A stretch of DNA of 64,000 bases, from NCBI GenBank assembly GCA_022496805.1, contig CM040088.1:12245001-12309000 (forward strand), read 5' to 3'. The first letter of the stretch is position 1. Each line of letters opens with the position of its first letter. Origin of the DNA: Pohlia nutans. Lineage: Eukaryota > Streptophyta > Bryopsida > Bryales > Mniaceae. Below, in pieces: positions 1-64,000 of the stretch. Position numbers and translations under genes: made by a program. The notes beneath the pieces are model-generated. The model had not been told where the DNA came from, did not search any database, and was given only the letters and a program-made list of their open reading frames with translations.

Positions 1-228
1 CCATCCTTTAATTCTACAAGGACCAAGGATTCATAGTTTTAAAATGACAAATTCAATTGATCATATTGTGAAAAACATAATTCAAATAGGAACAAATTTC
101 CTATCACTAGAACTAGTGAAGGTCATTGCATGTGTTGATAAAAAAAAACAACAAATTTGAACAAGAGGAAGTCCAAATAGGGCATACTCAAAACTGTTAA
201 AAAACCACCTCAGAGGGGAGAGGAGGTT

Positions 229-440
229 TGCACTCTACGATATGTTTGAGAATCATGTGCGTTCATGGCCCCCTCTAAAACCCCTTGTATACGAGAATTT
301 TTATGTTCAAAAGCCTTTGTATACAAATTTATTCCGTCCTAAATATATGTTTAATGTAAGTATACGTCAATATTTTTCAGTTCTAAATATGTTTATTGTA
401 TGTATACATTATACCCCTTTTGTGCACTCACGTATACTTG
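229..440 (-). mobile_element. MITE fragment, GCACTCTTT-end family
   Basis: The stretch matches the reverse complement of the MITE at 28710-28951. Both share the end TTTGCACTCT/GGTTGCACTCTTT, the 'aatcatgtgcgttcatg' block followed by a C-rich run, and an interior rich in gtatac/tgtatg. The right end here is eroded ('ttttgtgcactcacg'). No coding capacity is seen. The family assignment rests only on these two copies. Confidence 0.55.
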
Positions 441-450
441 TATGTGTTTA

Positions 451-590
451 GGTCTATCCTCGCAAGGGGAGAGTAGTTTTGTAATGAAGGCCTTTTGTCC
501 GGTGGGCTCTGGGTCCTTGTCATTACGAACAAACACTTTATTCACGCCGGCCTCGAAAGAGGACCGGAGTTTCTATCTATCTATCTATCT
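451..590 (+). repeat. Short interspersed repeat with TCTA tail, copy A
   Basis: About 140 bp match, in opposite orientation, the segment at 4160-4290. Both copies carry GGGGAGAGTAGTTTTGT at one end, 'cacgccggcct' near the other, and a (TCTA)n tail (ctatctatctatctat here). A simple tetranucleotide tail on a dispersed repeat is typical of SINEs or the 3' ends of non-LTR retrotransposons. I see no clear pol III boxes. Both copies stay open in the same frame over most of their length (see findings). Class uncertain. Confidence 0.55.
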
Positions 591-702
591 ATGTGTTTAG
601 TATAGTGCACCCCAGGAGAAAACCATAGTGACCATTCTGGTCATCGTGGACGCTTAGGGGTTTTAAAAGGGTTAACTTACATTATTATTGCTTGTGTAAG
701 TT

Positions 703-906
703 ATGACAGGGTTAAGTCCAGGATGGCCAGAGTTGGCAGGCAAAGATTACAAAGAAGCCATTAGCAAAATTGTACAAGAGTACCTTGGTGTGACTGTGGT
801 ATATGGGCCCAAGGGTTTCTTTCGGATTCAAGACTTCCAACTCGACCGCGTTTGGCTGGATGTCAATTCCAACGGTGCCGTAGCCGGTGTCTCGGCCGTC
901 GGCTGA
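703..906 (+). CDS. Potato inhibitor I family serine protease inhibitor (MEROPS I13)
   Basis: The 67-residue protein has the family layout: an N-terminal WPELAGKDYKEAISKI helix segment (about residues 9-24), a hydrophobic strand (VTVVY), the reactive-site loop, and the C-terminal DRVWLDVNSNGAVAGV strand pair. Family members are small, usually disulfide-poor inhibitors of subtilisin- and chymotrypsin-like proteases; plants use them against microbes and herbivores. No signal peptide is visible. The reactive loop is odd: GPKGFFRIQDFQLDRV is longer than the common G-S-P-V-T-x-D-F-R form, and the residue aligned with P1 is Gln before the conserved Asp. The ATG at 703 gives the usual length of the short form. 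Because 'atgacag/GG' is also a possible splice acceptor, the true N-terminus could lie in an upstream exon. A TTAA-flanked MITE begins only 8 bp after the stop, so the 3' UTR is probably transposon-derived. It could be a recently inactivated copy. Confidence 0.8.
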   Translation: MTGLSPGWPELAGKDYKEAISKIVQEYLGVTVVYGPKGFFRIQDFQLDRVWLDVNSNGAVAGVSAVG

Positions 907-913
907 CCATTAA

Positions 914-1290
914 CTTTTAAACGTCAAGAGGGTCTTGGCAGGGTAGTCCGGATGGCATTTAAATTTTTGGAAGAAAAATAAAATAAAATAAAAATAATAA
1001 AAATAAAACAACGGTTCTGCTAGCCAACTACTACTGCGGCACTGTTGCACTGCAGCACTTTTTTAAAATCGATCTCAATTGTCCAACCTCAACTCCTGTT
1101 CAAATTGATTACTTTGATTGCTTGTCGATGATTCCACAATCTCCCAAATGAGGAGCAAGTCAAGAATCTTACTCGCTTTTTTAGTAGCTTTTCAATGCAC
1201 CAATCCTCGCTTGTTTTGGTTGAGGAAAACTACTTTTTTCTAGATTATTCTTTCATAAGAAGCCCATGGGCATGCTTTGACGTTTAAGAG
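914..1290. mobile_element. TTAA-MITE copy 1
   Basis: The element lies between TTAA (910-913) and TTTA (1291-1294). Its ends are cTTTTAAACGTCAAG and its imperfect inverse tttgACGTTTAAGAG. The interior matches the copy at 14914-15298 throughout, including 'tgattgcttgtc', 'ccacaatctcccaaatg' and 'caccaatcctcgctt'. No coding capacity. It sits directly behind the protease-inhibitor gene. Confidence 0.75.
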
Positions 1291-1458
1291 TTTATACAGT
1301 TTTGACGATGAGTGAAATCATGTATGATCAGATGAGGTGAAATAATAACAATCCCCAGCGTTGCAGCAACACACCAAATGAATGGAACCGACCACCGATA
1401 TGATTGAATTATAACAATTCTCAGTGAAATGAATGAATAAGAATTATAGTGCCCACAA

Positions 1459-3176
1459 CATCAGGAATTTCGGACCCCACTGATTCCGCACGATTTCAGT
1501 GCGATTTCCGATATTTCAAGGGTTCGTACAGTTTTCGCACTGATTCCGCATCGTTGCGTCATTCATCGCAACTACACTGATATGACACGATGTTCGTACA
1601 AGCGGATATAGTACTGATTCGACACGATTGATACGTCTATTGAAAACGTATGAATTCAACACTCTTTATACTCGTCAAAAGTCGTGTTTTAATCGTCTTT
1701 AAAACTACACTGATTCAGTGCGTTTTTCGTGCGACATCATCGTTTCCATATCTAGATATTATTTTCTTTCTATATCTAAATTTGATCAAAATAATATTAT
1801 TAAAAAATATAAAATAAAATATTAAAAAAATATAAAATAATTATTTTCCTCGCTACACGGAAGTTGCCCAAACCCACGGTGGGGCCCACCATGGCTTCCC
1901 AAGCTCTATCGCCGACGGCGGGATTCGAACTCACGACCTCCCGATTGTCAACCAAGCTCCAAACCACCAAATCACCACAAACTCTCGATGCATAGAATGA
2001 AACTTTTTTGGTAATTATAAAAGATTGAAACCATTGGCAATTTTTTTCCATGTGTATATAATTCTTTTTTCAAATTTTTTTTTTGCACTACAACATGCAG
2101 GGCTTTTCCTACATTTACAAATTTTTTCAGAATATTTTGAGTTTTTTGTTTTTTCGGCCAAAATTGTGATGGCAGATCATGGCTTTGAACTGTTTTTTTT
2201 TTCAGCGGACTTTGAATGTTTTAACTATGTGAAAATAACTTTTTTTCCAATTTTTTTTTGCACTAGATTATGCATGACTTTTTCTATATATAGAATTTTT
2301 TTCATAATATTTTGAATTTTTTTATTTTTTGCCAAAATCGTGATGGCAGATCATGGCTGTGAGCTGTTTTTTTTTTCCAGCGGACTTTGAATGTTTTTAA
2401 CTATGTGAAAAAAACTTTTTTTTCAATTTTTTTTTTGCACTAGATTATGCAGGACTTTTTCTATATCTAGGATTTTTTTCATAATATTTTGAATTTTTTT
2501 ATTTTTTGCCAAAATCGTGGTGGTTGTGAGCTATTTTTTTTTTGCTTCTATGATGAAAAGTACAATGATAACCAATGATACCAAATTTGAATTCTAAAAA
2601 TATAAAATGTTATTTCTTTGAAATTTTAATGTGTATTGCTTCTAAACTCTATAAATGTAGATCTAAAAATGTTTTGGGAAATTTAACCGTAAGTATAATT
2701 TAAAGAAGATTCTTGGAATATTCCAACATATTCCAAAATAATATAAAATATTTTGAAATATTCCAAAAGATTCCAAAAGATTCCAAAAAATATATTAAAA
2801 TATTGTACACGGATGTCGTACGAAAATAATTTGCATTATAATAGATACTGAAATCGCACGAATATAGTAAATGACATTAATATGATACGTATACGATACT
2901 GAATCCGCATTAACTAAAACCGCATGTTATCCGTGTCTTATTAGCCATGTAATGTAGATACACGATTAACGCACGGATTTCGTCAAGCACGACTTTCGTG
3001 CGGAAACAACACTTTTGTCATAATCATTGAAAAGACACTGCATCGACATCTTAGTAATGCATGTCACTTTCGTACGATAACGACACTTCTAAATGCACGT
3101 ATGACGTGCGGAATCAATGTTTAACGATAAACGCACTGAAATCGTGCAGAATCAGTGGAGTCTGAAATTCCTGATG
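1459..3176 (+). mobile_element. CATCAGG-family TIR element, copy 1 (internally deleted)
   Basis: The ends are inverted repeats: CATCAGGAATTTCGGACCCC at the left, and a right end that is its reverse complement with few changes (gagtctgaaattcctgatg). The direct flanks are AA/AA (1457-1458, 3177-3178). Both subterminal regions carry many copies of an actgattc-cGCAC motif and its inverse, about 300 bp deep on each side. Inside lie a pol-III-like module (1890-1995) and a tandem repeat with about 175-bp spacing (2040-2545). Compared with copies 2 and 3, about 600 bp are missing near 2545. No transposase reading frame is present, so it is non-autonomous. Superfamily not assigned. Confidence 0.8.
1890..1995 (-). 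promoter_or_regulatory. tRNA-like pol III box A/B module inside CATCAGG copy 1
   Basis: On the minus strand the segment has a box-A-like stretch (gtggtttggagcttgg) and, about 40 bp on, a box-B match GAGTTCGAATCCC. Spacing and order fit an internal RNA polymerase III promoter. Equivalent modules sit in the other CATCAGG copies and in the CACTA element at 24.6 kb. Activity is not shown by sequence. Confidence 0.45.
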
Positions 3177-3784
3177 AAGTCCTTAATACATAATATTCTT
3201 TAGCTAGTACTGCATCACACCCTTTTGCTTGTGCAGAGAATCAACATTTGAACATAGACTTGATGATGTGGAACATGTAGAAACTATTAAAAGACAAAAG
3301 CTTGTTGAGCTGCCAAGCGGTCTTTAGCTATAAATGGCTTTGATTCTTCAGAAGATTACGATTCTTGCAACGATTCTGGCGTGCAATGTTGATTTCCAAG
3401 TTAAGGTGAACAATAGGCATGCTAAAGAATGTTATGCATGCTATCCAACGTCATGACATGCTAATAAAAGATTAAGGATTTCACTGCTTGCTTCATGTTC
3501 GAACTCTACGACAGAATGAGTCTTTTCTTAGTGGTCACTACTCACTTGGTGAGTGCAACTCATCACGTAAGACACAATTGATTTTTGTCTTAAGTGACCA
3601 GTTACACCCACTAAGTGAAAAGTGACCATTGTTTGAAAAAAGCTGGCATTTTGCCGTAGTGGAATGTGTCTCGACATCTCGTCGACAAGGAATCCACGTG
3701 GCTTGTTGTTATTAGTCAGTGGTTGATTTTGACCCTCTAACATTTGCAATTTTAATTACTCTGAACACAATAGCCCATGCCGAA
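3177..3784. other. No gene seen
   Basis: This is unassigned AT-rich DNA. Near 3645-3662 the sequence reads, on the minus strand, CACTACGGCAAAATGCC, which looks like one end of a CACTA-type element, but no matching partner end was found. Short ORFs here have no recognizable domain. Confidence 0.4.
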
Positions 3785-3924
3785 GGTGGAGGGCAAGTTC
3801 TGCAGAAAATATTTAAAAAATATGTATGCCAAAAGTTTTGGGAAATTATTTTTTCCAAAAGAAGTTTTTGATGATGAAAAAAGAATATTCCAGAATATTC
3901 TATGTGTCAACCCTGCCCTCCACC
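3785..3924. mobile_element. MITE, GGTGGAGGGCA ends
   Basis: The ends GGTGGAGGGCAAGTT and its inverse caaccctgccctccacc bracket 140 bp of AT-rich DNA containing 'gaatattcc' blocks. A second copy with the same ends is at 33766-33952. Target duplications could not be fixed for either copy. Confidence 0.55.
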
Positions 3925-4159
3925 TATGCTATACCTCCCAATTATACGTAGCAATTTTTGAAAAATAAAACAATGTACTAGCAAAAATTAATCTTGCAAC
4001 TACATACGCAATATACGGTGGTAGGAAATATGATTAGCATGATAACCTTTTAATAAGTTCACTTTGGACGACAACAGATGCCACACAAATAACTCTGGAC
4101 ACAATTATTTATTTTTAATTGTCAATTTAAAATGCATGCGCATCTTTTACAATCACAAC

Positions 4160-4290
4160 AAGATAGATAGAAACTCCGGTCTTCAGTTGAGGCCGGCGTG
4201 AATAGAGTGTCCGTTTGTAATGTCAATGACCTAGTGCCCACCGAACAAAGGGTCATTGGAACAAAACTACTCTCCCCTTCCGGGAATGAA
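4160..4290 (-). repeat. Short interspersed repeat with TCTA tail, copy B
   Basis: This is the inverse-oriented partner of the repeat at 451-590, with the tail 'agatagatag' at its left edge (tail 3' on the minus strand) and 'ctctccccttccgg' at its right. Core blocks such as 'ggccggcgtgaata' and 'aaaactactctcccc' are shared with copy A. Confidence 0.55.
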
Positions 4291-4310
4291 CCAATCACAA
4301 CAACTACACT

Positions 4311-4485
4311 GATTATCCCATTTAGTGCGTGTGGTACTAATTCCCGAAATACGCACTGTTTTGCCAAATCTCAAAATTAATGAGGGTTGAAATTTTTACC
4401 GAGTGGCTGAAATCTTCATATCACGCTAATTTTACATCATAACGTTATTTAGTAACACCTTCACTAATTTCCCACACGCACTATA

Positions 4486-4523
<38 letters not shown>

Positions 4524-4541
4524 TTACTAAATGGGATAATC
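4311..4541. mobile_element. MITE with a 36-C run inside its right inverted repeat
   Basis: The left end TGATTATCCCATTTAGTGCG and the right end actaaatgggataatca are inverted. The inner continuation GCGTGTGG also has its inverse (cccacacgcac), but in the right arm a run of 36 C (4488-4523) separates it from the outer part. The Copia LTR begins 23 bp beyond the element. Confidence 0.6.
4488..4523. repeat. Poly-C homopolymer, 36 C
   Basis: This is an uninterrupted run of 36 cytosines, with 'ctataaa' before it and 'ttactaaatggg' after it. It interrupts the right arm of the MITE at 4311-4541. The length may be uncertain if it comes from an assembly. Such a run can form i-motif or G-quadruplex structures. 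Confidence 0.9.
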
Positions 4542-4564
4542 AATGTATTGATAAGTTCAAATCT

Positions 4565-4941
4565 TGTTAGAAGAACATTTACTGTGTTAATAATTCCTAT
4601 TAGAACATGTGTTAGTTATGTACTTTGACAAAGTTGTTAGTTAACAACTTGTAGGCGGCGTAGCCGTAGTTGCTGTAGTAGCCGTCATAATCGTCATAGC
4701 CGTTTTGGCGGTAATAGCCGTTATGGCGGTAATAGCCGTAGTCTTGTACTCTTGTAGGTAATTGACTACGTGTGTTCACACTTGGTGTGAATGGTCTAAG
4801 TCACTTAGACCATTGTATAAGAGCTTGGGGGTGAGGCTCTTGATCATATCTTGATCATACCTCTACGGTTGGGTGGAGAGCTCCAATTTCATTTGCATTA
4901 GTAAAACTCCTATCTTCATAGACACCTCTTGTTTTTCTACA
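4565..4941 (+). repeat. 5' LTR of Copia 1
   Basis: The LTR starts TGTTAGAAGAAC and ends TTTTTCTACA. It contains an imperfect array of 'tagccgt/gcggtaa' units (about 4655-4745), two perfect hairpins close together (TTCACAC-ttg-GTGTGAA at 4775-4791 and GGTCTAAG-tca-CTTAGACC at 4793-4811), and the direct repeat 'cttgatcat' shortly after. Confidence 0.95.
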
Positions 4942-4953
4942 TGGTATCAGAGC
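4942..4953 (+). promoter_or_regulatory. Primer binding site (initiator tRNA-Met type)
   Basis: TGGTATCAGAGC starts directly at the end of the 5' LTR. It is the standard plant Copia primer site, complementary to the 3' end of initiator methionine tRNA. Confidence 0.95.
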
Positions 4954-5347
4954 TTGGTGCTCATGTTTGCCCTTCGCAGGTTAAGTAGATTTCTTGTGAG
5001 GTTGTTTTGGAGGACTTGATCAATCGATCAACTTGAGGGAGTTATTTTGTGTGACTTTACTTGTGAGAACTTAAATCCAAAATTTAGAATCTTCGGTAGC
5101 TCTTGAAGTAGCAACGTGCGATTTTTTATAGTGGTAGTAGCAAGAAGAGCAGCCATTTGCAGCTGCATAGACCAGTTGCAGTGGCGCAGCAGTTGCAGTT
5201 GGGAGCAGCAGTTGCAGTCGGGCAGCAATAGCTGCAGTTGGGCAGTAAACACTGTCGGGCAGCCCCCTCGGGAATGCGTATCGGGAACACGGCACTACGG
5301 GAACTCGGCAGTTTTCAACTCCAACAACTCCAGCAACTCCAGGGAGT

Positions 5348-8300
5348 GAAGAAATCAAGAAAGGCTTTTTCACCATTAAGATGAGCGAAGGAGATAGCAT
5401 CGCGGCCCACATCAACAAAGTTCGGGAACTTGACGAGCAACTTGCATCAATCGGGGAGAAGGTTTCGGACCTTTGGATGATTATGACGTTGTTGGGGAGT
5501 CTTCCGGAATCATACTAGACACTGGTGGTGACACTCGGGACAAAGGAGCCCAGTGCTTTGACAATGGAGATGGTAACTGCACAGTTACAACAAGAAGAAT
5601 CGCGACATCAAGGGAGCGGTTCATCCTCGGAGGCGGCACTTATGGTGACGAAAAAAGATAAGTCGTACAACCATAGCCATGGTGATAGTAAATCCTCTCA
5701 TGATCACAAAAAGAATGCCAAGTGTAGGTATTGTGGTAAGAAAGGATATTACGAAAAGGAGTGTCGGACCAAAGAGAGAGATTTTAAGTCTGGAAAACTG
5801 AAGAAAAGTTTTCAAAAGAACCAAGCTAATACTGTTAAAACCGAAGAAGATGACACGACTTTTGTAGCTGCTTTATCTGCGTCAGTGTCAAGTGACATGT
5901 GGTACCTTGACTCGGGTGCTTCTCAGCACATAACCGGATGTAGAGCATGGTTTTCTAAGTACGAAAACCTATCACTAAGCCGGACTGTCACTTTAGGAGA
6001 TGATATAGACTTGGTTATCAAAGGGAAGGGTTCGATCCCCTTTCAATTTCTACATGGTGATTGTATGGATGTACAAGACATCCTACATGTTGAAGGTTTA
6101 CGTAAAAACCTTATTTCTTTGAGCAAGTTGAGGGATCAAAGATACCGAATCACATTTGATGATGTAGCAGATATCTTCACGTTCACGAAGGACGACATTT
6201 CATTCTCTGCAGTTCGTTCGGGGACTTTGTACTTGTTACAAGGATCGGTGCAGAAATCATCGGAGGCACATTTATCGTTGGCAAAGCATGGCTTAGGGAA
6301 GGCCGACCTTTGGCATCAAGGATATGGACACTTGTGCATCACTAACTTGAAGAAACTCAAAGAAGACAACCTTGTGCGTGATTTTGACATGGGTAAGAAT
6401 TCAAAACTTGAATTTTGTGAAGGGTGTGTTTATGGCAAACAACATCGAGACAAATTTCCTAAAGATGGCGGTACGAGGGCTACGCGTATCCTCGAATTGG
6501 TACATAGCGATGTCAATGGACCAATGAAAACACCGACGCACGGAGGAGCTAAGTACTTTGCCCTTTTCATTGATGATTTCACCAGAAAAACCTTTGTGTA
6601 TTTTCTAACACAAAAGTCGCAAGTCTTTGAGAAATTCAAGGAATTCAAGGCATTTGTGGAGAACGAGACGGGGTGTCAAATCCAAACACTTCGGTCTGAC
6701 AATGGGGGTGAGTATACATCAAAGGCTTTCAATGATTTTTGCCGAGAACATGGCATTCAACGTCAGTTTAGCACGCCCTACACTCCGCAGCAGAATGGAG
6801 TTGCAGAACGCAAGAACCGGACACTTGTTGAAAGTGCACGGTGTATGCTTCAACATGCAGGGCTTTCTAATGTATTTTGGGCTGAGGCGATCAATACGGC
6901 AGTATATGTGCTTAATCGAGCACCTACATCAGTTGTGAAAGGCAAGACTCCACAAGAAGCTTGGTCTGGTAAGAAACCAACCGTTGAACACTTTCGAGTC
7001 TTTGGATGTGATGCATATGCTCACGTTTCAGATGAGAGACGTACCAAACTGGACTTGAAGAGTGTTAAATGTATTTTCTTGGGATATTATGAGGAATCCA
7101 AATGCTATAGGCTTTTTAATCCTGAGAAGAAGAGAATTGTCAAAAGTCGAGATGTCAAGTTTGTAGAGGTGAGAGAAACTAAGGAAAAGGAAGGGATAGT
7201 TGAGGTTAGTAATGAACCTCTAGAACGTATCATTAAAGTTGAAAAATTTGTTGAATCTGAGGTCTCTTCATCCGAGTCGGAGAATGAAGGTAAGGAAAAA
7301 GTGGGAGATTTAGTTGGTTCAACTGGTCAACGTCCACTTTCTGTCAAACAAATTCGTTCAGAGGCACGTAAAGTTTCACAAACTAAAGAGTTAGAGTCCA
7401 TCTCTCCACCTCCACCTTCCCTTAGGATTACTCGTTCACGAGCTCGAGAGATTGCACGTGCACAAGCGGAGTCAGCTTCAAGTGCTTCAATTCCTATCAC
7501 GACAGTCATAGATTCAATATGTATGGCTCATGCTTTTCATACAAGCATTGATGAGCCATTAACCATATCTGAAGTTATGGGAAGGGATGATTCATCGAAA
7601 TGGAAGGAGGCAATGGAATTAGAATTCCAAAGTCTCATCGACAACAAGACTTGGGAGCTTGTGACATTACCAAAGCATCGCAAATCCATTGGTTGCAAAT
7701 GGATTTACAAGATCAAATACAACGCGGATGGATCGGTGGAGCGCTACAAGGCGAGACTCGTAGCGTTGGGATACCTCCAAAAAGAAGGTATAGACTATAC
7801 CGAGACCTTTGCCTCAATTGCAAAGATGACTTCAATTCGCACTCTTTAAGCACTTGCTGCTATAGACGATGCCGAAATTCACCAAATGGATGTCAAGACG
7901 GCGTTTCTAAATGGAGACCTTTGAAGAAGAAATTTACATGGATCAGCCAAAAGGTTTTTCATCCAAAGGCAAAGAGGACATGGTATGTAAACTTTCCAAA
8001 ACCATTTATGGACTCAAGCAATCACCAAGGGCTTGGTACAAGAAAATTACCAATACTTTGAATTGATTGGTTTGAAGAAGAGTCATGCAGATCCTAACAT
8101 TTATGTGTTGAGGATTGCAACACTTTATCTTATCATTGCACTATATGTCGATGATTTGATCATGGTTTGTAATGACTTGAGTTTTCTTTTGAAAACCAAA
8201 GTTGATCTTTCTAAAGTGTTTGACATGAAGGATCTTGGAGAGATCTTCTACATTTTGGTCCTGCAGATCACTCGGGATCGGACACATCGCATGATTCACA

Positions 8301-8463
8301 TCAGTCAGACGAAGTACATTCAATCCATCCTGAAGTGATACGGTATGAAAGACTGCAAATCTTTAGCCACTCCTTTAGACGCCAACAGTAAATTGTCAAA
8401 GGACATGGCTCCACTAGTGAGGATATAAACTCAATGGCGAGTATTCTTTATCAGAGTGCGGTG
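5348..8463 (+). pseudogene. Copia 1 gag-pol, part 1 (gag end, protease, integrase, start of RT)
   Basis: The frame enters gag at 'KKGFFTIKM' (5357-5383); the N-terminal half of gag is missing and a CAG/TTGCAG-rich stretch (5110-5345) lies in its place. A TAG at 5515-5517 interrupts gag. The open run 5525-7849 then holds the zinc knuckle CRYCGKKGYYEKEC, with Tyr in place of the ligand His, the protease motif WYLDSGASQHI, the integrase zinc-binding region, and the D,D,E triad (HSDVNGP, LRSDNGGEY, NGVAERKN). A TAA at 7847-7849 breaks the RT start. An extra T near 7921 and a lost base near 8050 shift frame. The RT catalytic YVDD is intact at about 8145. A TGA at 8336-8338 follows. The part ends at the CATCAGG insertion. 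Confidence 0.9.
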
Positions 8464-8464
8464 G

Positions 8465-10775
8465 CATCAGGAATTTCGGACCCCACTAATTTCGCACGAT
8501 TTCAGTGCGATTTCCGATATTTCATGGGTGCGTGTATTTTTCGCACTGATTCCGCATCGTTGCGTCATTCATCGCAACTGCACTGATATGACATCATGAT
8601 TGTACAAGCGGATATAGTACTGATTCGACACGATTGATACATCTATTGAAAACGTGCGAATTCTTCACTCTGTACAGTTGTCAAATGTCGTGTCTTAATC
8701 ATGTTTAAAGCCACACTGATTCAGTGTGTTTTTCGTGCGACATCATCTTTTCTATAACTAGATTTTTTTTCTTTCTATATCTAAATTTGGTCAAAATTAT
8801 TTTATTAAAAAATTAAAATTAAATTTTTTTTTTCTGCCCTGCCCGAATTTTATTTCAAGCTGCCCGGACCAACTACCCACGCTGCCCGAACCCAAGGTGG
8901 GGCCCACCACGGTTTCCCAAGCTCTTCCGGCGGTGGCCAGAATCGAACTCGAGACCTCCCAACAACTAACCTTACTCTAAACCACTAAACCACCTAGTAG
9001 TCTTGATGCAAGCAATAGAATTTTTTTGATAATTATAAAGCAATGTAACCATTGGCAATTTCTTTCCCATGTATATTTAATTTTTTTTTCAAATTTTTTT
9101 TTGCGCTACAACACGCACGCCTTTTTCTATATCTTGAAATTTTTTCAGAATATTTTTATTTTTATTTTTTTTGGCCAAAATCGTGATGGCAGATCATGGC
9201 TGTGAGCTGATTTTTTTTTTCAGCGGACTTTGAATGTTTTTAACAATGTGAAAAAAACTTTTTTTCCAATTTTTTTTTTGCACTATATTATGCAGGACTT
9301 TTTCTATATCTAGGATTTTTTTCAGAATATTATGAATTTATTTATTTTTTGCCAAAATCGTGGTGGCTATAGCTATTTTTTTTTAAGCAGACTTTGGATG
9401 CTTTTCTGCGATGTAAAAAAAAATTCCAATTTTTTTTCCAGTAGATCATGCAAGCATTTTTCTATATCTAAAACAAAATTCAAGTTTTTCTGAACTTTTT
9501 TTTTGATTTGCCAAAATCTTAAAGGCTGTTAGCTGTTTTTTTATTTTCAGTAGACTTTTTTTTTGCACTCCATTATACAAGCTTTTTTCTATACCTAGAA
9601 AAAAATTCAATGGTTTGAATGTTGTAGCAAGCAATTAAAAGCTCTTGCAATTTTATTTTTTGAAAAGTTGCTCAAATTGAGTTCAAAGAAAGTCTGATTT
9701 TAAACTCAATTTAACTTGCAATGCTTCGAGAGATCATGTTTTGGTCGATGCCCCCTTATGAGCTGCCCGAGACTAAAAAATTAAAAATTAAATCAAATTA
9801 TAATTATTTTCTAATAGGAAATCAAGTATGCTTTCAAACCCAATTTGAATCGTGCCAATCCAAGTTAAACTCCGCGTAGGGAAACTTTCAAAAAAACAAC
9901 ACCTCTACATTGTCTCGTGTTACAAATTTTACTATTTTGAAAAAGTAATGTTGTCCTTTTCTGTACAATTTTTTTTCTCCCATGATGAAAAGTACAATGA
10001 TAACCAATAATATCAAATTTGAATTCTAAAAATATAAAATGTAATTTCATTGAAATTTTAATGTTCATTGCTTCTAAATTCTATAAATGAAGATCTAAAA
10101 ATGTTTTGGGAAATTAGACCGTAAGGATAATTTCAAAAGATTCTTGGATTATTTCAAAATATTCCAAATTAATATAAAATATTTTGAAAGATTCCAAAAG
10201 ATTCCAAAAGAGAATATTAAAATATTTTTGGTATTTTCTCTATTTATTATATTTCATCAATAAATCAATAGTTTTAAAACACTATAAACTTTTTTTGTCG
10301 AGAAGTATGACATGCTAATGTAGTGCGAAAACACATCCTTGAACGCGAGTGATGTCGAGAAATATAAGTCACTCATTCTCAAATTGAAAACTTGTACGAT
10401 AACTACACGGATGTCGTACGACAATAATGTGCATTATAATAGATACTGAAATCGCACGGATATAATAAAAGGCGTTAATATGATACGTATACGATACTAA
10501 ATCCGCATTAACTAAAATCGCATGTTATCCGTGTCTTATTAGCCATGTAATGTAGATACACGATTAACGCACGGATTCCGTCAAGCACGACTTTCGTGCG
10601 AAAACAACACTTTTTTTCATAATCATTGAAAAGACACTGCATTGACATCCTAGTAATACATGTCACTTCCGTACCATAACGACACTTCTAAATGCACGTA
10701 TGACGTGCAGAATCAGTGTTCAACGATAAACGCACTGAAATCGTGCGAAATCAGTGGGGTCCGAAATTCCTGATG
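8465..10775 (+). mobile_element. CATCAGG-family TIR element, copy 2 (in Copia RT)
   Basis: The ends CATCAGGAATTTCGG... and ...CCGAAATTCCTGATG form an inverted repeat of about 45 bp. Outside it both subterminal regions hold divergent arrays of the actgattc/GCAC motif. The interrupted Copia codons read QSAV-G-SLVYAM. The host needs three G at the junction and five are present (two left, three right), implying a 2-bp GG duplication (8463-8464, 10776-10777). Internal features: 'ctgcccg' repeats, a pol-III-like module (8925-9015), and an AT-rich tandem repeat (9055-9610). No transposase ORF. Copy 3, at 10910, is a near-identical inverted copy. Confidence 0.85.
8925..9015 (-). promoter_or_regulatory. 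tRNA-like pol III box A/B module inside CATCAGG copy 2
   Basis: On the minus strand TAGGTGGTTTAGTGGTTTAG (box-A-like) is followed after about 40 bp by GAGTTCGATTCTGG (box B). This fits an internal pol III promoter, but no complete tRNA cloverleaf was found. Confidence 0.5.
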
Positions 10776-10777
10776 GG

Positions 10778-10907
10778 GTAGTTTGGTTTATGCAATGATT
10801 GGCACTCGAGCTGATATTGCATATGCAGTGGGAATGGTTAGTCAATACATGACAAATCCCGGACCATTCCATTGGACTGCAGTCAAACGAATCTTTCGCT
10901 ACCTCAA
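10778..10907 (+). pseudogene. Copia 1 pol, part 2 (end of RT, between two insertions)
   Basis: The 130 bp left between the two CATCAGG elements encode the RT end motif reading VYAMIGTRADIAYAVG then MVSQYMTNPGPFHWTAVKRI, which continues into RNase H beyond the second insertion (RYLK-GTMDHGL). It shows that both elements inserted into one Copia copy and that nothing was lost between them. Confidence 0.9.
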
Positions 10908-10909
10908 GG

Positions 10910-13235
10910 CATCAAGAATTTCGGACCCCACTGATTTTGCACGATTTCAGTGCGTTTATCGTTGAACACTGATTCCGCACGTCATACGTGCATTTAGAAG
11001 TGTCGTTATGGTACGGAAGTGACATGCATTACTAGGATGTCGATGTAGTGTCTTTTCAATGATTATGACAGAAGTGTTGTTTTCGCACGAAAGTCGTGTT
11101 TGACGGAATCCGTGCGTTAATCGTGTATCTACATTACATGGCTAATAAGACACGGATAACATGCGATTTTAGTTAATGCGGATTTAGTATCGTATACGTA
11201 TCATATTAACGCCTTTTATTATATCCGTGCGATTTCAGTATCTATTATAATGCAAATTATTGTCGTACGACATCCGTGTAGTTATCGTACAAGTTTTCAA
11301 TTTGAGAATGAGTGACTTATATTTCTCGACGTTACTCGCGTTCAAGGATGTGTTTTCGCACTACAATAGCATGTCATACTTCTTGACAAAACAAGTTTAT
11401 AGTGTTTTAAAACTATTGATTTATTGATGAAATATAATAAATAGAGAAAATACCAAAAATATTTTAATATTCTCTTTTGGAATCTTTTGAAATCTTTCAA
11501 AATATTTTATATTAATTTGGAATATTTTGAAATAATCCAAGAATCTTTTGAAATTATCCTTACAGTCTAATTTCCCAAAACATTTTTAGATCTTCATTTA
11601 TAGAATTTAGAAGCAATGAACATTAAAAATTCAATGAAATTACATTTTATATTTTTAGAATTCAAATTTGATATTATTGGTTATCATTGTACTTTTCATC
11701 ATGGGAGAAAAAAAATCGTACAGAAAAGGACAACATTACTTTTTCAAAATAGTAAAATTTGTAACACGAGACAATGTAGAGGTGTTGTTTTTTTGAAAGT
11801 TTCCCTAAGCGGAGTTTAACTTGGATTGGCACGATTCAAATTGGGTTTGAAAGCATACTTGATTTCCTATTAGATAATAATTATAATTTGATTTAATTTT
11901 TAATTTTTTTAGTCGCGGGCAGCTCATAAGGGGGCATCGACCAAAACATGATCTCTCAAAACATTGCAAGTTAAATTGAGTTTAAAATTAGACTTTCTTT
12001 GAACTCAATTTGAGCAACTTTTCAAAAAATAAAATTGCAAGAGCTTTTAATTGTTTGCTACAACATTCAAACCATTGAAAAAAATTTGGAATAGAAAGAG
12101 TTTTTTACATTGCTAAAAACATTTAAAGTCTACTGAAAATTAAAAAACAACTAACAGCCTTTAAGATTTTGGCAAAACAAAAAAACAGTTCAAAAAAATT
12201 TGAATTTTTTTAGATATAGAAAAATGCTTGCACGATCTACTGAAAAAAAATTTGGAATTTTTTTTTTTACATCGCAAAAAAGCATCCAACGTCTGCATAA
12301 AAAAATATAGCTCACAGCCACCACGATTTTGGCAAAAAATAAATAAATTCATAATATTCTGAAAAAAATCCTAGATATAGAAAAAGTTCTGCATAATCTA
12401 GTGCAAAGAAAAAATTTGGAAAAAAAGTTTTTTTCACATTGTTAAAAACATTCAAAGTCCGCTGGAAAAAAAAACAGCTCACAGCCATGATCTGTCATCA
12501 CGATTTTGGCCAAAAAAAAAAAAAAAAAAAAAAATTCTGAAAAAATTTCAAGATATAGAAAAAGGCCTGCGTGTTGTAGTGCAAAAAAAAAATTTGAAAA
12601 AAGAATTAAATATACATGGCAGAAAAATTGCCAATGGTTACATTCCTTTATAATTATCAAAAAAATTCAATTGCTTGCATCAAGACTTCTAGGTGGTTTA
12701 GTGGTTTAGAGTATGATGTGTAATTGGGAGGTCTCGAGTTCGATTCCGGCCACCGGCGGTAGAGCTTGGAAAACCGTGGTGGGCCCCACCGTGGGTTCAG
12801 GCAACGCGAGTAGTTGGTCTGGGCAGCCCGAAATAATGTTTGGGTAGAGAAAAATATTTTTTTATTTTTTATTTTTTATTTTTTATTTTTTTCAATAAAA
12901 TTATTTTGACCAAATTTAGATATAGAAAGAAAAAAAATCTAGTTATAGAAAAGATGATGTCGCACGAAAAACACACTGAATCAGTGTGGCTTTAAACACG
13001 ATTAAGACACGACATTTGACAACTGTACAGAGTGAAGAATTCGCACGTTTTCAATAGATGTATCAATCGTGTCGAATCAGTACTATATCCGCTTGTACGA
13101 TCATGATGTCATATCAGTGCAGTTGCGATGAATGACGCAACGATGCGGAATCAGTGCGAAAAATACACGCACCCATGAAATATCGGAAATCGCATTGAAA
13201 TTGTACGAAATCAGTGGGGTCCGAAATTCCTGATG
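10910..13235 (-). mobile_element. CATCAGG-family TIR element, copy 3 (inverted)
   Basis: This copy has the opposite orientation to copy 2: its first part matches the right side of copy 2 in reverse complement, and the pol-III-like module comes near its right end. The left end is CATCAAGAATTTCGG, with one change. Flanks show GG (10908-10909 and 13236-13237). The Copia codons AAG-GGT-ACG need three G and five are present, again implying a 2-bp duplication. Over the compared interior (for example 9618-9890 against 11810-12085) identity to copy 2 is well above 90 percent. No transposase ORF. Confidence 0.85.
12680..12765 (+). promoter_or_regulatory. tRNA-like pol III box A/B module inside CATCAGG copy 3
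   Basis: TAGGTGGTTTAGTGGTTTAG at the left and GAGTTCGATTCCGG about 40 bp on give box-A-like and box B matches in the correct order on the plus strand. Confidence 0.5.
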
Positions 13236-13237
13236 GG

Positions 13238-13746
13238 GTACGATGGATCATGGACTTCGCTACGGTGGGAGTCCAATTTCACAAGTGGTTGGATATTGTG
13301 ATGTGGACTATGCAGGAGACATTGACACCCGCAAATCTACTACCAGATACACATTCTTATTGTACGGTGGTGTTATCAGTTGGAACAGCAAGAAACAACC
13401 AACAATTGCTTTATCAACCACCGAAGCCGAATACATGGCAGCTACACATGCTGCTAAAGAGGCAATTTGGCTTCAACGATTTTTCAGAGACACTAGATTT
13501 CTGCAAGATGTTCCGATGACCATTTACAGCGACAATCAAAGTTGCATCTCTCTTTCAAAGAATCCTATATTCCACGCTCGAACGAAACATGTTGAAATTC
13601 ATCATCATTTTGTTCGTGAGAAGATTGAAGAGGGTAAGATTGACTTAGTTTTTTGTGGGACTCAGGATATGGTTGCAGATGTTTTGACCAAAGGACTTAC
13701 ACGTGAGAAACATAGTCGGTTCAAGGAAATGATGGGCATCATTTAA
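13238..13746 (+). pseudogene. Copia 1 pol, part 3 (RNase H)
   Basis: The frame is open from the insertion junction to the stop at 13744-13746. Motifs are the standard Copia RNase H set: VVGYCDVDYAGD, RKSTTRYTF, SWNSKKQPTIALSTTEAEYM, DNQSCISLSKN, HARTKHVEIHHHFVREK, and the C-terminal DVLTKGL. This segment alone looks undamaged, but it is cut off from the rest of pol by the two insertions. Confidence 0.95.
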
Positions 13747-13780
13747 TTGAACTAGTATCTAATATGTCATTAAGTGGGAG

Positions 13781-14157
13781 TGTTAGAAGTACATTTACCG
13801 TGTTAATAATTCTTATTAGAACATGTGTTAGTTATGTACTTTAACAAAGTTGTTAGTTAACAACTTGTTGTCGGCGTAGCCGTAGTTGCTGTAGTAGCCG
13901 TCATAATCGTCATAGCCGTTTTAGCGGTAATAGCCGTTATGGCGGTAATAGCCGTAGTCTTGTACTCTTGTAGGTAATTGACTACGTGTGTTCACACTTG
14001 GTGTGAATGGTCTAAGTCACTTAGACCATTGTATAAGAGCTCGGGGGTGAGGCTCTTGATCATATCTTGATCATACCTCTACGGTTGGGTGGAGAGCTCC
14101 AATTTCATTTGCATTAGTAAAACTCCTATCTTCATAGACACCTCTTGTTTTTCTACA
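13781..14157 (+). repeat. 3' LTR of Copia 1
   Basis: It is preceded by the purine tract aagtgggag and matches the 5' LTR over all 377 bp with roughly eight differences. It ends TTTTTCTACA, followed by the target copy AATCT. Confidence 0.95.
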
Positions 14158-14162
14158 AATCT

Positions 14163-14909
14163 TACTAGGAAACTTTAAATTGCACACCCCTTCTTTAGGG
14201 CTTTTCAAGATTAGCAAGTATGGTGCAATGACAAATATGTTATTTAACCCTTTGACACGCTTGCATCTATATACTTGACAATGAATAGATTGTAAGCTTT
14301 CTCTTTAGTCTTTACTACATCCTATACAGTTTGTCATCCATCCAAATTTTCCTTGGTTCTTGTGCTAGTTCACTACCATATGTACAGTATGGATCTTCAA
14401 AATAAGATATTTTGATTTTTTTATTTATTTGACAAAGTTGGTTTATGTCAAGTTTCATTTTTAATTCAAAAACTAAAATCTTAACAATGATTTTCCAAAA
14501 TAAGTAGAATTAAATAATGGAAATTATACCATCTCATAGTGCATACTCGGGGGGTGCACTCTACATCATAAATAATAAAAAATTAAACTCTATATTTTTA
14601 GTAGATGAAGCCACGTGTCTACTACAAATCATGAATTTTTCATAAATTTTGGTGCAAATCTAAAATTTCTATGATTTTTGGAAGTGATTGTAAAGAAAAT
14701 TTATATCAATTACAAAATGTACTAAAAAATTCCAATTTTTTTACTAAAGGTTTAAATTACAATGAAGAAAAGTTTAGTAAATGAAAATCATCCATGTATC
14801 TAAATTTAGATTTGTTTCTACACCATGGTAATACCTACTGAACTTGTAATTGCAATAAGTCACTCAATTTTCAATTTTTTCCAAAATTCAAAGTGGAGTA
14901 AAAACTAGA
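14163..14909. other. No gene seen
   Basis: This is AT-rich unassigned DNA. At about 14551 a 'ggggggtgcactcta' motif resembles one end of the MITE family at 28.7 kb, but no partner end is visible. Confidence 0.4.
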
Positions 14910-14913
14910 CTAA

Positions 14914-15298
14914 CCCTTAAACGTCAAGAGGGCCTGGGCGGGGCAGCCCGGAAGGCATCTGAATTTTTGGAGGCGAAAAAAAATAAAAAAATAAAAAAAA
15001 ACGAGAAAAATGGAAAAACGGCTCTTCTGGCCAGCAGTGTTGCGGCACTGTAGCACTGCGGCACTTTTCAAGAAACGACCTTTGCTGCCCAACCTCAACT
15101 CTTGTTCATTTAGATAACTTTGATTGCTTGTCAATGACTCCACAATCTCCCAAATGTGGCGCAAATTTGCAATCTAGATCGCTTTTTCAGTAGCTTTCCA
15201 ACGCACCAATCCTCGCTTGATTTGGTTGAGAAAATCTACTTTTTTCCTCAATTATTCCTTTATACCAAGCTCGTGGGGCTTGCTTTGACGTTTAAGGG
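14914..15298. mobile_element. TTAA-MITE copy 2 (CTAA flanks)
   Basis: The ends CCCTTAAACGTCAAGAGG and tttgACGTTTAAGGG are inverted. The 4-bp direct flanks are CTAA on both sides (14910-14913, 15299-15302) instead of TTAA. The interior matches the copy at 914-1290, including the 'gcagcccgg' block. Confidence 0.8.
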
Positions 15299-15302
15299 CT
15301 AA

Positions 15303-15916
15303 CTTGGCAAACTTCATTCTGTTAGTTAAGCTCAAATGCAACAAAACTCATTTTCATGGTCTAAATTTAGTTTAAGTAGAACAAGCAGAAAAATCCAAAA
15401 TACACTATACGGTGAACCGTTTTTACGACTTTTTTTTGGTTGCGACCCCATATAAAATCCAAAAATAGCTTGAATGATTTGAATTGAACTTGAGGAAGTG
15501 GCATCAACTTCACAAAAAGAATTGGATGGAAATCATCCATGTAGCACTTGGAATTGAATAGTGAGTTACGTTCATAAGCCAAATTTTGGCCTCCCAGGCG
15601 TTTAGGGGTTAAAGGACAAATTAAGCTCCACGGGCTTAGTTTAAAAAGAATAAAGCAAAAAGCTTTAGAAATAATCCATCAAAAAATGTAAGAACTGTTC
15701 CATTCAAAAAGTAGTGGAATTGTGATTCTAGATTCTTCACAAGCGCAGACCGTGATTGCTACCAAAGCTATCGTGATTGCAAGCTAGGAACCAAAAGTTG
15801 CAGATGGGGAAGCAGTGACGTCAACTATACATGCGGGTTTAGCCTCCCTCAAGTTAACCTGCATCCAAGCTTTTATGGAAGCGGACAAGCATCAATGGCC
15901 TCTGATATGCATGCGT
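15303..15916. other. No gene seen; orphan MITE end
   Basis: This is unassigned DNA. At 15600-15616 the sequence gcgtttaggggttaa is a right end of the TTAA-MITE type with no left partner in reach. Confidence 0.4.
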
Positions 15917-15919
15917 TTA

Positions 15920-16435
15920 GAGCATTCCCACCCATGCCCTCATCAGGTGGCCTTCGAAACTGATTTGAGAGGGCACTGTAGTAGTTGAAGTGGCCTTCGA
16001 AATTCTGGAGGCCCACCGTGGAGTCTCCCTGGAATTCACAACTTGGAAAATGAAGAGGCCAGGGCGAATGGGAAGCACCACATGCATGCAAGTGGGCCAG
16101 GGGTGATTTCATTATGAACTTGGAAAATCAAGAGGCCAAGGCGAATAATTAGACAGCACAACTTTTAGACCATAATTAGACAGCACAACTTTTAGACCAT
16201 AATTAGACAGCACAGCTTTTTAGGCAATTAATGGAGATGATTATTTCCCTCAAATAGCCCGGGTTTCATGCTCCAGAGGCAAATTCAAGACTCCACAACC
16301 TGGCGTGGCAAAGCTCATTTCTATAGAGGCCTTGCAAGAGAGGCCCTTGCAAACCATGGGGTGAGAGGAAAAAATGTGTGCGGGCCCTCTACATTGGCAA
16401 AAGGCCACCTGTTGAGGGCAACGGTGGCCATGCTC
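15920..16435. mobile_element. Tourist-like MITE candidate (TTA flanks)
   Basis: The ends GAGCATTCCCACC and ggtggccatgctc are inverted with two mismatches, and TTA lies on both sides (15917-15919, 16436-16438). A 3-bp TTA duplication fits PIF/Harbinger-type elements. An internal 'ttagacagcacaacttttagaccataa' block is repeated almost in tandem three times (16148-16220). Confidence 0.6.
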
Positions 16436-16721
16436 TTATACCAGTGATGTTCTTCTATATTTGACATGGCTTTGTCCCATTGCCCACACATTCCGATGTT
16501 CTCACAGGCTTCACAGTTTAAAACTGTGTGAGCTAGTTCATTTCCTTTTTTGAGGGATTTCAAAGATATTAATCTCATAATGGTTGAATTGGCTACATTA
16601 ATTACAAGAGGCTGCCCTACTGCATAGAAGGACAGACGTATTAGTGACTACTTGGAGTCAAATATTTTGTAGATACTCTTGGACTGCTCTTCCAAGCACC
16701 CTCTTGACGTACAAGGGTTTA

Positions 16722-16838
16722 GAGCAAGGCTTCCTGATTCGGGAGGGTTTCTTGGGCAAATTCAGAGGCCGAATCCGGAAGCACTGCCGATTCTGCTTCC
16801 AAATCCGTCCTGTTGCCGATTTTTCCGTTCCCATGCTC
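16722..16838. mobile_element. Short MITE, GAGCAAGG ends, copy 1
   Basis: The ends GAGCAAGGCTTCCTG and catgctc, with flanks TTTA and TTAA, correspond to the better preserved copy at 44625-44762. The shared core is 'aggcactgccgattctgcttccaaatcc' or close to it. Confidence 0.5.
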
Positions 16839-17136
16839 TTAACGCTAGGGAACAAGCATCAAAGTGCCAATTTTGTTGTAGTGCACGGCCACAAGTCTCA
16901 CCCTCCAGGCTCGACCATGATCACTTGCTACTACATGATTGACACTTTGCTGCTTGTTCTTTAGTACAATCTGTCCCTTAGGACATAGCCCCCGTTTATC
17001 TAAGAGCATTTCTACTAGCACTCTGAATAGCTATTTGGTTTTGGAAAATGGATGTGTGTGCATTACAATAGTAGAAACACTACCCACGTAAACTAAAGAA
17101 AGATACCCAAAAAGACCCACAACTATTGATTCTAGT
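16839..17136 (+). repeat. Left flank of Copia 2, duplicated at 44.76-45.06 kb
   Basis: The sequence from 'taacgctagggaa' through 'gagcat..ctactagcactctgaatagctat' to 'attgattctagt' is shared with 44763-45057. Both Copia elements follow at the same point, so the two loci appear to be copies of one locus made after that Copia insertion. Confidence 0.7.
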
Positions 17137-17315
17137 TGTTAGAATACTACAGTTAACCACTAGTAACTCAGTAACAATAATTTAGTTAGATCTACCCTTA
17201 CCATTTACAATTATATGTTAGGACTACCTACTGGATACTTAACCATGCTTCTTTTAGTGGCTCATTGCATTGTATACCCACTTCATTCCGTTTCATATAA
17301 AACCATATTCTTTCA
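17137..17315 (+). repeat. 5' LTR of Copia 2
   Basis: It is a 179-bp LTR, TGTTAGAATACTAC to ATTCTTTCA. The same LTR occurs at 45058-46405 (interrupted) and 59379-59557 (also 179 bp). It is followed at once by TGGTATCAAAGC, a variant of the initiator tRNA-Met primer site. Confidence 0.85.
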
Positions 17316-17356
17316 TGGTATCAAAGCAATGTTTCAACTCTCTGACCTTATTCAAC

Positions 17357-17799
17357 TGGTAGTTACTCTTTATAATCGTCTGCTCGGTAATCACTACCGG
17401 TAAGAAGAGAGAAACTAATCGTAAGTACAGAAACTAAAAGATCTAAAAACACTAGACAAGCAAAAAAGATTACCGGAATTCAGTCGGTAACTCCTCCCAC
17501 TAGTATAGTCAGGGATGGAATCATCAAGTACAAGTATCTGGAAGGAACTTACTCGGTAGATACGATATCCAAAAGGAAAGGAAGGAAAACAAAACAGTCA
17601 TATATCTTGGAAAATGGACCGTGCCAATGAGTTTGGCTTCATTGCTTATATACATCAGTACAACCAGATCTGACCGTTAGGTCAAATCGGTAAAAAAGTG
17701 TTTTTCTAGATCTACTTTCTGTGGTAACTTGGAATTTTACCGGGGTAGTAAAAAATCCAGATCGGTAGGCTACCGGTAATTACTAAGTTACCGTTAACA
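17357..17799 (-). repeat. 3' LTR of the Gag-protease element
   Basis: It reads TGTTAACGG...ACTACCA on the minus strand. It differs from the 5' LTR at two bases (in 'gtca(a/g)atcgg' and 'ccagat(c/a)gg'). Confidence 0.95.
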
Positions 17800-17812
17800 C
17801 TATCCCCCCTCT
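17800..17812 (-). promoter_or_regulatory. Polypurine tract
   Basis: On the minus strand AGAGGGGGGATAG runs directly into the 3' LTR. This is the plus-strand priming site and fixes the element's orientation. Confidence 0.9.
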
Positions 17813-17875
17813 AAACCAAATTCACTCCTGGAACTTGTCAAAATTTGATGGTTGTCTTCCTGGTTGTGCATTGGT

Positions 17876-19858
17876 TCAGAGTTGAATGCGGCTTACCACG
17901 CGGGTCACGATTTTATCAACTGCGGTGTCGATGATGTCATCGGTGTCGGAGGTATGGTCGGATATCGGTGTGGTGTTGGGTTGCCGCGGTATGTCCGGTA
18001 AATCTTCGGAATCCTCTAGCCGTATTGGTTCGCTGGGAGTAGTCGGTGAGCTGAGAATGTTGCTCGGTAATGGCTGGTCAGACGGTGGGTGGAGCCCTGC
18101 ATCCGGTAAGCTGGGGGCTTGAATGGGTCCGGCTTCCGTGGTTTGAATGTTGGCGTCGGATGTTGGGACAGGAATTTGAGTCGCTTCCCAAGTCGGGAAT
18201 GCTCTGCGGTATTGTTGAAGCAGTCGGTAGGCTTGGTCCAATGCGAATGCGTATTCGCTAGCCTCCTCTTGGGCAGCCTTGGACTCTGTAGTGATGGCGG
18301 CTATTTCCGCTGATAGTTGGGTGTTCCGGGTGGACTGTTCGTCGAGTTGCTGCCGAAGGGTCGCTAACAAGTTGTTGTTGATGGTGTTGAGTCTTACTGT
18401 CCGGTCGCGCTCCTTCGTTAGTACCGATATTGTAGTGCGCTGTGCTTAGAGTTGTTCGGTCGCGGCTTGGGCCTCGGTGCGGTAGCGATCCCGTTCACTC
18501 CGAAGGTGAGTAACTTCGGTTCGGCATTGATGAAGGTCTGCTGTAGCCGTTGTGAACTGTTCCACTAACTCGGTAACCCTCCTTTCGGTAGTAGCAAGCG
18601 TATTTTGGAGAGCCTCCTCTCTCCGTTGGGTCTCGCGTGTGGACTGGGCCTGTACCGATACGTTGTCCAGTATCTGTAAGAGTTGGGTTGTAGAAGATCT
18701 GAAGACCGCAATGTTCTGCTGGAGGGTCCGAGGTAGCCGATAATATATCGCCGGTACGGAGGTGTCGGGTACCCGGTTAGTCGGAGGGGACAAAAGCAGA
18801 GTTTGGTCGAACGTATTCGGTGGTGACGGTAAGCCGATGGTTGGTGTAGTGTGGGTGGCCGGTACCGGTGCTGGTGAAGCTGGAGTAGATGTTGTGGTTG
18901 TTGGATGCGGGATGGCCGGTGGTGATGTGGTCGCGGTAGGGACCGGTTGAGTTGGTGTTGGCTGAGGTGCTGATATGACCGGTATTGGGTCGGTTTGCCG
19001 TGTACGTCGTCGGATGAGTGGTGAGAGTCGTGTTGAGGACGAGCTGTCTTCTTGCGGTGTTGATTGTTGCTGATGTGGTCGTCCCCTACCAAATTCCTGC
19101 AATGCCATATCGGCCGCCATGTATGTTGAGGTACCGGGCTTCCGCTTTGGTATCGCTGGAGAAGGGTCTGGCTGTGTCCGTGAACGTGTCCGATTACCGG
19201 GGCCGGTGTAAGGTGCGTCCGGTGTCGGGTCGGTCATCGGTAGCAATTGCCGACGTGGTTCGGTGCTCGGAGTAGGGTTCGGTGCGGTCATGTCGGGTAG
19301 CGAATTGCGTCGCGTTTGTGCTGGAAGGGTCGGGGAGGGCACGGTAGGTTGCTGCCGTCGTCCTTTGGTTTGGCGGAGGAGCATGTCCCATACCTCTGCC
19401 GAGTAGCATTGGTTCGATTTCCCGGACTGGAGGGTTTGAATCTCGGTTCGGAGCTGCTGTAGCAACATGTTGCTCCACTTCCACGATCCGGTACCGTTTT
19501 TGGCCAGTTCTTCCAGCGTTAGGAATAGGAGGATGCAGTTGTGGGAGGTGTACATCTGCTTCCTCTTGAAAAAAATGCCTTGCAAGATCCCGTACTTTCG
19601 ATGTCTGAGTTCTCCCAATCCCTTGCTGACGCTCCATCCGTTGTGAAATGTCGGGTAGATGTTGATCGCGTCTTCGGTACCGGTGTAGTAGTTGTATTCC
19701 GCCGGATCTGGGTTCGTGTTGACCAAATCGGTGGATCCGACGGGCAGCTTCAGTGTCTGGGTGATGGTGTCGGCGGTAATGGTATGGATCTCGCCGTAGA
19801 CTTGGCCGATGATGATGTCCTCGGTATCGATGGAAGCGGTGTTGATGAAGCGCTCCAC
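17876..19858 (-). pseudogene. Extra ORF of the Gag-protease element (unknown function), one internal stop
   Basis: A 470-codon frame (start near 19858, possibly further upstream in the same frame through a WVRHVGLRGYFNLPWTT-type stretch) ends at a single TAA (18446-18448). The same frame continues 25 codons later as the open run 17876-18370, so one base change seems to split an ORF of about 660 codons. The N-terminal part (about 120 residues) looks globular. The middle is very rich in Pro, Thr and Ser. The C-terminal part, with heptad-like Gln/Glu/Leu/Arg runs, is probably coiled coil. It is not a recognizable polymerase, integrase or transposase. Extra ORFs between pol and the 3' LTR are known in plant LTR elements; whether this one belongs to any named family I cannot say. 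Confidence 0.7.
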
Positions 19859-20115
19859 GACGTCGGTTCGGATGGGCGTGGTCGTCCAGGGAAGGTTGAA
19901 GTAGCCGCGTAGGCCGACATGTCGAACCCAGTCGAGTTCAAATGAACTCTGCGTACTCCCGCCATTTGGCCATGTGTGTCATTGGGTGTGGCATTATCGT
20001 TCGCCAAGTACCGGTGATCGGTGTGTCCGTGGCTTGTACACGTGTGGGCATAGCGAGTTGTTTTATGTTTGGCCATCCTGCAAAAACGAACACGGCGCGA
20101 TTCTTTCTTTTTCAC

Positions 20116-20485
20116 TCGGAGTGCTATCAGGCTACGGGAAGTAAGATTTCTAAACTGCGCTATTCGCCTCGGTCAAAAGTAGTCCTACCGGGAAACTGTT
20201 GAAAACTAACAGCTACCGACCTCGGAGTCCGGAAATTTGGAATAGAAGAAGAGCTGGGGGAGGGAGGGCGGAGGCGGAGAACCAACCGAGAAGGGGAAAG
20301 CACCGAGGTGGGAAGAGAAGTCATAGCGGCAGGTGGATAAATAGGGAGGGGGAGGCGAAACGAAATGAATGAGTGAGTAATTAGGGACGGCGGTGTTAAG
20401 AGAGGTGCAGCATAAAAGAATACCCATTGAGTGCCTGACACGAAGTCATAAAGTGGCGGCGCAGGAATGTTGCTAGGTGCCGTAC
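20116..20485. other. Spacer between extra ORF and protease in the LTR element
   Basis: About 370 bp without a convincing ORF. On the minus strand there are pyrimidine-rich stretches (cctccccctccc) and a possible start region for the downstream ORF. It may hold a subgenomic promoter or splice acceptor for that ORF; nothing decisive is visible. Confidence 0.4.
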
Positions 20486-21835
20486 CTAGGACTTCTTGGT
20501 GCGGGGAAGGTCTGGTTTTTCCGGTGCTGTTGGTCGGTGCAGTGTTGGAGTTAGTGTTGTTGGTCGGTCTTCTGAAGTGGGCGGGTGTAGATTCCTCCGG
20601 TGAGCTGAACTGCTGGTGGTGAAGTCAATGATGTCGTTGGTGATATGCTCCGGAATGCCCCTGGAGTTAGGGTGGGACTCCCCAAAGGCGGTTTTGAACG
20701 CGTGGACTAATGCTTTCGTCCTGTCAAACTGGTATGTCGGTACCGTAGTACCGATGCAAATACTAGTGGGTACCTGAGGGTTTCCGAGGTGAACATCGCG
20801 TAATTGCTTATTGTCAGTCTGGGATTGTTTTTCTACGGCTTCGTTTGTCTGGTTTGATACTTCGGTTACCGGCATATCACATTCGGTAGGTAGACTTACC
20901 GATGGTGTAATCAAGACAAGATGTTCGGAAGTTCGTACCGGGTGGAAGTTTGTACCGGGCGGTTCGAAAGTTTGTACCAATGTTTTACTGAGGTGGAAGT
21001 ATTCTTCGGCCTCTCCTAGGATTGTTTCTCCACCCTTGGTAATGTCTTCCACATGGTTGTAGCAAACCAGTGCGGCCGGGGAGGTTGCTTCAAAACCTAA
21101 TTGACGGTTGATGCGGATGGTGTGCATTTTGCCATTTCCCATGATTTGGATATGATCGTTGGCCCAGTTGTGAATGACACGAGCATCTCGGAGCCAAGGT
21201 CTACTGAGAAGTAATGTATATGCAAAATTCACGTCTTTACATGAAATGACTGTAAGGATAATGGTGTAGGATATACCGTGTATAGAGATTGTTACGTCGT
21301 GGAGAAGTCCTATCGGTTGTACTAGGGAGCTATCTGCCATTTGTAATTTGAAGTGGGCTGGTGTTTGTTCCGGTAGTCTGAGTCGACAACGTTCTGATTC
21401 CGTGATGACATTGACTCTGGATCCGCCATCTAGAAGTACTTCGTGAATCTCGCGGTTCCTGATTTTTACCGAAATAATGGGTATGTGCCGATTGATAGCG
21501 ACGACCGAGTGAACATCAATGGGTGTGTCCTCTAGGACCGGTAGAGGTAAATTACCTTTCTGGTAGAGGTGGCGTTGGATGTGTTCGGAAATGATAGGAG
21601 CAATGGACATCAGGTTTTTTAGGGATACCTGGATAGTTTGCGATTCGATTTGTTGCAGAATGTTGTCGCACAGGTCGATGGTGGTATGGTTGTTGATCAT
21701 TGTCTCCGGTTGTCTCCGGTGCGAGTGTTGATCGTTGTCTCCGGTTGGGTGCTCCACTGCTCCGTGGGAGAGAGTTCTTGTAACTCCCGTACTGTTTAGA
21801 TCATCTCGTCCCGCAGTTTTTCTTCGGTTTGCCAA
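20486..21835 (-). CDS. Retroviral-type aspartic protease region of the LTR element
   Basis: The 449-residue frame has the pepsin-like active site VLLDGGSRVNVI (Asp136-Gly-Gly), followed by the strand HFKLQMADSSLVQPIG, a flap-like region, and LLSRPWLRDARVIHNW, the usual layout of plant Ty3/Gypsy proteases. D-G-G is common in this plant group. The frame overlaps the end of gag by 40 nt in the -1 frame, so expression as a Gag-protease fusion by -1 frameshifting is likely. The long C-terminal tail after about residue 240 is hydrophilic and Thr/Pro-rich, where other Gypsy elements would continue into reverse transcriptase; here it ends. Confidence 0.8.
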   Translation of the reverse strand: MANRRKTAGRDDLNSTGVTRTLSHGAVEHPTGDNDQHSHRRQPETMINNHTTIDLCDNILQQIESQTIQVSLKNLMSIAPIISEHIQRHLYQKGNLPLPVLEDTPIDVHSVVAINRHIPIISVKIRNREIHEVLLDGGSRVNVITESERCRLRLPEQTPAHFKLQMADSSLVQPIGLLHDVTISIHGISYTIILTVISCKDVNFAYTLLLSRPWLRDARVIHNWANDHIQIMGNGKMHTIRINRQLGFEATSPAALVCYNHVEDITKGGETILGEAEEYFHLSKTLVQTFEPPGTNFHPVRTSEHLVLITPSVSLPTECDMPVTEVSNQTNEAVEKQSQTDNKQLRDVHLGNPQVPTSICIGTTVPTYQFDRTKALVHAFKTAFGESHPNSRGIPEHITNDIIDFTTSSSAHRRNLHPPTSEDRPTTLTPTLHRPTAPEKPDLPRTKKS

Positions 21836-23163
21836 TCAAACGTCTCCCAGGTGTGTGGTGCATCGGTATTGGTGGTCGTGGTATTTGATCGGTGGGTTTG
21901 GTTGGTTGTCCGAGGGCGTATATAGGATGTATCGATAGTATGCACAACGGTAATGTCTACCGAGGATACCGCTGGTTGTGGCAGTTTCTTCTGAATCGCT
22001 TTCTTCACGTCGTCATCAAGTAATAATGGGCATTTATGCCCCGGATGCTCCCTTGATCCACAAATGTTGCATGGATACCTCTGGATCGGTGTGTTGGGGC
22101 GGAAATGGCCTCGGTTGTCGTTGCTTACCGGGTTAGGTTTGGGTTGTGGTTGGATCGGAAGGACTGTTGCCGCGTCGGTTCTCTTTCCGTACTTGCTAGC
22201 TGGGTTTCGAAAGCAGGTTTCCCAGTCGTGTCCCGTTCGTCCACAACCGGAACACTTCATATTTCGCTGGGGGTTCTCTCCGGTACTCAGTGCAGGGTGG
22301 TCGTATCGGGCTGGCCTCGGAAGTCCCTCTTCCGCTGTTTGAGCCGCAGTTACCGCTTCCAAAAACGTCTGGAAATTTAAACTGACAGTGGCAACTTGAA
22401 GGTATTCTAGTAATCCTGCACGGAAATTACTCAACATAAACATATCGTCAGGAGGAACTGTTAGGTTTTCCGCTAGTTGTTGTAAACGTTCGGCATAGTC
22501 ATCGACGAATTCATTCGGTAGCTGAATGAGGGTTCGGAATTGAATGTATGTCTGATCATCGGTTTTGATGGTTCGGTAACGTCGTTTGAAGACTTCATGA
22601 AGTGTGGCAGTCGGGTTGAGTTTCCTGTGATACGCAAACCAATTGGATTCCTTGTCGGTTAGAGAATTAGCAAACAATTCAAGTTGATCGAACGTTTGAT
22701 TTTTGCCATTCAGTAATAATGCTGCTCCGAATTTCCGACAGTGGGTTTCTGGGCACTTACCTGTCTTATATTCGGGATACGGTACGACTTTCCTGGCTGT
22801 GTGAGCGGTGCGATGGCCCGGTTGCTGGGGTATATCCTTTGGTTCTTGGTGAGGGCGGTAAACTTGGGTCGGTACTCCGGGCGCCACGATCCGTCGGGAC
22901 TGTGGATAGTAATAGGGACACGCCATGGTATGATGGTCGGGATTGCCACAAAATAGACAAAAATACACAGTAGGGCGGTAATGTACCTGATGTGGTTGTT
23001 GGTGTTGCGGATAGGTAACTGTTGCTGGTATGCGGTTGTGTGGTAGGATTGGAGTGGATATCTGCTCGTGTACGTCTTGGTGGAAGTGTGTTTGGGCTCT
23101 TGTGCATGGGACCGGATCGGTGTCTGGTAGTGAGCTTGCCGCGCGAGTGTGTTCTTGAACCAT
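21796..23163 (-). CDS. Gag polyprotein of the LTR element, three CCHC zinc knuckles
   Basis: The protein has 455 residues. A capsid-type Gag domain (about 145-275) has the pattern LELFANSLTDKESNWF, then VFKRRYRT and LPNEFVDDYAERLQQLAENL. Three CX2CX4HX4C knuckles are present: Cys69-Cys82, before the capsid domain, and Cys304-Cys317 and Cys365-Cys378, after it. The two C-terminal knuckles are expected for nucleocapsid RNA binding; the N-terminal one is unusual. The frame is intact, in keeping with the element's youth. The protein would form the virus-like particle that packages element RNA. Confidence 0.9.
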   Translation of the reverse strand: MVQEHTRAASSLPDTDPVPCTRAQTHFHQDVHEQISTPILPHNRIPATVTYPQHQQPHQVHYRPTVYFCLFCGNPDHHTMACPYYYPQSRRIVAPGVPTQVYRPHQEPKDIPQQPGHRTAHTARKVVPYPEYKTGKCPETHCRKFGAALLLNGKNQTFDQLELFANSLTDKESNWFAYHRKLNPTATLHEVFKRRYRTIKTDDQTYIQFRTLIQLPNEFVDDYAERLQQLAENLTVPPDDMFMLSNFRAGLLEYLQVATVSLNFQTFLEAVTAAQTAEEGLPRPARYDHPALSTGENPQRNMKCSGCGRTGHDWETCFRNPASKYGKRTDAATVLPIQPQPKPNPVSNDNRGHFRPNTPIQRYPCNICGSREHPGHKCPLLLDDDVKKAIQKKLPQPAVSSVDITVVHTIDTSYIRPRTTNQTHRSNTTTTNTDAPHTWETFDWQTEEKLRDEMI

Positions 23164-23300
23164 TAAACAGGATAACTAGTCTAGTGACGTGGGTTATAAT
23201 ACTGGTTCGGTACTCGTCTTTTCGGATTGTCTCGCGAGTTCTGCAAAACGATATGTACTGGGATCTGTCGATGCAACTAGGAAAGCAAAAGATTCTAGAA

Positions 23301-23323
23301 TTCGAAACACTAGATGGTCGCCA
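23301..23323 (-). promoter_or_regulatory. Primer binding site, not initiator Met type
   Basis: Two bases after the 5' LTR the minus strand reads TGGCGACCATCTAGTG.... Its complement (plus strand, ttcgaaacactagatggtcg then CCA) has exactly the geometry of a tRNA 3' end: T-loop TTCGAAA, a 5-nt T-stem strand, a 7-nt acceptor strand, discriminator G, CCA. A tRNA whose 5' end is GACCATC is required; tRNA-Arg is my guess. Confidence 0.75.
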
Positions 23324-23325
23324 AA

Positions 23326-23768
23326 TGGTAGTTACTCTTTATAATCGTCTGCTCGGTAATCACTACCGGTAAGAAGAGAGAAACTAATCGTAAGTACAGA
23401 AACTAAAAGATCTAAAAACACTAGACAAGCAAAAAAGATTACCGGAATTCAGTCGGTAACTCCTCCCACTAGTATAGTCAGGGATGGAATCATCAAGTAC
23501 AAGTATCTGGAAGGAACTTACTCGGTAGATACGATATCCAAAAGGAAAGGAAGGAAAACAAAACAGTCATATATCTTGGAAAATGGACCGTGCCAATGAG
23601 TTTGGCTTCATTGCTTATATACATCAGTACAACCAGATCTGACCGTTAGGTCAGATCGGTAAAAAAGTGTTTTTCTAGATCTACTTTCTGTGGTAACTTG
23701 GAATTTTACCGGGGTAGTAAAAAATCCAGATAGGTAGGCTACCGGTAATTACTAAGTTACCGTTAACA
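23326..23768 (-). repeat. 5' LTR of the Gag-protease element
   Basis: It is the 443-bp partner of 17357-17799, differing at two bases. The right flank carries the second TCAAC. It should contain the promoter, but no TATA box can be assigned with confidence. Confidence 0.95.
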
Positions 23769-23773
23769 TCAAC

Positions 23774-24579
23774 CGATCTCAATCCTTCTTGCTTATTTCA
23801 CTTTTACACTATTGGTCTCCTACTAAGTCTTGCACGCTTTCACTTGGTCTCTCCGATGTGCATCTTATGTTCCCCTTGCTATCTTGATCTTGAATCTTGT
23901 ATTTGAACTTGCTACGGCTAGCACAACTGGAGCAGTTGCTACTACCACAAATGCAGCAGCTAATACGACTCACGAAATCAAAGTTACAATGCGAGAAACC
24001 ACCTACTTGAGAGATGGAACTAATTATGCCATTTGGGCATTTCGTGTCAAGATTATATTAGAACGAGATGGTCTAATACTATAATATCCCTCCCACCGCT
24101 GAACTCGATGCATGCTCCTAAAGCAGCTGGTGGATTCAAAACTTATTACATTTTATCTCTGACAGTGGTTGATTCAGCCATTCATCGTTGTTTTTCTAAT
24201 GACCCCTATCAATGTTGGTAGACCTTGCATAATCATTATGAGTCCAAAAATGCCAATAGAAAAGTTGTTTTGCTTGAAAAAGTTGTATTCATGAAAAAGA
24301 AAAATGACATCTCTATGGATATCTATTTGAGTGAGATCAAAGAGACTATTGGATAGTTAGAAGACGTTCAGTGGGTTGTTCCAGAAGATCTAGTTGTCAT
24401 GATGACCCTAAGATCTTTACCAAAAGAATATTATTTCTTTATGAAAGCTCAGTCATTAGGTAGTAACATTCCTACGTTTAATGAATTTAATAAGAGACTA
24501 CTCGACAAGGAACTTTAAGTCAAGAACTTTACCGAAGCCAATGACTTTGAGGCTATGGCGATCGATACTTTCCACCCTA
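23774..24579 (+). pseudogene. Copia 2 gag remnant
   Basis: After the LTR-element insertion the Copia gag resumes. The frame HEIKVTMRETTYLRDGTNY then AIWAFRVKIILERDG is a Copia Gag N-terminus, and later pieces (NHYESKNANRK, MDIYLSEIKETIG, LPKEYYFFMKAQSLG) continue it with several stops and frameshifts. The closest relative in the window is the gag of Copia 3 (46.6-48.2 kb). Confidence 0.75.
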
Positions 24580-24904
24580 GATCACTACTAGAAAATATGT
24601 GTCCAAAACAACAAAAAATCAACAGAGAATTGTTGATAATGGGAGTTGATTTGGACAAGTTGATCTGGACATCTTTCAACAGAGATATGTTGTTTGATTT
24701 TTGTTGTTTTGGTCAAAAAAATTCAACTACACAAAAATAATAATTCTACTACCCGAAATAAAAATTTCAGCTTCCCATACCATAATTTTCCGGCTGCCCG
24801 GACGAAAATTTCAACTGCCCGGGCGGTAGTTTTCAACTGCCCGGGCCCTAATATCCAACTGCCCGAGCCACAATTTTGGGTTGCCAAGACTACCATATCC
24901 TAAC

Positions 24905-24990
24905 ATCTCCGCCCACCGGGTTTGATCACGAGACCTCCTACATGATGACTACAAGATCTTACCAACACACCATTGGTGAGTTGCTTTGTG
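24905..24990 (-). promoter_or_regulatory. tRNA-like pol III box module inside the CACTA element
   Basis: On the minus strand 'ggtgtgttggtaagatc' (weak box A) precedes GTGATCAAACCCGG (box B, GWTCRANNC) by about 40 bp, with 'aggaggtct' between them as in the CATCAGG elements (gggaggtct). To the right on the minus strand lie 'ctgcccg' repeats, also shared. Confidence 0.4.
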
Positions 24991-25249
24991 CCACAACCGG
25001 TTACTTATTGTTACTTATAAATGCCGACATCAAAAATTTGGACTTTTGACAATTTCAGTAAACTTTGAAGGCTTGTTTCTCCTTCATACGGTGTCCGATT
25101 TTAATAAAAATTATTGGAAAAGTTGCGTTTTAAAGTCTAGTATTAGTGGTAAAATTTTTACTTTGATCCAATATGTTGTGAAGTTTTTATAGACATTTTA
25201 GTAGAAGGGGGTTCAACAAAAAATAACTTTTGTCTTTGATACCCAAAAA

Positions 25250-25845
25250 ATATGTTTTTAGAAAATTTTAATTTTTTTTATAGATATAGAAAAAAAGCCT
25301 GCCTAATCCACTTCAAAAAAAAATTTGAAAAAAAAAAAGTTTTTGACATCGCTAAAAATATCCAAAGTCTGTTGTGGAAAAAAAAACAGCTCCCAGCCAT
25401 CAAAATTTCGTCGAAAAAAATATATTTTTGGAATTTTTTGAAACTTTTTGTACATATAGAAAAAAGCCTGCCTGATCCACTACAAAAAGAAAAATTGAAA
25501 AAATATAATTTTTGACATCGCTAAAAATATTCAAAGTCTGCAGTGGTAAAAAAACAGCTCCTAGCCATCAAAATTTAGTCGAAAAAAATATATTTTTTGA
25601 ATTTTCCGAAACTTTTTCTAGGTACAGAAAAAAGCCTGCCCGATCCAATGCAAAAAAAAATTTGAAGAAAAAAATGTTTTGACATCGCTAAAAATATCCG
25701 AAGTCTACTGTAGAAAAAAAAACAACTCCTAGCCATCAAAATTTCGTTGAAAAAAATATATTTCTGGAATTTGTTGAAACTTTTTATAAGTACAAATAAA
25801 AGCCTACCTGATCCAGTCCCAAAAAAAAATTGAAAATTTTTTTTT
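25250..25845. repeat. Tandem repeat, 168-bp period, four units
   Basis: The landmark 'gcctgcc-gatccactac' (with small changes) recurs at 25299, 25467, 25635 and 25803, spaced 168 bp each time. Units contain A/T runs and 'aacagctcc-agccatcaaaattt'. Related units with 156-177 bp spacing occur in all four CATCAGG copies. Confidence 0.85.
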
Positions 25846-26485
25846 TTTTGTTATTTTTGTAAATAAAATTAATTCGAAATTTTTATAAATTTTTAATAAA
25901 ATAATAATATTAAGTATTACTAAAATGTTTAAAAAATGTTTTTATAATGCTCAAAAATTATTTTAAAACTATTTTATTTTATTTTATTTTGTTTTATATT
26001 AAGAATATATTAAGAAAATATTAAAGAATTATTATCCAACCTGATGTGGCCGATATGCTGCCAGAGATCCACATGAGATTTCATTTTTTATTTTTTATTT
26101 TTTATTTTATTTTTAAAATTATTTTTTATTTTATTTTATTTTATTTTATTAATTTATATGCATGAGAATTCGCGGTTTTGATGAGGCTTTAGATTTCCTC
26201 TAATGTTACAGAAAGTTAAAAATTTGTGAAAAAAGCACTTATAGTGCACAAATCAACAGAAATCAGTGAAAAAGGCACTTCCAGTGCACGGACCAACAGA
26301 AATCAGGCGACTTCTGTTGTTGCATTTACAGAAAGTTAGAAATCAGTGAAAAAGGCACTTACAGTGCACGGACCAACAGAAATGAGTTGATTTTCTGTTG
26401 ATTTGGTCGTGATTTTCTAGTAGTGGATCTAGCAGCTTCAATACCAATTGACGTCCCGATCGATCATGCGGATTAGTTTCATCTA

Positions 26486-26705
26486 AGGTAAACGTACTTT
26501 AAACCACCACGACACCTAAAACCACCAATTTCTACAGCCTTCTTTCATTTCAGGAAGGAAATGTAGGCTTTCATTACATGACTTATGCATCAATTGCTCA
26601 AGAGTTAAGTCATGTACCGACAACTTACATTTCCTCCCTAAAATGAAGAAAGGGTGTAGAAGTTGGTGGTTTTAGGTGTCGTGGTGGTTTAAGGTACGTC
26701 TACCT
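26486..26705. mobile_element. Foldback MITE with TA duplication, 220 bp
   Basis: A long inverted repeat starts AGGTAAACGTACTTTAAACC and runs more than 40 bp (through ccaccacgacacctaaaaccacca), with an inner second pair (acttacatttcct / aggaaatgtag). TA flanks both sides (26484-26485, 26706-26707). The interrupted Copia gag continues in the homologous copy at about 48005. The TA duplication suggests a Tc1/mariner-type source. Confidence 0.8.
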
Positions 26706-26866
26706 TAGTCGAAGCAGCAAATCCTCCAGATCTCACAGAGGGTCTCGTTGTCGTGGCAAAGTCGCCACATACTTCGTCTCCGGGTTTGAAGCCAATATGA
26801 TATGATGTATGACTTATCATCTAGCCTGCTGTGATGAACTGGTTTACTTGTCATTTATGCATCTAA

Positions 26867-27193
26867 GGGCCGCTTCACACGATGGCCGTCCAAATCAAGA
26901 GGTCGTGGGATTGAGTGGCCAAACTTTGTTGAGAGTCCAAAGAAATGGGCTGAAAAATAATCGACAGCCTCTCGACCATAGTTTAGGTTTCTATTTTTGT
27001 TCGACCCAAACTTCCTTCGAGAGTCCGTCAACTTTGGTCAAAAAGTGTTACCATATAGGCATTTTGAAGGAAGACGGCCTTTGGACTTTGGCCTCTATTA
27101 TGAAGGGTCGAGAAGCCGAATTCTTAGTTTCTTGCAATCCGATTGGTGAAAATCGATGGCCTCTTGACCTTTGGCCATAGTGTGAAGCGGTCC
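26867..27193. mobile_element. Tourist-like MITE, GGGCCGCTTCACAC ends
   Basis: The ends GGGCCGCTTCACACGATGGCC-like and its inverse (ggccatagtgtgaagcggtcc) differ at two bases, and TAA flanks both sides (26864-26866, 27194-27196). A 3-bp TAA duplication and G-rich ends fit PIF/Harbinger. The interior is rich in 'ggcc' and 'gtcga' blocks; no coding capacity. Confidence 0.8.
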
Positions 27194-27296
27194 TAAACCT
27201 TATTCATTTTTTTGTAGGAAAGCAACTTATTTTAGTGATGAAGGTGCCTGTGGAGATGATTCCTAACACTACTAGTGTTAACCAGATTAGGTTTAA

Positions 27297-27876
27297 CCCC
27301 TAAACGTACCAGGGTGTCCCTGGAATTGACAATTTGAGAAAAAACATTATAGACTACTATTTAGAAGAATATTTTGAAATTGATATACAAATGAAAGTTC
27401 TAGATTTTGAAGTTTAGATTCCATTTGTACGGTTTGATTCACTAATACTATCACCAATATTTAATTATAAAATTTGAAAGTTAAAATTCAAAATTCCTTC
27501 TAAATTCGATTACAAACAAAATTTTAATATTTTTTGAGTAAAATTTGTTGGAATGAATTTGAAATGAGATACTCTTAAACGTGGTGATTCTTTGAAATTT
27601 TTGTGTTTCTTAAATCTATGACCTCATTTTTGCAAGGCTACTTTTGAACTACAGTCAATGCAATTTTGGCTTGGTCAACGACTTGACATACTTCTAAATT
27701 TGTAATTTTAGAAAAGTATGTAATCAAGTATGACTAAATCCAACTGTTAGATAGGACAACAACTTGGTGAAGAATCTCCGAAAAATTGGATGACTTTCAT
27801 CCAAGCATTGGTGAGAACGTGAGAAGGGTTTGAATCTGTTAGTCGTCCACTTTCTGGATGCTCTGACGTTGAGGGG
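27297..27876. mobile_element. TTAA-MITE copy 3, 580 bp
   Basis: The ends CCCCTAAACGTACCAGGG and tctgacgttgagggg are flanked by TTAA on both sides (27293-27296, 27877-27880). It has the same length as the copy at 43128-43707, and about 95 percent of positions agree along the stretches compared. Confidence 0.85.
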
Positions 27877-27880
27877 TTAA

Positions 27881-28709
27881 CTACTGGTATGTCACGATTT
27901 CTAAATTCTATCTTTTTTATTTTTATTTATTTATTTAGTTTTAAGAAACAAATGGATGCTTTAGTTCCATTGCACAACGATAAATTGCAAACATCACACT
28001 GTGAACAAAGAGAGCACGGTTTCCATGCTCCCCCACAGGTGATTTCTTTTGGAATTTTTCTTCATGTAGTATCTGGACTAGGCCCAATGCTCCTAATCAT
28101 TTCTAACTAAGAGCGACGCCATCACCTTAAACATGAGGTCCGGGAACAATCCCTGTCACGCATTGGGTTCATATCAAGAAAGGAGGTATTTGCCCTCACG
28201 ACGTGCATCTGATCCGAATTGAACCACTGCTCTCGTTGGTGCTAATGTGCACACCTAAAGGGAACCCACCTCCAGCTGTCATGTTATAGTTTAAGGTCGT
28301 TCCGAACCAGCAAATTCTATCTTAGCTTTATGTCATGTAATTCCCCCGCTTTCCAGGAAAATGCTTGGGGTATTCACTATCTCATTTGGTGAATCGTTTA
28401 ATTTTATGGGCCTGGAATGCACTAGGTCCAAGTCCTAACTTGTTTTTGAAATCCCATTGATCCAAAGTGCTACACAACAACTCTAAAGTTCCAAGTCTGG
28501 ATACAAATAGTAATGCTTACATGATGCATTGACACGCAGAGTTTGAGAGTCTCAAGTTTAGACTCAATCAACTTTCCCCCCACAACAGTGCCATGTGTGC
28601 TAATTGAATAGAAATTAAAAATGATATGATATGAACAAATGAGAATGTAACTTTTATTTTGTCTTGTCATTATAAAGAGCATTACATCAAGTGTAGTGTC
28701 TTCTTGGGG
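27881..28709. other. No gene seen
   Basis: This is unassigned DNA. The short frames have no family features. The stretch 28100-28270 has a more even base composition ('gtccgggaacaatccctgtcacgc') and may be an old repeat. Confidence 0.4.
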
Positions 28710-28951
28710 GGTTGCACTCTTTTATGTGTGTGAGGAATCACGTAAGTGTACAAGAGGGAAATTAATTTGAACACTATTGTACTATATAATTATATACATA
28801 CAAAAAGCATGTTTAGGACTGATAATAGGGCTATATATATTTATATTATACATATATACATGAAAAAAATAAAAATATTCTAACTGTACAAGGGCATTTT
28901 AAAGGGGGGTCATGAACGCATGTGATTCCAAATTTCAGTAAAGAGTGCACC
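28710..28951. mobile_element. MITE, GCACTCTTT ends, 242 bp
   Basis: The ends GGTTGCACTCTTTTATG and its inverse (agtaaagagtgcacc) are followed inward by a second inverted pair (ggaatcac / gtgattcc). The interior is rich in tata/gtatac. A related copy lies at 229-440 in reverse. Confidence 0.65.
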
Positions 28952-29590
28952 GCCCGAGAGTGATTTTTTACTTTAACATGCATCCATGTATTTACTCCTA
29001 TGCTCTTCATGTTCTCTTTTAGTCTAGTGAGGTATTTTCATCTTTTTAACCTTTCAAAGCTTTGGTGCTCCTTTGTGGCCTAATTTAGTTATAAAAGGCA
29101 AGAAAGACTCTTGTTTCCTCTTATTTTTTGCTTGAAGGTTGGTGGCTAGTAGAGTAGAGATGAGATGAGATGATACTTAGTTGGTTGTCATTTTTTCCTT
29201 TTTCATCTCAGTCCAATTTTTTAAATTTTTTTACAAGCCACCATACTCTCCTCCTATATGAATGATTAACAATGTAGGAATAAAGAGAATAGATTTTCTT
29301 GGAATGGTTTTGTTGATTAAAGTCGTGTATGTATTTATGTACAAGATAATGTATCTGAAAGTAATCTATGTTTTTAGATTCAGTCTTGCATGTGCTGTCA
29401 AGAACAGTTCAATAACATATCCACATGCATTTAGTGTCTACAGTACGAATTTCCATTAGAATACTATAAATCCTGAAAAAGAGCAGTAAATTTTACCTTG
29501 TGTTGAGTCAATTGAACAATGTGCACTCGAAGAGGTCACTAGCATGTATTTAGTGTAACTACGTGCGTTAAGAGGGTATTTAAATGGGGG
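28952..29590. other. No gene seen
   Basis: This is AT-rich unassigned sequence with no recognizable ORF or paired element ends. Confidence 0.4.
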
Positions 29591-29908
29591 CACTACTAGA
29601 GAGTGCGTCAAAACCAAGACAAAACCAAGACACATCTATTGGAACCAACAGAGAATGGGTTTAACGTAGCAAACATTTAGTCATCTGCACAGAACCAACA
29701 AGTTTTCTCGTTGTTTAGCGTGCATGGCCATTTCAATATAGTGGCTTTGATTACATAATAACTATATGTTGCGTTATGTGCTACTACCAAAAATCAAACT
29801 GCATTTTCTGTTCATTGTGATCCGGAATCAACTGTTCCTAACCCGCACAGAACCAACAGAATTTCTGTTGATTTTGTGCGGGTTAGGAACCCCATTTCTC
29901 TAGTAGTG
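29591..29908. mobile_element. CACTA MITE, 318 bp
   Basis: The ends are CACTACTAGAGA and tctctagtagtg, with GGG on both sides (29588-29590, 29909-29911) as a 3-bp duplication. The 'accaacagaa' subterminal motif is shared with the larger CACTA element at 24583, so it is probably a deletion derivative of the same family. Confidence 0.85.
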
Positions 29909-29911
29909 GGG

Positions 29912-31545
29912 CTATCACATAATTGCAATATTTGAGGAGTATTATAAAATATTCTATGTATATTCCAAATAGATTCTTGAATTATTCCTTACTTGAATTT
30001 AAAATGTCATATATTATATATAAAATTTTATAATTAGGTAGAATTTTCTCTTCCAATGAATAAAAAGAACCCTATAGTTTAACTCACGTGGTTTTCTACT
30101 TTTAACATAGAGACCTCTCCGAGAATGTGCAGCAAATAATCGAATGTTGATAAATAAATGATAAATTAGTCTTTGAAGATGCCATGAGTTTAGATGCTTT
30201 GAGTTCATATGATGTGTAGGGCGTTTGTATAGTACGGTGTCGCGATGCAAATGCATATATAATGTAAAAATTTATAGTATTGTTATTTTGATGAGTTTTA
30301 AGATATCTCATTTAAAGAAGAAATGAATAGGTAACATTAGGGAAAGATTGTGAATTGATTCATGATCTTTTCAAGGCTTTAATTGCCTTGTTTATTGACT
30401 AACAAGAGTTAAACCCTAAATTTTTCTTTTTAGAATGAGTTTTGATAATTGTTGAAAAAGAAAGGTGAAGATTGTTTTACCTTTCTTTTAGTTTTTTTGT
30501 GAGTTTATCATTAAAATAAGCGAATGGATAGAAGTATGGGAGAAATTTGGATCACTCAATTAATTTTAGGGTGCCCATGTGGCATGGTATGGGCTGATGT
30601 GTCCCCCCCCCCCCCTTTATGGCATGATAAGGGGAGCCTTCTTCTCCCGAACCTCATTCCCTCTTGTGTTCATTCTTTAGTTTTCTAGTTTTATGCCGTG
30701 TGTTTGAGAAGAAGCAACTTACTGTGTATAGCTTTGATTTCAATGCAAGTTTTGAAAATGTTCTTTTTCTGTCGTGATTCCAATGGTGTGTGTTGCTCTT
30801 CTTTTGAAGTTATTATGAGAAAACTATGGCTTGTGAAGTGAAGGGTCGTTTACTGCCGTTAGAATTCAAAAGCCCGACCTTTGAGAGCTTGTAGAAATCT
30901 GTAAAATAATTATTTTGCTGTAAAATTTTGTGAGTGTTTGTATCAGGTTTATAGCTTTCTAAAAAACTATTAAAATCTTATTTTAGAGTCTGTATGTAAA
31001 AGTTATGAGTGTATAAGTGAGGGGGTTTAGAAATTCCGCATCTTTAGGAATTCTATTCTTAAAGAGCTATAAAACTCGGACAATATTACGATTTGAGCTA
31101 AGTTTTTTATGAGCCATGGGTGATGAAGTCAACTTTCCAAAAACTATGGCGCTGAGTATTTGGAGTTTTTATGTATATTATACGTGCTCTAAAGTGAGGA
31201 GGTATACAGCTTGCCAACGAGTTTTGAAGTCTCAACTTCAGCACCCTATATGTATTGATTGGTAAATTATTTTCTTTTGAAACTTTTATAGATTATGTAG
31301 CTTTGTGTTGGATTTAAAAAAAGTCATAGCAAGCTTGATTTGGAGTAGTTATGCACATGTGGCATTCATTTGAGTGATGACAATAGTTTTGAGGGTTCGA
31401 GCCTCCATGCGGCTTGTTTTGTAATGTAAAACATAACTTTTAGTATTTTAAAGGCATAAACAACAATTTGCATTATGATATTCCCCCATACCTTGAACTT
31501 AGCCTAGTTGTAGTTAGAAACCCTGCGTTTTCCCTTAGCAAAACC
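29912..31545. other. No gene seen
   Basis: This is long AT-rich unassigned DNA. It includes a short poly-C run (about 30602-30616). A lone box-B-like GAGGGTTCGAGCCTCC near 31390 has no matching box A or tRNA fold. Nothing else can be supported. Confidence 0.4.
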
Positions 31546-31549
31546 CTCT

Positions 31550-32364
31550 CTACCCGACAACGGTTCACCAACTCCTTTAGGTGATCTAATTACATTTTGG
31601 TGCACATTTGTGCATTCTGCGCATTTTATCTAAAAAGCTGATTTTCAAACCAATTTGAAAATTATGTAGCAATGACATAATTCAAAATGAATGAACTTAC
31701 TTCTAGATTTATGTATATATTATTCAAAAAATAAAATTTTAGAATCTCAAAATGATTTTATGATGAAGATTTAGAGTATTAAAACTCCCATCTTAATGAC
31801 AGTTTTATCAATTTATGATCAAACTTTGAATGTAAATATAGTTCATGTTTGATTCTATATTTAAAAATCTAAAAATAAGTCAACCTGAAAAATTTCATTC
31901 TCAAGTACATTAGAAAATGAAATCCATCAAAAAAGTTTTTAAAAATAGAGTAACAATTAATCCCTTTCAAAATAACACATTTTAAGATTTAAGACTTTAA
32001 TCAATTCAAAATAAATTGAAAAAGTTGGAAGAAATTTTTCTTCACATATTTGAATACTAGAAAAATTCTTAGCTCAAAATTCCATGCACAACCCTCTATT
32101 CTACTTTTCTTTTAGAATTTAGAGTGCATACTATGCACTGTGACAATGCACTAGTTTACCCTTTATTTCATCCTCCATTAAAATATAACGCTGAATTTTT
32201 AATTTTCTATCAATTTTTTTTCTCTTTTATTGGTACGGTCCATCCTACCACTTTAGATTTCACAAAAATATTTTTCTCTCTAAAATGGATTTTACAAATT
32301 CTCAGCATTCTCAAAAGAGTGGACAAGGACAAGAATTCTAGTGGACCGTACCATACAAATGTCC
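31550..32364. mobile_element. TTTA-type MITE, copy 1 (left end eroded)
   Basis: The body matches 56192-57031 along its length (for example 'attttggtgcacatttgtgca', 'aattatgtagcaatgac', 'accgta-catacaaa' at the right end). The right end GTGGACCGTACCATACAAATGTCC is clear; the left terminal 25 bp have diverged. Confidence 0.65.
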
Positions 32365-32550
32365 TGCAATGAGATTGTTCATTTGCATTCAAACATACAA
32401 CATGAAATTGTGAAGATGAGTCATTGGTTCAACAAAGTTCCGCGCAACACTTTAGAGTGAGGGCAATGCACTACTGCCCACGTGTAAATAATCAGCATCT
32501 ATGCTCAAATTCTCATACTACACATCATGCCCAGACTAAGATAACTATAT
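32365..32550. repeat. Duplicated segment, copy 1 (pairs with about 35877-36065)
   Basis: The segment starting 'gcaatgagattgttcatttgcattcaaac' and ending 'tgcccacgtg' aligns with 35877-36065 at roughly 75-80 percent. The TTTA-type MITE lies directly at its left edge, where the other copy is uninterrupted. Neither copy has a convincing ORF. Confidence 0.5.
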
Positions 32551-33765
32551 CTAAAAGCGACCTTTACCTTAAATCGTCCATAGCTCAATCTTCCATAATA
32601 AGTAGATTCTGAAACCCTACTATTGATAGAATGTGCACAATCTGAACATTGGAATTTTAGGATCGCTTTATGGTCAACCTATAGTCAGCACTTTGGAAAT
32701 TCATAACTTATTCATACGGTATTCAAATAATGCATGCTAAAGTGCATTGGAATCCTCTTGAATTTGCTATTAAAATCCACCAAAAATATTTTCTGTTTTA
32801 TGTGTAAATAGGCTCAGTTGGTAAGGTGAACGCTATAAGGTATAGTTACCTTACATTGGGAAGAACTCTCTCTGCCAACACTCTAAAATCTAATGCTTTG
32901 TATGATCTCCTTCATCAGTGCTAACCGAACACGCATTCAAAATTTGGAGTCCTCATCTTGAGATTGCTGCTTTTTGAGCACGTTGTGCGCAACTGTAGAT
33001 CATTCCTAGTTGGAATTGGTCTGGGTATCAATGGTTTGAATATACAACATCTTGATTGGCAAAACAAGAATCTCATAGCATGATGGCTGTAAATGAATGA
33101 ACACTACAAAAATGACCAGTCCAATAATGGTACAAACTATCTAGAATAATGTAAGCCGCCCTATGTGTGCCACAATTTGGAAGTCAACTCTATATGTGCT
33201 GCTATATACTAGTGGTGTACCTATCAAAATTTTGAATGTAAGACACTGACACACAATAACCACAAAGGGGCAACAATAGTTACAGGGCACAAACAAGGTG
33301 GCTTACCTTAAGTCATAACATGGTACCCTCCTAATTGCAGGCATGGTGCATTTGCTTTCCGGAAATTGACATGAATAAAACTTGCATAAACAATTGTGTG
33401 AAAATCGGACATGTTGAGAGGATAAAACCATTGCATGACAATTGTCAGGGAGAAGTTCGTCTTGAAAATTTCGCACGTCAACGCAATGTAACGGGCTATT
33501 TTCAACTACATATATGGCTAATCCAACCTTCATGATGAGTTCCATGTATTTGAACCTTTGTATTACCTTTACAGTCCTTATTATCACATTTGAATGCATG
33601 CAACTATATTGACATTACAAAGTGCGATAATGAGAGTAGAGGATTTTAAAACCTCGTACATGTGCTCCCTAGGGTTCGGTGACCAAACTGAACAAAGGAT
33701 GCAATGTGACACAGAAATTCAAGCAGTGACCATTGAGATTCATGTTTAAACCTATGTATACAGTA
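32551..33765. other. No gene confirmed
   Basis: Minus-strand frames at 33303-33599 look partly coding-like but have no known domain. The D-arm-like string 'ggctcagttggtaagg' near 32812 is not followed by a T-arm. Nothing firm. Confidence 0.35.
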
Positions 33766-33952
33766 GGTGGAGGGCAGGGTCGACACTTCTTTGTCGAATA
33801 ATTCATTTAATTTTTTAAATCAGGTTTGAGAAATAGAATATTCTGGATTACTCTTCAATATTCTCTTTCTCACCATAACCAAAGACTTTATATTGAAAAA
33901 CAATTTCCCAAAAATTTCCCAGAAATAAATTCTCCCGACTCTGCCCCCCACT
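33766..33952. mobile_element. MITE, GGTGGAGGGCA ends, copy 2
   Basis: It starts GGTGGAGGGCAGGGTCGACA and ends 'tctgccccccactt', with an AT-rich 'gaatattct' interior like the copy at 3785-3924. No target duplication is visible. Confidence 0.5.
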
Positions 33953-34120
33953 TCTGGTATATATTTCATCCAAGAGTCCTCTGCCAGTGTCTATCTTGAC
34001 TGCAGGCTCATCAGCGACTGATGATCACTTCATACTCATTGAGACTATCCTTGATACGGTCATACACTACTTCTTCCTCGGACGGAGAAGTGGTGTGCTG
34101 CGTAGTCATCACCCCCTGAA

Positions 34121-34426
34121 GGCCCGTTCACATACACCATTTCTGGTGCACGCATGCGTGCGTCAGATAACTTTGAAGGAATATGAGGTAAATAGAAAAA
34201 TCTAAAATAGACAGAGAGGAATTACACTACCGCATGACAGAAAGCAACACAACGCAAAAAACGAACGGGACTATACTTGCGGTAGTGTATTGCAGTTGCA
34301 CAGTGCTCAACAGTAGTTGCAGCAGGAAAAGACAAAGTTTTGAATATTTTTTGGTTTCTTCATTTTACCTCCCATCCTTTCAGGAACGCAAACGCAACAG
34401 TGGCACTAGGCTGGTGTGAATGGGCC
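34121..34426. mobile_element. Candidate MITE, GGCCCGTTCACA ends
   Basis: The ends GGCCCGTTCACATACACC and ggtgtgaatgggcc are an inverted pair with small changes. An inner pair (ccgcatgacag / actgttgagcac region) is weak. No clear duplication (gaa/atg). It resembles the other GGGCC-ended MITEs here. Confidence 0.5.
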
Positions 34427-34489
34427 ATGACTTGTGCATCGCTCCTACACAAACACTATTTCAGCTCAATCCATAAAAACTCTGGCTCA

Positions 34490-36200
34490 TTAAAACCAAT
34501 TCACCAGATGAAGGTCGGCAAAGTGTAACTTAGACAAGGAACAGGCTCTGGGATAAATCACCTTAACACACTTGCAAAGATCGACAAGATGCAGACTGAA
34601 ATCCAACTCAGAACAATATACAGGTGGAATAATTCCTTGGCATTGACTCGTCCTCTTTGGGTTCTGCAACCAATGCCAGCAACACAGATGATGAGAATTT
34701 CTATAGGAGATCGAGTACACTGCTTCTAAGACAAAACTATCACTGCATTTGAAGTAAACAATCACCTGATACTTAAGGTTCTTTAGCCCTTGCAAGGGTT
34801 CACCCTTTTGCTCACACTGCATGAAAGATAAAATATTCAAAACATGAGATACTTGAGGCGGGGCTGCTATGGACTTCCAACTCTCCACCATCATTCTTTA
34901 GGTAAAGAATTACGTGGCATGTCCAATATTCCAGAATCCGCTACAGCGATTCTCGTGCAATGATTCTTATTCCTAGGTACAGCTTACAAGGGCTAAATCT
35001 TGAACCTCATGTTCGCCAAGAGACCAAGTCCTGCTGGAAGTCAGCAGTGCAGAGCCAGAGCTCGGCAACAGGTGGTGCTAGAGTAGTACCCTAGTGCTTT
35101 TCCTGTGTTATTATTCTTGAAGCCTAACTGGCAACGTAAAAATAATTGGGAAAGAATACTTGGCGAACTCTCAAGCTTACAATCATATTTTGATAGAATT
35201 TCTTCATATTTTGGTAGTTTTCTTCACAAAAGCTGGGTATCTTCAGACAAAAATATAGAAAAAATCTGGCAAGAAAAATCAAAATTTTCCATTTTTTTCC
35301 TTGACAAAAGAGAAATGCCATATTTTGTAGAGAAATCTGGCAAAATATACCCAGAGAAAAAAAAAACGCTGTAGAGTACTATGCCAATCATAATTAGTGA
35401 AACCAAATCCTGATTAGGACGGTGTAACACTAATGCAAAAATAGCATGATATTACACAAACAGGAAGAAAATAATATAATAAAAGGATAGAAGCTGAATG
35501 GGCAAGGGGGTGTGTCGTCACTGACAGAATAGAGGTCTCTCCAGCTCCTGGCTGGAAGCGCAGGGCATCTTGCTCTGCTGTACTCTTTAGTTGTGACAGA
35601 CATGTGAAATTTTCTGCATCGACATCGTCAAAAGGAGTGAGACACATCTACTCCAAAACCTGAGTGACCATGTCTATTCTCATCTGTAACCTGAAACAAT
35701 CATCAGAGGAGAACAGTGTCTATTGGTATATTACAATTTACGAATCTAAAATTACAAGATAAATCCTAAACCGGAGTTACTCCTGGTGTTCAGTCAATCA
35801 AGCAACATTTGTGTAGCAAAGAAGTATCGATGTTTGAAAGCTTACAGATTCCCGCTTGCTTGATGAGTTCAGTCTTTGTGCAATGAGATCCTTCATTTGC
35901 ATTTAAACATCCAAACTGAAATTGTGTAGATCATGGTTCGTTACGTCAACAAAAGCTGCGCCCAGAACTCCAGAGCAAGGGTAATGTCCGAGTGCCCACA
36001 CAACAGGCATCAGGCATCCACGCCTTCAAAACTGGAAATCTTCAGTCGAAAGCCCTGGACAGGGAGAAACCAAATCATCTCACCAGGAAATTAATTACAA
36101 AAAGAAACAGAAATTTATTCTGTTGCAAAGAAAATGGACTGACCTTCCTGCGAGTCTGCGCTTACTTGTACGGAGCTTTGTGGAAGAAAAGGTAACCCTA
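34490..36200 (-). other. Possible intron-rich gene or gene remnant, unassigned
   Basis: Several short minus-strand stretches are coding-like and bordered by splice-like sites: CEQKGEPLQGLKNLKYQ between an 'atgcag' and a 'gtgatt' (about 34772-34822), SSSVLLALVAEPKEDESMPR followed by a GT donor (about 34630-34700), DGGELEVHSSPAS (about 34862-34900), and VTDENRHGHSG after 'ttgtttcag' (about 35660-35695). I do not recognize the protein and could not chain the exons into one frame with confidence. It may be a real multi-exon gene, a pseudogene, or chance. Confidence 0.2.
35877..36065. repeat. Duplicated segment, copy 2 (pairs with 32365-32550)
   Basis: See the entry at 32365. Shared strings include 'tgcaatgagat', 'ttcatttgcatt' and 'ttcatttgc..aaacat'. 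It lies inside the possible gene remnant on the minus strand. Confidence 0.5.
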
Positions 36201-36362
36201 AATGCCATACATCACATACGGGCCCTGAATACCCGTTAAGCACAGGTCAGACAATGCAATCATTCATGCGCCCCTCTCGCTAGTTTCATCGCTTCCCCAA
36301 AGTCAAACTTAGGGCATGAAAAGTCTCCGGAAGCAGAAGCATATTCCGTTACTGTTCATTGT

Positions 36363-36935
36363 GTGAAAGGACCGACAGTCGGAGGCTCCAAACCCCAGCC
36401 AGCACAGTTTCGACCCCTCTCTCCTTCAGACCTTCACGAGGGTTTGCATTTCGCACCTGACGCATCTGTTGTGTTGTCTACACTCGCCTTAGACTTGTTT
36501 TGCGTCCGAGGAGTTGTGTGGGAGCTACGACTGCTGGCGTTGCCGTCGATAATCTGAAGCTGCTCACGACATCGATCACCCGGCGGATCCATTGACGGGT
36601 TAGTAAACCTTCATCCTCTTGTTGTGGCGATCTTCAGTGTTTAACGTCGAGCTTGTTGCTCTTCTCTGGGGTAGTCCTTTGATGTAGTTGAGTGTTTTGT
36701 TCACGGGCTCTAGTAGGAGGTTGTCGTAATCCGTGTTCATGTGGACGTCTCAGATTGTGCATGCGGCTTTCTTCATTAGCGCTAGCTTTGTACTTTCTTG
36801 TTCATACTGTTTTGAAGAGCAACCCCTGCCTTACGGTCCTAGCACCTCCGTCGTCTTTGTTCACCTAAGTGTTTGTTGCACAGAGTGACTGGCGAAGCAA
36901 CTTAATTGAAGGAGTGAAGCACTCTTCGAATTGCG
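36363..36935 (+). other. Upstream region of the kinase gene
   Basis: The sequence is less AT-rich than its surroundings and has many TTG/TCTT blocks, as expected of promoter and 5' UTR, but no TATA box or start site can be placed. The short ORF at 36363-36557 has no family features. Confidence 0.35.
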
Positions 36936-37295
36936 ATGGCAAGTCGTAGTGGATGCTCGTATCAGCCCAACGATTTGCAATTGTCCGATAATTCTTGTAC
37001 TGTGGGTGATTCAATGGGTGAGTCAAGTAAGGTGTCGGATTTTGCCACAACAACATTTGCAAGTGATTATGCAATTTCGTCTACATCGTATTTCTCAACA
37101 GTGGAAGAGCAGATCGATCGGTCCAAGGCTCATTGGAGTATGTTGGCGGATGACTCGGGCTACACCGAGGAAGAGAAATTGGACTTTGAAATGAGCAATG
37201 TCCAAGAGTTTGAGGCTTTGCAGAGGCATACCATTTGGGGAAGTTTCTTTGGGAATTTCACTGGTGATGGTATATCTACGGGCTTTGGTTATGTA

Positions 37296-37320
37296 CAGTG
37301 ACTGCCAAAACTGAGTACAG
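37296..37320 (+). repeat. Left outer TIR of the Tc1-like element
   Basis: These 25 bp are identical to the reverse complement of 38901-38925. The in-frame TGA at 37299-37301 truncates the kinase. Confidence 0.95.
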
Positions 37321-37549
37321 AAAAACATAGTTTACCTTTAGTCATTCATATATTATAATGTGATGCATTTAATGTCCAATCAGTTAACGGCTCAAGTATA
37401 CATGCATGTAAATGATGTGGCTACCAAATTACAAGTCCAGCAATGCAAGATAATTTGAGAAAGATCCAGATCAAAGTAAATTAGCTCCAAAACTCACTTA
37501 TGCTCACACTTGGATTAAGCAATGAATGCTACAAATCTGACATGTACAA

Positions 37550-38698
37550 GTGGTCTTTTCTGGGTCTGATTTTTTGGGTGAGCATGTTTTTGGCCTTCAC
37601 ATTTATAATGTCTCCCCATTCAGTGCACATCATGTATGCAAATTGAGCAAAATGGTTTCATTGAGATCTCTCTCTGTTGCTAGTAGAAAGCAAGTAGAAG
37701 AAGCTACTTTAGAGAAGTTGAGGAGGGGTGAGAGTACTAGAAATGTTGCTAGAGAGTTACAGGTATCCCAAAGTTGGGTTGCAAAATTTCGTAAGCAACA
37801 TTTGAGTGAATTGAGTGATGTCAATCAAAGTTTTGGTGGTAGGCCAAAAATGTACAGTGCAGTTGATCGTAGAGCTTGTGTCAGAGCAATCACTGTGGGT
37901 GGCTTAGAAACTGCACACAAAGTTGGAAATTACTTGAGGGAAGAGCTTCATGTTGGTATGAGCGATAGTACTGTGAGGAGAGTGTTACGAAAAGCAGGTT
38001 TGAAATGTAAAGTGAAGCAAAAGAAACCAAAACTTACACTTCTTCAAATTAAGCGACAATTAGAATTTGCTAGACGTCATTGCCATTGGACTGATGATGA
38101 TTGGGATCGTGTAGTATTCTCCGATGAAACAAAAATCAACCGATTTTGCTCTGATGGTCGCAGTTGGTGTTGGTTTCGTGATGAACAGAGTAGAAGTGCA
38201 GGAATGGTACAACAAACTATCAAGTTTGGAGGTGGCGGAGTGATGATGTGGGGTTGCATGACTTCAAGTGGCCCTGGTATGATGTGTAGGATTGAGGGAA
38301 GAATGGATCAGTACATGTATAGAGAAATTTTAGAGCGAGAGTTGATTCATACGCTCCATGCATACGATTTGGATCCTGCCAATTTGATTTTTCAACATGA
38401 TAATGACCCGAAACATACATCCAAGAGTGTGCGCCGTTGGCTGAATTTGCAAGAATTTGTTGTTTTGAAGTGGCCGGCGCAATCTCTAGACTTGAATCCA
38501 ATCGAACACTTGTGGGCAACTTTAAAACGCCGACTAAACCAATATGAGAGACCTCCCAAAGGAATGTTAGAATTGTGGGAGCGTGTCGAGGATTGTTGGG
38601 CTTCAATTACTTCCAATGAGTGTCAGAACTTGTATAGGAGCATGCCTAAGCGCATTGCAGCTGTTATAGCTGCTAAGGGTAGGTGGACAAATTTTTAG
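37550..38698 (+). CDS. Tc1-like transposase (DD34E)
   Basis: The frame has 382 codons from 37550; Met35 at 37652 (MVSLRSLSVASRK) gives 348 residues, the usual Tc1 length, and is the more likely start. An N-terminal paired-type helix-turn-helix (RGESTRNVARELQVSQSWVA) is followed by a GRPK linker motif and a second HTH with STVRRVLRKAGL. The catalytic triad is Asp192 (VVFSDETKINRF), Asp284 (FQHDNDPKHTS) and Glu319 (LDLNPIEHLW), with 34 residues between the last two, hence DD34E. GGGGVMMWGCM and the C-terminal tail MPKRIAAVIAAKGRWTNF fit the family. The frame has no stop or shift. Known plant mariner-like transposases are mostly DD39D, so this type is unexpected here; the tail is of a kind I associate with fungal Tc1 elements (from memory, unchecked). 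Confidence 0.95.
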   Translation: MVFSGSDFLGEHVFGLHIYNVSPFSAHHVCKLSKMVSLRSLSVASRKQVEEATLEKLRRGESTRNVARELQVSQSWVAKFRKQHLSELSDVNQSFGGRPKMYSAVDRRACVRAITVGGLETAHKVGNYLREELHVGMSDSTVRRVLRKAGLKCKVKQKKPKLTLLQIKRQLEFARRHCHWTDDDWDRVVFSDETKINRFCSDGRSWCWFRDEQSRSAGMVQQTIKFGGGGVMMWGCMTSSGPGMMCRIEGRMDQYMYREILERELIHTLHAYDLDPANLIFQHDNDPKHTSKSVRRWLNLQEFVVLKWPAQSLDLNPIEHLWATLKRRLNQYERPPKGMLELWERVEDCWASITSNECQNLYRSMPKRIAAVIAAKGRWTNF

Positions 38699-38900
38699 CT
38701 TCATTCCAGCTTGTGTGAGCAAAACTGAGTTTTAGATTGAATTTTACTTTATTTTTGTTTGTACGTGCATACTTGTGTGTAATAGGCCTCAATTCCATGG
38801 AAGTATGACTAATTGCAATGGTAATCCTATGCAATTTATGGTTTCATTTTTGATGCATCCAATTTTCTTACATTGTTTGTTGAATTTCAATATGATGTGC

Positions 38901-38925
38901 CTGTACTCAGTTTTGGCAGTCACTG
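38901..38925 (-). repeat. Right outer TIR of the Tc1-like element
   Basis: It is the perfect inverse of the left TIR, directly followed by TA and the kinase codons for YGELVV. Confidence 0.95.
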
Positions 38926-39890
38926 TATATGGTGAGTTGGTGGTGGGTAAGAAGTTTGCAGAGGGTGGCCAAGCTGAACTCTTTGAAGCCCAAGTCAAAT
39001 GGAAGGATCCAAAAAATACTAAGATTGACCAAAGGGAGAAAGCTAAGCATGTACTAAAGGTCTTCAAGGAGGGGACTCTCTTAAAACAAGTCAAGTCTCA
39101 ATTGCCCGAAGGATTGCTGCTATATCATGTCGAAGGAATGAAACTTGTGAAGTCTTCACCAAACATGAATCCAGAATATGTTTCTCGAGTACATCGTGGG
39201 ATATTGTTGAAGGGGGGAAGATTTGCATTTCTTATGCAAAGGCGACATTTTGATTTGCGTATTCTGATTGAGCGGAATATGAAATTCAAAAAAGGTAAAG
39301 ATTGTGGACCATTTTCAATGGACGATGTTGAATTATTAATGTATGAAGTTGCATTGGGGGTGAATAGTTTGCACAATCGTGACATTGTTCATAGAGACTT
39401 GAAGGCATCAAATGTCCTTGTACATGAGAACAAAAGTTCTTGGCCAAGATGGAGTTGCTATTTGGCAGACTATGAATGCTCTATTGGAGTTGTAGGCACT
39501 CTTTTCTTTAGAGCGCCTGAGATATTACAGGTGTGCAAAGAACGGAAAACGAACGAGAGGTTGGAGGTGTTTTCAAAAGCAGCAGATGTTTATAGCTATG
39601 GAATGACTTGCTATGAAATCTTGACAGGGAAGCTTCCATTTGAAGATCTTCCGTTGAGGAACAACTCCTCTTTATTGATTGATCTTGTGATCAATCAACA
39701 CCTGCGTCCGGAGGTACCTGAATATGTTCAGGATTGGGCACGTGAACTATTGGATAGATGTTGGCAATTCAATTCTACAACTAGACCTAGAATTGGAGAG
39801 ATATTGAATGTACTTTCATCCAATTCAATAGAAGTTAGAAATTTCGAAGTTCCGCTGAGGGAGATATATGGTGAGAATTTTAGAAGATAG

Positions 39891-40327
39891 TTCTACATAG
39901 CATGACTTTCATAATGTTTGGTTATTTTAAAATTGCATGGAGTTGTGCAACAAAATGTGTTTTGATTGGTATTCGAAATAACTGTGAGTTGGATTGAATT
40001 TATTGCATGTCTTTGACAATTTAGGCAAAATTGTATTATCTATTGTGATAGATTTTAGCTATGAGGGTTGGTTGTGGAGTTGGTGTTGAATGTATAAGAT
40101 AAGTGAAGATTTGGACTTAATTTTTTTGGGAGGTTGAGACATTGATTTATTTATTTCAATTGCTACGTTGAATTTTTTCTTCTGTGGAGGGTTACATAAA
40201 GTGAAAGAATCTTCATTATTGGCTTAGCTCTATACATTCTTTTAAACAATGCAGAAATAATTCAAATAAAATTATTCATTTGTTTATCGTAAGCTTTGTA
40301 ATTCTTTGTTAAAAGCTCCTACTTTAA
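39891..40327. other. 3' flank of the kinase gene, no gene seen
   Basis: This is AT-rich DNA, probably including the kinase 3' UTR. No firm polyadenylation signal can be named. Confidence 0.4.
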
Positions 40328-40891
40328 TCCCTAAATGCTCACAGCCTTCTTTAGATTTGAAGAATAATTGCAATGATGCATTATAAATGCAACTAAAAAG
40401 GATATTCTGAACTTGATGTATGAATAAAAGTTGTATATTAAATTTTTTAGATTCTATCCATACGGTTAGATTTGTGATTGTAATCACAAATATTTTTGTA
40501 TACAATTTGAAACCTCAAATTTTAAAATTCTTTTGTAATTCGATTTTGAATAAGATATATTGACAATCTATGGATGAAATTTGTTGTGATGAATTGAAAT
40601 GAATTAAAAGTGTAGTGATTTTTGGAGATGTTTTGGTTGCTTAATTTTATGAGTTGACTTTTTCAAGAGCACTTTTGAACAAAGATCTTAGAAACATTTA
40701 GTGAATCATTGGAACATGAAATGAGACATACAAAATTCACAAATCATCCCCTTTCTAATCGGTTCACACATGTATGAATCTAACTTCCTATAAAATCTAC
40801 AGTAAAAAATCCACACTACAAAAAGTGCTTGACGAATGAGAAAATGGAGTTTAATTCTGTACACTTCATCAAAAAATCGGGTAGTTAGAGG
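40328..40891. mobile_element. TTAA-MITE copy 4, degenerate
   Basis: TTAA flanks (40324-40327, 40892-40895) enclose 564 bp whose interior aligns loosely with the 580-bp copies at 27297 and 43128 ('tccatacggtt', 'aaatttgttg-gatgaattgaaatga', 'gcacttttgaac'). The left end TCCCTAAATG is recognizable; the right end (gttagagg) is worn. Confidence 0.6.
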
Positions 40892-40998
40892 TTAACATTG
40901 CAAATTATAAATACAATAGATAGTACCTGATTTGAGGTTTTCTAACTCCAAGAATGTATGGATGAAAATCATGACTCTAGAGTATTACATAATTTGTA

Positions 40999-41101
40999 CT
41001 CCCTTTGTCCCGATATAAAGCACACGTCCTAAAATTCAGCACAGTGTTTTCAATGTTGTGCTGAATTTTAGGATGTGTGCTTTATATCGAGACAGAGGGA
41101 G
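40999..41101. mobile_element. Stowaway MITE, 103 bp
   Basis: Almost the whole element is an inverted repeat (CTCCCTTTGTCCCGATATAA ... its inverse), with arms of about 45 bp and a 13-bp loop. TA flanks both sides. CTCCCTCYGTCCC is the signature end of plant Stowaway elements. Confidence 0.95.
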
Positions 41102-41259
41102 TACTAATCCTCGTAAACGATGACTCATCGCTTCGGACATTTGCCATATCCTTTCTAGTCATATAAGACACCCCCATATGATTGGAATATGTTGCCAATG
41201 GCATAATTATATCGTATATCTTATTGTCCTATTTGACTGTTTGAATTGATTGTATTCTT

Positions 41260-42000
41260 TGACTACGTTATTTTGCTACAAATTTAGAGTCAAATTGCAT
41301 TGAGTATTTCATTGTTTCATTTGACACAATTCATACTTACTAATTTGATTGAGTGATGCAAAATATGACTACCAACTAGTCAAAAATGAAAGTTATATTT
41401 CTTGAGTGTTAGTCAAATCTTCTAGCATCCAATGAAATTGATTTAAGAGAATTAAAGTGCACAACATCATAACATGGAGTAAAAAAGAATCTCACTGTTA
41501 GTCAAATTTCCTTCATTCCATCAACATTTGACTAGCAAAGTGCATATTTGACATACGTGCGTGAATAGTAAAAAGTCAAATCTCCTCTGATGTAGTCAAT
41601 TTTTTAAAGATTTCAATCAGTAAAATATGCCGTGTTTGGTGTAAAACTTGACTTCCTAGAGTGAAATATTTTGGTTGTGTCTGGGTTTGTATTAGTCACA
41701 TTTTCTACGATACAGTCAAAAAAATATGACAAGTACAGTGCATATTTGATATACCGGAGTCATAATTACTAATCATATTTTCTCAATACCAATTATAATA
41801 TTGGTCTCTTCAGTCATAGAAATATGACATGCTTGTTGTATAATTTGATTTTCCATGAGTAAAAAATTATATGTTACTTATTTGAGTCAAAAATAGTATC
41901 ATATTTTCCAAGTTTTAGTCAAATTTTTTTACTAATAGTGAAAGAAATATGACAAAGTGGTTATGTTGTCACATGTATCTATTTGACTAGTCAAATTGTC
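41260..42000. repeat. Degenerate repeat rich in TTGAC/GTCAA
   Basis: The motif 'agtcaaat/atcatatttt...tatgaca' recurs irregularly (starts near 41408, 41496, 41574, 41693, 41770, 41896), about 80-125 bp apart. TTTGAC or GTCAAA occurs many times. Probably an old tandem repeat; TTGAC is also the W-box core, but no gene is close enough to argue for regulation. Confidence 0.5.
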
Positions 42001-42434
42001 TAAACCATATTCAAATTCTAGTGACTACTAAAGTTGGAGCTAGTTTAGCATACATGGGATGGTAGGTTTGTCGGCACGACAATTTCATTTTGCCACCATG
42101 ACTAATTTTATTTCAACTCGTCTCCAAGACTGTTCCAACATGTCTGTAAGACCGTTTTTAAAAGCCGCAGGTAGCATATAGCAGGCGTTCTAAACTGCCT
42201 CACGTCGGATAATGCTCGAGCATGTTCTTATAGACCCGGGCCAGTGGCCAGATGACTCGAGACGCACATCTACTCCTCGTCTATCAATCGTTGTCGTACT
42301 TATACAAACACAATTCATCTGCTGGCAACAAAGCATGTGGGATAAACAAAAATGAGATTGTTGAGTGAGTTCGCATTTGTGAGCGAGAGAAGAGTGTGGC
42401 GATTTGGAATTCGATCAATTCAATTTGAAGCGTT

Positions 42435-42950
42435 ATGGTGGACTCTAAGATTGTTTCTAACAATGTGCCAGAGGAGATCACTTTGAACAAGGTAAGAAAC
42501 TAGGGTTTTTCTTTTTGGTGATGGAATACATTTTGTCTTATGGGAAGCTTGGAGATGATAAGATTGTGCTAGTGTGGGAAAAGCTATTCAGAAGTTGAGC
42601 TTCCGATGTTTGCAAGGTGCTTTGCGAGAGTTTTTTCTAAGCAGCAAGTCGATCTTGTGAATACGCGGCATTGTCTCACCATGGGTAAGCCTTACCTTCT
42701 TTGTCTCCATCTTCCAGCGTAGGTTTTTTCGAAGTAAACGGGATACTAGGGTTTGTTTTGGAGTTGTGAAATTTGTGTTGCAAGTGCGTACAAGTACATC
42801 AAAGAAAGAAGCAGTCCGATGTGCTGCGTTTCTTGCTGCGTGTGTGTTGCTGGGAGTTCAGGTAGCTCTCTGGTATTGTCTGTGTCACCCGCCAGTTTGC
42901 AATTTTGCAAATTTTGTAACGCTCTACATTACTTTGTGGTTAGGGTTTAG
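42435..42950 (+). other. Possible 5' exons of a plant gene, unresolved
   Basis: ATG at 42435 opens MVDSKIVSNNVPEEITLNK, which ends at a good donor (AAG/GTAAGA, 42492). Further on, 'ctcaccatgg/gtaagcc' (42684) and FVLQVRTSTSKKEAVRCAAF (about 42769-42830), ending at CAG/GTAGC, look like later exons. Upstream DNA is less AT-rich, as in a promoter. No domain is recognized and the frame cannot be continued past 42950, where tandem repeats and a Stowaway-type element follow. It could be a gene truncated by insertions. Confidence 0.3.
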
Positions 42951-43065
42951 AGAGTGTTTCTTGCATCTCTACTTTTTAGCTCAAAGTGTGGTTTTTATTG
43001 TGGTTAGGGTTTTGAGAATGTTTTTTGCATCCCTTCTCTTTAGTTCAAAGAGTAGTGACACTCTA
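42935..43065 (+). repeat. Tandem repeat of about 70 bp, with a third unit at 43985-44040
   Basis: Units read 'ggttagggttt.gag..tgttt.ttgcatc.ct..tttagttcaaag'. Two lie here and a third, beyond the Stowaway-type insertion, at about 43985-44040, so the insertion split the array. Confidence 0.6.
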
Positions 43066-43073
43066 CATTGTTA

Positions 43074-43922
43074 TTCCCTTTGTCCCACTAAAATTAGTAA
43101 AATACCCGTGGTTCTTGGCGTGTTTAACCCCTAAACGTACCAGGGTGTCCCTAGAATTGACAATTTGAGAAAAAACATCATAAACTACTATTTAGAAGAA
43201 TATTTTGGAATTGATATACAAATGAAAGTTCTAGATTTTGAATTTTAGATTCCATCCATACGGTTTGATTCACTAATACTATCACCAATATTTAATTATA
43301 AAATTTGAAAGTTAAAATTAAAAATTCCTTCTAAATTTGATTACAAACAAAATTTTAGTATTTTTTGAGTAAAATTTGTTGGAATGAATTTGAAATGAGA
43401 TACTCTAGAACATGGTGATTCTTTGAAATTTTTGTGTTTCTTAAATCTATGACCTCATTTTTGCAAGGCCACTTTTGAACTACAGTCAATGCAATTTTGG
43501 CTTGGTCAACGACTTGACATACTTCTACATTTGTAATTTTAGAAAAATATGTAATCAAGTATGACTAAATCCAACCGTTAGATAGGACAACAACTTGGTG
43601 AAGAATCTCCGAAAAATTGGATGACTTTCATCCAAGTATTGATGAGAATGTGAGAAGGGTTTGAATCTGTTAGTCGTCCATTTTCTAGACACTCTGACGT
43701 TTAGGGGTTAACTTAAAGCTTTTTTTTGGGCCAAAAAAGCCCGTTTCAGTACTAAAAAAATGGTTCATCATTAATAGTAGTATGTAGTTTTTGTGTCAGT
43801 CGCATTTTCCATTTCGTTTGAAGAGTACAGGGTTCACATTTGAAATACTAATGTATAGGACGGAAACTGCAAAAAAAAAAAAAAAAGGTGAAAAACCACG
43901 GGTTTTAGTGGGACAGAGGAAG
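43074..43922. mobile_element. Stowaway-type element carrying a nested TTAA-MITE
   Basis: The ends TTCCCTTTGTCCCACTAAAA and its inverse (ttttagtgggacagaggaag) carry TA on both sides (43072-43073, 43923-43924). Without the nested 580-bp MITE it is about 265 bp. An internal pair (ccgtggtt / aaccacgg) extends the stem. Confidence 0.8.
43128..43707. mobile_element. TTAA-MITE copy 5, 580 bp, nested
   Basis: The ends CCCCTAAACGTACCAGGG and tctgacgtttagggg lie between TTAA flanks (43124-43127, 43708-43711). It is a close sister of 27297-27876. It sits inside the Stowaway-type element, so it is the younger of the two. Confidence 0.9.
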
Positions 43923-43924
43923 TA

Positions 43925-44620
43925 GTTAGTTATTTTGTATCTCAATTTGAAAATTTTATATTGGCAGTCACGCTCTATATTTTTTTATGGTTAGGGTTTC
44001 AAGATTTTTTTTCGCATCTCTTCTCTTTAGGTAAAGTGTGATGCGAGGTAGGAGGGGTTTTATTGTCCTAAGCTTACAAAGCAAACTGTTTAAGCAACCG
44101 AGAATATTTCCTATTATTTGATCATCTTAATATTTTAATTAACTTGTTAGTATTTAGAAGACAATACCAATGCAGTTCAACATATATAGTAGTGTTATCC
44201 AAAAAGTCGAGCAAAAAATTCCACAAGAGGAAAGACAAGGCATAACTGGTATTTTAGCTTGAAAGGCCGACAAAAACAAGTTTTGGCTCCTCTCCATCGA
44301 CCAATCTTAATGCTCTGTGTTGTCAAAGAGATACAAACCCTAAACCTCTCCAATGCAAGAGAAGGTCCTCCAAACTGCATAATGGCATAAGAGTTCTCAT
44401 GAAGGAATCAAAGAGTGCCCCCACCTTGGGCCTAAACTCCCCCAAACTTCATGCCTGGCTGTTCTTGGTTGTCTTCTGCAGGGAAATGTATTTCTAGCCC
44501 AAAAAGATCAGGTAGAACATAGCCCAGCCTCCATTTACTATCCGGATAACTCTAATTTGGATACTATATGAATAAGTTCAAGTTTGACCTGTAGTTGTGT
44601 ATACTCTTGATGTTTAAAGG
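43925..44620. other. No gene seen
   Basis: Apart from the repeat unit at 43985-44040 this is unassigned. The minus-strand frame 44195-44380 has no known domain. Confidence 0.4.
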
Positions 44621-44624
44621 TTAA

Positions 44625-44762
44625 GAGCAAGGTTTGATGAATCGGGAGTTTTCCTGGGCAAATTCAGAAGCCAAATTCGTCGTAGGGGAGGCACTGCCGA
44701 TTCTGCTTCCAAATCCACCCCATAGTCGATTCTGTGGTTTCCACGGTGGGAACGCCTTGCTC
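44625..44762. mobile_element. Short MITE, GAGCAAGG ends, copy 2, TTAA flanks
   Basis: Ends GAGCAAGG and CCTTGCTC with TTAA on both sides (44621-44624, 44763-44766), 138 bp. An inner 'gtaggggaggcac' to 'ccacggtggg' stretch is GC-rich. The ends are unrelated to the CCCYTAAACG family although the flank is the same. Confidence 0.65.
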
Positions 44763-45157
44763 TTAACGCTAGGGAATAAGCAACAAAGTGCCAACAAATG
44801 CCACAGGTCTCGCCCTCTGGGCTCAACCATGACCACTTGCTATTGAAGAATTGACACTTTGTTGCTTGTTCTTTAGTACAAATGGTTTTTTCCCTTAAGA
44901 CACAACCCCCCTTTATCTAAGAGCATTCTACTAGCACTCTGAATAGCTATCTAGCTTTGGAAAAATAGATGTCCGTGCACTACAATAGTAGAAACACTAC
45001 CCGCTTAAACTAAAGAAAGATACTCAAAAAGACCCAATGACAACTATTGATTCTAGTTGTTAGAATACTACAATTAATCACTAGTAACTCAGTAACAGTA
45101 ATTTAGTTAGATCTACCTTCACCATTTACTATTATATTTTAGGACTACCTACTGGAT

Positions 45158-45744
45158 GGGAGAAAGTATGGTAAACTGGACCATTAAATTACATCATGAA
45201 GATTCAACAATACAAGGTTAAAAAATGCATATTAAATTTAAATTATTTTACAAGAATGTAGTAGATATGTTGTTCTAAAAAGTCAAACAAAAAATATTGA
45301 AAAATAAATCTTTAATGAATTTATTTATGTTTATACAATTTGATTTTTTTTTAAAAAGAAGGCAGTCTACAATCACATAAGTTTGAAAACAATAGAGTAC
45401 AAGAGCATTAAATCGTTTTTTTTTAATTTTTTTTTGTCTACCCTCAACATCATTACAAACTTCAAAAATATTAAAATAATAATTAAGTTGAAATACTTCA
45501 GGTCATGAAATTTACGTTTAAAACCACTTTTATACAATTTTTTCAAGCACTACTTTTAGTAAATTCTTTAGTAGATTTTCTTTTGAAACTTTGGATTTAA
45601 GTACATATAACAACAATAGAGGGCGCCATGAAAAAAATAAAAAATAAAAGACAATTTTGTATTTTTTTAATAGCCTTTGACAAAAACATTTGGATTTGAG
45701 TATAGCGGCGGATCTTTTTGGTCAAAAATACTATGCCTTCACCC
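45158..45744. mobile_element. Unassigned TIR element with GGAT duplication, 587 bp
   Basis: It interrupts the Copia 3 LTR: the intact LTR at 17230 reads ctactGGATacttaac, whereas here GGAT occurs at 45154-45157 and again at 45745-45748. The ends GGGAGAAAGTATGG and ccatgccttcaccc-like (ctatgccttcaccc) are inverted with four mismatches. AT-rich interior, no ORF. Superfamily not assigned. Confidence 0.75.
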
Positions 45745-45754
45745 GGATACTTAA

Positions 45755-46324
45755 CCCCTAAAGGACCACAACTATGTTCCTCTCCAAACACTCCAAAGTA
45801 CCCCTTCTCATAAAAAGACAAATAGTTTTTGATCTATGACCTTTTTTACCAATCCAACAGTAGGATATTTCAAGCAACTTGCGTTTATTACCACCTACAA
45901 ATTTTCAACCGTTCAGGGTTCTTCAATAGTAAGATTATAAGCTTCAAAGTTGGTTGCACCTTTTTTTTTGACTTGCTGCCCAAGTTTGAAACTTTCTGAA
46001 AATGCCCAAAATGCAAAGTTTAGTCTCAAATTTGGTAAAATGAATTTGGCAATTGTGTGCATGTCGAGGGTGTTAGCTCATTGTGTGCAAAAATTTAGAT
46101 GCATAGCTCATTGTATGAAAATTTTCAGGAGCTGCCCGCAGTTAGGTTTTTCACCTTTGCATGATTGTATCTTTTGATTTATACATCACCTACGTACCCA
46201 AATTACCATCCCATCTTCGTTACAAAGAGTAGAATCACCACAAAAAATCTCAAGAATTGAGGATTAATACTCATTCCACAGTGAGCTGACCGAACTTGGA
46301 AAATCAGCCTTGGTCCTTGAGGGG
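45755..46324. mobile_element. TTAA-MITE copy 6, 570 bp
   Basis: The ends CCCCTAAAGGACCA and tggtccttgagggg lie between TTAA flanks (45751-45754, 46325-46328). The intact LTR at 17241 has the single TTAA (ggatacTTAAcc), so the duplication is proven by an empty site. The interior differs from the 580-bp subfamily. Confidence 0.9.
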
Positions 46325-46601
46325 TTAACCAAACCTCCTTTAGTGGCTCATTGCATTGTATACTTACCCATTTCATTCCGTTTTATATCAAACCATATTC
46401 TTTGATGGTTTTAGAGCAACGTTTCAACTCTCTGACTTTATTCAATCGATCTAAGTCCTTCTTGCTTATTTCACTTTTACACTCTTTGTCTCCCACTAAG
46501 TCTTGCATGCTTTCACTTGGTCTCCCCAATGTGCATCTTATGTTTTCCCTTGCTATCTTGATCTTGAATCTTGTATTTGATCTATGAGTCTGTGCTAAGG
46601 G

Positions 46602-48240
46602 ATGTTTAACGAGAGTACAATTGAAGATGAGTGGGAAATTACTAGTTTTGAACTTGATTCATCTGCTAATTTCGAAAATCCCGAGTCTTTGTCTTTACCA
46701 GCCCTAATGGCCTCTCATATCAGTCGAGTACCTACTTCCGTTGAACTTGCTACAGCTGCAACAGTTGCTACTGCCACAAATCTAGTAGCTAATAAAACTC
46801 ATGAAATCAAAGTTACAATGCCACAAACCACTTACCTGAGGGCATTTTGTCTCAAGATAATATTAGAACGAGATGGTCTATTTATCTACTATAATATCCC
46901 TTCTACCGCTGACTCCATGCATGCTCTTGAAGCGGCTAATAGATTCATAGCTTATTGCATCTTATCTTAGACAGTGGTTGATTCAACCATTCATCTTCTT
47001 CGTTCACTTGTATTTCCAATGACCCCTATCAGTGTGGACAAACCTAAAACCTTGTGTAATCGTTATGAGTCCAAGAATGCCAATAGAAAATTTTCTTTGC
47101 TTAAAACATTTTTATTCATGAAAAGAAAAATGAGGTCTATGGATATCTATTTGAGTGAGATTAAAGAGACCATTGGATAGTTTCCTAGTTAGAAGACATT
47201 CAGTGCGTTGTTCCAGAAGATCTAGTTGTTATGATGTCCCTAACATCCTTACCGAAAGAATATTATTCAGTTCTTTATGAAAGCTCACACATTAGGTGGT
47301 AACATTCTTATGTTTAACCCCTAAGCGTGCAAGGAGCCTTGTGGGGCCATGTTTGATTGTTTTTTTTAAACACTAATTTTCACCTAGTTCCTAATTTCAA
47401 ATGAAAATGGTTCCTAAGAAAGTGTGGGGGCTATCTTTTACTCTCTAGTCCAATTTACCATTCTTCAAAATTGCGTTTTCTAATAGCAGTTTAAAGCTCA
47501 AAACCCTAAAATTTCAATATACATTGCAGAAAATGTTTTTCTATCGAATTTCTTTTTATGTAAGTTCAAGAAGCATGCTACCTACACAGTGTTGTTGATC
47601 ACGATTATTTACATTTTCTCTAAAAAATTCATACTATTCTAAGATTTTTTGTAATTACTAAGATTTTTACAAGAAAAAAACCTTGAAAATTCTTATAAAA
47701 TTCATTTTTATTTAAATAAATATCAAAAATTAGTTAAATCCTTTTAACAATACCTTATATGAGAAAACTACCATAAAATATAATATATTTAAAATGTGAG
47801 GAATTGATGAGGTTTGACCAAGTAATTGTAGTTTGGACGCTTAAGGGTTAATGAATTTGAGGGGAGACTACTTATCGAAGAGCTTTACGTCAAGAACTTT
47901 GCCGAAACCAATGACTCTGAAGCTATAGTGATTAATATGTTTCGCCCTAGATCTAGCAACTTCAATATCGATCGGCGCCTTGATCGATCATGCGGATCAA
48001 CTTTAACTAGTCGGAGCAGCAAATCCTCCGGATCTCACAGAGGGTCTCGTTATTGTGGCAGAGTCGTCACATGCTTCGTCTATGGAGAGCTTCGTCAAAT
48101 TGACAAAAATTGTATTAAGATGAACAAGCTCCTTAACGGCCAAAAGAACCTGTAGAAAAATGTGGTACAAGGCAAGAAGCGCATGGTTGAATGACCCCAA
48201 GCTCCCAATGTGGAAGAATCTTCAGATTTTGAAATCACCC
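46602..48240 (+). pseudogene. Copia 3 gag remnant, split by a TTAA-MITE
   Basis: The frame starts MFNESTIEDEWEITSFELD, continues through HEIKVTMPQTTYLR and IILERDGLFIYYN to MRSMDIYLSEIKETIG, is cut by the MITE at 47318-47848, and resumes with ELYVKNFAETND and a degenerate zinc-knuckle region near 48060-48110. Several stops and shifts. It keeps an N-terminal part of about 200 bp that Copia 2 has lost. Confidence 0.75.
47318..47848. mobile_element. TTAA-MITE copy 7, 531 bp
   Basis: The ends CCCCTAAGCGTGCAAGG and ggacgcttaaggg have TTAA on both sides (47314-47317, 47849-47852). Copia 2 has the unfilled site at about 24477 (cgtTTAAtgaattt). AT-rich interior without ORF. Confidence 0.9.
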
Positions 48241-48244
48241 AGAT

Positions 48245-50499
48245 TAGCGATCTAAAATAAACGTTTTTTCCACAATTCTTTTTTGCACTAGATCATGCAG
48301 GCATTTCTCTATATCTAGAATCTTTCAGAATATTATGAATTTTATTTTATTTTTGCCAAAATTGTGATGGCTGTGAGCTGTTTTTTTTTCAGCGGACTTC
48401 GGATGTTTTTAGCGATATAAAAAAAACTTTTTTTTCCAAATTTATTTTGCACTAGATCATGCATGTTTTTTTCTATATCTAGAGTTTTTTTCAGAATATT
48501 ATGAATTTAATTCTTTTTTGCCAAAATCGTGATGGCTGTGAGCTGTTTTTTTTTTCAGCGAACTTTGAATGTTTTTAGCAATGTAAAAAAATAAATACTT
48601 CTAAATTTCTTTTCTGCACTAGATCATGTAGGCTTTTTTCTATATCTAGAAAAAATTTCGAATTTTTTTGAATTTTTTTTTTGCACCAAAATCTTCAAGG
48701 CTGTGAGCTGCTTTTTTTTAGCGGACTTTGAATGTTTTTAGCGATATAAAAGAAACTTTTTTTCCAAATTTTTTTTGCACTACATTATGCAGACTTTTTT
48801 CTATATCTATAAAAAATCTTCAAAAAAAATTGAATTTTTTTCTGATGAAATCATGATGTCTGAGAGCTTTTTTTTCTTTCAATTTGCATATTTTTAGCAA
48901 TGCTAAAAACATTTCTTTTCCAATTTTTTCTAATTTTTTGTTAGAGAAACATTTTTCCATTTTTTTTTTCATTTTATGTTTGATTCAACCAAAAATCATT
49001 TTTTTCATTGTAAGTTTTTGTATGTTTTTGCAACGTTTTTACCACTTTATGACAATTCAATATATATGCCTTTCTGTTTCAATTGAATTTTTTTGATTGT
49101 ATGTTAGAGAAACTAGTTGTGGGTCTAATAAAAAAATAAAAAAAAAGTAAATCCTTGGATATTCACCTTGAAATGAAGTAATGAAAGAGAGGTATATAGA
49201 ATGAAAGTAAAAAACTAAATTGGAAAGTGCATAACTTTGGGATTGAATGAAAATTCAATGGTCAGAATGTTGTAGCAAGCAATTAAAAGCTTTTGCAATT
49301 TTATTTTTTGAAAAGTTGCTCAAATTGAGTTCAATGAAAGTCTGATTTTAAACTCAATTTAACCCATAATGCTTCGAGAGATCATGTTTTGGTCGATGCC
49401 CCCTTTTATGAATTGCCCGAGACTAAAAAAATTAAAATTTTGATTAAATTATAATTATTTTCTAATAGGAAATCAAGTATGCTTTCAAACCCAATTTGAA
49501 TCATGCCAATCCAAGTTAAACTCCACCTAGGGGAACTTTTAGAAAAACAACACCTCTACATTGTCTTGTGTTACAAATTTTACTATTTTTGAAAAGCAAT
49601 GTTGTTCTTTTTTGTACATCATTTTTTTTGCTCCTATGATGAAAAGTACAATTATAACCAATAATACCAAATTTTGAATTCTAAAAATATAAAATGTAAT
49701 TTTTTTGAATTTTTAATGTTAATTGCTTCTAAATTCTATAAATGAAGATCTAAAAATATTTCGGGAAATTAGACTGTAAGGATATTTTAAAATTAGTCTA
49801 GGAATATTCCAAAAGATTCTAAAATAATATAAATTATTTTGAAAAGATTCTAAAAGATTTCAAAAGATTTTTTTAAAATTTTAATTCCTTATTTATTATA
49901 TTTCATCAATAAATCTATTGTTTTAGAACTTACATTAGAAACTTTTTTTGTTGAGAAGTATGACACCCTAGTGCGAAAACACCCTTGAACGTGAGTGACG
50001 TGGAGAAATTTAAGTCACTCATTCTCAAATGAAAAACTTGAAATTAATTCTCAGCTGATTTTGTTTTGATTGAATATACTGAATGGCAATGGATTTCATA
50101 CGAATCCACACGGATGTTGTACTATAACTACACGGATGTCGTACGACAATAATTTGCATTATAATAGATGCTGAAATCGCACGGATATAATAAAAGGCAT
50201 TGATATGATACGTATACGATACTAGATCCACATTAAAGGCAATCGCATGTTATCCGTGTCTTATTAGCCATGTAATGTAGATACAAAATTAACGCATGGA
50301 TTCCATCAAGCACAACTTTCGTGCGGAAACAACACTTTTTCATAATCATTGTAAAGACATTGCATCGACATTCTAGTATTGCATGTCACTTCCGTATCAT
50401 AATGACACTTATAAAATCCACGTATGAGGTGTAAAATCAGTGTTTAACGATAAATACACTGAAATCGTTAAAAATCCATGGGGTCCAAAATTCTTGATG
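48245..50499 (+). mobile_element. CATCAGG-family element, copy 4 (left end lost)
   Basis: The body matches copy 2 from the tandem-repeat block onward (units at 48289, 48459, 48615, 48776) through 'ttttggtcgatgccccc' to the right subterminal region and a worn right end (ggggtccaaaattcttgatg). The left TIR and the pol-III-like module are missing, so it is truncated at the Copia 3 gag junction. Confidence 0.75.
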
Positions 50500-51030
50500 A
50501 GGTGCAAAGCATCTACCCGGATATGCAACTCCCATATTATATGCCCCTGATTATAATCACTTATATTGCATTTTAGTTCAATCTCAAGTGATATAACTTG
50601 TTTTAATGTAGGAAACTCTTGTAGCCTTTCTAACAAGGAATCTAAAAATGTAATTATATACAGGAACTAAATATTCTTTGAAGAAAATTTTAGTATTAAA
50701 AACCTAATTATATGAGTTTTTTTAATCCATGTAGCATAGGCCAAGCTATCCAACTTTTTGGGCTTTTTGATAAAAATTCAAAATTGTTTTATTATAAATA
50801 AATCACTGCAAAGGACTTTTAATTTTAATTGGAGGCAACTTCTTGTATGGATTTTTAGTAATTATACATAGGTGTTTCAATTCTTTATATACAATGCGGA
50901 ACTTTTTTTAATAAGTATGCAACCCAACATTTTCTATATCTCATTTTATTTAATTTGGTCTTCACCTAACTTTTTGATCTATTTTTTTTTTATATAATTT
51001 GATATAATTTGAACAAAAGCCAACCTCTAA
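50500..51030. other. No gene seen
   Basis: This is AT-rich DNA between the CATCAGG copy and the Copia integrase. It might be eroded Copia gag/protease, but no motif remains. Confidence 0.35.
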
Positions 51031-51039
51031 GCCGTTTTA

Positions 51040-51500
51040 ATGCCGATGCCCCCTGCGTATAATATAGGAGTTGCGTACCCGGGAGCGTGTATCTTTGGAA
51101 AACACATTAGGACGAAGATTCAAAGTAAACCAACACCCAAGCCTCTAAAACACTGGCCCTCGTCCACAATGATCTTTACTAACCCATTTAACTGGCTATA
51201 TTGGGAGGAACAAAATATTTCATCACCTTTAAGGATGATTATTCTCGCTATACCACTATCTACCCGCTGAAGATGAAAAGTGAAGCCTTTAAAACATCGA
51301 GTTGTTGTATAGAAGGTCACAAGTTGTGAATCGCGGCGTTCCAAACGGATAGGGGAAGAGAGTTTCTCTCCCACGACTTTGACTCATATTGTGCCTTTAT
51401 GAGCATCAAAAGACAACTCACGCAAGCCTACACACCCTAGCAAATGGTGTTTCTAAACACCAAAATTGAACCTTTTAGACATCGTTAGATGTCTTTAATT
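51040..51500 (+). pseudogene. Copia 3 integrase remnant
   Basis: ACIFGKH is the end of the zinc-binding region. After a damaged stretch the core reads YFITFKDDYSRYTTIYPLKM and FQTDRGREFLSHDFDSYC, with the second catalytic Asp in TDRG. The region that should hold the catalytic Glu (after QLTQAYTP) has a stop and is not recognizable. Confidence 0.75.
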
Positions 51501-52179
51501 TGTTTGACCATGCTCTCTCCAAATATCTTTGGGACTCAGAAGCTCTTTGCATGGCACCCCATCTTCTAAATAGATGCACCACAAAAAGTCAAGCCACAAC
51601 ACATCCTTTATGAGTTGTATCATGGAGTCTAACCAAATCTTTCTAATCTTCTCATATTTGGCTTACAATCTTTGTACACATTCCACGAAATCGGCAAAAG
51701 AAGCTAGACTGTCGTTCCCAGCATTGCATCTCTTTTGGCCACGAGGCCCACAACGACAATAATATAGGATTCCGGTGTTATCTTCCTAGCATGAAGAAGG
51801 TTTTGATACACATGATATTAAGTTTGCAGAGGATTGCAAGACGGATCTTCTAGCCAACGCCCTCAAAGTTCCTGATCTAATTGAGATTTGAGATCTCAGT
51901 TTCTAGGACTCGGTACTCATCATCCGTAATGGACCTCTCAGCCAATACCTAAGCATTGCTGGACTTCTCATCTTTTGGACCGGCGACTCCCATTATGGTT
52001 GATCCCATGGCATCAACTAGCTCGACCTCACCACTCACAACTCCAATTTTCTTGACTGCATCACCTTCAACATCACAACTTGAAGCACTAGCCTGATCGT
52101 CTGCATCTCCTGTAGCCTTGCCTGTAGCTTCGATCCGATCATCACTTGCAGCACCGATACGCTCTGCTGTAAAACTTAT

Positions 52180-53440
52180 AGCACTTGCCGCACATCGCAA
52201 GCGCCGTGTTGTACTACCATCACCGCCACAAACCCCCGCCACATTGCTCCACCTATTTCCCGAACGGTTGGATGAGTATGTGGCGACAATTGACTGTTCT
52301 CGTGATCACATCAATTTTGAACTTGACAGTGAATCCATGTCTCTTTCTAATGCTCTTGCTGATGTACGTTGGCTCGCTGCAATGCGAGAGGAACTTAGCT
52401 ATATTTTGGAGAACAAGACCTGGACTTTAATAGAATTATTATTTGGAAAACAAACAATTTTTGCTCGATGGGTGTTCAAAGTCAAGCCTTCCAGTAGAAA
52501 TGCCAAACTTTGCTACAAGGACAGGCTCGTAGCTAGAAGCTATGAACAGCAAGCTGGTCTTGATTATGATCGAATTTTTGCCCTCGTTGGCAAATGGGAG
52601 ACTATTTGGATTGCCACTACCTTTACAGCCCAGTGAGATTGGCTAATATATCATCTTGATGTGAAGACGTCAACATTTCTCAATGGACAACTCCAAGAGG
52701 AAATATACATGGTACCACGACCAGACTTCACAATTAGACATGACGCTGAAAAGCTTGTCTGTAAGCTTCATCAAATCATCGTGTTTTCTACAGATTGAAG
52801 CAAGCACCTCGGGCGTGGCGTGGTATGCCCGGATTGATGTTTTTCTCTAAACTCAAGATTAGCCTTTAGAAGTTTAATGCCAACTCAAACTTATATTATC
52901 TTTGCGACGATTCATTACTGGTCCTAACGATTCTTTATGTTGATGATATTCTCCTCACCACAAACTCTCATGACTTATTGGACTAGCTCAAGGACAAGCT
53001 CATGGCAGAGTATTCCATGAAAGATATTGGTTTTGTCCTTTAGTATCTTAGCATGGATTTTCGGCAGGTACTTGACGAGCTTCTTCGGCATCAATCAGCC
53101 TACATACGCTCACAACATTCTTATGGACTTCTAAATGGCAGATTGGATACGTGCTCCCTGAAAGCGTCAGCTGGCTTCTAAAACCGATACTCTTGAGGTC
53201 GATCCTATACAACACAGACGGGTTTTTGGTAAGCTTCAGTACCTCATCAAAACTCGCCCTGAATTGTCTTTTTCATTTGGCCTTGTAAGCCGCTTCGTCA
53301 GCAAGTCCCAGTGCACTCACCTTAAGGCCGTCCATCACATTCTTCAGTATATCAATGGTAGCCATGGCATTGGGCTTCTTTACAAGCGTTGTGAACCGTC
53401 GAGACGGTCCACCCTCGCGGTAAACTTTTATCGTGAGGTT
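52180..53440 (+). pseudogene. Copia 3 reverse transcriptase remnant
   Basis: Motifs in order: WLAAMREELSYILENKTWTL, FKVKPSSRNAKLCYKDRLVA, HLDVKTSTFLNGQLQEEIYM, a damaged KQAPRAWY, LTILYVDDILLTT with the catalytic YVDD (about 52930), and HLKAVHHILQYINGSHG near the end. There are many stops and shifts. The sequence breaks off near 53430 and the RNase H part resumes after about 2.6 kb. Confidence 0.85.
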
Positions 53441-56030
53441 TTGTGATTTTTTCTCCTATTTCTTTGTCTAAGTGTAGCATTTTAGGTGATTAGGCGTTTT
53501 GGTGCTTTGCAAGCAAGTTCCATTTGGTTTTGTTTGCCTTTTGTGTGGTTCCTAATTTTTCTGGGTAATTTTAGCTACGTAGCATTTTTTAACCATTTAA
53601 TTGTGGGTTTTTGAGTGTTTGTTCTATTTGGTCTATTATTCTAGAAAGAGTAGTTTTAGAATGCCTTTGTAGAATTTGGACTCTCCGCTATGAGAAGAGT
53701 CCAAGTTCTAGTTTTTGGAAGAAATGATAACTCCCGGTTAACTAGTAGTGTAGAGTAGTTTAGGCAAAGTGAGTGTCATGGATGAATGTGGCCGTGGTGG
53801 ATGAAATTGGATGAGGATGTAATCTCACCTCTTTGTCTAGGTAGTCTCTTCCCTCTCTGTTTTTTCCGGTTAGTTGTTAGCGGATTTTTAAAACGGGAAG
53901 ACAGGGCGGAGCCGCGGAGCCCTACGTGTGTGGGGAGAGGGTAGTGAAATTTTGGGTAGTGAAAAAGATTGTTGGATAGTTATGGAGTAGTCTTAGATCG
54001 AAGGTGGGGGACGGAGCAAAAGATCTGTGGAGCCGGGGTCAAGCGGAGACCAAACACGAGAGTGCGGCCATCGACCTGATCAAGGGACCCTGACCCCTTG
54101 CCAAGTTGCAGGATTGGGAGGCAAGTTGAGTACCGGCGTGCGGCATTGAAGGCGATCAGGGAGACGGTTTCTTGGAGAAGAGGCAAATCCAACAGCGGCC
54201 GACAGAGAAGCTGAAGACCCCGGCATCTCGAAGGTGACTGCATCGACACCGACGGAAGGCACAACGGCATCGCGCGGCGCTGGCAGATCGGAAGTTTCCA
54301 CTGCGACCACGGTAGGTCTGCAGTTTCCACTGCGATCACGGAGTTTCCACTGCAAGCGAGAGTGTTCACAGTGGAGGAGCAATCAACAGCAGAGGAACGA
54401 AGACGCGGCAACAAAATGGATACTCGGAGGCGGCGGAATCAAGATCAAATCGGGATCAGACATAGAGCACGCGTCACGGAGATCCAAGCACGGCGGTCGC
54501 AGGAGCCAGGCAGAGAATCTGGGTGGAAGAAGGTGCTAGGTCCCAGCTTCAAAGATAGAGCACTCACTGGTATCATCAAGGTTGACAGAGTTGCAGGGAA
54601 GTCTGCAGTAACGCGGGCATTTGCAAAGTACCCCTCAAATTCCTCATTCTGAACAAGATTGTGCCGGAGCTGGTGGTAGAGAACCAGCGGACCCAAGGCC
54701 CAGGCACCGGCGATCGCACTGGGGAGACAAGGTTGTGACAACGATCAAGGCCACGATCATCGTTGCTTGCGGCAGTTGTTGCGTTGAGCTCCCCTGTCAC
54801 CCTCCGTGTGATATTACGGAGGGTAGACATGGTGATATTACAGAGGGAGCGCATTTATACCCCTCCTCTCTCCAATTTGGTACTTTGTTGGATTTGTAAT
54901 ACTTATTGAGGGTTAGAGCGAGTAGTAAGAGCTTGTGTAAGTATAAGTTGGTGATTGTAATCACCTATGTTGATGTGTTTACCACTTGGGATTTTTTTAA
55001 GTAATTGTTGTGGATGATGATTGGAAGTTGCTTTCTTGGGATCTTGTGTGGTGTTGTGGAATTTTGGCCCGGTGAGTGGTGTAGTGCAGGAGCGCTGCCC
55101 AATTTTCACCGGGCCAACTCATACTTAGAAAGAAAAATAGGAGTGAAAATTAGGTTTTTGGGCACGACGCGGAAGCGTTGCCCAAAATTCCTCCAAGCTC
55201 CTTGCATTTCCATGATTGTATGAGGCAATGGTGAATTTAGCTTGTTGTAGGACTTGTGGCTCAAAGTAATTCCAAATTGTGGAATTTTGATGCCTATTTT
55301 GAGCCATACTAGCATGCTGTAATTTTTGGATTAGTGTGATTTATTGGCATTTAGAGGTGGCAATTGCCCAAATCAACCCCAATTTTGAGTACCAAAGTAC
55401 TTGGAAAGAATTGGGGTGAACTGGGGCAATTTTCATGCCTTTAGGCCCTTTTTTAAGTAATTTAGTGTGCTGCCATTTTAGGGAAAGGAGCAATTTCCCT
55501 CCCCTTGCCTAATTCTACTCTCAAAACTAAACCCCATTTGGTGTATTTAATACCCATGGGGAATTAATGGGAATGAAGGCAATTTTGGCCTTTTTAGAGT
55601 GATTTCTAGGCTCATCTTTGTGCTGCCATTTTGGATAGAGGTGCAAACTCCCTCTATCTAACCATTTTTACCATTAAACTAACCTCACTTTTGAGTATGT
55701 GGTATCTATGAGTAAGTGATGTGGATTTGAGGTCATTTTGGTGTCTTTGGAAAGTTTTTGGCTTGGTTTTTTGTGCTGCCATTGCGGGTTGGAAGTGAAT
55801 TTTCACCCATTTGCCCTCATTTGTGCTCCATTAGGCTCTCATTAGGGGTACTAGAATTGTGTGAGGTTTTAGGTATAGTTTTATGGAGTATGGTGCTTCT
55901 AAGACCTCGATCTGTTGTCCCTTTGTGTGCTGCCATTTTTTGCACACCTCCCAATTGTCCAATTTTGCATCATTTTCCCATTATTGTATTTGATCGACTC
56001 ATCTCACCTACCTTACCTAAAGGAGTCCAT
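53441..56030. other. Unassigned 2.6-kb insertion in Copia 3
   Basis: The block separates the Copia RT from RNase H. It has three zones: AT-rich (53441-53870), a GC-rich zone (about 53900-54860) with long but unrecognized frames on both strands, and a tandem repeat of about 154 bp (55060-56010). No LTR, TIR or known domain was found, so its nature is open. It could be a non-coding retroelement. Confidence 0.5.
55060..56010 (+). repeat. Tandem repeat, 154-bp period, variable hairpins
   Basis: The landmark GTGCTGCCATTTT recurs at 55466, 55620, 55773 and 55927, with worn earlier units near 55313 and 55159: spacings 153-154 bp. Most units contain an inverted repeat after the landmark, but its sequence changes between units (for example GATAGAGG/CCTCTATC-like, GTGAA/TTCAC, TTGGGCA/TGCCCAA, GGCCCGGTGA/TCACCGGGCC). 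Confidence 0.7.
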
Positions 56031-56191
56031 TGCTTGGCATTATTTTACCTCACCCCTCGGCCGGCTATATGATGCGTTGACCGGGCAACCGATCAAAGTA
56101 CTCATAAGCGTGATGAGAAATCTCACCTTGTTGGCTACAGTGATTCCATTTGGGTTGGTAACTTGGATGCCCAAAAATCCACAGATGTTTA

Positions 56192-57031
56192 GGACGTTTG
56201 TACTTTGTATGGTACGGTCCACTAATTCCTCTTGGTGGACTAACTACATTTTGGTGCACATTTGTGCACTTTGAGCATTTTGTCTAAAAACTAACTTTCA
56301 AACCAATTTGAAAATTATGTAGCAATGATTCAATGAAAAATGAGTGAACCAACTTCTAGATTTATGTACATATTATCCAAAAAATAAAATTTTAGAATGT
56401 TAAAATTATTTTATGTTGAAGATTTTGAGTATCAAAACTCGCATTTTAATAACAGTTTTACCAATTTAAGATCAAACTTTGAATGTAAATATAGCTCAAG
56501 TTTGATTCTATATTAAAAAATCTGAAAAAAAGTCAATCTGCAGAATATCATTTTCAAGTACATTGAAAAAAAGAAATCCATCAAAAAAGTTTTTTAAAAT
56601 AGAGAAACAATTAATTCCTCCTAAAAATAACACATTTTAAAATTTGAAACTTTAATCAATTCAAAAAAAATTGAAAAGATTGGAGGATATTTTTCTTCAT
56701 ATATTTGAACACTGGAAAAATTCATAGCTCAAAAGTTCATCCACAACCCTACGTTCTCCTTCTCTTTTAGAATTTAGAGAGCATATTATGCACTATGATA
56801 ATGAATTAGTTTATCCTTTGAGGCTTTGATTCATCGTCCCTTAAAATATAATGCAGAATTTTTAATTTTCTATCAAAAGAAAATTCTTCTTTTATCGGTA
56901 CGATCCATCCTACCACTTTAGATTTCACAAAATATTTTTCTCTCTGAAATGGATTTTTCAAATTCTCAAAATCCTCAAAAGAATGCATATTAGGAACAAG
57001 AATTTTAGTAGACCGTATCATACAAACGCCC
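56192..57031. mobile_element. TTTA-type MITE, copy 2, 840 bp
   Basis: The ends GGACGTTTGTACTTTGTATG and its imperfect inverse (catacaaacgcc) continue inward with ggtacggtccacta / tagtagaccgtatc. TTTA flanks both sides (56188-56191, 57032-57035). The interior aligns with 31550-32364. No ORF. Confidence 0.8.
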
Positions 57032-57245
57032 TTTATCTGTTTTGTCTTGGCTCCATTGTTGTCACTTGGAGCAGTTGGAAACAACCCGTGATGTCTCTCA
57101 TCAAGGGAGGCGGAGTATCGGGCGTCGATGGAAGCTGCTAAAGAAGCCATTTGGTTGAAACGGCTTACTTTGGAAATTGGACTACGTTCTACTGACCCCA
57201 TTCCAATTTGGTGTGACAACCGGGGAGCGATTTTAACTTGTCTAA

Positions 57246-57707
57246 GGGCCTCTTTACACTAGAGACGAGAAGCCATGAGGAGAGAAATTTCAGCCAATGG
57301 GAGGCCTAGAAACCGAGAAGACCAAAGAATGTCACTTTACACTCGAAATTTTCAGTCGAAGGGACGGAAGGAGGAGAAAATGACATGGACAACACTTTTG
57401 TCCTTCGTGGCAACAAAAGTGCACATTTTCCAAGCCCTCCGGATTTTGCATCAAGCCCACCTCAAGAGGTGGGTCTAACGCAAAATCCGGGGGGCCGTTT
57501 GGCCAAAATTCTCACAACCAATCATTTTTATTTTTTAAGAAATATGTAAGAACTTTATTTTTTTAAATCAAAACTTTATTTTGTGGCCCCTTTTCACTTT
57601 ACACTATATCCAAAGGCCGTCAAGTTCAAAGGTTGGCTTCTCAAGAATGAGCCATGGCCCTTGTCAGGTTTTCTCCACGGCTTCTCGCCTCTAATGTAAA
57701 GAGGGCC
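57246..57707. mobile_element. Tourist-like MITE, GGGCCTCTTTACAC ends
   Basis: A 36-bp inverted repeat with few mismatches starts GGGCCTCTTTACACTAGAGA; TAA flanks both sides (57243-57245, 57708-57710). It interrupts the Copia RNase H between ILTCL and KNPELH. The end sequence resembles that of the element at 26867. Confidence 0.9.
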
Positions 57708-58381
57708 TAAAAATCCAGAACTTCATAGGAAGACAAAACACTTTGAAGCTCATTTTCATTTCTCCAAGCAAATGGTGGAAGCTAGAGAAATCAGACTTCA
57801 TGCAACACCAACAAATCTTCTGACCAAGCCTCTAGGCAGAACAAAATTTACTAGTTCTATATCCAAATTAGGCCTCACATATCGTTCCTCTTCTAACTAG
57901 GTCTTCTTTGTCATGGGAATGTGAATGTCGTTCCAAGGGGAGAATCAGAAGATGGAGCAACACTGATTAAGAAGAAAACAAAACGACATTTGAGTTATCC
58001 GAAAACAAAATTGCTTTTTAAACAGAGTTCAAATGGAGTTCTCTTCCTAAAATTATATTTTTTGACAATCATTGTTCATGAATAGTTTCCATGGTTGGGG
58101 CTCTTGGCCTGGGGGAGCGTGTGGGAACTCTCCTCTAGTATTGGGGTGGTCACGAGTTCCACACCTCGTGGTGGTGCAAGGCCTTGCTTTAAATTGTTCT
58201 CCAACTCACCATAGACTAATTTGCAGTCTTTTTGAACTCAAAGCAAGTTTAAGGTGAGTTGGAGGTTTCTTTCCACTTTGAGACACTCTTTTTGATTAAC
58301 TCTATTGAGTTTTTGCTCAAATTATCGATTACCGAGGCAAATTGTTCATACAAGACAAAGGCTCCACTTTATCTCCTCTTA

Positions 58382-58695
58382 GAGCAGCTCCACTGCAGCC
58401 CTCCTAGAGTCCTTCACACTCCAGAACTAGATGAAAAGTGCCAAGGGCCCTTCCAAAATGCCTCTTGACTCTCAATCCTAGCGTGTCAAGAAATGGCCCT
58501 TCAAATCACTATTTAGTTGAGTATATCCCCACATTCTACTTGTGATTGGTTCATTGACTATTTAATGTGCACTTTTGATGTGTGAGGGGCGTGTGAGGGG
58601 CGTGCAAGGGTGGGGGAGTGTAAGTGCAAAGGCTCTTCAAATGTAAATGAATAATTTCAGCGAGTCATCTCTAGCGTGTAGGAGTGGGGATGCTC
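58382..58695. mobile_element. Candidate Tourist-like MITE
   Basis: The ends GAGCAGCTCCACTGC and ggagtggggatgctc are inverted with mismatches, with TTA at the left. Its right end plus the following 135 bp are tandemly duplicated (next entry). Confidence 0.5.
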
Positions 58696-59210
58696 ACTTA
58701 CTAGTTTATTAATAACTTGCTCCATATGCATGAAGTGAAGACTTTATCTGGACAAGTCTCTAGATAGCATTTATCACAAATAGAATTGTCATTGCCGACA
58801 CTCAGCTGAAGAGGGGGTTTACTTTCTGTGTAGGAGTGGGGATGCTCTTACTAGTTTATTAACCCTTAAAGGTCCAAAGAGCCCTTTCCGACCAGTATTA
58901 TACACCAATATTCCACTGTATTTGGCATAGTTCCATACCTCCTATGGGCTTAAGATCAAAAGCAAAGTTGAAATTCACATCGGCATGATTTTAATGAGCT
59001 ATTGGGGTCTTTATTTGGAACTTTCTATTTACAACAAATATCAAATATACGTCAATGTATCTACTATCCCCATCAGCCCTTTAAGGGTTAATAACTTGTT
59101 CCATATGCATGACGTAAAGACTTTATCTCGACAAGTCTCTAAATAGCATTTATCACAAATAGAACTGTCATTGCCGACATCAGCTGAAGAGGGGGTTTAC
59201 TTTCCACCCA
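58676..59210 (+). repeat. Tandem duplication of about 155 bp, second unit holding a MITE
   Basis: The unit 'gtgtaggagtggggatgctc...ttactagtttattaataacttg...gaagagggggtttacttt' occurs at about 58676-58826 and again from 58827. The second unit is split by the TTAA-MITE at 58863-59087 and ends near 59205. Confidence 0.75.
58863..59087. mobile_element. TTAA-MITE copy 8, 225 bp
   Basis: Ends CCCTTAAAGGTCC and a worn inverse (agccctttaaggg) between TTAA flanks (58859-58862, 59088-59091). The first unit of the surrounding tandem duplication has the empty site (tttaTTAAtaactt) at about 58713. Confidence 0.85.
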
Positions 59211-59378
59211 ACTCTTTTATCAAGTCTCATATGAGAGGCAGGGTTTTTTTTCTCACACCATGGTGCCAGACTCCAATGTTGTGGCACAATCACAATGGTC
59301 TAAATCTGGAGAGACCACTCTCTATTGCATGCATGGAGCACTGCTACATTGCAACAAAAAAACCCTGGTGAGAGGGGG

Positions 59379-59557
59379 TGTTAGAATACTATATGGAATC
59401 ACTAGTAGCTCAGTAACTATAATTTAGTTAGATCTACCCTCACCATTTACTATTATGTTTTAGGACTACATGCTCGATACTTAATTGAGCCACCTTCAGT
59501 GGCTTATTGCATTCTATGCCCATTTCATTATGTTTTATATCAAACCATATTCTTTCA
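59379..59557 (+). repeat. 3' LTR of Copia 3
   Basis: It is the 179-bp LTR, TGTTAGAATACTAT to ATTCTTTCA, preceded by the purine tract ggtgagaggggg. Its length equals that of the LTR at 17137. Confidence 0.85.
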
Positions 59558-59562
59558 TTAGT

Positions 59563-62271
59563 TTGTCATGTGAAATCTTCTCATTGGTCTATTTGCTAGT
59601 CTATGCGGGCAATGCTTTTACAAGTAATGGGTTGATCAATGATTTATTTGGAGGGAGACTCTGAATACAACCACCCAGTTCAACCATCCAATTTAGGGCC
59701 CTCAAAACCACTCAAGCTAGTGACTGTATCTTCTCTTCTTAATCATTATGGACATGGCTTTCCTTATTTCCACATCCAAAATCTCTTTCGAACTTCATTT
59801 TAAACATGATTCTCTTTTTAATTTACTTTGGTTCTATTCTAAAGAAGTGTAGATGTCTTAAGTATATTCATTTTGGCATTCAAAAAAACCTCATTTGGTT
59901 CAATGGAGTAGAAGTTATAAGCAAGATTCTCCTTAAAATAAAGTGAGCTTGTGGAGTTTAGTACATTCTTTAAGGATTAATTGTACATCATGATTGCCTA
60001 ATCTATGCGTGAATGGCTAGTTACTATTTTCAGAATCTAATTGAGTGATGTTAATAGGGAACTACATGGTGAGGTCTCAATTTTTTGGATGACCTTCAGA
60101 GTTACTAGTAGAGATGCACTTAGGGCCCTATTGATGCCCTGACTCAAACTTCATAAATTTTAGCTTATAGGATTGGTCAAATTTGGTACATTAGGCCCAA
60201 TGGCTTTATACTAGGGCCTAACCCAAACTTCTTCTCATCCTATGTGGTGATCCACATAGCTCAAATTTGGAGCCAAAATTTTTGGTCGGTCCAAAGAAAT
60301 TGGGTCAAGGTTTTTTCTTGAACCTAATTCAACAACTCAAAATAATACACCTTGTTTTGATCACTATTAGATCTCACGCATCTCTACCATTCCTACAATC
60401 ATTGATCCTCAGTAAGTCAGTAGGCTTTGGACCAACAATCGAGATAGACCCTAATGTAAAGTGGGTCTTATTAGAGTCATTGCACTAGTGACACTGGTGT
60501 CTTTGTTTCCAAACCTTGTTTATTGTAGAAGGCTAGCCTAATTTTGTTCTTCCCTTTCAAGTTTTGTTCTTCCCTTTCAAGTCTAGTTCTAGCTCTAAAT
60601 CCAAACTCATTGACTAATGAGATTTTTGTTTTAGGATCTTATTTAGACACTCTGACAATGTTGATTGAGAAGGTTGGTTATTATAGATATCAAATCAACT
60701 TTGTTGTTTATATGTTTTTTCTTTGTGAAATTCAATTATTTAGTCTAGTATCCTACATTGTCTAAAATTTTCAGATTTATTACATCAATTTTCATGGTTA
60801 AAAATCCTTAAATGGTTGGAATTAGGTCCTACTACTTTACGAGTCCAAATTAAATTTTTGCTAGCCAAGTGGAGGTTGGCTGGTATCTAGTAGCAAAATA
60901 CTAGTCAAGGGCGGTTTGGGTGGCAAATAGTCTTTCAAAGTCAAATGGGGACTTCAATTTTTAGCAAGAAATTTGAAAATAACATACACCGGTACAATTG
61001 TTGTTACTTCACGTTATTTGTATCAAATTTGCCATAGTGTGCGAATCATATCTTCTATAGCTTATATAATAGGGTTCTTTTCCTAAAAGAGAGGACTGGT
61101 GTAGAAAGGGTTGGGTTGAGTTGAATTTGGATTGAGTGTTTTCTACTATACTCAATCCAACTCTAAAACACATAAATGAATTTGGTTTAATTTAGATCTG
61201 GCTAAGTTAAATAGTAGATGAGGCACTATTGAATGCAATGATGTAAATTTTCAATTAAGAGAAGGGGACTACATTTGAATTTTTTTTCAAAAGAGGAATC
61301 ATATGTGATTAAGGTTTTTTTTCAACAATTTGAATTACCCTATTTATTACATCCCTTAGTTGAAACTATTTTCAATCCAAAAAACATCTAAAATTTTCAA
61401 TCCATCCCATGTATGGCTCCTTCATAAATAAAGATATAGAGGTTTAGAGATATAGGGCAAAGCGAAGGTTGACTTCGATTGAGTTTGGGTTGAGTATTTT
61501 CAACCAAATCTAATCGAGAACCTAACCCAACCGAAGGCCATACAAGGAATTGGATAGACTTGAACAGTGGAGGGAGGAACCATTGAATACAATAGTGTAA
61601 ATTTTGAACATAGAGAGGACTAGAGGTATAATTGAGAATTTATCTTAAGAGGAAGACCACCACTAGGACTTTTTTTCAACATTTTAAAATTTTAAAATTT
61701 TCAACCCAATCCTTTTGCGACTTCTTCCAAAGAAAGAGACAATGCAGACACAGAATTTGCAGCACAAAGGAAAATATCAAAATAACAAATGTTAAAATTT
61801 TCCAATTGTAACAACATTTAAGGTTGTTTTACCAAAAATACCTTAAACAACACTACAATAGCAAGGTTCAACAAAACTACATTTTTTGGAAATAAAGGGT
61901 TTTTTAATGTAAATAATTAAATTATTATCAACCTAAAATCGGATATCAAATCAATTTTATCACTACAATTCATATATAGAATGAAATTGACATTAGACAA
62001 CTATATATAAATAGTGAATTAATTTAAGTGAAAATTGAGTTTCATTCTATTTTTGGATGCTTGTGGAATAAGCACCTAAAATTATTTATAAAGTTCAAAA
62101 TATTTAAAATAAACACTTAATTTTAGCACTTGATAAGTAAATACGTCTAAACAATCAATTATAAACCTTCAATCAATGATAGAATCTTATGGAAACTTGG
62201 CTTTTCTAATGCATTTTAAGCCAATGATTTGTGATTGATTGGATTACATAGCATTCATTACTATATAAAAT
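59563..62271. other. No gene seen; imperfect duplication at 61.1-61.7 kb
   Basis: This is AT-rich intergenic DNA. Two related stretches (about 61100-61340 and 61440-61690) share 'gggttgagt..tttcaac/ctca-tccaac', 'gagg-actac' and 'tttttttcaacaattt' blocks, suggesting an old duplication. Short frames at 60.3 and 60.6 kb have no family features. The last few hundred bp should include the 3' UTR of the OVATE gene. Confidence 0.4.
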
Positions 62272-63988
62272 TCAAGCAGGAAAGCTTTGGAGAAAATTAT
62301 AGTTGGATCTGATGTCACGGATGACCTTGTGGAGGACTTGGTGGTGCACTTTGGGATTTAAATCTAAATAATATTGAAATAACTCTTCCACTTCAGCATG
62401 TTGATTCTGCATTTAAACAATTTATTATCAAAATATTGTATAAATAACTTTATACAAGTTTATTACTCAAAGTAAAATTTAAAAATAATAGTACACTAAA
62501 GTAGAGTCAATACTACAGTATAATTACAAATAGTAAAATCACATAACTTGTAGGCCTTCTTCTTCAATCATAGTGACCATTGACAAACGAAAATCGGAAT
62601 AGGGGTCAGAAGAATGTTTAATGAGCACATTGGGATCATCTGCAGTTGTAGTAGCTGCTACTGTTTTTTCTTGATTTGTTGTCAATTGGCTACTTTGAGT
62701 TGGCAACAATTCATCCTCCTCACTTGAACATTTTTTACAATTGATGTTGTCCATCATCTCAACATCATGATGTAATACAGTTGTATCAACCAATTGTGCC
62801 TTGGAAGGAGTAGTACTCAACCAACGTGATTCTATAGTAGAATTTGTAGAATTTTTTTGTTTCACAAATCTTGAATTTTCACCTTCTAGTATTACAGAAT
62901 GTGTAGGATTCATATCTATGGACCGCGGGGCATTTGTATCGAAAAAACTTGTCATTTGATTTTCAACATAGGTTGTATTATTTTCCAAGTCACATGTATG
63001 TCGAGAATGATTCATCCAAGACTCATCCCCTAATCCTAGAGGACCCCTCATTTCATTTCTATTATCATGATTGAAATCAGTTGCTGCAATATTATAGCCA
63101 CCTCTTATTGTTGAAGGCCTTTGTTCATTCGTGTCAATTAGACTACCATCATGAGGTGCAGTGGCAAGCCTTTTACGTGGAGACACATCCCAAATAGGAG
63201 AAGATTTGGGATTATTAAACATTAATTTTGAGAACATATGTGGTGTTGTGCTTTTAGATGGAGACAAACGTTTGTCAGATTTGAATCCATTCAAAACTTT
63301 GTTGTAATCTGATATAGGTCGAATGAAGCTAGGCTTCTCTCGCTCAAGACCTGTTAATGAATCAACAACAAAAATGAAATATAGATCTTCAAATTCTAGT
63401 ATATTGGTACTTTGAATTAAGTTATTATAGGTATGTTCTATAATAAAACAACAGCCAATATGCATATTAAAAAAAAATCAAATGTCTAAATTTTTTTTAA
63501 TAATAAATACAATAAATACAATTTATAGAAGAAAAATATAGTATATGATTAACAGTGGTGTAGGACTTGAAGCTACCTTTGAAATTACCATGTATAGGTA
63601 CATGGTAAGGATTTTGGAAGTTGGAGGGTGAAAGATCACTGGTATGGGATTTGGAGTTGAGAGTAGAAATGGAAAAATCAATGTCAGAGGAGGTAGTCAC
63701 TTCATCACTTGTGGACCATCCACAATAAACAAAGGGGTTTAATCTCTCTAGTACATCAGCATCAGAAGTGGTATCCCTGGACATGCAGCAATTTATAATA
63801 TTATAATTGGATGAACTGGTAACAATTGGCTCATGGGTGGCATTACTACTTCCACTATGATAATTTCGTAGAGCTTGTTGTTTTGCAGGTCTAATACAAG
63901 GTTGAGGATCCTTGACAACGTCAGATATTTCGGAGTTTGAATTAGTCGTCACTTCTACTTGTCTATTTCTTGCCTCTGTCTCTATCAT
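62272..63988 (-). CDS. OVATE family protein (OFP), 3' three exons, 5' end at or beyond the window edge
   Basis: Exons on the minus strand: 63988-63577, 63350-62548 and 62406-62272, with GT/AG introns of 226 and 141 bp. Joined they give 449 codons plus stop from the Met at 63988, which lies in an open frame reaching the window edge, so the real start may be further out. The C-terminal OVATE domain is clear: SSDPYSDFRLSMVTMIEEEG in exon 2, then EEVELFQYYLDLNP-type sequence (NQHAEVEELFQYYLDLNP) and HHQVLHKVIRDI in exon 3, with an intron between GLQ and NQH. The rest is hydrophilic, Ser/Thr/Asn-rich and apparently disordered, as in most OFPs. OFPs are plant-specific nuclear or cytoplasmic proteins that bind TALE homeodomain and TRM proteins and act as transcriptional repressors and shape regulators. 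Angiosperm OFPs often lack introns, so the intron inside the domain is notable. Confidence 0.85.
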
Positions 63989-64000
63989 GTCCAGTTTGAA

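Follow-up and report, generated by a model that had tools for sequence, protein, structure and literature searches.

The window analysed in this study, a stretch of 64,000 nucleotides of contig CM040088.1 of the moss Pohlia nutans, contains on its plus strand a protein kinase gene that is interrupted by a Tc1-like element. By frame reading, the 5' part of the kinase open reading frame occupies positions 36936-37295, and the 3' part, to which Pfam (PF00069) and the kinase homologues assign the protein kinase domain, follows at 38928-39890. The element proper (37296-38925) comprises 1,630 bp between two flanking TA dinucleotides, which constitute the target-site duplication (left, 37294-37295; right, 38926-38927). 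It is bounded by perfect terminal inverted repeats of 25 bp, located at 37296-37320 (plus strand) and 38901-38925 (minus strand); the match is exact at positions 1-25 and the first mismatch occurs at position 26, and blastn against the window related the left to the right end with an E value of 1.1e-06. Inverted repeats of the form CAGT...ACTG together with a TA duplication are also found in Tc1-like elements, and the perfect 25-bp ends and TA duplication that had been described in the earlier note are borne out by the sequence at 37294-38927. In the window, the element occurs as a single copy, as no second terminal repeat was found with up to six mismatches allowed. Apart from its own repeats, DNA matches to the element elsewhere in the window did not exceed 26 bases, and no further protein-level match to the transposase was detected there at E values of up to 1.

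Joining the two flanks (36936-37295 and 38928-39890) at one TA results in a kinase frame of 440 amino acids without any stop. When the element is present, this frame is closed after 121 residues by a TGA (37299-37301) within the left terminal repeat, and no further in-frame ATG occurs before the one at 39138. The kinase matches in Pfam are confined to the part downstream of the insertion, with none upstream of it. Because the premature stop precedes the region with similarity to kinase domains, the occupied allele is most likely null. A protein search with the joined kinase returned 434 matches, the best 120 of which reached an identity of at most 63%; those with a named organism all belong to Ceratodon purpureus (42-59% identity), in line with a moss as the host. 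Almost all of these 120 homologues (112) span the join, and 102 of the 112 have no added residues in its vicinity; added residues never exceed nine, and some spanning homologues lack as many as 13 residues around this position. None of the 112 relatives aligns without gaps over 15 residues to either side of the join, and the linker preceding the site is variable. Since the linker differs among the relatives, they support the gene rather than the exact letters of the empty site. Many of the C. purpureus relatives carry locus numbers close to one another on chromosome 10, suggesting a large kinase cluster at that location.

It might be argued that the junctions arose when foreign transposon sequence was joined to a plant contig by assembly or contamination. 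However, a TA is present on each side of the element and the kinase frame is restored upon its removal, an outcome that a chance join would hardly produce. Because of this restored frame, we consider an artefact very unlikely, while the insertion into the coding exon appears to be real and fairly young; removal of the element and one TA similarly upholds the previous assessment that contamination is improbable. Reading the element as a sequence that is spliced out was also rejected, as, judged by eye, splicing at the nearest GT and AG would shift the frame.

The transposase ORF (37652-38698, plus strand) encodes 348 amino acids and starts with an ATG at 37652, upstream of which no in-frame ATG is present as far as the last stop. 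The catalytic residues are D158, D250 and E285, the latter two being separated by 34 residues, and the two aspartates, the glutamate and the spacing of 34 are kept in all 121 aligned proteins (the transposase and the best 120 of 3,751 matches). The earlier note had named the same DD34E residues as Asp192, Asp284 and Glu319; the residues stand, but the numbers are shifted by 34, having been counted from a GTG (ORF 37550-38698). The triad is thus DD34E and not the DD39D of PlantMar, a plant family for which the available text of the pertinent report describes no bryophyte member (PMC7325037). The domains HTH_Tnp_Tc3_2 and DDE_3 both pass their Pfam cut-offs. For the first helix-turn-helix, Pfam matches remain below the cut-offs and are accompanied by helices of the predicted model at residues 9-24, 29-36 and 40-49; the second is represented by predicted helices at 70-81, 88-99 and 105-114. 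An RNase H-like DDE fold was found for the model, and Sleeping Beauty is nearer to the transposase than Mos1, both by sequence and by fold.

Among the best 120 of the 3,751 proteins matched by the transposase, the closest is P0002 with 98% identity, which differs at six of 348 positions and represents 73 member sequences. The transposase departs at six positions (129, 132, 136, 155, 279 and 348) from columns that are common to at least 90% of these 120 proteins. P0002 shares four of the six departures and has the common residues at position 136 (R) and position 279 (P). At position 136, the window copy has Q (R136Q), and R is found in 118 of the 120 other proteins; at position 279, six residues ahead of the catalytic glutamate, it has L (P279L), and P is found in 119 of the 120. 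Because R136Q and P279L affect nearly invariant sites, activity of the window copy is doubtful despite the open ORF, and the two substitutions may have weakened the enzyme. The previous designation of the transposon as intact is appropriate as far as the reading frame is concerned, with a reservation regarding these two sites. A full-length open reading frame would also be expected of a domesticated transposase gene that has been retained for a host function. Domesticated copies, however, usually lack intact ends, and the perfect terminal repeats, the TA duplication and a 98% identical relative representing 73 member sequences fit a mobile family, so that we regard domestication as highly improbable.

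Taken together, the ends, the TA duplication, the catalytic triad and the restored frame agree with the earlier description of a structurally complete DD34E Tc1-type transposon in a plant-type kinase gene. With a probability of roughly 0.93, we interpret the locus as a structurally complete DD34E Tc1-like cut-and-paste transposon that was inserted at a TA in the coding exon of a gene from an expanded moss kinase family. By analogy to Tc1, Sleeping Beauty and Mos1, the N-terminal helix-turn-helix domains of the transposase would bind the ends of the element, which would then be paired by the transposase and cut out by its D-D-E site, and the excised element would be joined to a new TA, here in the kinase exon. 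Such an insertion would cut the kinase frame short after 121 residues, ahead of the kinase-domain part.

Local alignment of the subterminal regions revealed an additional pair of inverted repeats, located at 37473-37539 on the plus strand (element positions 178-244) and at 38688-38750 on the minus strand (176-238 from the right end), the latter running into the last codons of the transposase ORF. The two blocks are mutually inverted with a score of 42, whereas 2,000 dinucleotide shuffles gave at most 36. Paired inner inverted repeats occur at matched distances from both ends of the element, which, like the substitutions R136Q and P279L, is a new detail. The similarity in the region between outer and inner blocks is not clear, as its score was reached by 58 of 1,000 single-base shuffles. 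When the outer repeat was compared with each subterminal region in the direct orientation, 32 of 500 shuffles reached its highest score on the left and 131 of 500 on the right; as an inverted match, the outer repeat is strong in the right block (0 of 500 shuffles), the corresponding value for the left being 95 of 500. This arrangement is reminiscent of the terminal repeats of 214 nt in TIR_1, a fungal element (PMC4905642), and of IR/DR elements as exemplified by Sleeping Beauty (5cr4), a reconstructed fish element; in the IR/DR type, each of the long, imperfect terminal repeats contains the binding site as an outer and an inner direct copy. The likeness is a resemblance only, because the inner blocks of the moss element hold no convincing copy of the outer repeat in the same direction.

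The earlier note had assigned true Tc1-type elements to animals, fungi and protists. In plants, however, such elements are not unprecedented: the DD34E Tc1-like elements PpTc1 and PpTc2 of Physcomitrella have been in print since 2014, and Tc1-like sequences, mostly fragments, are reported from nine angiosperms (PMC4054914). The present element belongs in the same broad category as those of Physcomitrella, sharing with PpTc1 and PpTc2 a DD34E transposase, CAGT...ACTG ends, a TA duplication and a moss host; copies with intact ORFs are likewise described among them (PMC4054914). By the printed descriptions, PpTc1 and PpTc2 measure 1,584 and 1,709 bp and have 33-bp repeats and a transposase of 338 amino acids (PMC4054914), as compared to 1,630 bp, 25-bp repeats and 348 amino acids in the present case. 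The element is probably a family of its own. Among the open-access papers listed in the literature searches, no report of this family in another moss was found. A similar element of a fungus, TIR_1 of Pleurotus ostreatus, also possesses DDE_3 and Tc3-type domains, a length of 1.6 kb and a TA duplication. Its terminal repeats are given as 214 nt (PMC4905642), whereas in the moss element a perfect outer repeat of 25 bp is combined with a second repeat block lying some 176-244 positions from either terminus.

A possible relationship of moss elements to those of fungi has been raised repeatedly. In 2016, the resemblance of Mariner2_PPa of P. patens to TIR_1 led to the suggestion of horizontal transfer, and the moss element was placed among basidiomycete ones in the tree (PMC4905642); in 2020, PpTc1 and PpTc2 were described as related more closely to fungal elements than to those of other plants, and a transfer from fungi to Physcomitrella was suggested (PMC7466625). 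In the available text of a review on horizontal transfer in plants, Tc1/mariner is named once, in an insect (PMC12448838). For the element described here, the earlier note had suggested a recent horizontal transfer, perhaps from a fungus. The word recent applies to the insertion itself, which is clean, but the insertion does not date a transfer between species. The published trees that group Physcomitrella Tc1-like elements with fungal ones (PMC4905642, PMC7466625) are consistent with a transfer, as is our own tree, in which the transposase and P0002 are joined (100/100), then grouped with P0003-P0007 (100/99) and nested among other relatives. This tree consists of 63 rows, Sleeping Beauty being the sole row of known source and labelled mariner, PlantMar or fungal rows being absent, and its bootstrap had not settled, with 13 inner branches open. 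However, apart from P0002, the nearest of the 120 best proteins are P0003-P0006 with 62-64% identity, followed by P0007 with 58%, and in the tree this group is separated from the transposase by about 0.7 changes per site, which is too far for a recent donor. In addition, P0002 itself may originate from the same or a related moss, and the divergence estimated for the pair of elements from Physcomitrella and Pleurotus, 517 million years, is itself not recent (PMC4905642). We therefore regard a recent transfer from a fungus into the host moss lineage as possible, but rather unlikely.

We somewhat favor the view that the family entered mosses earlier, from a fungal or other source, and was then inherited vertically with bursts of copying, the present insertion being only its latest jump. 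The Tc1-like families of Physcomitrella are reported to have undergone recent bursts of copying (PMC4054914), and an older entry would account for an insertion that is clean although the relatives are distant. Base composition points in the same direction, albeit as weak evidence: the G+C content is 0.395 for the element as compared to 0.411 for the host kinase, and GC3 is 0.358 for the transposase ORF and 0.397 for the kinase. Two other sources were considered and rejected. For a viral vector, neither the protein search with the transposase nor a search for exact matches to 23 bases of the terminal repeat identified a relative in viral_contigs, and nine pattern matches obtained there with alignment A1 were not confirmed as relatives. 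For a prokaryotic source, at least 164 of 594 pattern matches in genome_contigs encode a relative of the transposase; the 80 of these that were kept reach 22-42% identity in the best segment, no close relative is among them, and by our own reading they are distant IS630-like proteins.

It might tentatively be speculated that the element represents a separate Tc1-like moss lineage that exists beside PpTc1 and PpTc2 and is characterized by IR/DR-like ends; if true, this would imply that mosses acquired Tc1-like elements repeatedly, be it from fungi or from other organisms. With labelled relatives, the element would help to decide between one and many uptakes by mosses. As it stands, a well-preserved Tc1-like element is added to a small set from plants, perhaps from a second moss, and one clean insertion is seen to interrupt a gene that belongs to a large kinase family of mosses. 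On its own, the element leaves the known picture unchanged, as the surprise of a Tc1-like element in a plant has mostly been answered in print since 2014.

Several other features were observed in the window. An ORF on the minus strand (62539-63465) shows a weak match to Ovate (24.2 bits at a cut-off of 25), and a protein search returned only six homologues. The region 16001-24000 has a G+C content of 0.47-0.49 as compared to 0.33-0.36 in the adjacent 4-kb bins, and its ORFs are located on the minus strand. They include a retrotransposon gag ORF (21796-23163, PF03732); the long minus-strand ORFs at 18446-19858 and 20486-21835 have no Pfam match. A copia-type retroelement is present at 5525-7849, where a single ORF comprises, according to Pfam, the gag-pre-integrase and integrase core domains as well as the beginning of the reverse transcriptase. 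An ORF of 167 amino acids at 13243-13746 is without a Pfam match and, by eye, looks like the RNase H end of a copia element, and a partial match to a copia-type reverse transcriptase (RVT_2) at 52118-52636 is probably a relic.
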